Positions 1 to 64,000 of a stretch of DNA of 64,000 nt are shown one piece after another. A program made the translations under genes and the position numbers. The stretch is taken from NCBI RefSeq assembly GCF_000243415.2, contig NZ_KI912270.1, forward strand, positions 2,976,001 through 3,040,000, in the 5' to 3' direction. The notes below the pieces were generated by a model. That model was given only the letters and a program-made list of their open reading frames with translations, searched no databases and had not been told where the DNA came from. The DNA is from Mycolicibacterium tusciae JS617 (GTDB lineage Bacteria > Actinomycetota > Actinomycetes > Mycobacteriales > Mycobacteriaceae). Within the stretch, counting starts at the first letter, position 1. Each line of letters opens with the position of its first letter.

Positions 1-767
1 GCGGACGCGAGTCCGGTCAGCTCGGCCAGCGCTGCGCGCAGATCCTCACTCGAGTGAGCGGGTGAAGGGTAGCTGGCCGGATTTGCGTCGCGAAGTTCGG
101 AGAACCATCCGAGCGCCCCTTCGACACGGGGATCGAAGACACGGATCCTTAGAAATCGCAGCGGCACCTGGGCAATCGTGCGGAGCACCACCTGGCGGAT
201 GAGGTCCACCGACGCCTCGTCATCAGCGTGTAGTGCCCAACCGGAATGCTCAAGAAACGGCGCGACGGCAGGTATGCCAGCCTCGGTGAGCCCGAACCGT
301 ACATGGGTGGCTGGACGCGCAGGCTTGCCCGGTACGACATCAGCCCATGCAACACTGGCGGCTCCCGGTGCGACGACCTTCGCCGCTTCCGCGAGGACAT
401 CCGTCGCCGTGCGCCGCCGTTGCTCGAACGAATCGCGCATTGCAGTGAGCGCCGCGTCCTTGCGCTCGGCGACCTGGCGCTGCTGAGCAGCGACATCGGC
501 TTCGTGGCGACGCTGGTCTTCGTCGCCGTGCGTGGCGATGCTTTCCGCGATGCGCCGGGAGTCGCGACGCAGCCGCGACAGTCTGTCGCGCAGCTCGGTT
601 TCGAGAGTGGCCGCAGTGCCGGTATCGGCATTGGACGCTGGCTTTAGTGGGACCGGGGGTTGAATGGGCGAGCTGACGGTGGGCGGAATCGCGGGTGAGC
701 GGCGGAGCGGTGCGGAGGGCTCACCGTCGATATAGATGCGCCGACGACCTCCACCGTCACTCGCCAT
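1..767 (-). CDS. FtsK/SpoIIIE-like large ATPase, N-terminal part (cut by window edge)
   Basis: An uninterrupted minus-strand frame runs from an ATG at 767 to base 1 without a stop, so the gene continues outside the window. The protein begins MASDGGGRRRIYIDGEPSAP, followed by a proline-rich stretch and a charged, arginine/alanine-rich region at about residues 50–120 that is probably coiled coil. The last visible part, around 'RIRVFDPRVEGALGWFSELR', resembles the region ahead of the P-loop in actinobacterial FtsK/SpoIIIE-domain proteins. No Walker motif is inside the window, so the family call is an inference. An in-frame ATG at 776 is an alternative start; the G-run at 777–781 is better spaced for 767. 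Confidence 0.55.
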   Translation of the reverse strand, partial: MASDGGGRRRIYIDGEPSAPLRRSPAIPPTVSSPIQPPVPLKPASNADTGTAATLETELRDRLSRLRRDSRRIAESIATHGDEDQRRHEADVAAQQRQVAERKDAALTAMRDSFEQRRRTATDVLAEAAKVVAPGAASVAWADVVPGKPARPATHVRFGLTEAGIPAVAPFLEHSGWALHADDEASVDLIRQVVLRTIAQVPLRFLRIRVFDPRVEGALGWFSELRDANPASYPSPAHSSEDLRAALAELTGLAS

Positions 768-979
768 CACCAACATCCCCCAGAACGCGAAGCGGTATGG
801 AACCGGTAGACCGCGCTCCGCCTACGCGGTCCGCCGCAATACATCGCCGAGCGGTCGCACCAAAATAACGCCCGTTGACGTTTGCGGCAATACTTTCGGC
901 AATCACCTCGCCGAGTTAGGACGAATAGCCGACAGGCCCCGTGGCCGAGACGGCCAACACCTTCCGCTAAACGCGGCGC

Positions 980-1570
980 TCATCGCCGTTCCATTCCGGT
1001 CGCGAGCCGCATCATCATGTCCGTGAACACCATGTCCGTCTCGATCCCGTCCATCGCGCCGGTCATCTCCAACAACACGAAACCGTGCATCGCCGACCAG
1101 AACTCCAGCGCCGCATAGAACGCGTTCTCTCCTTCGAGTCCGTAGGACGCCAGGACGTCGATCACCGGCGCCGCGGTCCGACGGGTGGCCTCGGTGAATT
1201 CGGGATCGTCCCCCCCGAGGGGCATCCGGGTGAACGCGGAGTATCGACCGGGATGGTGGTGGGCGTAGCTGCGGTAGGCGGCGGCCATGGCCATCACCGC
1301 ATCGTCGCGGGTGCGGCCCTGACCCACGTTGTTGAGCATGTCGATGATGTCCCCGACCACCCGCATACGCACGGTGCGGCGCAGGTCTTCGAGGCTGTGC
1401 ACGTGGTTGTACAGCGAGGGGCCCTTGGTGCCGAGTTGGATCGCCAGCGCATTGATCGTGAGCGCGTCCCAGCCCTCGCGGTCCAAAAATGTCAGCGCCG
1501 CGTTGACGATCGAATCGCGGCTAAGCCGCGCGGGACGCCGTCCCTGCGTGCTCGACGGCTGAGCTGCCAT
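980..1570 (-). CDS. TetR family transcriptional regulator
   Basis: Predicted 196-residue DNA-binding repressor. The N-terminal helix-turn-helix lies at about residues 35–62 (core 'LAIQLGTKGPSLYNHVHS'), typical of TetR proteins, and the C-terminal part ('FYAALEFWSAMHGFVLLEM') looks like the TetR_C ligand domain found with WHG motifs. The start at 1570 was chosen over a longer frame to 1624 because AAAGGAG lies just upstream. The gene lies downstream of and co-oriented with the LprB/LprC-like pair. A 6-bp-arm inverted repeat at 1615–1633 is a possible autoregulatory site. The ligand and target genes cannot be read from the sequence. Confidence 0.88.
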   Translation of the reverse strand: MAAQPSSTQGRRPARLSRDSIVNAALTFLDREGWDALTINALAIQLGTKGPSLYNHVHSLEDLRRTVRMRVVGDIIDMLNNVGQGRTRDDAVMAMAAAYRSYAHHHPGRYSAFTRMPLGGDDPEFTEATRRTAAPVIDVLASYGLEGENAFYAALEFWSAMHGFVLLEMTGAMDGIETDMVFTDMMMRLATGMERR

Positions 1571-1614
1571 GTACGCGTCGCTCCTTTCGGGTTCGCAGGG
1601 AACCAGGTGACGCC

Positions 1615-1633
1615 AAACTAACACCTCTAGTTT
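1615..1633. promoter_or_regulatory. inverted repeat upstream of tetR, possible operator
   Basis: AAACTA, a 7-nt spacer and TAGTTT form a perfect dyad 45 bases upstream of the TetR start. TetR regulators often bind such dyads ahead of their own gene. The arms are short, so this is weak evidence. Confidence 0.35.
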
Positions 1634-1651
1634 TTCCTGGTCAGGTCCCTC

Positions 1652-2188
1652 TCAGTTGACGCGGTCCTGACTGAGCTGGGCGAGCCGCTCGGTGACTGCG
1701 CACAGATCGGGCAGGGTCCCCGGGTTCAGCGTCTGGATCGACCAGGTGATGACGTCACCGCCCTTGGCGACGTAGATACTGCAGGCGTTGCCGTCGTAGG
1801 CCTTGAAACCCTTGTTGCCGTCCAGCGACAATTCGGTCAGCTTGCGTCCGGCGCTCTGCTCCAGCGACCGCTCGGTGTCCATGTCGCTGCCGCGATACCA
1901 CCATGTCGAGATCCCCATGCCGGCGCCGACCGTGCCGAATACCGCATTCTCCTGCCAAAAGCATCCGGCGTCGCTGACCACCGCCCTGGTGAACGTCGCC
2001 GGACCGGCCGCCGCGGCGATGTCCGCATCGGTGATGCCGTTGCAGTCGCCGCTGCGGAAGCCCGCGTCCGCAGTAGCCGTAGCCGGGGCCGAGGGCGCCG
2101 CACGCTCCCCCGAGTGCGCGCAGCCGACGAGGGCGGCTGACACCGCGGCCGACGCCACCAACCACGACACTGCTTTTCGCGCACTCAT
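1652..2188 (-). CDS. LprB-like DUF3558 lipoprotein
   Basis: A 178-residue exported lipoprotein. The start at 2188 gives MSARKAVSWLVASAAVSAAL followed by the lipobox VGCA, so the mature protein would begin at that cysteine and be anchored in the membrane. The conserved core (CNGITDADI, GCFWQE, WWYRGSDMDTERSLE, a late paired cysteine) resembles the DUF3558/LprB proteins of mycobacteria. The ATG overlaps the stop of the upstream lipoprotein gene by one base (TGATG), so the two are almost certainly translationally coupled. A longer frame reaching 2320 has no signal peptide and was rejected. The function of the family is unknown. Confidence 0.8.
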   Translation of the reverse strand: MSARKAVSWLVASAAVSAALVGCAHSGERAAPSAPATATADAGFRSGDCNGITDADIAAAAGPATFTRAVVSDAGCFWQENAVFGTVGAGMGISTWWYRGSDMDTERSLEQSAGRKLTELSLDGNKGFKAYDGNACSIYVAKGGDVITWSIQTLNPGTLPDLCAVTERLAQLSQDRVN

Positions 2189-2766
2189 CACAAGTCCGAC
2201 CGCAGGGTGGCCGACAGCAGTTTCTCGGCATCCTGACAGGGGTCGCCGCCGCTGGACTTGCCGCGGAACTGCACCCACCAACTCAGCACGCCTGTGCCGG
2301 CCGCAGCCGTGGCAGAGCATCCCGCTCCGGTGGTGTCACGCCGCGCCAGAAACGCCTCATGTCGTTCGACGTCTTTATCGGTGACCGTCGCGCCGCGTTC
2401 GGTCGCCACCTCCCGCTCGCGCTCCAGGCTGCCGGACTCGAACCATGAGAACGTCACGTCGACCACCTGAGGCGCTCCGGCGCCTGCATCGGATCCGGTC
2501 TCCCCCCGCGTCAGCACGTACTGGCAGACGGCGCCGCTATAGGGACGAACCACGTGATCGGCGGACAGCGTTTCCTGGACGGACACGTCGAGCAGAAGTC
2601 CGCATCGATCATCGACATAGCCGTAGCTGCGGGTGGGATCGGGTACGGCGGGATGCGCCCGTCGCGGGATACCGCTGACGGTCGAAGAACATCCCGCAAC
2701 GATTGCCGCCGCTGTGACCGCCGCGGCAGCAACCCGATTGACACGCCAACGCATCGCACCTGACAC
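2188..2766 (-). CDS. LprC-like DUF3558 lipoprotein
   Basis: A 192-residue lipoprotein with a positively charged start, a hydrophobic segment and lipobox IVAGC at about residues 21–25. The core 'VTFSWFESGSLEREREVA' and the later 'GVLSWWVQFRG' resemble the LprC side of the LprB/LprC pair of M. tuberculosis (recalled, not searched). It is the first gene of a two-gene unit with the LprB-like gene, which follows with a one-base overlap. The pair probably acts together at the cell envelope; no catalytic motif is visible. Confidence 0.8.
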   Translation of the reverse strand: MSGAMRWRVNRVAAAAVTAAAIVAGCSSTVSGIPRRAHPAVPDPTRSYGYVDDRCGLLLDVSVQETLSADHVVRPYSGAVCQYVLTRGETGSDAGAGAPQVVDVTFSWFESGSLEREREVATERGATVTDKDVERHEAFLARRDTTGAGCSATAAAGTGVLSWWVQFRGKSSGGDPCQDAEKLLSATLRSDL

Positions 2767-2843
2767 GCTACCCAGCCCCCACGCGAATAGCGACTTGGAC
2801 GAACACGGCCATCACCTGGGCGCGAGCCCGTACTCTCTCCCCC

Positions 2844-3287
2844 ATGATCTGGAGTCTTGTGGCCCGGGCTGTGGCGGCATGTTTCATTGCCCTGCCCGTA
2901 GCGATGGCCGTCGGAGTTCCTGGCGCAGGCGCGCAACCGCCTGGGGTCTGCAACCCGTACCTGCGGCAGTGCGCCGGCAACGTTGTCGTCGGCGACGACG
3001 TCCAGGGCAACACCCACATCACCGGTAACGGGCTCAAGCAAACGATCGACTGCAACAACCGCACGCTGCTGGTGAACGGCGGGGGTAACCAGATCACCGC
3101 GCTGGGAACCTGCTGGGGCGTGACCGTCCAGGGCAACGGGAACTTCGTCGTCGCCGACAACGTGATCAACGACGTGACCGTGTACGGCTGGGATCAGACC
3201 GTCCTCTACAAGAACGGCGCGCCAGCCATCTGGGATCGCGGCCGCGAACTGGGCATGACGAACGTCGTCAACCGGCTGGCCGGATGA
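2844..3287 (+). CDS. secreted DUF3060 protein
   Basis: A 147-residue exported protein with a Sec signal peptide (cleavage near residue 30, after PGAGA). The mature part has the short, Asn/Gly/Thr-rich beta repeats of DUF3060 (GNTHITGNGLKQTIDCNNRT, then LLVNGGGNQI), which suggests a small right-handed beta-helix. It is divergent from the lipoprotein pair and overlaps the next gene by four bases (ATGA). The family function is unknown; the export signal and the coupling to a lipoprotein paralogue suggest a surface role. Confidence 0.8.
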   Translation: MIWSLVARAVAACFIALPVAMAVGVPGAGAQPPGVCNPYLRQCAGNVVVGDDVQGNTHITGNGLKQTIDCNNRTLLVNGGGNQITALGTCWGVTVQGNGNFVVADNVINDVTVYGWDQTVLYKNGAPAIWDRGRELGMTNVVNRLAG

Positions 3288-3688
3288 TGAGGCGCGCAAC
3301 CGCAGTGGGCATCGCCGCCGCGGCGGCCGCCATCGTGCTCGCCGGCTGCGGCTCGGAGAGCTCGGACACCAAGACGCCGACCGCGACCGCGGGCTCATCG
3401 GGTGCGCAGGTCGAAGTCGGCAACACGATCAACTACGGGTCGTTCGGCACCACCGCCGACATCGATTGCGCAGACGGCAAGTCGCTCAACATCGGCGGGT
3501 CCAACAACACGCTGACCGTCAAGGGCACCTGCGCCAACGTCAATATCGGCGGTGCCGACAACAAGGTCACGTTCGAACGCGTCGACAAAGAGATCAGTGT
3601 TGTCGGCCTGAACAACACCGTGACCTACTCCGAGGGCGAACCAAAGGTCAACGACACCGGTTCGAACAACAAGATCGGCAAGGGCTAG
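3284..3688 (+). CDS. DUF3060 lipoprotein
   Basis: A 134-residue lipoprotein: short basic start, hydrophobic segment and lipobox LAGC at about residues 19–22, a Ser/Thr-rich linker, then DUF3060 repeats (LNIGGSNNTLTVKGTC, VNIGGADNKVTFE). It starts inside the stop of the preceding secreted DUF3060 gene (ATGA overlap), so the two paralogues are made together, one free and one lipid-anchored. It ends three bases before the stop of the convergent crotonase gene. Confidence 0.82.
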   Translation: MMRRATAVGIAAAAAAIVLAGCGSESSDTKTPTATAGSSGAQVEVGNTINYGSFGTTADIDCADGKSLNIGGSNNTLTVKGTCANVNIGGADNKVTFERVDKEISVVGLNNTVTYSEGEPKVNDTGSNNKIGKG

Positions 3689-3691
3689 CTC

Positions 3692-4465
3692 CTACGCGCT
3701 CGCGCCGTGCCTACCCGCGCCGGCCGCGAATCGCGCAGCGCCTTCCAGTGATTCGGCGGCCACGCGCGACATACTGCCGAACTCGAAGTCCATCGCGTCG
3801 GCTTCCGGTGCACCCCACTGATGGAGCATCGAAAGGCGATCAGCGCGCATGCACTGCTGGGGCAGCGCCGCGAGTTCGGCCGCAAGCTGCTCGGCCCGCT
3901 GGCGCGCTTGGCCTTTCGGCACGACCCTGTTCGCGAGGCCGATCTCGTATGCCTCGTTGGCATCGACAGCGCGTCCGGTGAGAATGAGGTCCATCGCCCG
4001 GCTGTGTCCGATCAGCCGCGGCAGTCGCACGGTGCCGCCGTCGATGAGCGGCACGCCCCAGCGGCGGCAGAATACGCCCATGACGGCGTCCTCCTCGACG
4101 ACGCGCATGTCGCACCACAGCGCCAATTCCAGTCCACCCGCGACGGCGTGGCCGCTCACCGCGCCGATCACCGGCTTCGACAGCACCATCCGGCTTGGCC
4201 CCATCGGTCCGGGACCGCTGCGGTGTACCGGGTTGGCGTCTTCAGTTCCGAATGCCTTGAGATCAGCTCCCGCACAGAATGTTCCGTTGTCACCCCAGAG
4301 GACCGCGACGGCAGCCGATTCGTCCTTGTCGAACTCGTCGAAGGCGGTGTACAGCCCGGCCGCCGCGGGGCCGTTGACCGCATTGCGCGCCTCGGGCCGA
4401 TTCATGATGACCGTGGTCACCGGCCCGTTCTTCTCGACCCGCACGCCACCCAATTCCCCGGTCAT
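3692..4465 (-). CDS. echA5: enoyl-CoA hydratase/isomerase family protein (EchA5-like)
   Basis: A 257-residue crotonase-fold protein. Visible are the CoA/oxyanion-hole motifs GTFCAGADLKAFG (about residues 60–72) and GHAVAGGLELALWCD (about 104–118) and the C-terminal helix. The two glutamates used by classical enoyl-CoA hydratases are not obvious: the usual 'PE…' region reads FCRRWGVPLIDGG and the second position reads RAMDLILTG (Asp). The exact reaction is therefore open. The symbol follows order and length: in M. tuberculosis the run is fadE8, echA4, a PaaX-type regulator, echA5. It overlaps the regulator gene by four bases (ATGA). Confidence 0.85.
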   Translation of the reverse strand: MTGELGGVRVEKNGPVTTVIMNRPEARNAVNGPAAAGLYTAFDEFDKDESAAVAVLWGDNGTFCAGADLKAFGTEDANPVHRSGPGPMGPSRMVLSKPVIGAVSGHAVAGGLELALWCDMRVVEEDAVMGVFCRRWGVPLIDGGTVRLPRLIGHSRAMDLILTGRAVDANEAYEIGLANRVVPKGQARQRAEQLAAELAALPQQCMRADRLSMLHQWGAPEADAMDFEFGSMSRVAAESLEGAARFAAGAGRHGASA

Positions 4466-5190
4466 GTCGCCTCCATCAACTCATCGTCACGCCGCGAAGT
4501 CAGTTCCGCGGCAAAGGTGTTGTACGCCTGGCGCAATGGTGCACCGGGCCAATCGTCGGGCAGCAACTCGCTGGGCAGCACCGGGTCGGTGAGCAAGTGT
4601 CGAACCATCGAAGCGGCGGTGACGAATCGGCCGGGAATGTCAGCGGCCGAGTTCATTTCGTCAAGCAATTCATGCCCGATACGAGCCCACCCCGGCAGGT
4701 CCCACAGCCGTCCGGCGAGATCCGCGGGGTCGTCGTCGCGGGTGTGCAGCTCCCGACCGCGTTGGAGAACCTCGGCGGGCAACGCGGTGTCGAGGTTGTC
4801 GGGACGCAACCACACGCCTTCACGGAGCTCACCGAACCTGTTGTGCTGCATAGTGGTCCGCAGCGCCGCACGGGTGCGTGGGTCGGTGCCGACGCCGGTG
4901 ATCACCAGCGTCTTCCATGTACCGTCCCACGCGCGCAGCCGCGGGTTGATCGCGTCGTCCTGGCGCCGCTGCCTGCCCAGCAGCCGGTCGGACAGCCGGT
5001 AGCCGTCCTCGGACCGCACCAGGTCGCCCGCGCTCACCATCCTGGTCAACGCCACCCGCACCGTCGGCTCTTTGATGTCGAAATCGGCGGTGAGCCTGAT
5101 GAGTTCGCTCGCGGTGGCCCAGGCCGGATGCGCCCCGAGTAGCACGCTCAGCACGACCGAGCGGGCCGTCATCCGCGCAAGCGTCGGCAT
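4462..5190 (-). CDS. PaaX family transcriptional regulator
   Basis: A 242-residue regulator. The N-terminal part ('FDIKEPTVRVALTRMVSAGDLVRSEDGYRLSDR') is a winged helix like that of PaaX, the phenylacetyl-CoA-responsive repressor, and the rest matches the PaaX C-terminal region in length and in 'DGTWKTLVITG'. It lies between two crotonase genes, with a four-base overlap to echA5 downstream and two bases after the echA4 stop, so it is probably co-transcribed with fadE8–echA4–echA5 and may sense an acyl- or aryl-CoA of that pathway. The ligand is inference. Confidence 0.85.
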   Translation of the reverse strand: MPTLARMTARSVVLSVLLGAHPAWATASELIRLTADFDIKEPTVRVALTRMVSAGDLVRSEDGYRLSDRLLGRQRRQDDAINPRLRAWDGTWKTLVITGVGTDPRTRAALRTTMQHNRFGELREGVWLRPDNLDTALPAEVLQRGRELHTRDDDPADLAGRLWDLPGWARIGHELLDEMNSAADIPGRFVTAASMVRHLLTDPVLPSELLPDDWPGAPLRQAYNTFAAELTSRRDDELMEAT

Positions 5191-5192
5191 TC

Positions 5193-6131
5193 CTAAACCC
5201 CGGACGCCTTACGGCCGTGATCGCCGAACGGCTCGTCACGCTGTCGGACGGCCTCGCGGAAACCGTGTTCGCGAGATTGCGCGACGAACGCATGGCCCTC
5301 AGGGGTGTGCCGGGCAACGCCGTCGAAGACCGTCGAGATCATCGCGCTGTTGGATACCCCTTGGTTGAACAGCGCGGAGTTCATCGCGAGCTTCACCATG
5401 ATCAGCTGGTTGATCGGGACGGCGGCGATCCGCTCTACCAGGCGCTCTGTGCGTTCGTCGAGGTCCTCCGGAGCGGGCGCCTCCACGGCGAGTCCCCATT
5501 CTGCGGCCTGGGCCCCGGTGATGGAATCACCGGTCAGCAGAAGGCGTTTGGCGCGCTGGTCACCGAGCCGATGCGCCCACATCCCCGCGGCGGGCACACC
5601 CCAGACCCGGGTGGGCGGATAGCCGATCTTGGCGTCGGCGGCCGCGATGACCTGGTCGGCGTGCAGCGCGATGTCGGTGCCACCTGCCACGCAGTAGCCG
5701 TGGATCTTGACCACCGTCGGCTTGTCGGCGTGCAACAGACTGGAGAAGCCGCGAACGAACCGGCTCATCATCTGGTAGTCGATCATCGGATCCCACGGCT
5801 GATCGGGTAGATGGTTGATCGCCTGAGTCTTGCCGGACAGCACGGTGTCTTTATAGGGGCTGCCACCTCCCGCCGACGAGGAACCCTCGGCGTACGCGGA
5901 GAGGTCGAAGCCCGCGCAAAAGCCTTCGCCGCGACCGGAAACGAGGATCACGTGCACGTTGGGGTCGAGGTCCGCGCGTTCGACGAGCGCGGACAACTCC
6001 AGCGGCGTGTCGGCGACAATCGCGTTGCCCTTCTCGGGCCGGTTGAACGTGATGCGCGCGACCCGATCGGTGACCTCATAGGTCATCGTCTTCAAGTTGT
6101 CGAAATCAACGGGCCGAATCGCGTGCGTCAC
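5193..6131 (-). CDS. echA4: enoyl-CoA hydratase/isomerase family protein (EchA4-like)
   Basis: A 312-residue crotonase. The GTG at 6131 was chosen because it overlaps the fadE8 stop (GTGA) and gives the length remembered for M. tuberculosis EchA4; an internal ATG at 6086 would give 297 residues. Motifs: GRGEGFCAGFDLSAY and GYCVAGGTDIALHAD, which build the acyl-CoA site. The classical catalytic Glu positions are replaced (YPPTRVWGVPAAG and QRAKRLLLTG), so ordinary hydratase activity is doubtful. Part of the fadE8 operon. The much longer frame reaching 6611 runs over fadE8 and is not real. Confidence 0.85.
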   Translation of the reverse strand: MTHAIRPVDFDNLKTMTYEVTDRVARITFNRPEKGNAIVADTPLELSALVERADLDPNVHVILVSGRGEGFCAGFDLSAYAEGSSSAGGGSPYKDTVLSGKTQAINHLPDQPWDPMIDYQMMSRFVRGFSSLLHADKPTVVKIHGYCVAGGTDIALHADQVIAAADAKIGYPPTRVWGVPAAGMWAHRLGDQRAKRLLLTGDSITGAQAAEWGLAVEAPAPEDLDERTERLVERIAAVPINQLIMVKLAMNSALFNQGVSNSAMISTVFDGVARHTPEGHAFVAQSREHGFREAVRQRDEPFGDHGRKASGV

Positions 6132-7756
6132 CCCTTCACCAAAGCACGTTCGAGGATCGGCGCGAGATCCAGCCCGGTGGGCATGGTTCCGAACGCGCCG
6201 CCCCACGCACCGCCCAGCCGGGTCGCCAGGAATGCCTCGGCGACGGCGGGATGGCCGTGACGGACCAGCAGGGAACCCTGCAGCGCCAGGCTGATGTCCT
6301 CGGCGACCTTGCGGGCGCGGTACTGAATGGACTCGAGGTCGCCCAGTGCGGGCCGCAACCCGTCGACGTGGGCATCCAGGCGCTGATCCTGACCCGCCGT
6401 GCGAGACAGCTCGTCGAACAGCACGTCGATGCACTCCGGTCGGGTTGCCATGGCGCGCAACGTGTCCAACGCGCTGACGTTGCCCGACCCCTCCCAGATG
6501 CCCATCAGCGGCGCTTCGCGGTAGAGCCTCGGCATGCCGGACTCCTCGACGTAGCCGTTGCCGCCAAGGCACTCCATCGCCTCCCCGGCGTGCGGGGTGG
6601 CGCGCTTGCACACCCAGTACTTGGCAGCCGCCAGGCCGATGCGGCGCAGCATCGTCTCACGCTCGTCACCACGCACCGCGGCGTCGGTGGCACCGGCCAT
6701 CCGCATCGCGAGGATGGTCGCGGCCTCGGCCTCGACCGCGAGATCGGCCAGCACGTTACGCATCAGCGGCTGATCGATCAGATACTCGCCGAACGCCTTT
6801 CGATGCTGTGCGTGGTGGATCGCGCGGGCCAGACCGCTGCGCATACTGGTCGCGCTGCCCAGCGTGCAGTCCAGCCGGGTGAGGTTGACCATCTCGATGA
6901 TCGTGGGCACGCCGCGGCCCTCCTCGCCGACGAGCCACGCCGTGGCGCCGTCGTACTCCACCTCACTGGAGGCGTTGGCGTGGTTGCCGAGCTTGTCCTT
7001 GAGCCGTTGCAGGAACATCCGGTTGCGGCTGCCGTCGGGCAGGATCCGCGGCAGGAAGAAGCAGGACAGACGCTTGGGTGCTTGTGCGAGAACGAGGAAG
7101 ATGTCGCACATCGGCGCCGACGTGAACCACTTGTGGCCGGTCAGGCTGTAACTGCCGTCGGCGTTGCGCACCGCCTCCGTGGTGCCCGCCCGTACATCGG
7201 ACCCGCCCTGCTTCTCGGTCATCGACATGCCCGCGGTGATACCGGCCTTGGCCGTCGACACCTTCAACTCGGGGTCGTACTCACGACTGGTCAGCAGAGG
7301 CTCGTAGACCTTCGCCAGTTCGGCGTTGTGGCGCAGCGCCGGCACGACGGCGTAGGTCATCGATATCGGGCAGACGTGGCCGGCTTCGGGAGTCCAGACC
7401 GACATCTTGGCCGCCCGCACGACGTGGGCGCCGGTGCGATCGTCGGCCCACGGCGCGGCGTGCAGGCCGTGGCCGATCGCCGTCGTCATCAGCTCGTGGT
7501 AGGCCGGGTCGTACTCGACCTCGTCGACGCGGTGACCGTACCGGTCATGGGTGCGCAGAATCGGCTGGTTGCGGTCGGCCAGCTCACCCCAGCGCTGCGC
7601 CTGCCTCGAGCCCGCAATCGCGCCGAGATCGGTGACCTCGTCGACGCCCCACTGGCCGCCCTCGCGGATCAGCGCCTCGGCGAGCACCGGGGCCGTGGCC
7701 GGGTTGTAGTCCTCCAGCGGCGGAACTTGATTGGTGACGACATGCGTATCTGCCAT
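6128..7756 (-). CDS. fadE8: acyl-CoA dehydrogenase, AidB type (FadE8-like)
   Basis: A 542-residue flavoprotein of the acyl-CoA dehydrogenase superfamily. Length and the N-terminal extension fit the AidB/FadE8 branch rather than the usual 380-residue enzymes. Motifs include GMSMTEKQGGSDVRAGTT (FAD/substrate loop) and, near the C-terminus, ECLGGNGYVEE and GIWEGSGNV, which hold the flavin contact and probable catalytic base region. It heads a tightly overlapping unit with echA4, a PaaX-type regulator and echA5, pointing to oxidation of an acyl- or aryl-CoA. The start at 7756 follows a 54-base gap from the upstream hydrolase. Substrate unknown. Confidence 0.93.
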   Translation of the reverse strand: MADTHVVTNQVPPLEDYNPATAPVLAEALIREGGQWGVDEVTDLGAIAGSRQAQRWGELADRNQPILRTHDRYGHRVDEVEYDPAYHELMTTAIGHGLHAAPWADDRTGAHVVRAAKMSVWTPEAGHVCPISMTYAVVPALRHNAELAKVYEPLLTSREYDPELKVSTAKAGITAGMSMTEKQGGSDVRAGTTEAVRNADGSYSLTGHKWFTSAPMCDIFLVLAQAPKRLSCFFLPRILPDGSRNRMFLQRLKDKLGNHANASSEVEYDGATAWLVGEEGRGVPTIIEMVNLTRLDCTLGSATSMRSGLARAIHHAQHRKAFGEYLIDQPLMRNVLADLAVEAEAATILAMRMAGATDAAVRGDERETMLRRIGLAAAKYWVCKRATPHAGEAMECLGGNGYVEESGMPRLYREAPLMGIWEGSGNVSALDTLRAMATRPECIDVLFDELSRTAGQDQRLDAHVDGLRPALGDLESIQYRARKVAEDISLALQGSLLVRHGHPAVAEAFLATRLGGAWGGAFGTMPTGLDLAPILERALVKG

Positions 7757-7810
7757 GCCGCCGATATTACACTTTTTCGACAGCCGAACAATAGACGTAA
7801 CACGGACCGC

Positions 7811-8563
7811 TTACCGCTGAAGGCGCGCAGCGACCACCTCGAGCACCGGTTCGGCGGCGGCGAAGAACGAACCGATGTGTGCCTGGCCTTCGATGAGGTC
7901 AACGGTCGCATCGAGAGCTTCCGCGTCAGCACGCACATGCGGCACGATCCAGTCTTCGGAACCCACGTAACATGTCGCACGGCAGCCGATCGTCGCCGGG
8001 TCGATGTATCGCGTAGGACGCAGGGAGCCCTCGATCGCCGCGGCCACCGCAAGCGGGTCATTGCCCGCCTCGAACATCTCCCGCAGGCCGGGGTCGGTGA
8101 CACCGAGTGCCTGCCAAAGTGCCGACCAGTCGCCGCGCCGCAGGAAGTGCGCCAGGGGTCGCAGCAGTCTGCCGACCTCCTCGTCGTGGGCGCCCATCGC
8201 ATAGGCGCCGACCACAATGTGGTCCACCCTCTCGGGGTGACGGGAGGCGAGGTTGCACGCAAGCCATCCCCCGCGCGAATACCCCCAGGCGGTCACGCGG
8301 TCGATCCCCTCGGCATCGAGCACCGCGACAAGGTCGGCCGTCACCCCCGCGGCAACGTAGGCGTCGGCGTCGTGCGGGACGTCACTGGCCCCATGGCCGA
8401 GCGGGTCGACATTGATGACGCGCCAATCCCGGACAAGCGCCTCGCAGTATCCGAAGTCACGCCAGTGCCGGGCCGCGCACAACGTCCCGGCGATCAGCAG
8501 CAGAGGGGGTCCGTCGCCGTCCACGGTGTAGTCGATCCGGTAGCCGCGCGACTCAACAGCCAT
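7811..8563 (-). CDS. alpha/beta hydrolase
   Basis: A 250-residue soluble alpha/beta hydrolase. The oxyanion region (PPLLLIAGTLCAARHWRDFG), the Asp/Gly loop (VDPLGHGASD) and the nucleophile elbow GYSRGG (Ser near residue 95) are clear; the late histidine is probably in 'GQAHIGSFF'. No signal peptide. It lies 12 bases after the PAP2 membrane protein gene and 54 bases before fadE8, all on the same strand. Substrate cannot be assigned. Confidence 0.85.
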   Translation of the reverse strand: MAVESRGYRIDYTVDGDGPPLLLIAGTLCAARHWRDFGYCEALVRDWRVINVDPLGHGASDVPHDADAYVAAGVTADLVAVLDAEGIDRVTAWGYSRGGWLACNLASRHPERVDHIVVGAYAMGAHDEEVGRLLRPLAHFLRRGDWSALWQALGVTDPGLREMFEAGNDPLAVAAAIEGSLRPTRYIDPATIGCRATCYVGSEDWIVPHVRADAEALDATVDLIEGQAHIGSFFAAAEPVLEVVAARLQR

Positions 8564-8575
8564 GCCCGGATCCGA

Positions 8576-9688
8576 TCACGATCGGGCACCGGGCTCGGCA
8601 GATTCCCCACGGGTCGTCATTCTTCGCGCCCGTCGCGCCAAGTGGCGGTTGAGCGCAAGGATCACCACCACGGCCAGCGCCCAGCCCAGCAGGATGTCGA
8701 TGACGTAGTGCTCGGCGGTGTACACCAGCGTGAACGCCATGATCAGCGGATAGATCACCAGCACCGGCCGCCACCCTCGATGCACCCGGCTCCACAGGAA
8801 CATCGCCACCGCGGCGGTCATGCCCGCGTGCAGCGACGGAATGGCCGCGACGAGGTTCACGCTGGCCTGGCCCTGATCGAGCAACGCCGTGGCCGACTGC
8901 AGGTTCAGATTGCCCCAACCGCGGCCGACGATCCGCTCGATCCAGTTGTTCGCGCCGTCCTGCGTCGACTGCATGGCCCCGAGCACGCCGCCGTCGGGCA
9001 CACCACGCGCGGACCTGAACATGCACCGTGGATTGGCAGGGCCGCCTGCGATGTCGTCAGATGTGCAGCGGGCGGCTGCCCACGGCGGTGCGGCAGGCAG
9101 TGTTGCGTAGATCGCCAATCCCGCGACATTGAGCCCGACGAACAGCTTGACGAACGACTTCCATTCCTCGCGATCACGCAGCCAGAGCACCGCGGCCACC
9201 ACGTACGGAAGGACGAAGAACGACATGTAGACACTGCTGATCACCACTTCCCACCAGGGCGGCTCGGGAAGCTTCAGTTGCTCCTGCAGCCACACCGTCG
9301 GCATCGTGCCGGAGAAGAGCCAGCGGTCGGCGTCGGCCGGCCACTCCCACAGCGTCGGCCGACCGATCATGTCGGCCGCTCCGCGGCTCAGGTCGTAGGC
9401 GATGAGCACCAGGGCGAACGGCAGCCAGTCGCGGATGATGTAGAGCATCCGGCGGCCCTGACCGATACTCGCGACCGCCAAACCGGTGCATACATAGAGC
9501 AGCACCAACTCACGGTTGAACGCGAAGCCGTCCGTCGCGGTGCGATAGATGATGACCGCCGCCCAGATGGCGATGGCGACCCATCGCAGGATCCGCAGCC
9601 ATCGAGCCGAACGACCCGGACTGGGCGCCTGCTCGAGCGGTTCGACGGCGCGCGGGGGCGCAATTGACGACTCGTCAATCGCGGACAT
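8576..9688 (-). CDS. PAP2/AUR1-like integral membrane phosphatase or phosphotransferase
   Basis: A 370-residue membrane protein with at least six hydrophobic segments. The C-terminal part carries the PAP2 signature pieces: IPSLHAGMTAAVA (Ser-Leu-His) and YTAEHYVIDILLGW (His…Asp). This architecture resembles the AUR1/inositol phosphoceramide-synthase-like PAP2 proteins of actinobacteria, which act on lipid phosphates at the membrane. The Ala/Arg-rich first 35 residues are probably cytoplasmic. It is followed after 12 bases by the alpha/beta hydrolase. The lipid substrate is not known. Confidence 0.82.
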   Translation of the reverse strand: MSAIDESSIAPPRAVEPLEQAPSPGRSARWLRILRWVAIAIWAAVIIYRTATDGFAFNRELVLLYVCTGLAVASIGQGRRMLYIIRDWLPFALVLIAYDLSRGAADMIGRPTLWEWPADADRWLFSGTMPTVWLQEQLKLPEPPWWEVVISSVYMSFFVLPYVVAAVLWLRDREEWKSFVKLFVGLNVAGLAIYATLPAAPPWAAARCTSDDIAGGPANPRCMFRSARGVPDGGVLGAMQSTQDGANNWIERIVGRGWGNLNLQSATALLDQGQASVNLVAAIPSLHAGMTAAVAMFLWSRVHRGWRPVLVIYPLIMAFTLVYTAEHYVIDILLGWALAVVVILALNRHLARRARRMTTRGESAEPGARS

Positions 9689-9766
9689 CCGATGAATTTA
9701 GTTCACGAACGCGTTACCGCCAGTTCGCGGGGTGTTCCGGTTAGCGAATTGTGATCGACTGCCCGG

Positions 9767-10519
9767 TCAGCCCAGGTGCTCGCGCAAGAACGCGATGTCG
9801 TCCTTGCGGCCCGCGTCGGCGGTCTCGCAGATGACCGGGGCGTCGGCGGCGCCGACCACCGCGACGAGCAATTGCGGGTCGATCTGACCGGCGCCGAAGT
9901 TGGCATGCCGATCGGCGCCCGACCCTGCGGCGTCGCGCGAGTCGTTGCAGTGCACCAGGTCGATGCGGCCGGTGAGCGCCTTGATGCGGGCGACGGCGTC
10001 GATCAGCTCTTCGCCTGCGGCCCAGGCGTGGCAGGTGTCCAGGCAGAACCCGATGCCGGTATCGCCGATGCGGTCCCACAGCCGTCCGATCACGTCGAAG
10101 TGACGCGCCATGGCGTGGTCACCGCCCGCGGTGTTCTCGAGGTACACCTGCACATCGGTCTCGAGGAAGTCCAGCGCCTTGACCCAGCGCTCGAATCCGG
10201 CCTCCATATCGCTGTCGTCGGCGTGCCCGCCGTGCACGATCACCGCGGTCGCGTTGATCTCTGAGGCGGCGTCGCACGTGTCCTGCAGGATCTTGCGCGA
10301 CGGGATGCGCACCCGGTTGTTGGCCGAGGCGACGTTGATCAGATACGGCGCATGGACATAAAGCGGAATCGGCGCGGCTTTCAGAATTTCGGCGTCCTCG
10401 CGCGGCTTGGGCTTTTTCCAGCTCTGCGGATTGCCGAGGAAGAACTGCACCACATCGGCGCCGTCGGCAGCGGCGTCGGCCAGGGGGTCATCTCCGTGAA
10501 CATGAGAACCGATAAGCAC
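9767..10519 (-). CDS. end: endonuclease IV (AP endonuclease)
   Basis: A 250-residue TIM-barrel AP endonuclease (Nfo/End), which cuts the backbone at abasic sites in base excision repair. Family motifs seen are [10 protein letters not shown], the [10 protein letters not shown] strand, the metal-binding ENTAGG, and [13 protein letters not shown], and HCNDS towards the end; together they supply His/Glu/Asp ligands of the tri-zinc site. Length matches M. tuberculosis End (about 250 residues). It stands alone between the PAP2 gene and the IS481-split membrane gene. Confidence 0.95.
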
Positions 10520-10582
10520 GCCCCGAGTTTAAGCGCGAGGGACGACACGTGATTCATGTCGCCGCCGGGGCGGCTCGGTGAT

Positions 10583-10953
10583 TCACCCCCACGTCTGCCG
10601 GATCGCCTGCCGTTCGACCGCCTGCGCCAATCGTCGCAGCCGCTCCCGCGCACCCCACCAATTGACCAGCAGCCAGATCGCCAGCAGCTGGCACAGCGAT
10701 GCGATCACCCAGTGATAGGCGTTTCGACCTGCCACGATCGTCGCTATCCCGAGCACGACGAAGAACACGGCCAGGACGACCCTGACCAGATTCTCCGCCC
10801 GCGAACTCGCCAGCCGACGGCGCCACACCTCGGGTTCGATGTCCGCGGGCATCTCGCCGGTGCGCAGCGTCCGGTGGTATTCGACGTACTGGCCGTAGGT
10901 CGCAAAGTTGCGCCGCAGATCCCGGTCCTCACCGAGCACCACCCACGCCAAAC
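10583..10953 (-). pseudogene. C-terminal fragment of membrane protein gene split by IS481 element
   Basis: Encodes the second half of the gene whose first half is at 12284–13030. The last common sequence is the 17-bp duplication that reads LAWVV in both pieces and in the same codon phase. The fragment holds a charged segment (YVEYHRTLRTGEMPADIEPE) followed by two hydrophobic helices. An apparent start at 11005 lies inside the IS end and would prepend residues encoded by the IS, so some of this half could still be translated. Function unknown. Confidence 0.85.
10937..10953. repeat. left 17-bp target-site duplication of the IS481 element
   Basis: CACCACCCACGCCAAAC occurs here and again at 12284–12300, directly outside the two IS ends. 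The bases beyond it differ on each side, so the duplication is exactly 17 bp. Confidence 0.88.
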
Positions 10954-12283
10954 TGTGGTGTCTCGGGACATCGCTGACACTTTTGTCTTGGGACATCGCT
11001 GACACTCATGGTGCCGGTTTGGGCTCGCGAGTGCGATAGGTACGGGTGTTTGGTTCGGCGGGTTGGTGGTAGCGGGCGGGGTCGGCGGTGAATGCGCGGA
11101 CGAGTCGGTTGCCGCTGAAGATCGCGATGTGGTCACCGTCGCGGATGACGTCGCATTCGTGGCCGGCCCAGCGCAGGCCGACGTTGATCCTGTAGGGCGC
11201 AGCGCACACGTAGCCCGACTGCTCGCCGACGGTGTGGTGGCTGACGAACACGGGTGCGGGAAGTGGGCGGTCGGCTGGGCGGGCCTTGGCGGTGGCGTGA
11301 AACGCCTCGGCCGGGGTGGCTCCACGCAGCGCACGGTGGGGCCGTTGGTGGTTGTAGAAGCTGCGGAACTCCTCGAGCAGGTCGTTGAGTTCGGCGACGG
11401 TGGCCGCCGGGTCCCGCGCGGACAGCCACTTCTTCAGTGTCTGCCAGAACCGCTCGATCTTGCCGCAGGTCTGCGGATGAAACGGTGCCGAGTTGATCGT
11501 GCGCACACCAAGGGCGCGCAGGTTGATCTCGAACGCCGATTCATGCGCATGGAATCTACCGGTGTAGACGATTCCGTTGTCCGACAACGACATCGACGGT
11601 ATCCCCACACTCGTCGATACCAGCCATGATGACCGACCAGACGAGGTCACCGTCGGCGTCGCCGGCATCGGCGCGCAACCCCACGGCATAGCGGGAGTGG
11701 TCATCGAGGCTGCCCGCGATGGCCACCGCACTGCCACCGGCAAGCCACCATCCGGTCCAATCTGACTGCCAGCATTCATTGGGCCGCGCGAACACGAACC
11801 GCTTCGTCGCCGACTTCGGACGTTTCTGCGGCTGCGGGGTGATCAGCCCGCGGCGGGTCAGGATCTGCCACACCGTCGACGGCGACGGCACTGCCTGCAC
11901 ACCGTCGCGTTGCAATGACCACACGATCGATTGGGCGCCGTGATCTCGCCCCTGCTCGATCAACTGTTTGCGGCGGCGCACCACCAGGTCCTCGACCTCG
12001 GGGCAGGTCTGACCCGGCGAGGTCAATGGCCGTCGGGACCGATCCTGCAGCCCGTCGATCCCACCGTCACGGAAGCGCCCACGAAACTTGTAGAACGTCT
12101 GCCGACTGATGTGCTCGCGGCGACAGAACTCCGCCACGTTGTCCACTTGCCCGGCCAACGCCGCAGCCATCCGAATGTCCATTGCCGTCACCTTCTGGGC
12201 CATGAACCATCGTGGTCGAGGCCCTACTCAGGTGTCAGCGATGTCTCAAGACATACCGGTGTCAGCGATGTCCCCGAACAGGA
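10954..12283 (-). mobile_element. IS481-family insertion sequence (1330 bp)
   Basis: Bounded by 17-bp direct repeats and by imperfect inverted ends that each hold two tandem copies of a motif reading GGGACATCGCTGACAC (at about 10965–10980 and 10990–11005; reverse complement near 12232–12247 and 12259–12274, one copy with GAGACATC). Each end therefore seems to carry a double transposase-binding site. It contains one transposase gene, frameshifted. It interrupts a membrane protein gene. Confidence 0.88.
11006..12203 (-). pseudogene. IS481-family transposase, frameshifted
   Basis: Two overlapping frames (ATG at 12203; second frame to 11006) together make a full IS481 transposase: an N-terminal HTH ('NVAEFCRREHISRQTFYKF'), the first catalytic Asp in ECWQSDWTGWWL, the second in MSLSDNGIVYTG and the Glu in KIERFWQTLKKWL. 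The frames join at a GGGG run near 11611–11614: reading three G instead of four restores GIDECGIPSMSLSDNG. So a one-base insertion separates the first catalytic Asp from the rest. IS481 enzymes are normally one uninterrupted frame, so this is probably inactivating; a slip on the G-run could give some product. Confidence 0.85.
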
Positions 12284-12300
12284 CACCACCCACGCCAAAC
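12284..12300. repeat. right 17-bp target-site duplication of the IS481 element
   Basis: Perfect copy of 10937–10953, lying inside the coding frame of the interrupted membrane protein gene. Confidence 0.88.
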
Positions 12301-13030
12301 CCATCAGCGCTGCCAGACCTGCCGCCAAGTCGAGGCGCATGATCCACGGCCCACCGAAGACGAGGGTGCCGAGGTCGACGATCAGCAGCACCACGAAGGC
12401 CCCGGCGAACCACATCACGAAGCCAGGGACCAGTCGCCCCGCCAGCGACATCTCGAAGACCGAATCCTTCATCAGCATCGTGGACGCCCGAGTGCTCGAT
12501 GCTCCCCTCGACGTTCCCGCCGCGCTGACGGGCGGCCGGCGGCGCTTGACGGCGGCTGCCAGCGCTCTGATACCCACCCCTCTGCGCACCAGCAAGACGG
12601 CACCGATTCCGAGGATCAGGGTGAACATCGCGACCGGCAGCCAGCGGTACGGCGAGTCGCTGCCGAGGCTGGTGAACAACCCGAACATCACGACCGGGAA
12701 GCCGCACAGCGCTGCCAGTCCGTTGGCCGTCTGACTGCCGCTCAACCAGCGCGCCCACTGGTCCAGGTCGACGCCCTTCGGAAGCGTTCCGGCCCATAAT
12801 GCCCGCCGGTATTCGGTCATCCGGTCGACGGAGCCGAACTTGCCGTGGACGCGGTGGTCTGCGACCGCGGTGAGCGCGGATCCCAACACGCATCCGAGGC
12901 CGACGGGCAGCGCTAGCCGCGCCGCGCTGTCGGAAGAAAGCAGACGCAGGATGAGACCCAGGTATCCCAGCCATCCGACGCCGATGATTGCGGCGCGCAC
13001 GATCCGCGGCAGCCGGAACCATGTCGTCAT
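12284..13030 (-). pseudogene. N-terminal fragment of membrane protein gene split by IS481 element
   Basis: Starts at ATG 13030 (MTTWFRLPRIVRAAIIGVGW) and encodes 249 residues with about five hydrophobic helices before the IS junction. Joined to 10583–10936 it would give an intact protein of about 366 residues. The charged segment MTEYRRALWAGTLPKGVDLD plus two helices in this half is repeated in the other half (YVEYHRTLRTGEMPADIEPE plus two helices), so the parent protein was an internal duplication. No known family recognised. Its start is 50 bases from the divergent mycothiol-dependent enzyme gene. Confidence 0.85.
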
Positions 13031-13080
13031 CCGTTGAGTGTGGCCGATGAGTTCTGTCCTCGCTTCGGGTCTATCCGGTT

Positions 13081-13698
13081 ATGCGCAACGACGTCTGGCC
13101 GCTCGTGCATGCTGAACGCGCGGCAACGATCGACGACCTCGCCCGCCTCGACACCGCACAGTGGGAGCAGCCCTCCCTATGTGCCGGATGGACCGTGCAC
13201 GACGTGGTGGCCCACATGGTCGACGTCGCTCGCTCGACCCGAGTCGGCTTCGCCGTCGACATGCTCCGCGCGGGCTTCGACTTCGACCGGCAGAACACGC
13301 GCGGGGTCGAACGCGCGCGCGGCGCCACACCCGAAGAGACGTTGCAACGGCTCCGAGAGGCGGCGACGCGCACGTCGACCCCGATCGCACCGTTGAACAC
13401 GCGGCTCGTCGAAGAGGTCGTCCACGGCGAGGATTTCCGTCGACCGCTGGGCATCAGCCATTCCTATTCGCAGGAAGCCGTCGTCCGCTCGCTGCGCCAA
13501 CAAGTCGGAACCTCAACGACTTTCGGCGGTGCCAAGGAGCTGGTCGCCGGCGTGCGCTTGGTGGCCACCGACGCAGACCTGACCATCGGCGACGGCCTTG
13601 AGGTGACCGGGCCCGCGCTCGCGCTGTTGCTGACGGTCTCGGGCCGACGGGTTGCGCTCGACGAGCTCGACGGCCCGGGTGTCGCGACGCTGGCCTGA
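13081..13698 (+). CDS. maleylpyruvate isomerase family mycothiol-dependent enzyme (DinB-like fold)
   Basis: A 205-residue protein of the TIGR03083/MDMPI group. The opening ('HAERAATIDDLARLDTAQWE'), then CAGWTVHDVVAHMVD, is the four-helix DinB-like domain whose histidines bind a metal; a further His lies in LVEEVVHGEDFRRPLG. Members use mycothiol for isomerisation, transfer or detoxification, consistent with a mycobacterium. Start ATG at 13081, divergent from the split membrane gene. Substrate unknown. Confidence 0.85.
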   Translation: MRNDVWPLVHAERAATIDDLARLDTAQWEQPSLCAGWTVHDVVAHMVDVARSTRVGFAVDMLRAGFDFDRQNTRGVERARGATPEETLQRLREAATRTSTPIAPLNTRLVEEVVHGEDFRRPLGISHSYSQEAVVRSLRQQVGTSTTFGGAKELVAGVRLVATDADLTIGDGLEVTGPALALLLTVSGRRVALDELDGPGVATLA

Positions 13699-13699
13699 T

Positions 13700-14665
13700 T
13701 CACGTCTGTGTGGTGATCAAGAACGCCAGGAAGGCCACATAGGCCGCGACCATCGCGCCGCCCTCGACCCGGCTCACTCGTCGACCGGTGATGAAGATCG
13801 GGATGCACACGAGGGCGACCGCCACCATGATCGGAATGTCGATGCGCACCAGCTGCGCCGGCAGCGCGAGACCGTGCGCGGGCACCAGGCAGGTGATGCC
13901 GAGGATCAACAGGATGTTGTAAATGCTGCTGCCGAGCAGATTCCCGATGGCGATGTCCCGCTCTCCGCGCAGCGTGGACACGATGGTGGTCACCAACTCG
14001 GGGGCCGACGTCCCGATGGCCACCACCGTGAGGCCGATGAGTGCATCGGAGACGTTGAATCCGCGTGCCATGCCGACGGCCGCGTCAACGAGGCGCTCGG
14101 CGCCGATCACGATGATCGCGATGCCGGCCACCGTCATGCCGATGTGCAATGCCGTGCGGTCCGGCGTCTGAGCTTTCGGGTAGGCGGTCGTGAATTCGGT
14201 TGTGACATCGCGGGTCTCGCGTCGCGCCGTACGCACCACCGCAAGGGTGTAGACGACGGCGCCGACGGTCAACACGGCGCCGTCGATCCGGGTGAGCACA
14301 CCGTCGAGGACCAACAGCCACAGCAGGACTGCCGCCCCGGCCATCACCGGCAATTCGAACCGCAGCGTGCGCATCTGCAGCGCCAGCGGCAACAGCAGCG
14401 CGCTCAGCCCGAGGACGAGCAACAGGTTGACCACGTTGGTGCCCGCGATGTTGCCGACCGCCAGCGCACCGTTGCCGTCAACGGCGGAGACCACACCTAC
14501 CGCGAGCTCGGGCATGCTCGTACCGATCGACACCACGGTCAGACCGATGACGATCGGGCTGATGCCGAACCGCGATGCGACCTTCGCACCACCCCGAACC
14601 ATCACCTCGGCGCCCGCCACTAGGGCACCGAGGCCGACCAGGAACCACAACACGTTCGCCAACAC
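13700..14665 (-). CDS. calcium/sodium antiporter, CaCA family
   Basis: A 321-residue membrane exchanger of the YrbG type with about ten transmembrane helices. The two inverted alpha repeats are clear: VSIGTSMPELAVGV with GNIAGTNVVNLLLVLG in the first half, and VAIGTSAPELVTTIV with GNLLGSSIYNILLILG in the second; the GTS(M/A)PEL glutamates bind the cation. It probably exports Ca2+ against Na+ or H+. It lies downstream of rpoC on the same strand, but a strong terminator at 14740–14762 separates them, so it is likely independently expressed. Confidence 0.93.
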   Translation of the reverse strand: MLANVLWFLVGLGALVAGAEVMVRGGAKVASRFGISPIVIGLTVVSIGTSMPELAVGVVSAVDGNGALAVGNIAGTNVVNLLLVLGLSALLLPLALQMRTLRFELPVMAGAAVLLWLLVLDGVLTRIDGAVLTVGAVVYTLAVVRTARRETRDVTTEFTTAYPKAQTPDRTALHIGMTVAGIAIIVIGAERLVDAAVGMARGFNVSDALIGLTVVAIGTSAPELVTTIVSTLRGERDIAIGNLLGSSIYNILLILGITCLVPAHGLALPAQLVRIDIPIMVAVALVCIPIFITGRRVSRVEGGAMVAAYVAFLAFLITTQT

Positions 14666-14739
14666 CCCGTCGAGTGTGGGCTCGTGTCACGCGAAATGGA
14701 CTCGAACCGTGCGGGTAACCCACGTTCGTCCAACGAAAA

Positions 14740-14762
14740 AGCCCCCGCACCTGGCGGGGGCT
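14740..14762 (-). terminator. Rho-independent terminator of rpoBC
   Basis: A perfect 8-bp GC stem (GCCCCCGC at 14741–14748 with GCGGGGGC at 14754–14761) around a 5-nt loop. On the minus strand it is followed by a short T run (CTTTTTC). It lies 24 bases beyond the rpoC stop. Confidence 0.85.
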
Positions 14763-14785
14763 TCTCCGTTTCGATCCGTATTGCT

Positions 14786-18739
<3,954 letters not shown>

Positions 18740-18787
18740 GTAACTCCCTTTCCCCTTTCGGGACTAGAAATTTCTAAAAGGAAAGAT

Positions 18788-22689
<3,902 letters not shown>

Positions 22690-24555
22690 TCAGGCGGCCA
22701 CGGAAGCCGTGCAGTTGGCTTCCGCCCCGGTCGTCTCGCGTAGGCAACCCGGCTGGAGAGTGAAGAGGCCGCCACTGAGCGCCATGAACGGTTCCAGGAA
22801 GTTGAGGATGTACGGCCTGCGCAGCGAATTCGGCAGGTCAACCAGGGTGGCCTGGCCTCCAGGCGTGACGAGCGTGAACGTCTCGCCGCTGTTGAGGTAG
22901 ATGCCGTTGTCCCGGCTTCCGGCGAACATGTCGTTGACCCAACCGACCATCAGGATGTTGGCGGCCGCGACGTTTTGCGGCTTGGAGAAGCCCGCCACGA
23001 GTTGCTGCGAGAACTGGATGAGCCAATTGCCGCCGCGCATCGAGTCGACGTGGGAACCGTCGACCAGCGTCACGCCGTAGAAGTCGGCGTCGGGTCGCGC
23101 CTGAATCAACGCCGCAGTACCGCTGCCGAACGTGTTCCACATGTACTTGGGCGCTGCGAGCTGGTAGATCGGGATGTCGCTGTCGACCTTTCTCAGATCG
23201 TCGGCCATCTGCCCGTTGAGACCGACTCCGTCGAGCAGCACGACGCCGGCGAGCCGATCGGCACTTCCGTTTTCGGTCATGTAGCCGGCGATCCCGGAGA
23301 CCGCGCCGCCGCCCAATGAGTGGCCCATCAGCACCACCCGGTCCGGGATGTCGCCGCCATAACCGGCCGCGAGCGCGCTCTCGGCGAGCGCCGTATTGCC
23401 GTCTGCAAAGAGGCCTGCCATCGCCTGGTGCATCGGCGCCCCACCGAGCCAGCACTGGCCGAGGTCCAAGAAGTTCGAGGTAATCGACGGCGCGACGACG
23501 ATGCTGTTGGTCTGTTCCGCCAGCGCCGCGGCGGTATAGCTGTACCAGGGAGCGGCCGCGAGGAATCCATGCTGCAGGTAGATGAGCCGAGTCGGCGCCG
23601 GCTCCCCGTCGGGAACATCAGGGATGTACCAGTCGACGGGTACCTCTTCCCCGGTGCCGGGTGCGCAACCGCAGTCGATTCGCAGCCTCGAACTATGCAC
23701 CGTCACCGAGCTCCCCGCAGGGAGCATCGGCGGTCCGCCGGCCAGCTGGATCACGAAGCCGTACAGACCGAAGACGATCGTGCCGATCACGTCCAGCAGG
23801 ATGTTCAGCGGGCTCGCTGTGACATTGGCCGTGACCGGCACGGTTGCGGGCGGCACGAGCGACCTTGCCGCGAATTGGGTACCTTCCGCCTGCCCTGTCA
23901 CTTCCTCGAACGCGGCCACCAGAGGAACCTCCTCGAGGTCCTCGCCTGCCTGGGTTTCGGTATCGACGAACACGGCGGCGGTCTTCTCGCCATCCTCGGC
24001 CTGGCTCTTCGCCGCGGGCCCAAGATCGTCGACGGCGGCCGGATCGAATCGCAGTGTCCGCGAATCGTCGGATGGGATGTCGTTTAAGCCTGAACCGTTG
24101 CCGTTTGCGTCCACCGGGTCGACGAGTTCGATCGCACCGTCGCTGGTGTCGATGGCGTCCTCGTCGATCGCGCCGTCCCCGTTGTTGGCGTCCTCGTCGA
24201 TCGCGCCGTCCTCGTTGTTGGCGTCCTCGTTGTTGGCGCCCTCGTCGATCGCGCCGTCCTCGTTGTTGGCGTCCTCGTCGATCGCGCCGTCCTCGTTGTT
24301 GGCGTCCTCTTTGTTGGCGTCCTCGTTGTTGGCGTCCTCGTCACCCGCGTCCTTCGGGTCGTTCGGTGGCGTCTGCCCCGCTCCCGACTCGTTCTCGCTT
24401 TCGGCGTTATCCGACGATTCCGACGTCTTGCTGCCAGCGCCGTCCGAGGGTGCACCGTCGGTCGCCACCGCGACACCGGCCCCGGCCACCACCGCCGCCG
24501 AGATTCCCGCGGCGACGACACCTGTTCCCAACCACGCCAAGAACCGGTCGACCAT
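22690..24555 (-). CDS. exported alpha/beta hydrolase with acidic repeat region
   Basis: A 621-residue secreted serine hydrolase. An N-terminal signal sequence (FLAWLGTGVVAAGISAAVVA…) is followed at about residues 70–140 by a low-complexity acidic array of DEDANNEDGAI-type units. After a linker, the hydrolase domain begins near residue 270 (RLIYLQHGFLAAAPWYSYTA is the oxyanion region); the nucleophile elbow is VLMGHSLGGGAV (near residue 415) and probable Asp/His lie in VLLDGVG and VDGSHVDSMRGG. Likely an envelope lipase/esterase. It lies just upstream of rpoB in the same direction. Confidence 0.82.
   Translation of the reverse strand: MVDRFLAWLGTGVVAAGISAAVVAGAGVAVATDGAPSDGAGSKTSESSDNAESENESGAGQTPPNDPKDAGDEDANNEDANKEDANNEDGAIDEDANNEDGAIDEGANNEDANNEDGAIDEDANNGDGAIDEDAIDTSDGAIELVDPVDANGNGSGLNDIPSDDSRTLRFDPAAVDDLGPAAKSQAEDGEKTAAVFVDTETQAGEDLEEVPLVAAFEEVTGQAEGTQFAARSLVPPATVPVTANVTASPLNILLDVIGTIVFGLYGFVIQLAGGPPMLPAGSSVTVHSSRLRIDCGCAPGTGEEVPVDWYIPDVPDGEPAPTRLIYLQHGFLAAAPWYSYTAAALAEQTNSIVVAPSITSNFLDLGQCWLGGAPMHQAMAGLFADGNTALAESALAAGYGGDIPDRVVLMGHSLGGGAVSGIAGYMTENGSADRLAGVVLLDGVGLNGQMADDLRKVDSDIPIYQLAAPKYMWNTFGSGTAALIQARPDADFYGVTLVDGSHVDSMRGGNWLIQFSQQLVAGFSKPQNVAAANILMVGWVNDMFAGSRDNGIYLNSGETFTLVTPGGQATLVDLPNSLRRPYILNFLEPFMALSGGLFTLQPGCLRETTGAEANCTASVAA
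24151..24341 (-). repeat. in-frame degenerate repeats coding an acidic linker
   Basis: About 190 bp made of shuffled GTTGTTGGCGTCCTC and GTCGATCGCGCCGTCC type blocks (forward strand). They keep frame and encode EDANN, EDGAI and DEDANN units of the hydrolase above. The unit number is likely to vary between strains by slippage or recombination. Confidence 0.8.
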
Positions 24556-24954
24556 GAGCCCTCCTGTTCGCTGAACGCGAGAAAGATAACGCGCAGTGTC
24601 AGCTCATGAGGGCGATTGCACGATTCGGTCGGATCTAAGCGCCCGCTGGAAAACCGCCTATCACTTCGGATTCGACGCTACGAGGCGGCGCGTTCGACTC
24701 GGATAATCACGCCGGTCAACCAGCGAGCCGCTCGCTGTCTTCAGGGTTGCTGGACATCAGGGTTGGCCAACGTGGCGATGACGGGCACTTCGATCTGACG
24801 TGCTGCTACGCGATGCGCACGACGTCGCCGTCGACGATGTCGGCCGCAGACGACGGTGTCGCCCGGTGTGCGCCCAATGCGTCCACTAACAGGTAGATCC
24901 CACGCGCGAGGTGCAGACGATCAACCGGTTAAGCAGTTATCCAGCGAGGAGGAA
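24556..24954. other. gap between mkl and the exported hydrolase, no gene recognised
   Basis: About 400 bases. Frames are short and none has a convincing start with a ribosome-binding site. The stretch must include the promoter of the exported hydrolase, with GGAGGG (24560–24565) just before its start as the likely ribosome-binding site. Nothing else identifiable. Confidence 0.5.
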
Positions 24955-26061
24955 CTACCTCTCGAGGGTCCTGGTCTCGACGGTGGGGCTGTCGACGGTC
25001 GGGATGACACCCGTCGGGGCGTCGTCCTCGTGGCGGCCCCGGGCCTCGACGGTCTCGGCGAATTCACTGGCGCGATACCGGTGGGTGCCTTCGAGGTCGT
25101 CGCGGATCGCCTCCTGCGCGGCAGGCGGCAGCGTATGCATGAGCTCGCGGACGCGGGCCTTGCGACGTCCCACGGCCTGACGTTCGGGCATCCCGGGAGT
25201 CGCCTCGATCTGCGGCGGCACACCCTCGATCTCCTCGGTGCCGCCGTCGTGGTGGCCGGCGTCGACCATGGCCTGCTCCTCGGCCATCGTCGACTCGTCC
25301 TTCTCCTCCGACATACCGATCGGGCCGATACGGCGGCCGTTGAGGAACTGCCGAACCACCGGCTCATCACTGGTCAGCAGCACCTCGCGAGGCCCGAACA
25401 TCACCAGCTTCTTGCGGAACAGCATGCCCATGTTGTCGGGCACGGTCCGCGCAATGTTGATGTTGTGCGTCACGATCAAAATCGTGCAGTCGATCTGAGC
25501 ATTGATATCGATCAACAGCTGCGACAGATACGCCGTACGAACGGGGTCCAGACCGGAGTCCGGCTCGTCGCAGAGGATGATCTGCGGGTCGAGCACCAAT
25601 GAACGGGCCAACCCGGCGCGCTTGCGCATACCGCCGGAGATCTCCCCGGGGAACTTGTTCTCGTCACCGCCCAGACCGACGAGGTCGAGCTTCTCCATGA
25701 CGATGTTGCGGATTTCGCTTTCCTTCTTCTTGGTGTGCTCACGCAAGGGGAAAGCGGTGTTGTCATACAGGCTCATCGAACCGAACAGGGCGCCGTCCTG
25801 AAACATCACACCGAACAGCGTGCGGATCTCGTAGAGCTCCTTCGCCGTGCACTCGATGATGTTGGTGCCATCGACGATGATCTTGCCGCGCTCAGGCCGC
25901 AAAAGACCGATCAGCGACTTCAGGAACACCGACTTACCAGTACCCGAGGGACCCAGCAGAACACTGACCTCACCTGCCGGAACCTCCAGCGTGACGTCTT
26001 CCCAGATTCGCTGGGGCCCGAAGGACTTCGTAAGTCCCTCGACCTGAATTCCAATGCCCAC
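24955..26061 (-). CDS. mkl: MceG/Mkl ATPase of Mce lipid importers
   Basis: A 368-residue ABC ATPase that powers Mce transporters (lipid and sterol import) in mycobacteria. Walker A GPSGTGKSVF (about residues 37–46), Q-loop FQDGALFG, signature GEISGGMRKRAGLARS, Walker B QIILCDEPDSGLDP and the switch His in LIVTHNINIA are all present. Beyond residue 250 there is a charged C-terminal extension with AEEQAMVDAG and RVRELMHTLPPAA, typical of the mycobacterial protein. The GTG start at 26061 follows GGAAGGA. It is distant from any mce operon, as usual for this shared ATPase. Confidence 0.95.
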   Translation of the reverse strand: MGIGIQVEGLTKSFGPQRIWEDVTLEVPAGEVSVLLGPSGTGKSVFLKSLIGLLRPERGKIIVDGTNIIECTAKELYEIRTLFGVMFQDGALFGSMSLYDNTAFPLREHTKKKESEIRNIVMEKLDLVGLGGDENKFPGEISGGMRKRAGLARSLVLDPQIILCDEPDSGLDPVRTAYLSQLLIDINAQIDCTILIVTHNINIARTVPDNMGMLFRKKLVMFGPREVLLTSDEPVVRQFLNGRRIGPIGMSEEKDESTMAEEQAMVDAGHHDGGTEEIEGVPPQIEATPGMPERQAVGRRKARVRELMHTLPPAAQEAIRDDLEGTHRYRASEFAETVEARGRHEDDAPTGVIPTVDSPTVETRTLER

Positions 26062-26089
26062 GCGGGGATCCTTCCGCCAAGTTCGCAGG

Positions 26090-26109
26090 CCACAGGCCTC
26101 CGCCTGTGG
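26090..26109 (-). promoter_or_regulatory. hairpin in mkl 5' leader
   Basis: CCACAGGC, CTCC and GCCTGTGG form a perfect 8-bp stem with a 4-nt loop, 28 bases before the mkl GTG. It could affect translation or stability of the mkl message; no family match known. Confidence 0.4.
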
Positions 26110-26562
26110 CTTGAGTCACTGTAGCGTACGCCGTTACCCGGCACTGGCGATGCACCACGTCCGATACCGCCGATGCCCCAAATCGCAATTAACCTGCACG
26201 TCACCGCCGGTGCGGCCACGGGCCTTACAGCGCGGCCCAGGGCGACCGAAACACCCCTCGCGATCGTTTGCGGAATCTGCACCAAAGCGCTGATTTCCTG
26301 GCGCGGCGCCACGGTCACCAATAGCTGGATCCGAGGCAGATCGCCCCCAAAGTCGGCATTGATACCGCACTACCCCGAACCCACCGAGGTGCTCGACGGT
26401 TAGACCGGTGAATTCAAGGACATGTGTTGGTGGACAACAAGGCGGCCACGCATGGCGTCGTCGATGCCGCGGTGAAGTCCGCCACCAAGGCTCGCGGCGG
26501 TGCGGGACGCAGCCGTCCGTAGCCAGCCGGCAGCCAGGCGGCTCCCGAACCAATATGCCGTT

Positions 26563-26643
26563 GTGCCAACTTCATAGCGACGTTGTCGCTCAACTACTAC
26601 CGCCACCAAAACACCAGCGACACTGTCGCGCGAAGCTTGGCAC
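26563..26643. repeat. REP-like 82-bp repeat, copy A (diverged)
   Basis: Runs from GTGCCAAC to GCTTGGCAC, with the internal AACTACTACCGCC spacer shared with copies B (43823–43904) and C (split by IS110). It is 81 bp and more diverged (AGCGACGTTGTCGCT, AGCGACACTGTCGCG). The flank CTCCCGAACCAATATG also matches the flanks of B and C. Confidence 0.75.
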
Positions 26644-26746
26644 AGTGGCAAGTGCCTCCGGAGAGGCCGGCTCAGCGCGCATTACGGCACGAGCCACGGG
26701 ACCCGCCGAGCCGAGCACGGATGCACCGCCCACCGCCGAAACGCAG

Positions 26747-26779
26747 AACCGCCCGGGATCGTGTTGATCCCGGGCGGTT
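26747..26779 (-). terminator. terminator downstream of rplL
   Basis: A perfect 14-bp stem: AACCGCCCGGGATC pairs with GATCCCGGGCGGTT around a 5-nt loop, 13 bases past the rplL stop. The T tract is weak, as often in mycobacteria. Confidence 0.8.
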
Positions 26780-26791
26780 GCTACGTCTGAA

Positions 26792-27181
26792 TTACTTGAC
26801 GGTGACCGAAGCGCCTGCGGCCTCGAGCTTGCCCTTGGCTTCCTCGGCGGCCTCCTTGGTGACCTTCTCGAGCAGCGGCTTGGGGGCGCTGTCGACGAGG
26901 TCCTTGGCCTCCTTGAGGCCCAGGCCGGAGACGATCTCGCGGACGACCTTGATGACGCCGATCTTCTTCTCGCCGGCACCCTCGAGGATGAGGTCGAACT
27001 CGGACTGCTCCTCGGCGGCCTCCGCAGGTGCACCGGCGGCGGGGCCGGCGGCCGCGATGGCGACCGGAGCGGCGGCGGTGACCTCGAAGGTCTCCTCGAA
27101 CTTCTTGACGAACTCAGAGAGCTCAAGCAGCGTCAGTTCCTTGAACGCGTCGAGCAGGTCGTCGGTGGAAAGCTTGGCCAT
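26792..27181 (-). CDS. rplL: ribosomal protein bL12 (L7/L12)
   Basis: A 129-residue stalk protein. The N-terminal dimerisation domain ([20 protein letters not shown]), the Ala/Pro/Gly-rich hinge at about residues 35–58 and the C-terminal factor-binding domain ([20 protein letters not shown]) are complete. It binds uL10 and recruits translation GTPases. It follows rplJ after 47 bases, and a strong terminator lies behind it. Confidence 0.98.
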
Positions 27182-27228
27182 GATTGGTCCTTCCTGATTC
27201 TTTCTTGATTACCGGTTGTGTGGTTGGG

Positions 27229-27837
27229 CTACTCGGCCGCGTCGGCCGGTGCCTGGTCTTCGGATGACGCCTCAGCGGGAGCCTCGGCAGCGGGTTCGTC
27301 GGCGGTGGGGGCCGCTCCAGGCTCCGAGGCCTTCTTCTCTTGCAGTGCAGCGAACAGCCGTGCGGCCTGAGACGCCGGAGCGTTGAACAGTCCTGCGGCC
27401 TTCGACAGATTGGCCTTCATCGCACCGGCCAACATGGCCAGCAGCACCTCGCGCGATTCCAGGTCGGCGATCTTTTCGACCTCGGAAACGCTCAGCGCGC
27501 GGCCGTCCATGTAGCCGCCCTTGATGACGAGCGCCTTGTTGTCCTTGGCGAACTTCTTGATCGCCTTGGCGGCGTCGACAGCCTCGCCCTTGACGAACGC
27601 GATCGCGGTGGGTCCGACGAAAAGCTCGTCGAGACCGTCGATGCCCGCCTCCGCCGCAGCACGCTTGACCAGCGTGTTCTTGGCGATTGTGTAGGTGGCG
27701 GAATCACCGAGCGAACGGCGCAGGTCTTTGAGGTTGGCAACCGTCAGCCCGCGGTACTCGGTGACGAGCGTCGCCGTCGAGTCCTTGAACTGTTCGGCGA
27801 TGTCGGCAACCGCGGTGGCCTTTTCAGCCTTGGCCAT
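27229..27837 (-). CDS. rplJ: ribosomal protein uL10
   Basis: A 202-residue uL10, base of the L12 stalk. The family core is present ([59 protein letters not shown]). The C-terminus adds about 35 Ala/Pro/Glu-rich residues after FAALQEKK, making it longer than the roughly 178 residues of M. tuberculosis L10. It is preceded by an L10 leader with its own promoter and followed by rplL. Confidence 0.97.
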
Positions 27838-28021
27838 GCATGCCTCCTCGTAGATCGGGACCGAGGTGGCCGAGAGGGATCACGTCCAGAAATGACGAAC
27901 GCCCCGACACAGACAGGTCGGGGCGCATACATGAAGCACTAGCCTCGTCCTCCTGCGTGGGCCGCCGAGCAATGCCGGACCTTCAACCGATTTCTCGGTA
28001 ACCAACGGTCTTGGGTAGAAC
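27838..28021 (-). ncRNA. L10 leader RNA (rplJL autoregulation)
   Basis: The 180-base leader contains the features of the L10-binding leader: an AGACCGTTGGTTACCGAG stem region, AAGGTCCGGCA, and the purine-rich CAGGAGGACGAGG, then a GC hairpin (GCCCCGACC at 27902–27910, pairing with GGTCGGGGC at 27916–27924). Excess L10(L12)4 would bind here and repress rplJL. The assignment rests on position and remembered motifs. Confidence 0.65.
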
Positions 28022-28028
28022 GCTGCCA

Positions 28029-28058
28029 AATATAGCCGACCACCTGCCGATCAGCCAA
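28029..28058 (-). promoter_or_regulatory. candidate rplJ promoter
   Basis: On the minus strand TTGGCT (28053–28058), an 18-base spacer and TATATT (28029–28034). It overlaps the last codons of the upstream oxidoreductase gene and would start transcription about 185 bases before rplJ, just ahead of the L10 leader. Confidence 0.5.
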
Positions 28059-28911
28059 AACGGTCCGCAGCGGCTGCCAGCGCGGCGAGGTGATCGTCGA
28101 CGCTCGCCAGTCCGTGCCCCACCGTGCTGACCGCCACGTGGGTGGCACCCGCCTCGGCCCATGCGGACAGTGCCGCCGCGACGGCGTCGGGCTCGATCGA
28201 AGATCTCACCTGGCCCTGCAGCCCAAGTGCGTCGGGATCGCGTCCGGCCGCGACCGCCGCCTCACGAACTGCCGCGCGGGCATCGTCGAGCTTCGGTCCC
28301 GGGCCCATCATGGGGAACCAGCCATCGGCGATCCGCCCGATCCGTTCATAACCCTTCGCCGTCGCCGTGCCGATCCACACGGGGATCGGTCGCTGCACCG
28401 GACGCGGCGCCAGGCCGGCTCCGGTGACGGTGTCGAACTTGCCCTCGAACGAGACACTGCGCTCGGTCCACAGTCGCCGCATGAGTTCGATCTGTTCCTC
28501 CGACCGCGCGCCCCGGACACCGAAGTCCTCACCGAGTGCGTCGTATTCGACGGCGTTCCAACCGATTCCGACGCCGAGCCGGAACCTGCCCTGCGACAAC
28601 AGGTCGACTTCGGCGGCCTGCTTGGCGACCAGTACGGTCTGGCGCTGCGGGAGGATGAGGACGCCGGTGACGAATTCGAGCGTCGTGGTGGCCGCGGCGA
28701 GGTATCCGAACATCACCAACGGCTCGTGAAACGTGGTGTCGACGTCGTAAAACCCGTCCCACCCCGCGTGCACGGCCGGATCGGCACCCACCACGTGGTC
28801 GTATGCGAGCAGGTGGTCGTAACCAAGCGCTTCGACTCCTTGGCCGTAGGCGCGGACCGCTCCGACATCGCCACCGAGCTCGGTTTGGGGGAAGACCACG
28901 CCGACACGCAT
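28051..28911 (-). CDS. LLM-class F420-dependent oxidoreductase
   Basis: A 286-residue luciferase-like TIM-barrel protein. Features: MRVGVVFPQTELGGDVGAVR start, AYDHVVG loop, LEFVTGVLILPQRQTVLVAK and GRFRLGVGIGWNAVEYDALG, typical of mycobacterial F420-dependent oxidoreductases, which use deazaflavin for hydride transfer. The start at 28911 was chosen over a longer frame to 29397 that runs across the ROK kinase. It lies 83 bases after the ROK gene on the same strand and is the last gene of that run. Substrate unknown. Confidence 0.88.
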   Translation of the reverse strand: MRVGVVFPQTELGGDVGAVRAYGQGVEALGYDHLLAYDHVVGADPAVHAGWDGFYDVDTTFHEPLVMFGYLAAATTTLEFVTGVLILPQRQTVLVAKQAAEVDLLSQGRFRLGVGIGWNAVEYDALGEDFGVRGARSEEQIELMRRLWTERSVSFEGKFDTVTGAGLAPRPVQRPIPVWIGTATAKGYERIGRIADGWFPMMGPGPKLDDARAAVREAAVAAGRDPDALGLQGQVRSSIEPDAVAAALSAWAEAGATHVAVSTVGHGLASVDDHLAALAAAADRFG

Positions 28912-28994
28912 GCCCCTATGACACCAGTCATCCCTTCGCTGATGCCGCACCACCCCTGCGATTTCGGTGCGCGGGCGGTCGATCTCAGCGATCG

Positions 28995-29942
28995 TTAGCG
29001 CACCGAAATCACCAAAGCGGCGGCACCGACCAGTCCGGCGTCGCCCCCAAGTTCGGCGGGCACGACCCGCAGATCGCGGATGAAGTCCAGGCCCGCGTAG
29101 GTGTGCAGCGCCTCGCGGAGCGGGTCGAACAACAGCGGGCCGGCTTTGGCCACTCCTCCGCCGACGACAACGAGGTCGAGGTCGCACACCGCGCCGACCG
29201 ACGCGATCATCGCGGCCACCGCCGTCGCACCACGCGCGAAGGTCCGCAGCGCAATCGCATTGCCCGCAGCCGCGGCGTCGGCCAGTTCCTTGGCATCGGC
29301 GCCGGCAGGCGCATCCCACCCCTGCTCCCTGGCCCACTGCGCCATCCGCGGACCGGCGGCAATCGTCTCGACGCAACCGCGGCCACCGCATGTGCACGGC
29401 CTGCCGTCCGGGTCGACGACGACATGGCCGACGTGTCCGGCATTGCCGGTGCGGCCGTCATACGGCGCGCCGTCCAGCACCAACCCACCGCCGACTCCGG
29501 TGGACACCACCATGCCGAGCAGGAACTCGGCGCCACGGCCCGCGCCGCGCCATCGCTCCCCCATCGCCATGCAGAGCCCGTCCCCGCCGAGCCGCACGGG
29601 CGCGTCGACGATCGCAGACAGCCGGTCGACGATCGGAAAGCGTTGCCACTCGGTGATATTGATCGGGCTGACGGTGCCCGTCTGCAGGTCGATCGGCCCG
29701 GCTGACGCGACGCCGACGCCGCGCACCGCACCGCCTGCGGTCGACAATGCCTCGATGACAAGCGATTCGATCACCGCCCATATCGCCTCAGCGTCACCGT
29801 CGGGAGTCGGCAGCTTCGCCTGATGGACCAGAGCGCCGTCGTCGTCGACGAGACCGACGGCAATCTTCGTGCCCCCGATATCGATTGCGAGAGTCGGTGT
29901 CCGGCGGGCAGGAGCGGTGCGACCGGGGGTGGATGTAGCCAT
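28995..29942 (-). CDS. ROK family sugar kinase (glucokinase-like)
   Basis: A 315-residue kinase. The N-terminal ATP-binding motif (LAIDIGGTKIAVGLVDDDG), the sugar-binding region (ADRP-type 'VRLGGDGLCMAMGERWRG'), GTGVGGGLVLDG and the ROK zinc signature CTCGGRGCVE (near residue 155) are intact. ROK members phosphorylate glucose, N-acetylhexosamines or mannose. Its ATG shares one base with the stop of the 'FabD2' gene (TGATG), and the GH38 mannosidase lies one gene upstream; a role in phosphorylating a sugar released by the mannosidase is an inference. Confidence 0.92.
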   Translation of the reverse strand: MATSTPGRTAPARRTPTLAIDIGGTKIAVGLVDDDGALVHQAKLPTPDGDAEAIWAVIESLVIEALSTAGGAVRGVGVASAGPIDLQTGTVSPINITEWQRFPIVDRLSAIVDAPVRLGGDGLCMAMGERWRGAGRGAEFLLGMVVSTGVGGGLVLDGAPYDGRTGNAGHVGHVVVDPDGRPCTCGGRGCVETIAAGPRMAQWAREQGWDAPAGADAKELADAAAAGNAIALRTFARGATAVAAMIASVGAVCDLDLVVVGGGVAKAGPLLFDPLREALHTYAGLDFIRDLRVVPAELGGDAGLVGAAALVISVR

Positions 29943-30487
29943 CAGTGCCTATGGGTGTTGTCGGGCTGCCGCGGATCGCCGGGATGCTCATAGCCCGGGG
30001 ACAACTCGACGAGAGCGGCGCACCGGGCGTCCAGCCACAACCGAAACGCGCGACGCCTGGCCGCGGCGCGCAGGTGTTCGGCGACGCCCGCGGTCCCGGT
30101 GAACCGCAACGGATTCCGCTCCTCGTAGGCCGCGACCGCCTCATCGGTCACATCGACGCTTGCCGTCACGTCCACAAACAACGCCCGCGCCAGCGGATCG
30201 GACAGCACCGACGCGGCAATGCTGCCGATCTCGAGCCGCACGGTCATATCCGGCAGCAGGTCGTCCTCCGACGGCGCACCCGAAGCGGTCAATCCGCGTG
30301 CGGTCGCCTCGGTGGCCACCACGCGTTCGGTGACCAGAAGCTGTGTCAGCCAACGCCGTAGCTGTCGTCCCTCGCTGGTGCCTGGACGCGGCAACGACGA
30401 GGCGGAGCGTGACGCCCGTAGCCGGGCTTCGCGTGCGTCGACCTCATCGACTCCCACCGGCACCCCGCCGACCATCGCCGCTGTCAT
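29942..30487 (-). CDS. SurA_N-like small protein (position of Rv0649 'FabD2')
   Basis: A 181-residue protein at the position of M. tuberculosis fabD2, but no malonyltransferase motif (GHSxG) or the His of FabD is visible. Instead the N-terminus (VGGVPVGVDEVDAREARLR, then LRRWLTQLLVTERVVATEA) resembles the helical SurA/PpiC N-terminal domain of peptidyl-prolyl isomerase chaperones. The C-terminal tail HPGDPRQPDNTHRH is His/Asp-rich. The start at 30487 overlaps the mannosidase stop (ATGA); a longer frame was rejected. It may be a folding or assembly factor for its neighbours; function unproven. Confidence 0.7.
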   Translation of the reverse strand: MTAAMVGGVPVGVDEVDAREARLRASRSASSLPRPGTSEGRQLRRWLTQLLVTERVVATEATARGLTASGAPSEDDLLPDMTVRLEIGSIAASVLSDPLARALFVDVTASVDVTDEAVAAYEERNPLRFTGTAGVAEHLRAAARRRAFRLWLDARCAALVELSPGYEHPGDPRQPDNTHRH

Positions 30488-33400
30488 CGGACAGTCACCT
30501 TCACCGCGGGCGAGTACAGCAACTGCCCCGCAGCGGCGACCCGGATCAGCGCCCACCATTCACCGGGTTGTACCCATACCGGCGGCGTGACGTCGAAGCT
30601 GAGTTCAGCCGTACCGCGAGCCGGCAGTTCGACACCAGATGCGGCGGGCCCCATCCACTCCCAGGTTCCCCACGGGCTGATCAGGTGGGCCTCGACGGCG
30701 AGCTCCGCATGGGCGTCGGTGGCGACGCCGACCGTGAGAACGGCGCGCTCTCCCGCCTTGACGTCGACGGCCTCGGGGTCGGCGACGAACCGCAGCAGAC
30801 TGTCCTCGGGCGGTGCGGCCACCGAGACGATGCACACATCCTCGACCACCTGGCGCCAGGACGGCGGCATCGAAACGTGGTGGCCGGTCAGTGCGAGTTC
30901 CGCCCGGATCGGATACAGGCCCGGCGAAACGGTTGACGGCGCACTCACCTGCACATCGATCGCCAGGTGCTCACCGGGGGGCAGCATGAACGGGAGCTCA
31001 GCGGGATCGGTCGTCCAGCCGTCCGGACTCAGTAGCCGCACGTGGCCGTGCAGCACCGTGTCGCTGCAATCGCTGGCGACCGTAAGCCGCAGCTGTGCTT
31101 GCGAATTCGATTCGACAGCGATCTGCTGCGGATCCAGGTGGGCCACCGCCGGGAGGCCGCCGAGCGGCGCGGGCCCACGGTTGTGCAGCCAGTAACGCGC
31201 ATACAGCGGTTGGGCGGCCTCAGCGTCGGGTGCCAACACGGCGTGATCGGCCTGGAGTACCTGCGGCAGGTTCAGCCGGGTCAGCACGGTGGCGATCTCG
31301 AATCCGTGCAGGGCGAGCCCCTCTGACGAAAGCTGCTGGACTCGCGGCTTTTCCAGCAGGTCGACCCGTGCTGCGGCCGAAACCCGGCGCAGTCCCGAAC
31401 GAACCTCGACGTCGGTTGCGGCACCCGATGTTTCGACCAGGCGCACCGCGACGCCGTCGACGGGATGGGCATGCCGACTGCTGCCACCTGCCAGCGGGTT
31501 GCCCGCAGCCTTCAGCGCGCCGAGTTGCACGGTGCCTGCGGGTTCGATCTCCAACAGCGATCCCCACGGCGGTAAACCACCTGCGGCGCCGGCATTCTCG
31601 GTGACCGCCTGCGGTGGCCGGGAGAACTCCGCGCTGCGTGCCGGGATCGCGGACTGACGCCAGTCACCGTCACCGGAGACCACCGCGTACTCGAAGGTGT
31701 GCGTCCAGTGTTGTAGCGCAAAGTTGGACCCGTCGGGTGCGGTACGTCGTGGCGGGTCGATCCAGGTGCCCGACGGCCAACCGGTGCATGAACGCATCAG
31801 CGACATGTGCAGCGTGCCGTCGGAATCGACGGCGAACCCGGGTATTCCGCGGTTGAGCACCGCGACCGTGCGCGCGGCGAACGGCTCCAGCTCGGCGGGC
31901 GCATCCTGATCGACGACGATCTCGAAGTCGGCGAGATCGGCGACAAGCGAGTCAACGGCGGCGTAAAGCTCCGATGCGGCGATGACGAGCACCGGTAGCG
32001 CACGCACACCCCGCAGATCCGCGCCCGGCACCCACTCGTCGGCCAGCGGCGCGGTGGCCGGCACCCACACTCTCGCCCGACCGGTCGCGTCGAGCTGACG
32101 CTCCAGTTCCTCGGCGTAGACCGGATCGGCGTCGGCCAAAACCGCTGCGGTGAAGGCATTCTGGTCCGGTGCGCCGAGGGCGATCCGCGCGTCAGGGAGG
32201 TTGGAGTCGACATCGATATCGCCGTAGCGCGGATGATCGGCCCCGCTGCAGGTGGCCGTGACGCCTGCGCGTGCGAGCGCAACCATCAACGAGCGCGCCA
32301 GCGGAGCCGACGCCGACTCCGTCGGAGACACCACCTCGGCCACCGACACCGCGCGTACGCCCCCGCTGTTGCTGCTCCTCGCGTTTGCGCTACCAAGCCG
32401 GACCCGCACCGCCGACGACAGCCCGAACCAGCCGTAGGCCGGGTTGTCCAGCGTCCACGGATGCGTGGCGGAGTCGACGGCCGATTCCTCACCCTTGGAG
32501 TGCAGCAGCCCGAAGCCGCGGCCGATCACCGCATCCCCGACCTCGCTGACGGGCATCGCGCCCGGTACCGGACACGGCCAGCGCAGCCGCAACAGCCGAT
32601 CTGCGCCGGTGAACTCGTCGACGGTGGTCCGACAATCCACCCGGGCCACGTCGTGCCACAGCGTCAGAATCTGCGTGTAGCGCAACAGATCCCCGATCCG
32701 GCCCCGGACGACCAGTCGCTGACCAAGGGGTCCGCGGTACGCCTGAACCTCGGCCCGCGCCCCCGACGAGCAGACGACCGGGCCCTTCGGCAGCAGATGC
32801 CACGGGCCCTCGCCGGCCTCCGGGTGTGCCGGGTATTCGTCGTACACCGCCAGCTCGTTGCCGACCTTTCCGTCGGCGATCAGTTCGCGATCCGAGGAGC
32901 ACTCGACCAGTGAGGTGACGCCGCCGCCGCGGTCGGCGTCCACCCGAAGCCGATAGTGCGCGTTGCCGATCTGGTTACCGTCCAACGGCTTCCATCCGTG
33001 GGCGTCCGCTGTGGGCTCCAGCCGGTAGGACTGCCATCCCAAGGACGGCACGTCACGCGCCAGCCAGCTGACTACGCGTCCATCGTGTTCGACGTGCGTC
33101 GGCAGCTCGGCGCCGTCGGAATCGAGCACCTGAACGCCGGAGCCCACCGGCTCATCGAACCGGGCCGTCACGATGTCACTACGCTTGTGCGCCACAGCAT
33201 TCCACACGACGACGCCGCCATCAACAGCTCGTGACAGCAGGGCGAGTGCGTTGTCACGGGCCGTCGTGCCGAGTTCCCACGCGTCGCGCCATCCCGTCAG
33301 CAGGTCGAGGTAGACCTGATCGGATTCCGAGCCGGTGATCGCGTCGTGGTGTGCGCCGTAGATAAGCTGCACCCAGGCCTTGGCCAAGGCGGCCTCCGGG

Positions 33401-34692
33401 TACGTCGCACCGGCAAGGAGACCCGCGAACACGGCGAACTTCTCGGCGTCGAGCACCGCGTCCTCGGTGGCCCGGTTGGCCTGTTTGGTGTCGATGTAGG
33501 ACACGTGACAGCCGGTGTAGATCGGGTTCATGTCACGGGTCTGCGGCGAGGCCTCGACCCCACGCTCCGCGAGCTCCTCACGCACCGCCGAGAAGAATTC
33601 ACTCGGTAACGCGCACACGAACTTCGGCCACGTGTAGCGCGCATTCCAGTCTCGGTGGATCTCGGTGACCCACTTGTTCGGCGGTGTGTAATCGGTGCCG
33701 ACCGGCAGCAGCACATTGCGCGTCAGCGCCACCTTCTTCAATCCCGCGAACAGTTCGTACGTTGCGGCCTCGGCCTCCTCGAGTGTTGCGGCCGAATCCA
33801 TCCACCACCCCGCTGCGTAGTGGGCGGGCATGTAGTGGGTGAGCAGGCCGCGCCCGGACGGGGCGATCCATTCGAACTCGCTGCTGAACTGCATCCGCTC
33901 GGGGTCACCGTCGCCGGCCATCGGCCCCCACTGGTGGTGCGGTCCACGCGCCCACGAGCTGGACGTCAACCCGGCGTCGGCCGCCATCCCGGGAAACTGG
34001 GGATCGTGCCCGAAGGCGTCGAGCTGCCATGCGGTGGCAGGGTCGGCGCCCAAGATATCGCGCTGAAAACCCATGCCGTGCACAAAGTTCCGGATGGTCG
34101 TTTCCGGGCTCGTCAAGTTGGTGTTGGGCTCGTTGTAGGTGCCACCCATGATCTCGACGCGGCCGTCGGCGATAAACCTGCGCAGGTCGGCACGGTCCTC
34201 GGGGTGGGTGTCCCAGAACGGCTTGAGGTAGTCGACCTCGGCCAGCACGAACTTGTATTCGGGTTCGCGCCGAGCCATCTCGAGATGTGCCCGCACCAGG
34301 TCGAAACCGTTGGTCTGCCTGCAGCGGCCCGGCGGGTCCTCGCTCCACACGCTGGTATAGGCGGCCTGGGTGTTCCACCACACCGGGTCGTAGTGGAAGT
34401 GGCTGATCATGTACATCGTCCAGCCGGGCTCGGCGACGGTGAAGACGAACCCAGTGATGCTGTCCCCGGCGATGACCCGCGCGTCGCGCTGCTCACCGAC
34501 TACGGGATCAGTCACCACCACAGGCACCTCGACGCTGCCATCGCCGGGAGCGGCTGACGCCCGACCGCTGAGACGGTCGCCCTCGACGCGCACGCTGCCG
34601 CCCCCACCGGCGTAGGCGACTCGAACCAACTGCTGCGGTGCCTGCGACGGCCCTGTGAAGAGCTCCGTCGACGCCGCGGAGATCACGTGCAC
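30484..34692 (-). CDS. alpha-mannosidase, glycoside hydrolase family 38
   Basis: A 1402-residue enzyme, longer than the roughly 1215 residues remembered for M. tuberculosis Rv0648. GH38 motifs: MISHFHYDPVWWNTQ (zinc-binding His/Asp), YLKPFWDTHPED, GGTYNEPNTNL and WQLDAFGHDPQFPG, whose Asp (near residue 220) is the expected nucleophile, then a long beta-rich C-terminal part with NEW1-like and Ig-like sections (PALPVWVQPGEWWALIRV type). No signal peptide, so it may act on cytosolic mannosides or glycolipids. GTG start at 34692, 17 bases after the EEP gene; the next gene overlaps the stop. Confidence 0.92.
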   Translation of the reverse strand: MHVISAASTELFTGPSQAPQQLVRVAYAGGGGSVRVEGDRLSGRASAAPGDGSVEVPVVVTDPVVGEQRDARVIAGDSITGFVFTVAEPGWTMYMISHFHYDPVWWNTQAAYTSVWSEDPPGRCRQTNGFDLVRAHLEMARREPEYKFVLAEVDYLKPFWDTHPEDRADLRRFIADGRVEIMGGTYNEPNTNLTSPETTIRNFVHGMGFQRDILGADPATAWQLDAFGHDPQFPGMAADAGLTSSSWARGPHHQWGPMAGDGDPERMQFSSEFEWIAPSGRGLLTHYMPAHYAAGWWMDSAATLEEAEAATYELFAGLKKVALTRNVLLPVGTDYTPPNKWVTEIHRDWNARYTWPKFVCALPSEFFSAVREELAERGVEASPQTRDMNPIYTGCHVSYIDTKQANRATEDAVLDAEKFAVFAGLLAGATYPEAALAKAWVQLIYGAHHDAITGSESDQVYLDLLTGWRDAWELGTTARDNALALLSRAVDGGVVVWNAVAHKRSDIVTARFDEPVGSGVQVLDSDGAELPTHVEHDGRVVSWLARDVPSLGWQSYRLEPTADAHGWKPLDGNQIGNAHYRLRVDADRGGGVTSLVECSSDRELIADGKVGNELAVYDEYPAHPEAGEGPWHLLPKGPVVCSSGARAEVQAYRGPLGQRLVVRGRIGDLLRYTQILTLWHDVARVDCRTTVDEFTGADRLLRLRWPCPVPGAMPVSEVGDAVIGRGFGLLHSKGEESAVDSATHPWTLDNPAYGWFGLSSAVRVRLGSANARSSNSGGVRAVSVAEVVSPTESASAPLARSLMVALARAGVTATCSGADHPRYGDIDVDSNLPDARIALGAPDQNAFTAAVLADADPVYAEELERQLDATGRARVWVPATAPLADEWVPGADLRGVRALPVLVIAASELYAAVDSLVADLADFEIVVDQDAPAELEPFAARTVAVLNRGIPGFAVDSDGTLHMSLMRSCTGWPSGTWIDPPRRTAPDGSNFALQHWTHTFEYAVVSGDGDWRQSAIPARSAEFSRPPQAVTENAGAAGGLPPWGSLLEIEPAGTVQLGALKAAGNPLAGGSSRHAHPVDGVAVRLVETSGAATDVEVRSGLRRVSAAARVDLLEKPRVQQLSSEGLALHGFEIATVLTRLNLPQVLQADHAVLAPDAEAAQPLYARYWLHNRGPAPLGGLPAVAHLDPQQIAVESNSQAQLRLTVASDCSDTVLHGHVRLLSPDGWTTDPAELPFMLPPGEHLAIDVQVSAPSTVSPGLYPIRAELALTGHHVSMPPSWRQVVEDVCIVSVAAPPEDSLLRFVADPEAVDVKAGERAVLTVGVATDAHAELAVEAHLISPWGTWEWMGPAASGVELPARGTAELSFDVTPPVWVQPGEWWALIRVAAAGQLLYSPAVKVTVR

Positions 34693-34709
34693 GCCAGAAC
34701 CCTACGGCG

Positions 34710-35477
34710 TCAGGGCCGCGAAATGTCGACGACCAGCGCTCGGTGATCCGAGATCGGCAGCCGGGGCGCGCCGCAGCTGTCCACCCGCAGGCCGTCATCG
34801 TCGGTCAGGATGTGGTCGAGTTGGGTCTCTGCCACGTCGGCCGGGAACGTCGGCGCTTCGCCGAGCGCTCGCAGTCCGCTCAGGCGGCCGACGAGCGACG
34901 GCGCCATGTTCAGATCGCCCATCAGCACGTGCGGGCCGGGGAAGCCGCGCAGGTCGCGCATGAGGAGCCGCATTTGCCGCCGATTCCAGCCGGGAACGAA
35001 GGACAAGTGGGTGTTGGCGACGGTCAGCGGGCCGACCGGGGTGTCCAGGCGCGCTATGACGGCTGCCCGCGGTTCCTCGTTGACCACCTGCACGCGATTC
35101 GGACCGCGCAGGTACATGGGGAATTTCATTGGGATCCGCGGAAGCCGGACGACCTGCCAATCGTCGACCGGATATCGCGACAGCAGGGCGATGCCGTAGG
35201 CGGCGGTGCCCGGCTGCTCGCGACCGGTCGCGGCCATCCACGTCGCGCCGGGCGTGCCCGAGATCGCGGCGACGAACCGATGGCTCTCGGCATCCATGGC
35301 GGCCGCGGCGACAGCGGTCAGATCGGCCATCCCGGAGCGGGGTTGATCGAGGTCGACCTCCTGCAACGCGAGGATGTCGGGATTGAGCTGCCGGATCGCA
35401 TCGACGAGCCGGTCACGGTGAACCATGCCGTCATGGACGCTGCGACCATGCAGGATGTTGAAGGTGGCCATCCGCAT
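34710..35477 (-). CDS. endonuclease/exonuclease/phosphatase (EEP) family protein
   Basis: A 255-residue cytosolic protein with all EEP motifs: ATFNILHG (Asn), ILALQEVD (metal Glu), VANTHLSF, HVLMGDLNM (Asp/Asn), TQLDHIL and ISDHRALVVDI (catalytic His). Such enzymes cut phosphodiesters in DNA, inositol phosphates or sphingolipids. It is first in the run EEP–mannosidase–FabD2-like–ROK–LLM, which together suggests turnover of a mannosylated phospholipid or glycan; this is inference from context. Confidence 0.87.
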   Translation of the reverse strand: MRMATFNILHGRSVHDGMVHRDRLVDAIRQLNPDILALQEVDLDQPRSGMADLTAVAAAAMDAESHRFVAAISGTPGATWMAATGREQPGTAAYGIALLSRYPVDDWQVVRLPRIPMKFPMYLRGPNRVQVVNEEPRAAVIARLDTPVGPLTVANTHLSFVPGWNRRQMRLLMRDLRGFPGPHVLMGDLNMAPSLVGRLSGLRALGEAPTFPADVAETQLDHILTDDDGLRVDSCGAPRLPISDHRALVVDISRP

Positions 35478-35521
35478 GGGTACTCCATACCCGAAATGGC
35501 CCTCGGCCGATCAGGAGACCT

Positions 35522-36073
35522 GTGCCCGGACGCAATGAAGACCTGCGCGACGCGCTCAAACGTGCGGCGTCGGCCCTGCGCGCGCAGGGCCCGGATTTCG
35601 CGCTGGCCGGCAGCTACGCGCTGTGGGTGTTCGGCGGTCCCGAACCCGTCCACGACGTGGACTTCGTCGTCGCGGAACCCGACACCGAGACGGCGGCCGT
35701 CACGCTGAAGGACGCAGGGTTCAACATCGAGCGGACGCCCGAGAACTGGCTGTTCAAGGCATGTGTCGGCGACGACTTCGTCATCGATGTGCTGCACCGT
35801 CTCAACGGTGTGCCGGTCGAGGCGGAGACGATCAAGGCCGCAGAGGAGTTCGACGTGCTCGCGGTCAGGATGCGGGTGCTCCCTCCGACACACGTGATGA
35901 CCGAGAAGCTCAACGCGCTCAACGAGCACAACTGCAATTTCGCAGCGTTGGTCCCCGGTGTCCGCGCGGTCCGTGAACAGCTCGACTGGGACCATTTGCG
36001 CGTCGCGACCAAGGACAACGACTTCGCGGCGGCGTTCCTCTTCCTTGCCGACCGCCTCGGGCTCTCTGAGTGA
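35522..36073 (+). CDS. nucleotidyltransferase-fold protein
   Basis: A 183-residue protein with the minimal nucleotidyltransferase core: LAGSYALWVFGGPEPVHDVDFVVAE gives the GS motif and the paired Asp (hDhD) of the metal site. This fold is shared by AbiEii/MenT-type toxins and by kanamycin-type transferases. No antitoxin gene is adjacent (the next is a MerR regulator), so a toxin role is not supported by context. GTG start at 35522 with AGGAG seven bases upstream; divergent from the EEP gene. Confidence 0.75.
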   Translation: MPGRNEDLRDALKRAASALRAQGPDFALAGSYALWVFGGPEPVHDVDFVVAEPDTETAAVTLKDAGFNIERTPENWLFKACVGDDFVIDVLHRLNGVPVEAETIKAAEEFDVLAVRMRVLPPTHVMTEKLNALNEHNCNFAALVPGVRAVREQLDWDHLRVATKDNDFAAAFLFLADRLGLSE

Positions 36074-36080
36074 GGTTCAC

Positions 36081-36896
36081 TTGCGCTCCGGTCTGACCAT
36101 CGGCGAGTTCGCCACGTTGACGCGGCTGAGCGTGCGGACGTTGCGTCGCTACCACGCGGCCAAGCTTCTCGAGCCGGATACCGTCGACCCGTTTACGGGT
36201 TACCGCTACTACGCGCCCGAGCAGATCCCGACCGCACAGGTGATCCACCAGTTGCGCCAGCTCGACGTGCCGCTGGCCGAGGTCCAATCGATTCTCGCCG
36301 CTGACGATCCGCAGCAGCGCGCCGAGGTGATCGCGGGTCATCTGCAACGCCTAGAGGACGAGCTGGACCGCACACGGTCGGCCGTCGCGTCGCTGCGCCG
36401 GTTGCTGCGCCCCGAACCGGACGAGATGGATGTAGAGCTGCGGTCACTGCCCATGCGCACGGTCACCGCGATCAAAGGGCATGTGCAGCTGGATGAATCG
36501 CTCGAATGGTACGACTCGGCGATGGCGGAGTTGGATGCAGCGTTTCCGCCCGAAGCACGCACGGGACCGCCCGGCGGGCACTACTCCAACGAGTTGTTCA
36601 CCGAGGGCACCGGGGAAATGCTCGTTTTCCGGCCGGTTCGGGCTCCGCGCCCATCCGGCCGGATCGAGGTCATCAAGCTGCCTGCCGTCGACCTCGCGGT
36701 CACCGTTCATCCCGGGCCGCACGATGACATCGATGTCACCTACGGCCGCCTCGGCGCCTGGGTCGTGGCCCATGCACTGGCCGTCGACGGACCGATCCAC
36801 GAGATATACGTGGTCGGACCGCGCGACACGCTGGACCCGCCGATGTGGCGCACCGAGATCGGCTGGCCGGTGTTCCGCCTCACGCCGGCGAACTGA
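36081..36896 (+). CDS. MerR family regulator with effector-binding domain
   Basis: About 271 residues. The N-terminal MerR helix-turn-helix (TIGEFATLTRLSVRTLRRYH…GYRYYAPEQ) is followed by a linker coiled coil (LQRLEDELDRTRSAVASLRR) and a GyrI-like/BmrR-type effector domain (MRTVTAIKG, EIYVVGPRDT…WRTEIGWPV). A TTG at 36081, after GAGG, is the best start; longer frames overlap the upstream gene. It probably activates a drug or metabolite response gene; the ligand is unknown. Confidence 0.85.
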   Translation: MRSGLTIGEFATLTRLSVRTLRRYHAAKLLEPDTVDPFTGYRYYAPEQIPTAQVIHQLRQLDVPLAEVQSILAADDPQQRAEVIAGHLQRLEDELDRTRSAVASLRRLLRPEPDEMDVELRSLPMRTVTAIKGHVQLDESLEWYDSAMAELDAAFPPEARTGPPGGHYSNELFTEGTGEMLVFRPVRAPRPSGRIEVIKLPAVDLAVTVHPGPHDDIDVTYGRLGAWVVAHALAVDGPIHEIYVVGPRDTLDPPMWRTEIGWPVFRLTPAN

Positions 36897-36900
36897 GCTG

Positions 36901-37740
36901 TCAGTCGGGGAAATCGGCTCCGCGCGAAAGTGTTTCGTTCGCGCGGATGTCGGCCAGGTTCTCCTCGATGGTGGCGATCGCGGCGTCGAATCCTTCGTTA
37001 CCGAGGACAAGCCGGCGGGGCGGGCGGTCCTGGCTCATAGCCGCTATCACCGCGCGGGCGCCTCGTCGCGGATCGCCGGGCTGCGCACCGTCCTGATCAA
37101 TCATCGCGGCGCGAACCTGTTCCAACGTGGGCGTGTACTCGGGGATGGTTTCCTTGATCGGCTCGTCGGCGAAGCCTGCGTAGGCCCGCGTGCGGAACGC
37201 TCCCGGCTCGACCGCCATGACGCGGATCCCCTGCGCTGCAACCTCTTCCCGCAGTACTTCGGTGGCGGCCTCGACGGCGAACTTGGTGGCGCTGTAGTGA
37301 CCGAATCCGGTGATTCCACGAAGCCCCGCCACCGAGGACATGTTGACGATCCACCCGGTGCCGCGGGCGCGCATGCCCGGCAGAACCGCGCGTATCACCG
37401 AAAGCATGCCGAAGAAGTTCAAGTCGAACATCGCCCGCACCTGGGCGTCGTCCATGCCCTCAATCGATCCGTACCAGCCGCGGCCGGCGTTGTTGACCAG
37501 TACGTCGATGTCACCGAAGTGTTCCTCGGCCGCCCGTACCGCCTGCCGCACCTGCACGGCATCGGTCACGTCGAGCGGTACGACGAACGCGCGGTCGCCG
37601 TAAGTCTCGGCCCACGAACGCAATTCGTCGGGACGCCGTGCAGTGAGCACGACGCGGTCTCCGACCTCGAGGGCCGCGTCGGCGAAGGCCATGCCGAACC
37701 CGCCCGGTGTACCGCCGGTGATGAACCATGTCTTGGCCAC
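36901..37740 (-). CDS. short-chain dehydrogenase/reductase
   Basis: A 279-residue classical SDR. Cofactor motif TGGTPGGFGMAFA (about residues 8–20), LDVTD, NNAGRGWYG, and the catalytic Ser/Tyr/Lys in IVNMSSVAG and GHYSATKFA. The Arg after the first strand (LTARRPDEL) suggests NADP(H). It follows the SnoaL-like gene by three bases, so the two are co-transcribed. Substrate unknown. Confidence 0.92.
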   Translation of the reverse strand: MAKTWFITGGTPGGFGMAFADAALEVGDRVVLTARRPDELRSWAETYGDRAFVVPLDVTDAVQVRQAVRAAEEHFGDIDVLVNNAGRGWYGSIEGMDDAQVRAMFDLNFFGMLSVIRAVLPGMRARGTGWIVNMSSVAGLRGITGFGHYSATKFAVEAATEVLREEVAAQGIRVMAVEPGAFRTRAYAGFADEPIKETIPEYTPTLEQVRAAMIDQDGAQPGDPRRGARAVIAAMSQDRPPRRLVLGNEGFDAAIATIEENLADIRANETLSRGADFPD

Positions 37741-37743
37741 GGT

Positions 37744-38103
37744 TCAGGGCTCGATCACGAGTCGGCTGACCAGTACGCCGTCCATGGTGAAACGGAAGTG
37801 CAGGTCGGCGGTGCCGCCCGGGAAGTCGCCTTCCAGGTGCTGCACGACGTCGATGCGCTCCGAGTTGCGCGTGGCGCCGACGAACTCGGTGGTGAAGGTG
37901 AACCCTGAGGCCGCATCGCGGAGCCAATCACCGATGTGGTCGCGGCCGCGGTAGGTTTGGCCCTCGTCGGTCACGGCCGCGTCGGCGGTGAACGCCGTGA
38001 TCGCCGTGGCCGCGTCCCGCGCCTGGTGTGCGGTCAGGTAGGTCGTGATCGTCGCGGGCAGCTCATCCCACGTGATCGCCGTCTCGTGCTTGTCTACTGT
38101 CAT
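37744..38103 (-). CDS. SnoaL/NTF2-like protein
   Basis: A 119-residue NTF2-fold protein: ITTYLTAHQARDAATAITAF, then FTADAAVTDEGQTYRGRDHI are the helices and cone strand typical of SnoaL-like domains, and the last strands end in LVIEP. It lies just upstream of the SDR gene in the same unit. It may act as a small cyclase, isomerase or dehydratase with the SDR; the specific reaction cannot be read. Confidence 0.8.
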   Translation of the reverse strand: MTVDKHETAITWDELPATITTYLTAHQARDAATAITAFTADAAVTDEGQTYRGRDHIGDWLRDAASGFTFTTEFVGATRNSERIDVVQHLEGDFPGGTADLHFRFTMDGVLVSRLVIEP

Positions 38104-38161
38104 GCCCCAACGGTGGAGCCTCCCGCGGGGAGAGAGTCAAGCCCTGCCTGCCGAGGCTTAG

Positions 38162-39490
38162 TCACCCGGCGATCGGGCGGTGAACGTCGAACTGCGCCAG
38201 GTCCGCCGCCGCGCGCCCGGCACTCCAGCCCGCTCCGTTGGACACCGATACCCGGCGATGCACGACGCCGGGGAACAGTCGATCCGTGAGCTCGTCGGCC
38301 GCTCGGTTGCCAGCCGCGAGCACCGGGAGTAGTCGACTGTCCTCGATCTGGGCCGTGACGCTGGCATTGGTCGAGTCGAGCCGCTCGCCGATTCGGGTGG
38401 CATATGCGATGAGGAACGATTGGCGAAATGATCTCGTCCGGGTGTAGCCCCGCCCGTTGGCCTGGCTGCCCGCCGCCAACATCGCCCGATTGGCTTGCAC
38501 CAGCAGCGAAGTGGTGAGGAGCTCGACGAGATCGAGGTCGGTTTCGGATCCGACAACTGTGACAAACCCGAGCTTCTCCGCCCACACCGCGCGACAGCGA
38601 TTGGCAGTCCCCACCGCTTGCACCAGGATCACCTTGGGGCGCGCGTACGGGCTGTCTATCCAAATCCGCCGCGCGGCGGCCACCGGTGCCCGGCCGCGTT
38701 CGCTCGCGGCTACGGCCTGGTGCAGCGAGTACCGACTCATCAACTCCTGCGCCTTGGCGGAAAGCGCCTCGGCCTCCTCGGGAAACTTTGTGGCCTCGGC
38801 CTTGGCCAGCAGCGCGCGCACCCTACCCAGGGCCTTCTGGTCGACCTCACCTGCCGCGGACTGGGCGTGCCGAGATGCGCCCGGCAGGGGCAGCAGCGGT
38901 TCAATGACGGGAAGCCTGCTGAGCAACGACAGCACCCGCAGCACGACGGTCAGTGCGGCGCGGCGGCTCACGCCGTTCACATCAGCCCAATGCCCCATCA
39001 GCGGTGCCGTTGGGTTGGGGCCGACGACGGCTGAGATGGTCGCAAGATCGGTGCGCCATCGCGGATGAAGTGTCGCGACCGAGTACCGCTTGGACTCGAG
39101 AACAACCGCGGCCGTGAGGTATTCGACGGCCGACGGTTCGAGCTTGCGGCGGGCGAGCTCGTGTAGATCGGACGGCAGCCAGCCCCCCTCCCACGCCGCC
39201 CGGACCGCGTCGACGACCGCGGTATCGGCCGCCAGCTCAAGGTCTCGAGCCGTAGCAGCGAACTGCTCGAGAAGGTTGGCGGCGCGTCGTTCTGCATCAT
39301 GGTCGGGACACATCGCGGCGTCGTACAAGGCGGAGACAATGAGTTCCTGCAGGATCACTTTGTCGGTCGGGGCGTCGGATTTCGGGCGGAATCGTTCGTT
39401 GGCCGCCCGGCGGCGCATCTTCTGCTTGGCTGTTCGCTTCTCGCGGTTGCGTCGGCTCATGCCCGCAATACTGGCGATCGAGTCCGACAT
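38162..39490 (-). CDS. DUF2786 domain protein
   Basis: A 442-residue protein. The middle part (KALGRVRALLAKAEATKFPEE, followed by AEALSAKAQELMSRYSL) is the DUF2786 signature; the following domain resembles the 'DUF7168'-type partner found with it. The first 40 residues are strongly basic. Such genes are common in actinobacterial accessory DNA and function is unknown. An alternative start at 39460 would remove 10 residues. Confidence 0.78.
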   Translation of the reverse strand: MSDSIASIAGMSRRNREKRTAKQKMRRRAANERFRPKSDAPTDKVILQELIVSALYDAAMCPDHDAERRAANLLEQFAATARDLELAADTAVVDAVRAAWEGGWLPSDLHELARRKLEPSAVEYLTAAVVLESKRYSVATLHPRWRTDLATISAVVGPNPTAPLMGHWADVNGVSRRAALTVVLRVLSLLSRLPVIEPLLPLPGASRHAQSAAGEVDQKALGRVRALLAKAEATKFPEEAEALSAKAQELMSRYSLHQAVAASERGRAPVAAARRIWIDSPYARPKVILVQAVGTANRCRAVWAEKLGFVTVVGSETDLDLVELLTTSLLVQANRAMLAAGSQANGRGYTRTRSFRQSFLIAYATRIGERLDSTNASVTAQIEDSRLLPVLAAGNRAADELTDRLFPGVVHRRVSVSNGAGWSAGRAAADLAQFDVHRPIAG

Positions 39491-39538
39491 TTCGGGGGCG
39501 GCACGCCTGAGCTCCGTCGACTTTCCAGTGTTGGGCCG

Positions 39539-39961
39539 TCAGTCCAGGAACCGGTACTGCACCCCAAGTGAGCGGTAAGTGCGCTCAGCCCGGCGGTCAC
39601 GGGTAAGCAGGGCGCGGTTATTCGTGACGGCGGCGTGGCCGACGAGGGCGTCATAGACCGACCCCCCGACGATGTCGAGCCGCGCTAGTCGCTCGCGCAG
39701 GTCGCCCGTCGCCTTGGTGTCGAGCCAACAGTCTTCCGGAAACGTGATGGCCAGAACCGACGCCGCTTGACCAGCGCTCAGGCGCAGTGGCACTGGTAAT
39801 CGGGTCAGGACCGAATAGGTCTCGAACACGGCATGCCCTGCGAGCGCAGGACGAAGCTCAACCAAGGCGCGACGACAGACTGGGTGGGCTTCGTGCGTCG
39901 GATCGAGAGCGGCGACGGCGACGCTGGTGTCGCAGGCCCAAAAGTCATCGCTGGATGTCAT
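39539..39961 (-). CDS. vapC: VapC-type PIN domain toxin
   Basis: A 140-residue PIN-domain RNase. Acidic residues of the metal site: WACDTSVAVAAL (first Asp), HAVFETYSVLTRLP (Glu), YDALVGHAAV (Asp) and LLTRDRRAERTY (last Asp). The start at 39961 lies inside the last codons of the antitoxin gene (17-bp overlap), as in many VapBC pairs. It would cleave a specific RNA unless bound by the antitoxin. Confidence 0.9.
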   Translation of the reverse strand: MTSSDDFWACDTSVAVAALDPTHEAHPVCRRALVELRPALAGHAVFETYSVLTRLPVPLRLSAGQAASVLAITFPEDCWLDTKATGDLRERLARLDIVGGSVYDALVGHAAVTNNRALLTRDRRAERTYRSLGVQYRFLD

Positions 39962-40190
39962 CGCGAAGGCGACGGATGTCGTCATCGGTTAGCACTGCGC
40001 CCTCGACGTTGCCGAGTATCGGCAGCCCGTCACTGGTATCGATCGAGCGTTGGTGCCGGCGGACGGGCTCGATCCGCAGACCGGACCCGTCTGGAATGAG
40101 TTCGAGTTGTGTATCCGGTGTGATTCCCAGCGCCACGCGCAGCGCTTTCGGGATCACAACCCGCCCCACTCGGTCCATGGTCACGTACAT
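39945..40190 (-). CDS. vapB: AbrB/SpoVT-type VapB antitoxin
   Basis: An 81-residue antitoxin. MDRVGRVVIPKALRVALGI is the swapped-hairpin AbrB DNA-binding domain; the rest (DDDIRRLRDDIQR) is the toxin-binding tail. Upstream of and overlapping vapC. It probably autorepresses the operon together with VapC. Confidence 0.9.
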   Translation of the reverse strand: MYVTMDRVGRVVIPKALRVALGITPDTQLELIPDGSGLRIEPVRRHQRSIDTSDGLPILGNVEGAVLTDDDIRRLRDDIQR

Positions 40191-40253
40191 GCCCCCAAAT
40201 TACCATCAGATTGGGATCATCTACCCAATGCAATACCAATCGACAACCGACTG

Positions 40254-41222
40254 CTATCCACTCCCTGCCCTACCTGCTGCGCGGCGCAGCCGCTGCGCGA
40301 CCGCAACGACCGCGCGCGCCACCTCGGGCGGCTCGAGGATCTCGAAGTCGTGGCCGATCGTGGCGAAGTAGAAGACCATCCTTTCGGGATCGTCGGCGCC
40401 TGCGGTGACGATGCAGGCGTCGGGGCCGTCGGCTTCAATGCTCACCGACGCCGGTGAAAAGTGTTGCGCTATAACATCTTCAGGTGCGTGGTAGCGAACC
40501 CGTGCCACGTAGCGGTAGGGCGAGCTGCTGATCGACTTTTGCACGTACGTCGCGGCGTCGGGCGCCTCACGGGCGACGAATGTGCTGCCGAGCGCGCGGA
40601 CGTCGGCCATCCGGTCCAGCCGCAGGCTGCGCCAGTCCTGCTTGTCGCGGTCGTAGGCCAGCAGATACCAGCGCCGCCCGGTCGTCACCAACTGATAGGG
40701 CTCCAGCCGCCGCTGCGTCGCGTTGCCGCGGATATCGACGTATCCGGAGCTCACGTGCTCGCGGTCGCGGCAGGCACGCGCGAGCGTCATCAGTACGTCG
40801 GGTTCGACCGCGTCGTCGGACGACGGGGAGGTCAGTGTGACGGTGGCGTCGTGCACCGCCGCCACTTGGGACCGCAACCGCGACGGCATCACCTGATCGA
40901 GCTTGCTCAGCGCGCGAAGCGCGGACTCACCGACGCCCGCGACCGTGCCACCCGCGGCCAGCCGAAGGCACACCGCCATCGCGACGGCCTCATCGGGATC
41001 GAGCAGCAGCGGAGGTAGCGCCGCGCCGGCACCCAGCTGATAGCCGCCGCCATGGCCCTTGCTGGCGTGCACCGGATAGCCCAGGTCGCGCAGCCGGTCG
41101 ACGTCGCGGCGGACGCTGCGGGCGGTCACCTCGAGACGCTCGGCCAGCTCCTCACCGGTCCACACGCGCCGCGACTGCAACAAACCGAGAAGCTGCAGCA
41201 CCCTGCTGGTCGTTTCCGCCAT
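40254..41222 (-). CDS. HTH/WYL-domain transcriptional regulator (YafY type)
   Basis: A 322-residue regulator: N-terminal HTH_11/DeoR-like winged helix (VWTGEELAERLEVTARSVRR…GYPVHASKGHGGGYQL), WYL domain at about 140–220 (LEPYQLVTTGRRWYLLAYDRDKQDWRSL split over two strands) and WCX C-terminus. ATG at 41222 was chosen; a longer frame would cover the operator. It is divergent from the DinB–DinB–hydrolase unit and separated from it by a palindrome, so it very probably controls that unit and itself. Ligand may be a nucleic acid or nucleotide. Confidence 0.9.
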   Translation of the reverse strand: MAETTSRVLQLLGLLQSRRVWTGEELAERLEVTARSVRRDVDRLRDLGYPVHASKGHGGGYQLGAGAALPPLLLDPDEAVAMAVCLRLAAGGTVAGVGESALRALSKLDQVMPSRLRSQVAAVHDATVTLTSPSSDDAVEPDVLMTLARACRDREHVSSGYVDIRGNATQRRLEPYQLVTTGRRWYLLAYDRDKQDWRSLRLDRMADVRALGSTFVAREAPDAATYVQKSISSSPYRYVARVRYHAPEDVIAQHFSPASVSIEADGPDACIVTAGADDPERMVFYFATIGHDFEILEPPEVARAVVAVAQRLRRAAGRAGSG

Positions 41223-41242
41223 AGTTTCGACTCTGTCGTAGT

Positions 41243-41265
41243 TATAGGACCGAAACTGTCCTATA
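41243..41265. promoter_or_regulatory. perfect palindrome between WYL regulator and DinB operon, likely operator
   Basis: TATAGGAC and GTCCTATA are perfect inverted arms around a 7-base spacer, midway between the divergent start codons (41222 and 41285). TATA-like sequence inside the arms suggests overlap with promoter –10 elements. Confidence 0.65.
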
Positions 41266-41284
41266 TGTGATTCAGGGTAAACGT

Positions 41285-41824
41285 ATGAACATGACGACAA
41301 CGACCTTCAACAGCCAGCTGGTCGAACAGCTCGACTTCCACTGGACTCACGCCCTCCGCCCGCGGCTCGACGGGTTGACCGACGACGAATACTTCTGGCA
41401 GCCGGTGCCCGACTGCTGGACCGTCCACCCCGACGGCGGCGTCGACTTCGCATATCCCCCGCCCGAGCCGGCGCCGTTCACGACGATCGCGTGGCGGCTC
41501 GCGCACGTGATCGTCGGCGTCTTCGCGATGCGCAACCACAGCCACTTCGGGGCGCCCGAGGCGAGTTACGAGACCTGGTCCTACGCCACCGACGCCGCAA
41601 CGGCGCTGCGTCAACTCGACGAGCAGTACGAAAAATGGATCGACGGTGTGCGCGGGCTGTCCGAAGATGACCTGTGGCGTCCGTGCGGGCCTGCCGAAGG
41701 GCCGTACGCCGACTATCCGATGGCCGCCCTTGTTCTGCACATCAACCGGGAGGTCATCCACCACGGCGCCGAAATCGCCTGTATCCGAGATCTTTACGTT
41801 CACACCGCCACGAAGGGAAAGTAG
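41285..41824 (+). CDS. DinB family protein
   Basis: A 179-residue four-helix DinB-fold protein. Metal-binding histidines are suggested by WRLAHVIVGV and the late HINREVIHHGAEIA. Start ATG at 41285; an upstream GTG at 41267 would run into the palindrome. First gene of a three-gene unit under the WYL regulator. DinB proteins are often thiol- or metal-dependent transferases in actinobacteria; the activity here is unknown. Confidence 0.85.
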   Translation: MNMTTTTFNSQLVEQLDFHWTHALRPRLDGLTDDEYFWQPVPDCWTVHPDGGVDFAYPPPEPAPFTTIAWRLAHVIVGVFAMRNHSHFGAPEASYETWSYATDAATALRQLDEQYEKWIDGVRGLSEDDLWRPCGPAEGPYADYPMAALVLHINREVIHHGAEIACIRDLYVHTATKGK

Positions 41825-41826
41825 CG

Positions 41827-42435
41827 ATGCCAGGAATGCCCCCACCCGCAGCCGACGAGCGCCAGACCTTGATCGAGTTCCTGCGCTTCAACCAGGACGC
41901 GTTCTTCTCGGTGGCGTACGGCCTGACCGATGAGCAGGCGCGATCGGCGCCCTCGGTCAGCTCGCTGTCGATCGGCGGACTGATCAAGCACGCCGCCAAC
42001 GTCCAGAAGGGCTGGGTGGACCGGGCCTCCGCGGCGCCCGAAATGCCGCCGCGTGACGAGCGCCCGATGGAAGAGATCATGGCGGAGTATGCCGACCAGT
42101 ACGTGATGCGCGACGACGAAACTCTTGCCGAGCTGCTCACCGAGCTGGCCAAGCAAAATGCCGAGACGCTGCGGGTCTTCGCTGATGTCGACCTGGACGC
42201 CCCGGTTCCCGTGCCGCACGACGTGCCGTGGTTTCCCCAGGACGTCGACAACTGGCCGGTGCGCTGGGTGGCCATGCATCTGATCGAGGAGCTGGCACGC
42301 CACGCCGGGCACGCCGACATCATTCGCGAAACCACCGACGGTGCAACGATGTACGAGCTGATGGCCGCCAACGAGGGATGGCCGGAGACCGATTTCATCA
42401 AGCGGTGGAGGCCGAGGCAGGACGCCGCGACCTAG
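41827..42435 (+). CDS. DinB/DUF664 family protein
   Basis: A 202-residue protein of the DUF664 branch: FNQDAFFSVAYGLTDEQARS, then SIGGLIKHAANVQKGWVDR and the C-terminal HLIEELARHAGHADIIRE, which supply the expected three histidines. It starts two bases after the preceding DinB stop and is followed nine bases later by the hydrolase gene. Likely a mycothiol- or metal-dependent enzyme working with its neighbours. Confidence 0.87.
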   Translation: MPGMPPPAADERQTLIEFLRFNQDAFFSVAYGLTDEQARSAPSVSSLSIGGLIKHAANVQKGWVDRASAAPEMPPRDERPMEEIMAEYADQYVMRDDETLAELLTELAKQNAETLRVFADVDLDAPVPVPHDVPWFPQDVDNWPVRWVAMHLIEELARHAGHADIIRETTDGATMYELMAANEGWPETDFIKRWRPRQDAAT

Positions 42436-42444
42436 TCTCGAGGT

Positions 42445-43353
42445 ATGCAAACGCGCAGTGGGACGGCGGTGTGCGGGGACGTCGAGCTCTACTACGAGGA
42501 TCTCGGCGACCCTGAAACGGCGCCCGTCCTGCTGATCATGGGTGTCGGCGCCCAGCTGCCGATGTGGCCGGACGGGTTCTGCGAGCAGCTCGTCGCGCGG
42601 GGCAATCGGGTGATCCGGTATGACCACCGCGACATCGGGCTGTCCACGAAGATGGCCGGCCACCGCGCGCAAGGGTCGGTGTATCGGCGGGTGGCCCGAT
42701 ATGCGGTCGGCCGGACCAGCCCGGTGCCGTACACGCTGGTCGATATGGCCGACGACGCTGTCTCTCTGCTGGATTATCTGCAGATCGACCGTGCCCACGT
42801 GGTCGGGGCGTCGATGGGCGGGATGATCGCGCAGGTGCTCGCGGGCAACCATCCGTCGCGGGTGCGGTCACTCGGCATCATCATGTCGAGTTCGGGTAGG
42901 GCCTTTTCGGCACTGCCGCGGTGGCGGGTGATCAAGCTGGCGTTCGGCGGTCCGGGCAAAGGCGCGCCGTGGGAAGAAAGGCTGACGTCAGAAGTACGCA
43001 ACATATCGGTCATCAACGGACCGAACTTCCTTCCGCCCGTTGAACAATTGCGCCGACGTGTCGAGGATCTGCGCGCCCGCAGCGACTACCCGCAGGGCAT
43101 GCTGCGGCAGTTCGACGCGATCCTGGGCACCGGGAGCCTGATTCGCTACACGCGCAGCATCGCGGCGCCGACGGTCGTCATCCACGGCTCGGAGGATCCG
43201 ATGGTTCGGCCACGCAATGGGCGCAACCTGGCGCGCCTCATCGAGGGCGCGCGCTATGTCGTCGTCGGTGGCATGGGACATGATCTGCCTGAACCGGTTT
43301 GGCGTCCGGTCGTGGAGGCGTTGACGGAGAACTTCGCGGGCGCAGGGCCTTAA
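42445..43353 (+). CDS. alpha/beta hydrolase, paralogue of LipG
   Basis: A 302-residue hydrolase. Oxyanion region LLIMGVGAQLPMWPDGFCEQ, YDHRDIGLS loop, nucleophile elbow VVGASMGGMIAQ (Ser near residue 117), Asp in VIHGSEDPMV and His in VVGGMGHDLPEP. It is clearly similar throughout to the LipG-like protein at 49204–50103, so the two are paralogues about 6 kb apart. It is the third gene of the WYL-controlled unit. It converges with the next gene (4-bp overlap at the stops). Confidence 0.9.
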   Translation: MQTRSGTAVCGDVELYYEDLGDPETAPVLLIMGVGAQLPMWPDGFCEQLVARGNRVIRYDHRDIGLSTKMAGHRAQGSVYRRVARYAVGRTSPVPYTLVDMADDAVSLLDYLQIDRAHVVGASMGGMIAQVLAGNHPSRVRSLGIIMSSSGRAFSALPRWRVIKLAFGGPGKGAPWEERLTSEVRNISVINGPNFLPPVEQLRRRVEDLRARSDYPQGMLRQFDAILGTGSLIRYTRSIAAPTVVIHGSEDPMVRPRNGRNLARLIEGARYVVVGGMGHDLPEPVWRPVVEALTENFAGAGP

Positions 43354-43709
43354 GGATAACGGGCCATGGCATCCCAGAAGGCGTTGTCGTCGCGACCCAT
43401 GCTTCGGTCCGCCTCTTCGCGTAACCCTGCTGCTCGCTGGTGGATGTAATGCCCGGTTGAGCGCGGCATCTGCCCAGGCCCGTACACGCCGCGTCGAATC
43501 CGGCGGACCCGACCGCGTCGCATTTCGGTGCGCAGCGCATCGGACACCGTCTTCGATGCGCGGCCGGGGATCGCAAAGCCCTGGTACTCGAGCTGTTCGA
43601 TCAGCTCAAAGATGGACGCCGAACCGTGGATGTCGAGGTTTACTGTGAGCATGTAGCGGAGCTCGGTGCCCTGCAGCACTTTTCGCTGCGGGATTCTCGA
43701 AGTCGTCAT
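43350..43709 (-). CDS. small winged-helix-like hypothetical protein
   Basis: A 119-residue protein from ATG 43709 (MTTSRIPQRKVLQGTELRYM). The middle, SIFELIEQLEYQGFAIPGRA followed by SDALRTEMRRGRVRRIRRGVYG, looks like a winged helix-turn-helix of the kind that ends in 'GRG.Y', so a DNA-binding role is plausible. A longer frame to 43853 would start inside the REP-like repeat and was not preferred, though it would add residues encoded by that repeat. Family not recognised. Confidence 0.6.
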   Translation of the reverse strand: MTTSRIPQRKVLQGTELRYMLTVNLDIHGSASIFELIEQLEYQGFAIPGRASKTVSDALRTEMRRGRVRRIRRGVYGPGQMPRSTGHYIHQRAAGLREEADRSMGRDDNAFWDAMARYP

Positions 43710-43822
43710 GGCACGACCGTGGCACTCCGCAGTGACATTTTCAGGCGTCCCGGGTGCAGGTGCGTCTGCGCCTGTGGATAGCTTGGGGGCGGCAGCTGGG
43801 CCTCCCGGACCAATGTGACATC

Positions 43823-43904
43823 GTGCCAAGCTCATAGCGACTTTGTCGCTCAACTACTACCGCCGCCACCAACGTCAGCGACTTTGTCGCTCAGAGCTTG
43901 GCAC
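43823..43904. repeat. REP-like 82-bp repeat, copy B (intact)
   Basis: Ends form a 19-bp terminal inverted repeat with two mismatches (GTGCCAAGCTCATAGCGAC against the complement of the right end). Inside are two identical small palindromes, AGCGACTTTGTCGCT, separated by a CAACTACTACCGCC-type spacer. A shared flank (CCTCCCGGACCAA at 43801) precedes it and CACCTACATATGCCCC follows. No coding capacity; it could fold as a cruciform or double hairpin. Confidence 0.85.
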
Positions 43905-43992
43905 CACCTACATATGCCCCCAGAGGACCTGCCTCAGCGCAGGTACGACACGAACGCGGGAACCCGCCAATTCCCGGCGTCCAAGGTGTCCC

Positions 43993-44016
43993 GGCCTCCC
44001 GGCCTCCCGGCCTCCC
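43993..44016. repeat. 8-bp tandem repeat GGCCTCCC x3
   Basis: Three perfect tandem copies directly before the flank of repeat copy C. Likely a slippage tract; copy B has one unit at the same relative position. Confidence 0.7.
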
Positions 44017-44032
44017 GGACCAACGTGACTTC

Positions 44033-44042
44033 GTGCCAACCT
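44033..44042. repeat. REP-like repeat copy C, left 10 bp (split by IS110)
   Basis: GTGCCAACCT, the left end of a third repeat copy. Its remaining 72 bp are at 45558–45629; 10 + 72 gives exactly the 82 bp of copy B. The upstream flank CTCCCGGACCAACGTGACTT also matches copy B. Confidence 0.82.
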
Positions 44043-44112
44043 AATGGGATTTGATCGGCGCGTCGTTGGCGAACTTTCGAGGGTGTTGGCGAGACGCTGA
44101 TTGGGTGAGCCG

Positions 44113-44242
44113 CTGGCCGGTGAGCACTTTGCCAACCTGGAACGGTCGTTGATTCCTACTGTAGAGATCGCGCCCCGGCCAGTTGGTGGCCACCTGTAGT
44201 GCTACTGGGATGTCGTGCCGATTTGAGCACTTATCCATTAGG
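44113..44242 (+). ncRNA. candidate IS110 bridge RNA (target and donor guide loops)
   Basis: Target loop: CTGGCCGG (44113–44120) pairs perfectly with CCGGCCAG (44175–44182); the 5' side of the loop has TGCCAACCT (44130–44138), identical to the left target plus core CT at 44034–44042. Donor loop: CTGGGATGTC (44205–44214) is identical to the right end of the element including the first core base (45547–45556), and CCATTAG (44235–44241) is the reverse complement of core CT plus the first five left-end bases (44041–44047); between them GTGC…GCAC can close a small hairpin. The right-target guide is unclear. Exact RNA ends are not known. Confidence 0.6.
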
Positions 44243-44311
44243 TCGCAACTGGGTGCCTCAGGCTCGACAGGGTGGCTGTGCCACCACAGATCGAGGAGGA
44301 AGGGTGAGGTG

Positions 44312-45535
44312 ATGTTGTTTGTCGGCGATGACTGGGCCCAAGACCATCACGACGTGTACTTGATGGATGAGGAGGGCGCTCGGTTCGCGGCTCGGCGACT
44401 CCCCGAAGGGTTGACCGGTATCGGGCGGCTGCACGAGATGATCGCTGCCCATGGCGAAGATCCCGGCGAGGTGATCGTGGGGATCGAGAAAGACCACGGT
44501 CTGTGGGTGGGCGCGTTGGCCGCCAGCGGCTATCAGGTGTATGCGATCAATCCGATGGCGGTCGCGCGTTACCGTGATCGACACAGCGTCTCGGGGGCGA
44601 AATCCGATGGCGCCGATGCGAAATTGTTGGCCGACCTGGTACGCACCGATCGGCACAACCATCGCCTTCTGGTCGGAGACAGCGATCAGGCCGAGTCGAT
44701 CAAGGTGTTGGCGCGGGCACATCAGAATCTGATCTGGACTCGAGCACGTCAGATCAGCATGTTGCGTGCGGGGTTGTTGGAGTATTACCCGGCGGCGTTG
44801 CAGGCGTTCCCCAATCTCGGCGACCGTGATCGCGACCGCGATGCTCTGGCGGTGTTGGGCCGTGCCCCCACGCCGGGTCAGGGTGCCCGGCTAAGCCTGA
44901 GCAAGATCGCCGCAGCGCTCAAAGCGGGTGGGCGCCAACGCGGTATCGATGAACGCGCCCGTGAGATCCAGGCCCTGCTGCGCGGCCAGCAGCTGCACGC
45001 ACCTGCAGCCGTGACGGCAGCCTACGGGGCCGCCACCAGCGCCTCGGTGAACATCGTGGTCGAGCTGACCAATCAGATCAGCGCGGTGGAAACCGAACTG
45101 GCTGAGCATTTTAGGACGCACCCGGACGCCGACATCTACCTCTCCCTGCCAGGACTCGGTGTCATCCTCGGCGCCCGGGTGCTCGGTGAGTTCGGGGACG
45201 ACCCGAACCGATTCACCGACGCTAAGTGTCGCAAAAACTACGCCGGAACCTCACCGGTAACCGTGGCTTCTGGCCGAAAACGTGCCGTCCTGGCCCGACA
45301 CGTGCGTAACCGACGGCTCTACGACGCGCTCGACCGCTGGGCCTTCGCCACCCTCAAATGCAGCCCCGGTGCCCGCGCCTTCTACGACCACCACCGCGCC
45401 GCCGGCGACACCCACCACAAAGCACTGCGCGCTCTGGCCAACCGACTCGTCGGAATCCTGCACGGTTGCCTACGCCACCACACGCCCTATAACGAAGACA
45501 CCGCCTGGGCACACCGCCTGCCCGCCGCCGCTTGA
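44312..45535 (+). CDS. IS110-family transposase (DEDD recombinase)
   Basis: A 407-residue transposase. The N-terminal RuvC-like DEDD domain begins MLFVGDDWAQDHHDVYLMDE (first Asp), continues with VIVGIEKDHGL (Glu) and SGAKSDGADAKLLADL (two Asp). The C-terminal Transposase_20 domain includes LSLPGLGVILGARVLGE and KNYAGTSPVTVASGRKRAV, whose Ser region is expected to be catalytic. The start at 44312 was chosen over 44183 because the longer frame would translate the guide-RNA region; GAGGAGGAAGG precedes the ATG. It looks intact, so the element may be active. Confidence 0.93.
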   Translation: MLFVGDDWAQDHHDVYLMDEEGARFAARRLPEGLTGIGRLHEMIAAHGEDPGEVIVGIEKDHGLWVGALAASGYQVYAINPMAVARYRDRHSVSGAKSDGADAKLLADLVRTDRHNHRLLVGDSDQAESIKVLARAHQNLIWTRARQISMLRAGLLEYYPAALQAFPNLGDRDRDRDALAVLGRAPTPGQGARLSLSKIAAALKAGGRQRGIDERAREIQALLRGQQLHAPAAVTAAYGAATSASVNIVVELTNQISAVETELAEHFRTHPDADIYLSLPGLGVILGARVLGEFGDDPNRFTDAKCRKNYAGTSPVTVASGRKRAVLARHVRNRRLYDALDRWAFATLKCSPGARAFYDHHRAAGDTHHKALRALANRLVGILHGCLRHHTPYNEDTAWAHRLPAAA

Positions 45536-45557
45536 CAACTAAAAAGCTGGGATGTCT

Positions 45558-45629
45558 CGCAGCGACTTTGTCGCTCAACTACTACCGCCGCCACCAACGT
45601 CACCGACTTTGTCGCTCAGAGCTTGGCAC
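45558..45629. repeat. REP-like repeat copy C, right 72 bp (split by IS110)
   Basis: Continues copy C after the element: contains AGCGACTTTGTCGCT, the AACTACTACCGCCGCC spacer, CCGACTTTGTCGCT and the right inverted end GAGCTTGGCAC. The flank CACCTATATATGCCCC matches copy B with one base change. Confidence 0.85.
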
Positions 45630-45670
45630 CACCTATATATGCCCCAAGAGACCAGCCGTACCCCAAGTAC

Positions 45671-46072
45671 TCACTCCAGTTCGGCGAGAGCCTTGCGGGC
45701 TGCCTCCAGTTCGGCCTCCAGTGCAGCGACCTTGGCCGCCTGCTGGGAGCGCGCCTCCTCGATCAACTCGTCGATCGGGGCGGAAAGATCCTCGTGCAGT
45801 TCCTTCGCGGCGCGGGAGACCGCGGCGGCCGCGACCGCAAGATTGCGTGCTCGATACGTGCTGCCGTGCTTCAGTTCGGCCCGCCATTCGCCGTCGGCGG
45901 TACCGGTGACCGTGAGGGTCAGCTCGAGCGTCTTGGGCTTCTTGCCGGCCGGCTTCTTGGCCGGAGCCTTCTTTGGCTTCTCTTCGACCGGGTCTTCCAC
46001 GGGCGGAACCACCGCGTGCGGCGTGTCGGAATAGATGGACTGCGCTTCGGGTGCCAAGGTATCTACGGACAT
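45671..46072 (-). CDS. DUF6319-like charged protein
   Basis: A 133-residue protein from ATG 46072. The N-terminal half is a Pro/Lys/Ala linker (KPKKAPAKKPAGKKPKTLE), the middle a small beta region (LTLTVTGTADGEWRAELKHG) and the C-terminal third a helical, Ala/Glu-rich coiled coil. The layout fits DUF6319 proteins of actinobacteria; function unknown. The basic Lys/Pro/Ala segment could bind nucleic acid. Confidence 0.65.
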   Translation of the reverse strand: MSVDTLAPEAQSIYSDTPHAVVPPVEDPVEEKPKKAPAKKPAGKKPKTLELTLTVTGTADGEWRAELKHGSTYRARNLAVAAAAVSRAAKELHEDLSAPIDELIEEARSQQAAKVAALEAELEAARKALAELE

Positions 46073-46111
46073 GGCTCCATTAGAACACATGTTCGATAGA
46101 AGGAGTCCCGC

Positions 46112-46708
46112 TCAGCGCAGGACCGTCTGCACCGCGTACTCGACCACTACATCGAGATCGTCGCCGAGGTTGCCTGCCAGCCACTGTTGGGCCAATTCGG
46201 CCATCGCGCCGGTGTACAGGGCGGCACCCACTTGTGCCGCAACGGGATCCGAGCCAGGGTTCAGCCGCCAACCTTCGGTCAGCACGCCCTCGCGAAGCAG
46301 ATCCTGCGTCGCCTTCCGACGCGCTGCGAGAACCGGATTGGCTCGCGCATCGGTGAACAGGATCCGGCCGCGGCGCGGGTCGGCCGAACTGAACCCGAGG
46401 ACCGCGGCGATACCTGCCCGCGTCCGATCCCGAAGTGACTCACCAGACGCGGTGATCGCCGCCTCGACCTCGGCGCCCAACAACGCGCTGACTTGGTCGT
46501 AGACCGCACCGAGCAGATCGTCGGTGTCGGCGAAGCTCTCGTAGAAGTACCGGGTGTTCAGTCCGCACTCACGACACACCGACCGTACGGCTATGGCGGC
46601 CTCACCGCCGTCACCAAACAGGCGGAACGCGGCATCGATCAGCTGCGCTCGCCGTTCGGCGCGGCGGTCGATCAGCGGCACGCCGGCCCATCGGGTCGGA
46701 CTGGACAT
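46112..46708 (-). CDS. TetR family transcriptional regulator
   Basis: A 198-residue TetR regulator with HTH at about residues 30–60 (AIAVRSVCRECGLNTRYFYE) and a mostly helical ligand domain. It is divergent from the MpaB-type oxygenase gene; the 97-base gap holds a strong palindrome, so it probably represses that gene and itself. Confidence 0.9.
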   Translation of the reverse strand: MSSPTRWAGVPLIDRRAERRAQLIDAAFRLFGDGGEAAIAVRSVCRECGLNTRYFYESFADTDDLLGAVYDQVSALLGAEVEAAITASGESLRDRTRAGIAAVLGFSSADPRRGRILFTDARANPVLAARRKATQDLLREGVLTEGWRLNPGSDPVAAQVGAALYTGAMAELAQQWLAGNLGDDLDVVVEYAVQTVLR

Positions 46709-46765
46709 CAGCCCAGAGTAAGCCCGCGGCGGCCAACTCTGGTCACATCCGTATCCAACTAGTAT

Positions 46766-46787
46766 TCTGGTTACAGATGTGACCAGA
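46766..46787. promoter_or_regulatory. palindromic operator between tetR and mpaB-like gene
   Basis: A 22-bp dyad with arms TCTGGTTACA and TGTGACCAGA (one mismatch). A second half-site GGTCACATC lies at 46741–46749. TAGTAT (46761–46766) at the edge would serve as a –10 for the plus-strand gene, so binding would block it. Confidence 0.65.
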
Positions 46788-46804
46788 CTTCAGAAGGGAA
46801 CGCC

Positions 46805-47797
46805 GTGGACCTGCCGCACCAGATGGTCGGGCAATTCGTGAACCAGCGCTTTGACGAGGTAGTGCGCAAGCACTTCTTCAAGGGCATGGAGTTCGCCGCG
46901 CCCGTTGGCGATCCCGGGTGGTTCGGACCTGGCAGTGCCGTCTGGCATGTGCATTCCCACATGCATGCGCTGATCTTCGGCCTGCAGTGCGCGGCGTACC
47001 TCGAGCGGCTGGACCCGTCGATCTACTGGATGGGCATGCACCATTCACGCCTGGTCAAGCGCGATAAAGAAACAGGGATCGCCGTCCCCGAGATCGATGC
47101 CAGGGGCGCCTCGGTGCGGCTCGGCCACTCGGTCGCATTCTTCATCGGGACCGCATACGGATCGACCGAAACCGCCGAGCGGCTCGCAAAATCTGTTCGC
47201 TCGATGCACCACACCATCAAGGGCACCCGCCCCGACGGCGCCACCTACGACGCCGACGATCCCCAGTGGCTGCGCTGGAATTACGCCACGGTGGTCTGGG
47301 GCCTGGCCACCGCGCACGAGCTGTATCACCCGAACCCGCTGCGCGGTAAGAAGATCGACGACTATTACGGCGAGTTCGTCCGCGTCGGACATGCACTCGG
47401 CGGCACCGACCTGCCCACCACCAAGGCCGACACCCTGGACTGCCTGAAGTCGTATCTGCCCAGGCTGGCCGTCACGCATGGCATGGCGATGTCCACCGGA
47501 CCCAACCTCCCGATGCCGCACAGCGTCGTCGACTGGGCGATCCGCGACACGATGCCGAAGTGGGCCAAGGAACTGATCTCGCATCGCGACCCCAACATCG
47601 TCGAACGCACGGCAAGGCGCGCCGCGGTGTGGAGCATCATCAACGGCTTGCACCTGGCGGCGGGCACGGCGCCGGAGTTCCGCCAAGCCCAGGCCAGGGT
47701 CAAGTCGGGGACGACGGTCAAGCACACGCTGCCGACCTACGCCCCCGGCGACGACCCGGTGCGCAGCCGCGATGAAGTGGAGCACAGCTTCGCGTGA
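46805..47797 (+). CDS. MpaB/rubber-oxygenase-like DUF2236 protein
   Basis: A 330-residue all-helical DUF2236 protein. GDPGWFGPGSAVWHVHSHMH near residue 45, MHHSRLV and WNYATVVWGLATAHELYH contain the histidines and Arg expected to bind haem in this family (latex oxygenase and MpaB relatives). GTG start at 46805, after AGAAGGG. No signal peptide. It probably oxidises a hydrophobic substrate under TetR control; 59 bases before the UbiB kinase gene. Confidence 0.85.
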   Translation: MDLPHQMVGQFVNQRFDEVVRKHFFKGMEFAAPVGDPGWFGPGSAVWHVHSHMHALIFGLQCAAYLERLDPSIYWMGMHHSRLVKRDKETGIAVPEIDARGASVRLGHSVAFFIGTAYGSTETAERLAKSVRSMHHTIKGTRPDGATYDADDPQWLRWNYATVVWGLATAHELYHPNPLRGKKIDDYYGEFVRVGHALGGTDLPTTKADTLDCLKSYLPRLAVTHGMAMSTGPNLPMPHSVVDWAIRDTMPKWAKELISHRDPNIVERTARRAAVWSIINGLHLAAGTAPEFRQAQARVKSGTTVKHTLPTYAPGDDPVRSRDEVEHSFA

Positions 47798-47856
47798 GAC
47801 TGTGACCCGATCCACACGTTTTCGCGGCTCATCGCCATTTTTGAGACACTGGCCCC

Positions 47857-49203
47857 ATGAGTACGACGAAACCACGCGACGTGGCCAAACTGGACCGGGT
47901 ACCGCTGCCGGTCGAGGCCGCCCGGATCGGCGCGACGGGTTGGCAGATAACCCGCACCGGCGCGCGAGTCGTCACCACGCTCGCCGGCAAGGGCTCGCTG
48001 CAGCAGAAGATCATCAAGCAGGTCCCGCAGGCGTTCGCTGATCTCGGACCCACCTACGTCAAGTTCGGCCAGATCATCGCGTCGAGCCCCGGTGCTTTCG
48101 GCGAGCAGATGAGCCGCGAGTTCCGCAGCCTGCTCGATGCCGTACCGCCGGCCGACGAAGACGAAGTGCACAAGTTGTTCAAGGAGGACCTCGGCGACGA
48201 CCCGTCGAACCTGTTCGCCAGCTTCGACGAGAAACCGTTCGCATCGGCCTCGATTGCCCAGGTGCACTACGCGACCCTGCACAGCGGCGAGGAGGTCGTC
48301 GTCAAGATCCAGCGGCCCGGCATCCGTCGCCGTGTCGCCGCCGATCTGCAAATCCTGAAACGTGGTGCGCGGCTTGTCGAATTCGCCAAGCTCGGCCAGC
48401 GACTGTCGGCGCAGGACGTCGTCGCGGACTTCGCGGACAATCTCGCCGAGGAGCTGGACTTCCGGCTCGAGGCGCAGTCGATGGACGCATGGGTGTCCCA
48501 CATGCACGCCTCCCCGCTGGGCAAGAACATCCGAGTGCCGCAGGTCTACTGGGACCTGACGAGCGAGCGGGTGCTCACGATGGAGCGGGTTTCCGGCCTC
48601 CGCATCGACGACGCCGCGGCGATCCGCAAGGCCGGGTTCGACGGCACCGAGCTCGTGAAGGCCTTGCTGTTCAGCGTCTTCGAGGGCGGGCTGCGGCACG
48701 GCCTGTTCCACGGCGATCTGCACGCGGGCAATCTGTTCGTCGACCCCGACGGCAAGATCGTGTTTCTCGACTTCGGCATCATGGGCCGCGTCGACCCCCG
48801 CACGCGTTGGCTGCTGCGCGAGCTGGTCTACGCGCTGCTGGTCAAGAAGGACCACGCTGCCGCGGGCAAGATCGTCGTGCTGATGGGCGCGGTCGGCACC
48901 ATGAAGCCCGAGGCCGAGGCCGCGAAGGATCTGGAGAAGTTCGCGACGCCGCTGACCATGTCGTCGTTGGGCGATTTGAGCTATGCCGAGATAGGTAAAC
49001 AACTTTCGACGCTGGCCGACGCGTACGACGTCAAGCTGCCGCGCGAGCTGGTGCTGATCGGCAAGCAGTTCCTTTACGTGGAGCGCTACATGAAGCTGCT
49101 CGCACCGAAGTGGCAGATGATGACCGACCCGCAGTTGACGGGGTACTTCGCCAATTTCATGGTCGAGGTCAGCAGGGAGCACACCGAAGAAGTCGAGGCG
49201 TAA
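47857..49203 (+). CDS. ABC1/UbiB family atypical kinase
   Basis: A 448-residue protein at the position of M. tuberculosis Rv0647c. UbiB motifs: the KxGQ motif in YVKFGQIIASSPGAFGE, the Ala-rich loop ASASIAQVHYA, the VVVKIQRPG strand with the ATP-site Lys, EELDFRLEAQSM, and the catalytic HGDLHAGNLFVDPDGK and LDFGIMG. UbiB-type proteins are ATPases acting on isoprenoid lipid metabolism and membrane biology. The lipG gene starts directly after its stop, so the two are coupled. Confidence 0.93.
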   Translation: MSTTKPRDVAKLDRVPLPVEAARIGATGWQITRTGARVVTTLAGKGSLQQKIIKQVPQAFADLGPTYVKFGQIIASSPGAFGEQMSREFRSLLDAVPPADEDEVHKLFKEDLGDDPSNLFASFDEKPFASASIAQVHYATLHSGEEVVVKIQRPGIRRRVAADLQILKRGARLVEFAKLGQRLSAQDVVADFADNLAEELDFRLEAQSMDAWVSHMHASPLGKNIRVPQVYWDLTSERVLTMERVSGLRIDDAAAIRKAGFDGTELVKALLFSVFEGGLRHGLFHGDLHAGNLFVDPDGKIVFLDFGIMGRVDPRTRWLLRELVYALLVKKDHAAAGKIVVLMGAVGTMKPEAEAAKDLEKFATPLTMSSLGDLSYAEIGKQLSTLADAYDVKLPRELVLIGKQFLYVERYMKLLAPKWQMMTDPQLTGYFANFMVEVSREHTEEVEA

Positions 49204-50103
49204 GTGGACATCCGCACCGGCACCGCCAGGTCGGGCGACCTCGATATCTATTACGAGGACATGGGCGACCCGAACGACCCCGCAGTCCTGCTCATCATGG
49301 GACTCGGTGCGCAATTATTGTTGTGGCGCACCGACTTCTGCGAGAAGCTCGTCAACCAGGGGCTGAGGGTCATCCGCTACGACAATCGCGACGTCGGCCT
49401 GTCGTCCAAGGTGACCGGGCAGCACTCCGGTGCTCCCCTGCTGCCGAGGATGGCGCGCTCGTTCCTCGGACTGCGTAGCCCGGCGGTCTACACGCTCGAG
49501 GATGTGGCCGATGACGCCGCCGCACTCCTGGACCACCTGAAGATCGACACGGCCCATATCGTCGGAGCGTCGATGGGCGGCATGGTCGCGCAGGTTTTCG
49601 CCGCACGCCATGACGTGCGCACCACGACGCTGGCCGTGATCTTCTCGAGCAACAATCAACCGGTATTGCCGCCGCCCGCGCCAAAACACCTGCTGGCCAT
49701 TCTGCAACGGCCCAAGGACGCGACCCGCGACGCGATCATCGAGAACGCCATCCGGGTCAGCCGCATCATCGGCAGTCCCGGCTATCCCGCACCCGAGGAC
49801 CGGATCCGCGCCGAGGCCATCGAGGGCTACGACCGCTCCTACTATCCGGCCGGTATCGGCCGGCAGTTCGCCGCGATCATGGGCAGCGGCAGCCTGCTGC
49901 ACTACGACCGCCGGATCACCGCGCCGACGGTGGTCATCCACGGCAAGGCCGACAAGCTGATGCGGCCGTTCGGCGGACGTGCCGTCGCCCGCGCGATCAA
50001 GGGTGCCCGCCTGGTGCTCTTCGACGGCATGGGCCACGAGTTGCCGCGCGAACTATGGGACGACATCGTCGGTGAACTGAAGACGAATTTCGCAGCCGCG
50101 TAA
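49204..50103 (+). CDS. lipG: alpha/beta hydrolase LipG
   Basis: A 299-residue esterase/lipase-like hydrolase: LLIMGLGAQLLLWRTDFCEK oxyanion region, YDNRDVGLS, nucleophile elbow IVGASMGGMVAQ (Ser near residue 120), VIHGKADKLM and the His in FDGMGHELPRE. GTG start abuts the UbiB stop. The order UbiB–LipG–mmaA methyltransferases matches M. tuberculosis, supporting the symbol. In M. tuberculosis LipG is described as a phospholipase/thioesterase; a role in mycolate metabolism is inferred from location. Confidence 0.9.
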   Translation: MDIRTGTARSGDLDIYYEDMGDPNDPAVLLIMGLGAQLLLWRTDFCEKLVNQGLRVIRYDNRDVGLSSKVTGQHSGAPLLPRMARSFLGLRSPAVYTLEDVADDAAALLDHLKIDTAHIVGASMGGMVAQVFAARHDVRTTTLAVIFSSNNQPVLPPPAPKHLLAILQRPKDATRDAIIENAIRVSRIIGSPGYPAPEDRIRAEAIEGYDRSYYPAGIGRQFAAIMGSGSLLHYDRRITAPTVVIHGKADKLMRPFGGRAVARAIKGARLVLFDGMGHELPRELWDDIVGELKTNFAAA

Positions 50104-50259
50104 AGAATTTACGACTGCGTAAAGGCTGTGATCCTGCCCTCCTGACTGGATGCGTAGCGCAATAGGCGTTACATTCGAAGCCGATGCTCAGGGCTTTGCG
50201 AGCTGTCAACGTTGATGACGGCGGAGCTGCTGATTCGCCCCGGAAAGGCACCGAGCTAA

Positions 50260-51129
50260 ATGGCTGTTGCACGCAAGTTAGAACCGCACTTCGAAGACGT
50301 CCAGGCGCATTACGACCTGTCCGACGAATTCTTCCGGCTCTGGCTGGACCCCAGCCAGACCTACAGCTGCGCCTATTTCGAGCGCGACGACATGACGCTG
50401 GAAGAAGCGCAACTGGCCAAAATCGACCTCGCGCTGGGCAAGCTGGGCCTGCAGCCCGGGATGACGCTGCTCGACGTCGGTTGCGGCTGGGGTTCGACCA
50501 TGATGCGAGCCATCGAGCGCTACGACGTCAACGTCATCGGACTCACCTTGAGCGAGAACCAAAAGGCCCATGTGGAACGGATTTTCGCGAAATCCGACAG
50601 TCCGCGCGACAAGCAGGTGCGGCTGCAGGGCTGGGAGCAGTTCGACGAGCCCGTTGACCGCATCGTGAGCATCGGGGCGTTCGAACACTTCGGCTTCGAC
50701 CGCTACGCCGACTTCTTCAAGATGGCCTACGCCGCGCTGCCCGACGACGGCGTCATGCTGCTGCACACCATCACCGCGCTGACGCTGCCGCAGATGGCCG
50801 ACCGCAAGATTCCGCTGACCTTCGAGGTGGCGCGGTTTGTGAAGTTCATCCTCACCGAGATCTTCCCGGGTGGGCGCCTGCCGTCGATCGAGAAGGTCTC
50901 CGAGTACGCGACTCCGGCCGGGTTCACGCTGACCCGCCGCCAGTCGCTGCAACTGCACTATGCGCGCACTCTGGACACCTGGGCCGGGGCGCTCGCGGCG
51001 CACAAGGACCAGGCAATCGCTGTGCAGTCCGAAGAGGTCTACAACCGTTATATGCACTACCTAACGGGCTGCGCGCACGGCTTCCGCACTGGCTATATCG
51101 ACGTCCACCAATTCACACTCGCCAAGTAG
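50260..51129 (+). CDS. mmaA2: mycolic acid cyclopropane synthase/methyltransferase (MmaA2-like)
   Basis: A 289-residue SAM-dependent methyltransferase acting on meromycolate chains. Motifs: [35 protein letters not shown] site [10 protein letters not shown] (near residue 73), [11 protein letters not shown] and [13 protein letters not shown], and [11 protein letters not shown]. The C-terminal half ([11 protein letters not shown]…[19 protein letters not shown]) is closest in memory to MmaA2, but related CmaA/MmaA1 proteins are similar, so the subtype is provisional. No signal peptide. It is followed 98 bases later by mmaA4. Confidence 0.85.
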
Positions 51130-51227
51130 GCGTCGAATTAGGGCGTGAACCGCGCCAAACGCTAGGGTGTACGACCAGATACACGTGACGATCCGTACAC
51201 GTCACCAGGAAGGCCAACTAGCGAATC

Positions 51228-52127
51228 ATGTCTGATAACTCCACCGGCACGAAGGATATGACTCCTCATTTCGAGGACATCCAGCACCATTACGACCTGT
51301 CGGACGACTTCTTCGGTGTGTTCCAGGATCCGACTCGCAAGTACAGCTGCGCCTTCTTCACCCGCCCCGACGTCACGCTGTCGGAGGCTCAGATCGCCAA
51401 CGTCGACCAGCACCTCGACGCGCTGGACCTGAAGCCGGGTATGACCCTGCTCGAGGTCGGCTGCGGCTGGGGCCTCACGCTGCAGCGGGCGATGGAGAAG
51501 TACGACGTCAACGTCATCGGCCTGACCCTGTCGAAGAATCAAAAGGCCTACTGCGACCAGCTTCTCGCCAAGCTCGACAGCGAGCGGACCTTCGATGTGC
51601 GACTGGAGGGATGGGAGCAGTTCCATTCCCCCGTCGACCGGATCGTGTCGATCGAGGCTTTCGAACACTTCGGCTTCGAACGCTACGACGACTTCTTCAA
51701 GACCTGTTTCGACATCCTGCCGGATGACGGTCGCATGACCATCCAGAGCAGTGTTGGATACCACCCCTACGACCTGGCCGAGCGCGGCAAGAAGTTGACG
51801 TTCGAGTTGGCCCGGTTCGTCAAGTTCATCATCACCGAGATCTTCCCGGGCGGACGCCTGCCGACCACGCAGATGATGGTCGAGCACGGCGAAAAGGCCG
51901 GGTTCGTGGTTCCCGAGCCGAAGTCGCTGCGCAACCACTACATCAAGACTCTCGGCATCTGGGCCGACCGGCTGGAGCGCGACAAGGAAGCGGCGATCGC
52001 CGCCACCGACGAGGAGAACTACCACCGCTACATGCGGTATCTCCTGGGCGCGCAGTACTACTTCATCGATGAATCCATCGATGTCAGCCTGGTCACCTAC
52101 CTGAAGCCAGGCGCCGTAGCCGCCTAG
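51228..52127 (+). CDS. mmaA4: hydroxymycolate synthase MmaA4-like methyltransferase
   Basis: A 299-residue mycolic acid methyltransferase: [23 protein letters not shown] loop [29 protein letters not shown], and the distinctive VQSSV-type segment ([15 protein letters not shown]) and C-terminus [12 protein letters not shown], which match MmaA4 (Hma). MmaA4 adds the methyl and hydroxyl groups that start oxygenated (keto/methoxy) mycolates. Start ATG 51228 with AGGAAGG upstream. Its presence suggests the organism makes oxygenated mycolates. Confidence 0.9.
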
Positions 52128-52149
52128 GCTTCTGTCACGCGGGTCGCCG

Positions 52150-53757
52150 CTAGGCGGCGGCTGGCTCAGGGTTCTTTGAAACTTTGGCGGGCTCGGGGTC
52201 CGGCGCCGGTTTCGGCTTCGGCTTCTCTTCAGGATCCTTGTTCAGCTCGGGATCCTTGTTCTCTTCGGGGTCCTTGTTCTCTTCGGGATCCTTGATGACG
52301 TCGGGGTCCTGTGTGTTCAACCCGGGCTCCTCGACAACAGGCGTCTCGACAACAGGCGTCTCGACAACAGGCGTCTCGACAACAGGCGTCTCGACAACAG
52401 GCGTCTCGACAACAGGCGTCTCGATGACTTCGGTCAAAGTGACCTGTTCTTCGGGCTCGACATTGAGCAGGACCGTCTTCTCCTCGACTTCAAGCTGCTG
52501 TTGCTCTTCGCCGTTGCCCTGCACCATCAGCCTGGACGTCTCGCCGGTGTCGGCGACCAACATCGTCTCCTCGTCCTCGCCGGTCACCGACGGCGCAGGC
52601 CCAGTAACAATCGGAGGTGTCAGCGGGATCTCCTGGGTCAATCCGAAATTGGCGAAGAAGTTGTTAATGCCCTGGAAGATCGCCGGGATCAGCTTGAGGA
52701 AGAGCGTGATCGGGTTGAAAATCGGGATGAACCCGGTCCCGATGGGGGCGCCGAACGGAATCCCACGGGCGTAGCCGGTCTCTTCAATGATCACGCGCAG
52801 CGCAGGCTCGAGAAGGTCGGCGATCGGCTTGCCGATTAACGGGAGCTGATGCAACGGCCGCACAAGCGGCAGGACCTTCGGCGTGATGGTGTAGTACTTG
52901 GTGTCGCCGTACTCCTGGTAGTTGACGATGCCGGGATTAAGCAGCGGGTAGGTCGTGAGGGCTTCCCACTCCTCGATGGTGTATCCGGCGGGAGTTTCAC
53001 CCGGATCACTGTCCTCGTTGAAAGCCAGATACGTGCCGTGATCGTAGGCGAAGCCGAGGATCGAGTTGGCCACCGCCAGTGGATTCAAGAGAAATGTCGG
53101 CCAGTCGGCAATGCCCTCCCACCGAATCGCCCAGTCTTCGGTGAGGATGCCGGTATTGGTAGGGGTCGGCTGGCCGGTCGTCACATCGAGGATCGGAATG
53201 CGTCCCAGGAAGCCCAATCGCGACAAGAGGCCACCATTCGGGCGGTTCGGGTTGCCGATGAAGACGAACGCATCCGGGGTCGGCAAGCCTGCCCATTCGC
53301 CGTTGGCGTACTTCATCTTTGCGATACTGACGACGCGGGCGCCCTGCGAGTAGCCGGCGATCACGAGCTTGTCGTCGGGGTCCAGGAAGGGTTCCAGAAG
53401 GGCTAGCTGTTCTTCGAGGCTCTGCACACCCTTCGCCACCGAAACGTTGAACCTGTCGCACGACAAATTCGGGCACCAGCCGGGCAACGGTATCGGCCAG
53501 AATGACGCGGGATAATTTATACCCTCGAGATCGCAGGCGTCGGCGACGGTACAAGGCGTCTCCTGCATGTAGTAGTCGCGGAAGTTCTCCATGTATCCGA
53601 CGACGCCGTTTGCGTTCGGGGTGCCCGTGCCCGGCACGATCAGCGCCGTGGTGGCAGCCAGGCTCACGGCCGCCAGCAGCGCCGTTATGGCACCCAGAAC
53701 CGCGGTGCTGACCAAGCTCAAGACGAATAGAACGACAACGCGACCGGCCTTACGCAT
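52150..53757 (-). CDS. PE-PPE domain serine hydrolase, exported, with repetitive acidic tail
   Basis: A 535-residue protein. A hydrophobic N-terminal segment (VVVLFVLSLVSTAVLGAITA) targets it to the envelope; the PE-PPE domain (about residues 40–290) has LIVPGTGTPNANGVVGYMEN, the nucleophile elbow VIAGYSQGARVVS (Ser near residue 143) and GNPNRPNGG. Members hydrolyse medium-chain esters. The C-terminal 150 residues are low complexity: six VVETP units, then DPEENK units and a Lys/Pro tail. Convergent with mmaA4. Confidence 0.87.
   Translation of the reverse strand: MRKAGRVVVLFVLSLVSTAVLGAITALLAAVSLAATTALIVPGTGTPNANGVVGYMENFRDYYMQETPCTVADACDLEGINYPASFWPIPLPGWCPNLSCDRFNVSVAKGVQSLEEQLALLEPFLDPDDKLVIAGYSQGARVVSIAKMKYANGEWAGLPTPDAFVFIGNPNRPNGGLLSRLGFLGRIPILDVTTGQPTPTNTGILTEDWAIRWEGIADWPTFLLNPLAVANSILGFAYDHGTYLAFNEDSDPGETPAGYTIEEWEALTTYPLLNPGIVNYQEYGDTKYYTITPKVLPLVRPLHQLPLIGKPIADLLEPALRVIIEETGYARGIPFGAPIGTGFIPIFNPITLFLKLIPAIFQGINNFFANFGLTQEIPLTPPIVTGPAPSVTGEDEETMLVADTGETSRLMVQGNGEEQQQLEVEEKTVLLNVEPEEQVTLTEVIETPVVETPVVETPVVETPVVETPVVETPVVEEPGLNTQDPDVIKDPEENKDPEENKDPELNKDPEEKPKPKPAPDPEPAKVSKNPEPAAA
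52224..52290 (-). repeat. 18-bp repeats coding KDPEEN units
   Basis: About 3.5 degenerate units of GATCCTTGTTCTCTTCGG in the tail of the PE-PPE gene, translated as KDPEEN/KDPELN. Confidence 0.75.
52331..52420 (-). repeat. six perfect 15-bp tandem repeats
   Basis: The unit TCGACAACAGGCGTC is repeated six times without a change and keeps frame, coding ETPVV on the minus strand. Perfect identity implies recent expansion. Confidence 0.93.
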
Positions 53758-53872
53758 TCGTCAACAATCACATAGCGCACGGGTGTGGATCAACCGAATC
53801 GGGGATTTGCCCAGGGCGATATTTGGCCGACCCTGTCAGATTGCGCGTTGGGCCTGGTTTACCAGGTAGAGA

Positions 53873-53900
53873 GGTAGACGCGGGGTTGCTCACGTCTACC
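53873..53900. promoter_or_regulatory. inverted repeat in the divergent gap before the PE-PPE gene
   Basis: GGTAGACG and CGTCTACC form a perfect 8-bp dyad with a 12-base spacer, flanked by CCTGGTTTACCAGG. It lies 116 bases upstream of the PE-PPE start and 124 bases upstream of the DUF4242-like start, so could be an operator for either. No regulator gene is adjacent. Confidence 0.35.
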
Positions 53901-54023
53901 AGGCGTCGCGAGACAGTACTTCGCCTAGTCGCACGGCTCGAGCCGGTGTAGGTATCGCAGGATGCCCATTCAATTAGGGAAACCCCCGATTCCTTTCACG
54001 CAGGCCGTCGCTACGGTTTTCAC

Positions 54024-54320
54024 ATGGGAGCGGTTGGCGATCCGGCGTGCTACCTCGCCGAGTGGTATCTGCCGGAGCTGACCGAGCACGCGGTTGATGA
54101 CATCGTGTCGCGACTCGACGCCGCTGCTGCCGCCGTTACCGATGAGGGCACGCCCATCCGATTGCTCGTCACCTTGTCGGTGCCGACCGACGAAGTTCTC
54201 TACTGCGTATTCGGCGCGCACTCGCGAGAGGTCGTGTCGAGGACGTGCGTGCAGGCCGGCGCACCGTATCAACGTCTGTCCGATGACATCGGCACACGGA
54301 TCCGACAGGAGCAGCCGTAG
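54024..54320 (+). CDS. DUF4242-like (nickel-binding-type) small protein
   Basis: A 98-residue single-domain protein: CYLAEWYLPELTEHAVDDIV, IRLLVTLSVPTDEVLYCVFG and SREVVSRTCVQAGAPYQRL match the ferredoxin-like pattern of DUF4242 (SCO4226-type) proteins, which have one metal or small ligand per dimer. ATG start 54024; ribosome-binding site weak. A decayed copy lies 3.1 kb away at 57125–57279 on the same strand. Confidence 0.7.
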   Translation: MGAVGDPACYLAEWYLPELTEHAVDDIVSRLDAAAAAVTDEGTPIRLLVTLSVPTDEVLYCVFGAHSREVVSRTCVQAGAPYQRLSDDIGTRIRQEQP

Positions 54321-54406
54321 CCGCCCCGAACAGGACCGGAGCCGATGGGAACCACCCTAAATATCGTGAAAACTCAGGATCCGCAACTACATTCGGCGTC
54401 TGCGAC

Positions 54407-56275
54407 TCATCCCGAACACTCAGGTACCGATACTTCGGGGACAACGGTGTCCACCAACGGTTGGATCGGAACGCGCGGCGAACCGGGAGAAGTCGGTTCG
54501 GAAAGACGGAAGCTCACTTCACCCGATTTCTCGGGCGGGATAACCACCTGCACCTCGAAACTCGGGTGTCCTCGTTCGACGCCGCTGAAGACCGGCACCT
54601 TCTGCCCACTGACGAGTGCGCTATCCAATTTCGCGCCCTTCGTCGCCAAGAGACGGACGGAGGTCACCATGGTGCCGCGTGGTATGTCGAGCTTGATATC
54701 TTGACGAAGGCCCGGTGAAAGGGCCACATAATCCGGCACGGGCTTGTCGGACGGCAATGTGTTCGTGAACCGAATTGTGACGGTCGACAACCGCGTTTCG
54801 CCGTCGCAGCCATCAGCGACGTACTCGATCTCCCTCTGGAGATAGTAATCGAGCTTGTTCCCACCGAGATTATTGACAAAAACTTGGGCATACGGCGCAG
54901 GATCGTCCGGAACCACGTGTGCGAGCGGAGTTTTCTCGAGAAGCTCCTGATCGGCCGGAGACGAACTCCACACCGCGATCCGGCGTTCGCTGACGGCCTT
55001 ACCCAGGGCGTCGAGTAGCGCACGGGGTGATTCCACTCGTCCAGTCATCTTTTTCACGACTTCGTTGGCGATGTCCTGAAGGTATTTCTTGCGCGCCACC
55101 TGGTCGGTCGGAAAGCGAACGTAGGCGGTCGATTCGGTCAGCTCGACGACATTGTCTTTCGTTATCACCTCGCCGTCCGGCATCGTCACGGGCCCAACCG
55201 CACCAAGGATGTAGCTGAGAGCAACGGGGTCGATGGCGATGACTCCGTCGACATTCATTCCCGTCTTCTGCGCCCACATGGACTTCCAGATCTGCGCGGC
55301 GTACGGAAAATGAGGGCTTTGGTTGCTGTTGCGAAAGTCTGTCATTGGATTGGTGAATCCATAGTTCTCGGCATACTCGGGGCCGAGATCGACTGTCGCG
55401 ACCGCACCTTGGAGGTCAGTGTTCGATGCCAACGTATCCACGGTGGGAGTGCCGTTGTCGAACTTTAGGATTCCAAATCCGCCCAGCAACCCCCCGGCGC
55501 CCCGTGCCTCGGCGTTGGTTTGGAAAGCCATGAAGTATGTGCGCGGCCCATCGGCGCCCATCATTGATGGGGCGAGACGCGCGGCAAGAGCCGTATTTTC
55601 CAACAGTTCTGCAATATCAGCGATCTGCTCCTGCAGCTGCGAGCGGGCGTCGCGCAGAAGAGAAAGATAGCCGGGGTCCGCAATGGCCTTGGCTTCGGCA
55701 TCGAGCCTGACAGCATCGGCCGAAATCTTGCTGAGCTTGGGCTCCTGGTCACGAAGAAGTCCCACGTTCACACGCCCGTCTTCGAGCAACCGGGTCGGCG
55801 CGATCGCCGAGCCGACATCCGTGGAGGGCTGGAGTACGTCGCCGGTAAGGCCCACGACAACGTCGGATATCTCTTGACCGGACTTCAAAGGGCTTCCGAG
55901 CCAAGGTATCGCCGCAATGACGTTCCAGGGCAGCGAATGAGTCGCGTCACGCGCGCTCTCCGCATGGGTATTCGCGTCGCCCGCCAACCGCGACGCGTCG
56001 CCGGTATCTCCCCTCAGCAGTGCTTCCCGGGCCTGCGACGCGCTCTCGCGGGCCTGCTCAAGGTTGGACTTCGCTTCGAAGCCACGGATTCCGAGCCAAC
56101 ATGCAAACGCGATGGCAACGATCAGTAGCCCGAGGCAGGTGAATACGACATTACGACGGCCTAGACGCCCAACTGTTCGTTTCCACCGCGCATCTTCGTC
56201 GCTATCCGCCCGTTGCGAATCAGCGTCGTCGCCGTTCGGGTCGGACTCGGACGGAGTCCTCGAGAATATGTTCAC
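54407..56275 (-). CDS. DUF4012 membrane-anchored protein
   Basis: A 622-residue protein: acidic cytoplasmic start, one transmembrane helix at about residues 43–64 (VVFTCLGLLIVAIAFACWLG), a coiled-coil stretch (LEQARESASQAREALLRGD), then the DUF4012 extracellular domain (MMGADGPRTYFMAFQTNAEA, GGLLGGFGILKFD, NSNQSPHFPYAAQIWKSMW) and a C-terminal beta domain. DUF4012 genes typically sit in actinobacterial surface polysaccharide clusters next to Wzz/tyrosine kinase genes, as here. A broken inverted paralogue lies at 58796–60060. Confidence 0.85.
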   Translation of the reverse strand: MNIFSRTPSESDPNGDDADSQRADSDEDARWKRTVGRLGRRNVVFTCLGLLIVAIAFACWLGIRGFEAKSNLEQARESASQAREALLRGDTGDASRLAGDANTHAESARDATHSLPWNVIAAIPWLGSPLKSGQEISDVVVGLTGDVLQPSTDVGSAIAPTRLLEDGRVNVGLLRDQEPKLSKISADAVRLDAEAKAIADPGYLSLLRDARSQLQEQIADIAELLENTALAARLAPSMMGADGPRTYFMAFQTNAEARGAGGLLGGFGILKFDNGTPTVDTLASNTDLQGAVATVDLGPEYAENYGFTNPMTDFRNSNQSPHFPYAAQIWKSMWAQKTGMNVDGVIAIDPVALSYILGAVGPVTMPDGEVITKDNVVELTESTAYVRFPTDQVARKKYLQDIANEVVKKMTGRVESPRALLDALGKAVSERRIAVWSSSPADQELLEKTPLAHVVPDDPAPYAQVFVNNLGGNKLDYYLQREIEYVADGCDGETRLSTVTIRFTNTLPSDKPVPDYVALSPGLRQDIKLDIPRGTMVTSVRLLATKGAKLDSALVSGQKVPVFSGVERGHPSFEVQVVIPPEKSGEVSFRLSEPTSPGSPRVPIQPLVDTVVPEVSVPECSG

Positions 56276-56380
56276 GCAGCGTTGTCCCGTTTCGGCTCAG
56301 CTCGTCATCGAACGCGCAGCGCTAACGGGACTCCCGCGATTTGATCTACGCCGACCGACGAGCACGTTGGACCGAACGAT

Positions 56381-56770
56381 TTAGACCCCTGTGCCGTATG
56401 GACCGGGCCGGAAAATGTTCGCAATGGCCTCCACCACGGCCTGGACCACGTTAAGGACAAACCTCACGGGGAGGAGAACAAGCTCAACCCCTACCTGAAC
56501 CGCCGTAAGAATCAGTGCTGCAAAGCCCTCAAATGCGCCCTGAATGGAACACTCCAACGACCCGGGCACCGGGCAGACGGTCTGTTCTGCAAAGGTGACG
56601 GGGCCAAGGACAGGTCCAGCCACGATTTGCGTCAGCGGCGCGATGGGTACCGCTATGTGCGGCGCTGCCTGCGCGACAGTAGGTACGGCAACGGCGATTG
56701 CGAGCGCGCTCGCCGCAACACCGACTTGAAACTTTGTGCCGATAGTAGACAAGTATGCAACAGAAGACAT
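56381..56770 (-). CDS. small exported hydrophobic protein
   Basis: A 129-residue protein with a signal peptide (TKFQVGVAASALAIAVAVPT…AQA cleavage near residue 35), a Cys pair (TVCPVPGSLECSI) and a C-terminal hydrophobic helix (ALILTAVQVGVELVLLPVRF). No family recognised. It is 105 bases upstream of the DUF4012 gene on the same strand, and a truncated relative precedes the broken DUF4012 copy (58570–58632), so this pair seems to travel together. Confidence 0.68.
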   Translation of the reverse strand: MSSVAYLSTIGTKFQVGVAASALAIAVAVPTVAQAAPHIAVPIAPLTQIVAGPVLGPVTFAEQTVCPVPGSLECSIQGAFEGFAALILTAVQVGVELVLLPVRFVLNVVQAVVEAIANIFRPGPYGTGV

Positions 56771-57124
56771 TTGGCCCCCACCCTCCCGAGAAGTTAGCTG
56801 CCAGCATCGCAGACCCGGTACCAGCTGTCAACACGATTTGACGACGAACCGTGGTTGCTCTGCCGGGAACGTGGGGTCGGATGACCACTGATCATGGTGC
56901 GTCAGCCTGTTCACAGGCGTGCCACCGCATTCCAAATATCTCACAACGGAGGTGTCCCCCTCTGCGACGTCAACATTGTTTGCTGAAGCAAAGGGACCAT
57001 CTCCTAAGCTGAGATGGGGGTTCAGCGGGATGTCGCCGGTGGCCGTAGCAGCGACGGTGGAGCCGCACACGTCGATGGCGTCGGTCGCGAGGTGTGCATC
57101 TCAGCCAGCCGTCGCCGAACCGAC
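56771..57124. other. gap upstream of the small exported protein, no gene
   Basis: About 350 bases. GGGAGGGTGGGGG (complement of 56776–56788) upstream of the small exported protein gene is its probable ribosome-binding site region. No coding frame or clear repeat beyond that. Confidence 0.45.
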
Positions 57125-57279
57125 GTCCTATTCGCGGAGTGGTACCTGCCGGAACTGACCGAGCAAACGGTCGACGACATCGTGTCGAAGACGTGTATGC
57201 AGGCCGGAGCGCCGCACCAACGTATATCGACGCCATCGGAACACGGATACGGCAGGGCCATCCGTAGCCACGCATAATG
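57125..57279 (+). pseudogene. decayed copy of the DUF4242-like gene
   Basis: FAEWYLPELTEQTVDDIVS joins directly to KTCMQAGAPHQRI, so the middle 43 codons of the intact gene (54024–54320) are missing. In the intact copy the two break points carry the same 8 bp, TCGTGTCG (54103–54110 and 54232–54239); only one is left here (57180–57187). A further one-base deletion after QRIS shifts the frame: restoring it would read DAIGTRIRQGHP and the stop that matches the intact end. No start codon in frame resembles the intact one. Confidence 0.82.
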
Positions 57280-57284
57280 GGCGC

Positions 57285-58274
57285 ATGACGACCGACCTGG
57301 GTCGGCCGCTGGACTCTCCACGAAATGTCGTCAGCACAGCCGCGGGCATCACGCTGCTGCTGACCGCTAGCGCCGCGGCGCTAGCTCGCTACACACCCAT
57401 CCCGAACCATCTGGCGTTGTATGCGGTGATCGCCTCCCCGTACTTGTTGCCCACAGCGCCTTTCGCGTTCGTCGTCCTGCTATGGGGACGGCGGTGGTTG
57501 CTCGCGACGCTGTCCGCGTGCCTGTGCGCGGCGCTGGTCATCACGCAACTGCCCTACTACATCGCCACGGCTCCGAACCCGGCCTCCATCCGCGTGGGGG
57601 TGATGACGCTGAATATGAGATTCGGCCGGGCCGACCCGCGCCAGATCGTCTCCATCGCCGGGCGGCATGCCGACATCCTGATGTTGCAGGAATTAACGGT
57701 CGAGGCGGTAGAGGCATTGTCGGCCGCCGGAATCGACAAGACCTTCCCGTACCACGCGCTTGAGCCGCGCGCCGGGCCGGCGGGTATCGGGGTGTACAGC
57801 CATTATCCCACGACGGCTGCCGACACGATCGGTGGATTGGGAAAGTTGTTGTTGAGCATGCGTATTCGGGTGAGCAGCGCAGCCGAGGATGTGACAGTGG
57901 TCTCGACGCATATGGGCGCCCCGTGGCCGCAGCCCATCGACAGCTGGCATGACAATTTGGCCTCATTCCAAGGCGCCCTTGCGAAGCTTTCAGCCGAGGC
58001 CGGTGGTGGAGTTGTTATCGTCGGCGGCGACTTCAACTCCACCATCGATATGCGGCCATTTCGGCGCGCTGTCGGCAATGGCTTTCGCGACGCCGCAGAG
58101 CAAGCGGGTGTCGGCCGCGCGCCCACCTACCCGAGCAACCGGCGGTTTCCGGCGCTGATCGGAATCGATCACGTACTCACGAGAAACTCGACCGCCACGT
58201 CGCTGAGGAGCGTCGATGTCGCGAGGACGGACCACCGGGCGCTTATCGCCGAAGTGGAAGTGCCAGCGGGCTGA
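57285..58274 (+). CDS. membrane-anchored endonuclease/exonuclease/phosphatase family protein
   Basis: A 329-residue protein with three N-terminal transmembrane helices (about residues 17–97) and an extracellular EEP domain: VGVMTLNMRFG (Asn), ILMLQELTVEAV (Glu), TVVSTHMGAP (His), VIVGGDFNSTID (Asp/Asn), IGIDHVLT and ARTDHRALIAEV (catalytic His). Similar topology occurs in actinobacterial sphingomyelinase- or nuclease-like proteins. ATG start 57285. It is a different branch from the cytosolic EEP protein at 34710–35477. Confidence 0.87.
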   Translation: MTTDLGRPLDSPRNVVSTAAGITLLLTASAAALARYTPIPNHLALYAVIASPYLLPTAPFAFVVLLWGRRWLLATLSACLCAALVITQLPYYIATAPNPASIRVGVMTLNMRFGRADPRQIVSIAGRHADILMLQELTVEAVEALSAAGIDKTFPYHALEPRAGPAGIGVYSHYPTTAADTIGGLGKLLLSMRIRVSSAAEDVTVVSTHMGAPWPQPIDSWHDNLASFQGALAKLSAEAGGGVVIVGGDFNSTIDMRPFRRAVGNGFRDAAEQAGVGRAPTYPSNRRFPALIGIDHVLTRNSTATSLRSVDVARTDHRALIAEVEVPAG

Positions 58275-58569
58275 ATACAAGAGACGACGTTGCCCGGAGG
58301 CGTTGCACCTCGAGCTAATTTTGCCGAGCCTTCAAAGCCCTCGCGATAACGTCGGCTTTGCCCACCGCTCGCGTCGTTAGCCGACGAACATGGTGGCGGC
58401 TAGTCGTTTGACCCAACGCCCCAATCGAAGCAGGTCAAGATTTCCTAACGAGTGAAGCAACTCCTGGCAACATGGTTGCTAAACGGGTCACAAAGAGGTA
58501 CCAGGTTCCCGTTGACACCGGGGGGGTGGTGTGCGAGGCTAGCAACATCATCAGGGGGAGCTGGGGGGC

Positions 58570-58632
58570 ATGTCTACTTTAGCTACTAAATTCGAGGTTG
58601 CGACCGCTGCTACAGCAGTATGCAGCCTGTGA
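58570..58632 (+). pseudogene. truncated 20-residue relative of the small exported protein
   Basis: A 21-codon frame, MSTLATKFEVATAATAVCSL then stop, behind a strong GGGGGAGCTGGGGGG purine tract. It aligns with the N-terminus of the 129-residue protein at 56381–56770 (STIGTKFQVGVAASALAI…) and occupies the same relative place before a DUF4012 gene. The rest of that protein is not found downstream (58633–58795), so this is a remnant. The 295 bases before it (58275–58569) hold no recognisable gene. Confidence 0.6.
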
Positions 58633-58795
58633 ATCACGCGCAGCAGCCGCTGTTAGTCCCCCTCTGACGACGTCATCCCGTACTCGGCTGATCGTTCTGA
58701 GGTAGTACCTTTGTTACCCTTTGGCCGCAGGACGGATCTAAGCCGAGTACGGGATATTTTCTGAGTGCAGAAATTTTCGAGAAATCCGTTCAGAC

Positions 58796-60060
58796 GTGAG
58801 TCGTACATTAGCGACGACGGCGCTGCGTCGGACGATGTCGACTTTGAACGCAGCCGACCGGGATTCCTCCGCAACCGAGGAGTCGCTTTTGGTCGCCGGT
58901 GCTGTGGTACTTCTAGTCGTGGCGTTCGGATGCTGGCTGGCTTTCGATGCCTCCCAAGCGAAGTCAAGCCTCGAACAAGCACGCGGCGCCGCGCAGGAAG
59001 CGCGACAAGCCCTGCTCGAGGAAAACGCCGAGGAGACCGGGTAGCGGGTGACAAGGCGAAAGTGCATGCCCGGGAAGCACATGATTCAACGCATTCTCTG
59101 CCTCGGAGTGTCGCGTCAACCGTCCCCTGGTTGGGCAGTCCGTTTGTTAGCCGGTCAAGGATCTCCGACGTGGTGTCTGAACTGGTAACCGACGTGCTGC
59201 AACCGTCCGCCGATGTGGCACAAGCGCTTTCACCGGACCGACTACTACAAGACAGTCGGGTCGACGTACGTCTGCTCCGCGAGGCCGCACCCAGGCTGAC
59301 CGAGATCTCTGCGGCCGCCTCACAACTCGGTGATCAGGCCGGCGCGATCTCCGAGCCGACGTACTTCTCCGCGCTTCGCGATGCGCGCACACAGCTGCAG
59401 GCGCAGATAGCGGATCCGTCGTACCGCTCCGTCCTCGGCGAAGCCCGATCGCAGCTACCAGCGCAGACATCCGATGTCGCACAACTGCTGGACAACACAG
59501 CCCTCGCCGCGCGGCTGGCACCGTCGATGATGGGTGCCGATGGACCGCGCACCTATTTCATGGGTTTCCAGACCAATGCCGAAGCCCGCGGGACCGGCGG
59601 CCTGCTCGGGGGGTTCGGGATTCTTCGGTTCGACTACGGCAAGCCCAGCGTGGATACGTTGGGACCGAACACAGAACTCGGCGGGCCATTTACACCGATG
59701 TCTCTTGGCCCGGAATTCGACCAGCAGTACGGGTTCACCAAGCCGACGACCGATTCCCGCAACAGCAATCAGAGCTCCCACTTCCCCTATGCGGCGCAAA
59801 TCTGGAAATCGATGTGGGCGCAACAGTCGGGAATGAATGTCGACGGAGTTATCGCCATCGATCCGATCGCTCTGAGCTACTTGCTTGGCGCTACTGGCCC
59901 GGTAATGATGCCCTACGGCGAGTTCATATCGGAGAACAACGTCGTCGAACTGACCGGCGCCACCACCTACAGCCGATTCCCGACGGATCAGGTTGCACGC
60001 AAGAACTACTTGCGAGTCATCGCGACCGCGGGACAATCAGCGATTAGGGACGGGTCGTGA
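58796..60060 (+). pseudogene. frameshifted and truncated DUF4012 gene
   Basis: The transmembrane and coiled-coil part is in one frame (58796–59044: VAGAVVLLVVAFGCWLAF, SLEQARGAAQEARQALLEE) and the DUF4012 domain in another (from about 59040: HDSTHSLPRSVASTVPWLG, then MMGADGPRTYFMGFQTNAEA). A one-base deletion near 59040 explains this. The C-terminus stops after FPTDQVARKNYLRVIATAG, so about 210 residues present in the paralogue at 54407–56275 are missing. The stop overlaps the GTG of the tyrosine kinase gene. Confidence 0.85.
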
Positions 60061-61529
60061 CTATTCAGGATATTTTAAAACTGCTGCGTGCGCGGTGGGT
60101 GATCATCCTCGCCACTACGGCGCTTGTCGTGTTAGGCGCCGCGGCGGTCAACTTTCTCACGACTCCGCTCTACCAGGCCACAACGCGGCTCTTCGTGTCC
60201 ACAACGTCGGGGACATCGGCTTCCGAGATATACCAGGGCAATCGCTTCTCTCAGGAGCGAGTGGTCTCGTATACCCAGCTGGTGATGGGTGAGACATTGG
60301 CTCAGCGCACAATCGACAAACTTGGCCTCGATACGGACGCAAAAGCTCTACAAGCGAACGTCACCGCGAGCTCGAAACTCGATACAGTGCTGATAGATGT
60401 AGCAGTCGTTGACGAATCACCAGTCCGCGCACGCGACATCGCCGATGCACTGTCCGATGAATTCGTCGTCATGGTGCGCGAATTGGAGACTCCAGAGACG
60501 GGAATGCCGCCGGACGCACGCGTCATTGTCGAACAACGGGCATCGATTCCGACAGTCCCCGTATCCCCGAAAACAACACGCAACCTTGCCGTTGGGTTAG
60601 CCCTCGGCGTGCTGTTGGGTGTCGGTCTTGCGTTTCTCCGCGATCTGCTCGACAACACCGTAAAGGACCGAACGAATCTCGAAGAGATCACCGGTGTCTC
60701 TGTCGTCGGCAGTATTCCGCTCGATAAGGAACGCCGGAAGAATCCGGCGAAGTCTCTTGACAACGACAACTCGGCATTTGCTGAATCTTTTCGCAAACTC
60801 CGTACTAACCTGCAGTTCCTGGCGGTAGACAATCCGCCACGCGTAATCGTTGTCACCAGCTCGATGCCGAGCGAGGGCAAATCTACGACGGCGATCAATA
60901 TTGCCCTTGCCTTGGCCGAAAACGAACATACGGTGGCGTTAGTGGATGGCGATCTCCGTCGTCCCCGCCTCGACAAATACCTCGGTCTTGTCGGCTCGGT
61001 CGGCTTCAGCACGGTGCTGGCTGGCCGAGCGTCGCTCAATGATGTCCTGCAGAAGACAGCGTTCCCGGGAGTGACCGTACTGACCTCGGGTGCAGTTCCA
61101 CCGAACCCGAGCGAATTACTCGGGTCCTTGGCTGCCAAGAATCTGCTCGATGAGTTGCGTGCCCATTTCGATTTTGTCGTGATCGACTCATCGCCGCTGC
61201 TGGCGGTAACCGACGCCGCAATCCTGTCGGCTGGCGCTGACGGCGTGCTGATCGTGGCGCGGTACGGGGAGACAAAACGCGAGCAACTCGCGCATGCGGT
61301 TGGAAATCTTAGAAGTGTCGGCGCTCCACTGCTCGGCGCGGTATTCACGATTACGCCCGCGCGCGGAGGCGCGTCATACAGCTATAGCTATTACGGCTAC
61401 GGCGATGGCCCAACACAGTCGAGTTCCTCCGGTGCGGCTGGTCGTAATGTCGCTCTGTGGCGTCGGCGACGGAACCGGCAGGCGCGCCATAGCGAACCCG
61501 CAAACTCAACAACCCATGACGGACTCTAA
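60057..61529 (+). CDS. Wzz-domain bacterial tyrosine autokinase (CpsD/CapB fusion type)
   Basis: A 490-residue polysaccharide co-polymerase with kinase. Wzz domain with transmembrane helices near residues 14–36 and 180–200 (LAVGLALGVLLGVGLAFL); P-loop kinase domain with Walker A SSMPSEGKSTTA (near residue 275), Walker A' VALVDGDLRRP and Walker B FVVIDSSPL; a Tyr-rich tail SYSYSYYGYG (near residue 445) for autophosphorylation. It controls chain length of an exopolysaccharide. The GTG start overlaps the stop of the broken DUF4012 gene (GTGA), so its translation probably depended on that gene. Confidence 0.92.
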   Translation: MTIQDILKLLRARWVIILATTALVVLGAAAVNFLTTPLYQATTRLFVSTTSGTSASEIYQGNRFSQERVVSYTQLVMGETLAQRTIDKLGLDTDAKALQANVTASSKLDTVLIDVAVVDESPVRARDIADALSDEFVVMVRELETPETGMPPDARVIVEQRASIPTVPVSPKTTRNLAVGLALGVLLGVGLAFLRDLLDNTVKDRTNLEEITGVSVVGSIPLDKERRKNPAKSLDNDNSAFAESFRKLRTNLQFLAVDNPPRVIVVTSSMPSEGKSTTAINIALALAENEHTVALVDGDLRRPRLDKYLGLVGSVGFSTVLAGRASLNDVLQKTAFPGVTVLTSGAVPPNPSELLGSLAAKNLLDELRAHFDFVVIDSSPLLAVTDAAILSAGADGVLIVARYGETKREQLAHAVGNLRSVGAPLLGAVFTITPARGGASYSYSYYGYGDGPTQSSSSGAAGRNVALWRRRRNRQARHSEPANSTTHDGL

Positions 61530-62049
61530 TTTTTCGACTCGAACGGCCCTTCAATGGGTTGGAACCGCCGTCACTACTGACCGCGTCTTCTCAGCAGCGT
61601 TGGCGATCGATTGACTGGTGGTCGAATTAGGCCTGCAGGTCGGTACGGCGAAGCCACACGGTGCTGCCGAGTTGCGCCAATTCTCCACGGCATCGGGAAC
61701 ACCGCTGCAATGCGTGGCGCTGATGTCAGTCATGATGGCTTTGCCGCGGCGCCAATAGGGATGGGCGTAGGGGCGATCATGCGTTGGTAAAAGCGCCAAC
61801 ACAACACAACATAATCGACGGCGAGATGGTTGTCATCAGCGAAGACGCGAGGCGATCAGCAACGCAAGCTGGACTATCCAGCGCGAAGAAAATCGACCAA
61901 TTCCGCCTTGTCGCTGCTCGGCAGCGCGACCAAGTCTGTTTGCATCCATTGCGCGTAGCCGTTAGCGCACGCAGCGCCGAACCAATATCAGAACCGAACC
62001 CTCGATAAATCATTTCCGGGGCCGCGCGCGGGCCGCGCGCCCGGTTGAC
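61530..62049. other. gene-poor stretch between the tyrosine kinase and the ISL3 element
   Basis: Only short frames, none with a recognisable domain. A tandem 11-bp GGGCCGCGCGC pair (62019–62040) ends next to the ISL3 target duplication CGGTTGAC (62042–62049). The rest may be degraded coding sequence of the polysaccharide region; not identifiable. Confidence 0.5.
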
Positions 62050-63516
62050 GGCTCTTCGATTTTAATGGGGCAGTTGTGATTTCGCTCTCGTAGGGCGTGT
62101 CGCTGCATGGGGAGGCCCTTGGTCTTCCGAAGTCTGAAAGTTGCGAAGCATTCAGGCTGACGAAGGGAACCAAGGGCCGTGTCCGACGGTACGACATTGT
62201 TGTTTGGGCTGCCAGGAGTGCGGGTTGAGCGTGTCGAGCGCTGGGCCGACGGGACGCGAGTAGTGCACGCGGTGACCGCGAGCGAGTCCGCGGCGGCGTG
62301 CCCGTCGTGTGGGGTGTTGTCCACCTCGGTGAAGGCCCGAGTCGCCACCGCACCGAAGGATATCCCCTACGGTGAAGCGCGAATCATGCTGCGGTGGCAC
62401 AAGACCCGGTGGCGTTGCCGGGAGGACTACTGTGAACGCGGGTCCTTCACCGAGTCCATCGCGCAGGTGCCGGCGCGGGCCCGCACAACTCTGCGGTTGC
62501 GCACTCAGGTCGGTGCGGCGATCGGGGATGCGGCCCGTTCTGTGGCCGAGGTCGCAAACAGCCACGGCGTGTCGTGGCCGACCGCGCACCGCGCGTTCGT
62601 CGCCCACGCCGAGTCGCTGCTAGTCGAACCGCAGCCCACCGCGGTGCTGGGCATCGATGAGACCCGCCGCGGAAAGCCCAGGTGGGAACACTGCGCGGTG
62701 ACGCAGGGGTGGGTGCGGGTGGACCCGTGGGACACCGGGTTCGTCGACCTGGCCGGCGATCAGGGCCTGCTGGGGCAACGGGAAGGCCGCACCGGCGCAG
62801 CGGTCATCGACTGGCTCTCTGAGCGCACCGAAGCCTTCCGCGCGGGCGTGGCCTACGTGGCCATCGACCCGGCCGCGGTCTACGCGACAGCGATCCGCAC
62901 ACCCGGCTTGTTGCCCAACGCGACGATCGTGGTCGATCACTTCCACCTGGTGAAGCTCGGCAACGACGCGGTGACCAAGGTGCGTCAACGGGTCACCTGG
63001 GATCTACGTGAGCGTCGTGGTCGCAAGATCGACCCGGAATGGGCCAACCGGCGACGGTTGCTGCGCGCTCGGGAACGCCTGTCGGGCAAGAGTTTCGCCA
63101 AAATGTGGAACGCCCTCATCGCCGCTGACGACACCGGTCAGATCCTCTCAGCGTGGATCGCCAAGGAAGAACTGCGCACCCTGCTGTCCACCGTGCGCGT
63201 CGGCGGCGACCCGCACCTGACCCGGCACCGCCTGCACCGGTTCCTGTCCTGGTGCATCGATTCGCAGATCCCGGAGCTGCTGACCCTGGCCACCACCGTG
63301 GACACCTGGTGGCCCGAGATCAACGCCTTCATCGCCACCGGCATCACCAACGCCGGCACCGAGGGCTACAACCGGCTCGTCAAGCAGGTCAAACGCACAG
63401 CGTGCGGGTTCAGAAACACAGAAAACTCGGCCCGCCGGATACGCTTCCACTGCACCCGCAAACAGCGGGCCGCAACCCAGACATCATGCTGATTGCCCGC
63501 TCAAAATCGAAGAGCC
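62050..63516 (+). mobile_element. ISL3-family insertion sequence (1467 bp)
   Basis: Terminal inverted repeats of about 23 bp: GGCTCTTCGATTTT is identical at both ends, followed by similar bases. An 8-bp target duplication CGGTTGAC flanks it (62042–62049 and 63517–63524), the size known for ISL3 elements. It carries one intact transposase gene, so it looks recent and possibly active. Confidence 0.93.
62179..63492 (+). CDS. ISL3-family transposase
   Basis: A 437-residue DDE transposase. N-terminal zinc finger (AACPSCGVLS, CREDYCERGSF), HTH at about residues 105–135 (SVAEVANSHGVSWPTAHRAF) and catalytic residues in LGIDETRRGK (Asp), VAIDPAAVYA (Asp) and NAGTEGYNRLVKQVKRTACG (Glu). Intact. Starts at the GTG/ATG near 62179 with AAGGGA upstream. 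Confidence 0.95.
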   Translation: MSDGTTLLFGLPGVRVERVERWADGTRVVHAVTASESAAACPSCGVLSTSVKARVATAPKDIPYGEARIMLRWHKTRWRCREDYCERGSFTESIAQVPARARTTLRLRTQVGAAIGDAARSVAEVANSHGVSWPTAHRAFVAHAESLLVEPQPTAVLGIDETRRGKPRWEHCAVTQGWVRVDPWDTGFVDLAGDQGLLGQREGRTGAAVIDWLSERTEAFRAGVAYVAIDPAAVYATAIRTPGLLPNATIVVDHFHLVKLGNDAVTKVRQRVTWDLRERRGRKIDPEWANRRRLLRARERLSGKSFAKMWNALIAADDTGQILSAWIAKEELRTLLSTVRVGGDPHLTRHRLHRFLSWCIDSQIPELLTLATTVDTWWPEINAFIATGITNAGTEGYNRLVKQVKRTACGFRNTENSARRIRFHCTRKQRAATQTSC

Positions 63517-63576
63517 CGGTTGACAACGAAATCACGTCGATAACTTCGAAACCGTTGTTTTCGAAATTTCGCCGTG

Positions 63577-64000
63577 CTACGTCGGTACCAGAGCCGACAT
63601 AAACCGAATGGAGTGCCCAGCATCTTCAAGCCGGCGCTCTACCTCCGCGTCGCGCGACCACTCGAGATACATCAACCTGATTCGGTGACTCTTCAATGCC
63701 CACTCGGCGCCCTCGAGCAATTGAGATTCGGCCACTTGCACGTCGACCTTCAGGAATCGATAACCTGTTCGCCTAATTCGAAGTCTAGAGTGGTTGTTTC
63801 GACGCGCATGACCGTCACACCGCGCTTGCGCATCAGGGTCGACAATCCAACTGAAGCGTAGTTGCCGAGTTTGGTAATGAGCGATGTTCCGATTTTGCCA
63901 ACCGCTGAGTAGCCGTCTTGATCTTCCCACCCTGGTTCGCTTCCCTGGACAGTCGATCCGACAATAAACGTCGTTCGCCCCGCCCACATGCGACAGCTTT
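63577..64000 (-). pseudogene. FkbM family methyltransferase, frameshifted, continuing beyond the window
   Basis: Two minus-strand frames together read as the end of an FkbM SAM-methyltransferase: ...TTLDFELGEQVID from the frame ending at 63750, then FLKVDVQVAESQLLEGAEWA, VDVQ-type core, and WSRDAEVERRLEDAGHSI from the other. The join is at a T-run near 63760; one missing T restores VIDFLKVDVQ. FkbM enzymes methylate sugars or lipids of surface polymers, which suits the neighbouring polysaccharide genes. The 5' part lies outside the window, so the whole gene cannot be judged. Confidence 0.72.

Follow-up and report, generated by a model that had tools for sequence, protein, structure and literature searches.

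The window, by which we mean the whole 64,000-nucleotide stretch of mycobacterial DNA that was analysed, holds a complete insertion sequence of the IS110 group, with the core dinucleotide CT at 44041-44042 on the left and at 45556-45557 on the right. Its ends are unequal, with 269 bases on the left and 20 on the right, and the predicted RNA described below lies in the left end. The left non-coding end (44043..44311, plus strand) begins with the right-donor bases AATGG (44043-44047), and the left donor CTGGGATGT with the right core CT (45547..45557) was unchanged in the five copies. Repeats of 2-3 bp, subterminal and placed around the donor, are described for the IS110 group in PMC11208160. Between the ends, 44312..45535 (plus strand) encodes a predicted DEDD recombinase of 407 aa with PF01548 (E 9.4e-32) and PF02371 (E 7.6e-12), both above cut-off; recombinases of the IS110 group are described as having about 300-460 aa and the same two domains (PMC11208160). 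A comparison with the IS621 recombinase in PDB gave a weak match (E 1.3e-4) made of two weak stretches, and the residues D, E, D..D and a serine align by eye with those of IS621, in an alignment that is itself weak (domain i-Evalues 19 and 0.061).

The element occurs five times in the genome, its copies being 98-100% identical, and a partial relative with 74% identity is also present. The left non-coding end is the same in all five copies except for one substitution at 44224 in copy L004. In the window, the left target TGCCAAC and the left core CT occupy 44034..44042; copies L002 and L004 are flanked by the identical nine bases and copies L003 and L005 by a version with one substitution (TGCCAGCCT). 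We counted four distinct local sites because L003 and L005 have the same left flank and right flanks that begin alike. These two copies lie about 4.3 kb apart (G000 C4 3146608 and 3142298); the left flank shown is common to both, as are some 30 bases of right flank before the sequences diverge, as if from a local duplication.

The left flanks of the four sites read TGCCAAC-CT (three) or TGCCAGC-CT (one), and the right flanks start CT-CGCAG, CT-CACAG, CT-CTGAG and CT-ATGAG, each followed by CGAC. In the window, the right target CGCAG runs into the inner palindrome AGCGACTTTGTCGCT of the target repeat (45558..45575, plus strand). All four sites fit the arm of a dispersed palindromic repeat, TGCCANNCTNNNAGCGACNNTGTCGCT, which occurs at 19 places in the genome at up to 3 mismatches (control 1), with 14 of these places grouped into seven inverted pairs at a distance of 52-54 bases. 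Of the 196 genus genomes, 49 contain the repeat in a looser form, and the backward control occurred once in each of 4. To our knowledge, this repeat has no name. An unoccupied paralogous repeat beside the element (43824-43903) carries a single CT (43831-43832) at the insertion point, and CT is present at both ends of the element. In comparison with this unoccupied repeat, 90 of 95 bases are identical in the right flank of the element; in the left flank 39 of the 49 bases that align are identical, and the similarity is strongest next to the core. These data suggest that dispersed palindromic repeats are the homing sites of this lineage, as they are of IS621. When 41 genomes including its own were searched with 43100-46800, only the window, among the matches listed, spanned both flanks. 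The occupied repeat copy corresponds to 44034-44042 and 45556-45628. The repeat usually has two inverted target arms, and many of its places lie in G000 C4 between 3.00 and 3.35 Mb.

Relatives of the element were collected from named genomes (47 loci), from the genus (198 then 396 genomes in overlapping sets, of which 39 and 31 had a match at E 1e-60 and 1e-170) and from the family (301 genomes, 10 with a match at E 1e-160); extra copies were added. Loci were kept if their best protein segment was at least 60% identical and a left end was present. Sixteen loci without a left end or matching from inside the gene were left out, as were L057, L058 and L086, which have no CTAATGG; the right donor was in this way part of locus selection. 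The 95 loci kept were reduced to 77 by removing identical sites and then to 39 distinct guide sets, one of which (L037) has no right flank. Left ends were aligned without use of the flanks. The copies of one relative (G064) have their left guide one column out of register in this alignment and were scored mostly as mismatched, though TGCCCAC is in the RNA. This relative (L091-L097 and L161; 78-79% identity) has a right end more than 300 bases longer with a second end-like stretch inside it; seven of its eight aligned copies lie in a related sequence, CTA[CT]CCGCGACAA, and L092 lies in CTCACAGCGACAA.

A covariance model built on 38 relatives, with every copy from this genome excluded, matched the left end at 44106..44248 (plus strand; 125.2 bits, E 1.5e-25), and the next best match in the 64 kb had E 2.3. 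This segment is the predicted core of a bridge RNA, made of a target loop and a donor loop. Of 35 IS110-group loci that are more distant, the same model recovered 32 at E < 1e-3 and missed L047, L089 and L098; these 35 loci have less than 60% identity and were picked by hand, several further copies from the same genomes being omitted. In the 38-row alignment 98.0% of cells were paired, compared with at most 48.9% when partners were slid by 1-3 columns. Changes on both sides were found in 14 of 28 pairs (shuffled mean 5.0) and in 42 cells (7.5 when shuffled), numbers reached in none of 500 shuffles in either case. Folding the single sequence 44096-44260 gave a structure no stabler than shuffles (z -0.04), and structural support comes from the alignment, not from single-sequence folding. 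Between 43900 and 45700, Rfam gave no bridge-RNA match; besides Ms_AS-4, discussed below, it gave only sR30 (E 2.3, below cut-off).

The target loop is closed by an 8-bp stem of 44113..44120 with 44175..44182 (plus strand). It belongs to helix 1 of the alignment, in which 98.4% of cells are paired and 10 of 17 pairs changed on both sides. Inside the stem, between the target guides, a scaffold hairpin (helix 2, 44139..44156) pairs GGAA (44139-44142) with TTCC (44153-44156), and 3 of its 4 pairs changed on both sides. The donor loop contains the hairpin GTGC...GCAC (helix 4, 44215..44230), whose four pairs are invariant in 38 of 38 sequences. The preliminary description, made from the letters of this stretch, had already noted the 8-bp stem, which is present in the sequence. 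It had proposed a check with a covariance model, which the model built on relatives now bears out, and had held that the lack of a conserved two-loop structure would speak against a bridge RNA; the two-loop structure is conserved in the 38 relatives.

Covariation between the RNA and the insertion sites was analysed in an unbiased scan of 292 RNA columns against 44 target positions in 2 senses, using the 39 guide sets. The nine strongest cells (z 5.33-7.82) all fell on the left target guide, the right target guide or a handshake position, compared with a null in which 300 shuffles reached a maximum z of 4.92 at 99% and 5.32 at most. They comprised the same-sense cells 44135/-2, 44136/-1, 44133/-4 and 44134/-3, the antisense cells 44160/+5, 44162/+3, 44161/+4 and 44164/+2, and the antisense cell 44242/-1. 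Tenth in rank is an unrelated cell, 44307 against -2 (z 4.4), ahead of 44131 and 44132 of the left guide (z 4.4 and 4.0); these two positions do not exceed the maximum of the whole-scan null, while 44133-44136 do.

The left target guide, TGCCAACCT (44130..44138, plus strand), is identical to 44034-44042, as had been proposed, and its positions 44131-44136 covary with target positions -6 to -1. In per-position tests, none of 3000 shuffles reached the observed values at -6 to -1 or at +3 to +5, whereas 5 did so at +2, 124 at +6 and 685 at -7; position -7 gives no signal, and the core positions vary too little for the test. Over the whole guide (-7 to -1), 170 cells matched against 90.5 expected, and for the right guide (+2 to +6) 153 cells matched against 89.3 expected, with 0 of 5000 shuffles in both cases over the 39 guide sets. 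The 5' guide pairs with the bottom strand and the 3' guide with the top strand, and both covary with their targets. The test first suggested for the left guide, covariation with the left flank of each copy, gave 0 of 3000 shuffles at each of -6 to -1 over the 39 guide sets. Copies at different targets with an unchanged 44130-44138 had been expected to speak against a guide; three of the four local sites match the left guide fully and the fourth matches with a single mismatch.

Shuffle counts are not probabilities, since shuffling ignores shared ancestry, and elements found at several sites give an independent view. One element with the right target guide GCTCTAG is inserted at the right targets CTAGAGC, CTAGAGG and CTAGAGT. 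Another, with the right guide GCGATAG, is inserted at CTATCGG, CTATCGC, CTATCGC and CTATCGG. Pairing of the left guide is looser in some relatives. For a third element (G661; L134, L141, L149, L151 and L152), matches amount to 2-5 of 7 for the left guide and 3-4 of 5 for the right guide, which suggests that the stringency of the two guides is uneven.

The structure lies directly upstream of the gene, as would be expected if the left end were a cis-acting leader that folds to control expression of the recombinase, with incidental matches to the flanks. Two loop segments nevertheless change with the insertion site, in opposite senses and at fixed distances from the core, across 39 guide sets, and a leader has no reason for such site-linked changes, which makes this explanation very improbable. 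We give equally little credence to the proposal that the site is chosen by DNA-DNA homology or by protein recognition and that the left end just carries copied target sequence. Target and guide do share sequence, and the sites lie in a repeat whose similarity reaches past the guides; the matched bases, however, are about 90-125 bp away from the crossover and include one antisense set, and both sets of guides are placed in loops of a structure that shows compensatory changes. We consider it highly probable that the left end encodes a bridge RNA which pairs with the insertion site and with the element's own ends to choose the landing site. Covariation of the target guides and the held-out model support what the preliminary description had proposed, namely a bridge RNA in the left end with this loop order, guide polarity and CT core; its interpretation is supported and its observations are confirmed in part.

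The part that did not stand concerns the right target guide. The covarying segment is CTGTAGAG (44159..44166, plus strand), complementary to the core CT and the right target, with 44160-44162 and 44164 covarying with +5 to +2; it directly precedes the closing stem and is one base longer than in most relatives. The preliminary description had left this guide unexplained and named GTCGTTG (44145-44151), which is part of the scaffold hairpin (helix 2), as its best match. A bridge RNA with GTCGTTG as right target guide, pairing with CAGCGAC past the core, would account for the pairing that this segment forms, one G.U included, with AGCGAC at the local sites and for column 44150, which matches +5 beyond chance (8 of 2000 shuffles). 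The other six of its seven columns match the right target at chance level and include near-constant ones, such as 44149 and 44151 (T in 34 and G in 38 of 39, respectively), and the right guide that does covary is 44160-44164 (z 5.3-7.8). GTCGTTG was rejected as right target guide, a role that we regard as very improbable.

When read contiguously, the right target guide CTGTAGAG forms 4, 4, 6 and 5 of 7 pairs at the four local sites (G.U counted). When one base is flipped out, the same sites give 7, 7, 7 and 6 of 7 pairs, the site with 6 being that of L004. The extra base is common to two relatives, of which the one at 83% (G253) reaches 7 of 7 pairs and the G064 element reaches 7 of 7 at six of seven copies, its copy L092 giving only 4 of 7. 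Controls gave 7 pairs with 3.3, 6.0 and 4.9% of random targets beginning with CT, taking the three guides in turn, and with 0, 0 and 5 of 34 right targets from other elements. The claim is suggestive, because the best flipped base differs between sites and is not constant; judged from these pairings, one base of the right target guide is probably flipped out in this element.

In the donor loop, CTGGGATGTC (44205..44214, plus strand) is identical to 45547-45556 and CCATTAG (44235..44241, plus strand) is the reverse complement of 44041-44047, that is, of the core and right donor; both matches had been pointed out in the preliminary description and are confirmed in the sequence. The pairing proposed there stood and the donor names did not: in the published convention (PMC11208160 / PMC11208158) the left end of the element holds the right donor and the right end the left donor, and the two segments are named left and right donor guide, respectively. 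They match the element ends over 10 and 7 bases and are nearly invariant in relatives, which is why covariation cannot test them. The scan for the left donor showed no signal, its best cell (z 4.1) being at an unrelated column. From the sequence match, the donor-loop guides are predicted to pair with the joined ends of the element itself.

Immediately after the right donor guide lies a handshake guide (44242..44243, plus strand). Of the 39 guide sets, 38 allow pairing of 44242 with target position -1 (G:C in 33, T:A in 3 and C:G in 2; the remaining one has G against G), compared with 29.2 expected and 0 of 20000 shuffles; here, a donor-loop base covaries with non-cognate DNA. In IS621, the base after the right donor guide is described as pairing with the last base of the left target after strand exchange (PMC11208160 / PMC11208158). 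For the second base, 44243 against -2, the result was not significant (2324 of 20000 shuffles). By analogy with A81/U82 of IS621, the bases AT at 44167..44168 (plus strand) are predicted to be the handshake bases of the target loop and would pair with the last bases of the left donor after strand exchange.

A -35 box, TTGACA (45532..45537, plus strand), lies over the stop codon of the recombinase gene. Together with TCT (45555-45557) and AAT (44043-44045), it would give TTGACA-17-TCTAAT across a circle junction. A TTGA-type -35 box at a spacing of 17-18 from TCTAAT is present in 38 of the 38 guide sets that have a right end, a count of consensus matches among related sequences in which AAT and CT are fixed by the selection pattern. 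The junction of a circle would in this way carry a predicted promoter, of the rebuilt kind described for IS110 elements (PMC11208160).

Collectively, the data are consistent with the following mechanism. The left end would encode a bridge RNA at least about 143 nt long. By homology with known elements, excision would make a circle whose joined ends rebuild the promoter TTGACA-17-TCTAAT, and the RNA transcribed from this circle would be bound by the 407-aa recombinase. The first loop would pair with the insertion site through a right target guide with one extra base, probably flipped out, and the second loop (44205-44214 and 44235-44241) may pair with the joined ends of the element, while its base 44242 would pair with the last base of the left target. 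The recombinase would then cut at the CT cores and exchange strands, placing the element in palindromic repeats.

The element contains a further conserved segment inside the recombinase gene, where Rfam matched the sRNA Ms_AS-4 (RF02464) in antisense (45145-45226, minus strand). At 45113-45196, 93% of pairs among 36 distinct relatives use identical codons where the residue is the same (43% expected), and codons such as CAT, CCA, GGA and CGG were fixed in 34-36 of the 36. Outside about 45068-45277, the sliding windows printed gave 42-65% codon identity, with 75% in the last one. In 28 sequences (that of the window and relatives of less than 60% identity), the peak was found at the same place and was weaker, 59% against 44%. 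The antisense Ms_AS-4 match was found in the gene of 20 of 20 relatives scanned. At E <= 0.001, 30 of the 196 genus genomes have a match, 26 of them passing the cut-off, compared with 0 of 14 control genomes, and 47 of 62 listed matches overlap a listed recombinase place when the two tables are compared. In tests for RNA covariation in the block, compensatory cells numbered 3 on the plus strand, where 17 were broken, and 1 on the minus strand, where 23 were broken, so few that folding does not name an acting strand. The block of strong synonymous constraint, about 45107-45244, coincides with the antisense Ms_AS-4 match and suggests a second conserved RNA or DNA/RNA signal in the element subfamily. 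The partial relative at 74% identity (G000 C4 4601398-4602294; L006, L110) has its own Ms_AS-4 match, and its left end was not recovered. The bridge RNA is complementary to the constrained block over no more than 8 bases, which was treated as chance. We put forward tentatively, as possible rather than probable, that the element has two conserved RNAs, the bridge RNA and an opposite-strand RNA (about 45107-45244, overlapping Ms_AS-4) that may set the level of recombinase or join the recombination complex, and that the subclade has a right target guide with one flipped-out base, a discontiguity described for the right donor guide of IS621.

The bridge RNA of IS621, a member of the IS110 group, was described in 2024 (PMC11208160, PMC11208158). 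Because bridge RNAs are predicted in 85.7% of IS110-group elements (PMC11208160), the element is another case of a known kind, a new example of the mechanism described in 2024 and here supported by natural covariation. The string 'mycobacteri' is absent from the main text of PMC11208160 and PMC11187229, and 'IS900' from the main text of PMC11187229; among the literature matches listed, no title concerned a mycobacterial IS110 bridge RNA, a scope that did not extend to the supplement of PMC11208160 with its thousands of predicted RNAs. In this actinobacterial subfamily, covariation reveals both of the target guides together with one handshake base, and the 39 natural guide sets are a ready collection of natural retargeting events. 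Guides may also accommodate one flipped base where they pair with the right target.

Several features are shared with IS621, whose recombinase is distant (E 1.3e-4): an RNA in the left end with the target loop before the donor loop, a CT core, a 9-nt left target guide that includes both core bases, a (predicted) left donor guide that includes the first core base only, a handshake base, a (predicted) promoter rebuilt at the junction, and insertion in palindromic repeats, which are REP in E. coli for IS621. The right guides differ. The signal of the right target guide reaches +5, four positions past the core, whereas that of IS621 reaches two; longer right target guides are reported for some IS621 orthologues (PMC11208160 / PMC11208158). 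Unlike in IS621, the right target guide is probably discontiguous here and the right donor guide is contiguous (7 bp), while the right donor guide of IS621 is discontiguous, with flipped bases. The IS1111 group also combines a DEDD recombinase with a predicted bridge RNA, and is described as having the RNA in the right end, with long subterminal inverted repeats there (PMC11208160); here, in contrast, the predicted RNA occupies the left end, with a right end of 20 bases, which sets the element apart from that group. The seekRNA of IS110/IS1111 elements was described in 2024 as 145-170 nt long with a more abundant form of 70-100 nt (PMC11187229). As with seekRNA, an upstream non-coding region is predicted here to determine the RNA that selects the target, and relatives have undergone natural re-programming.
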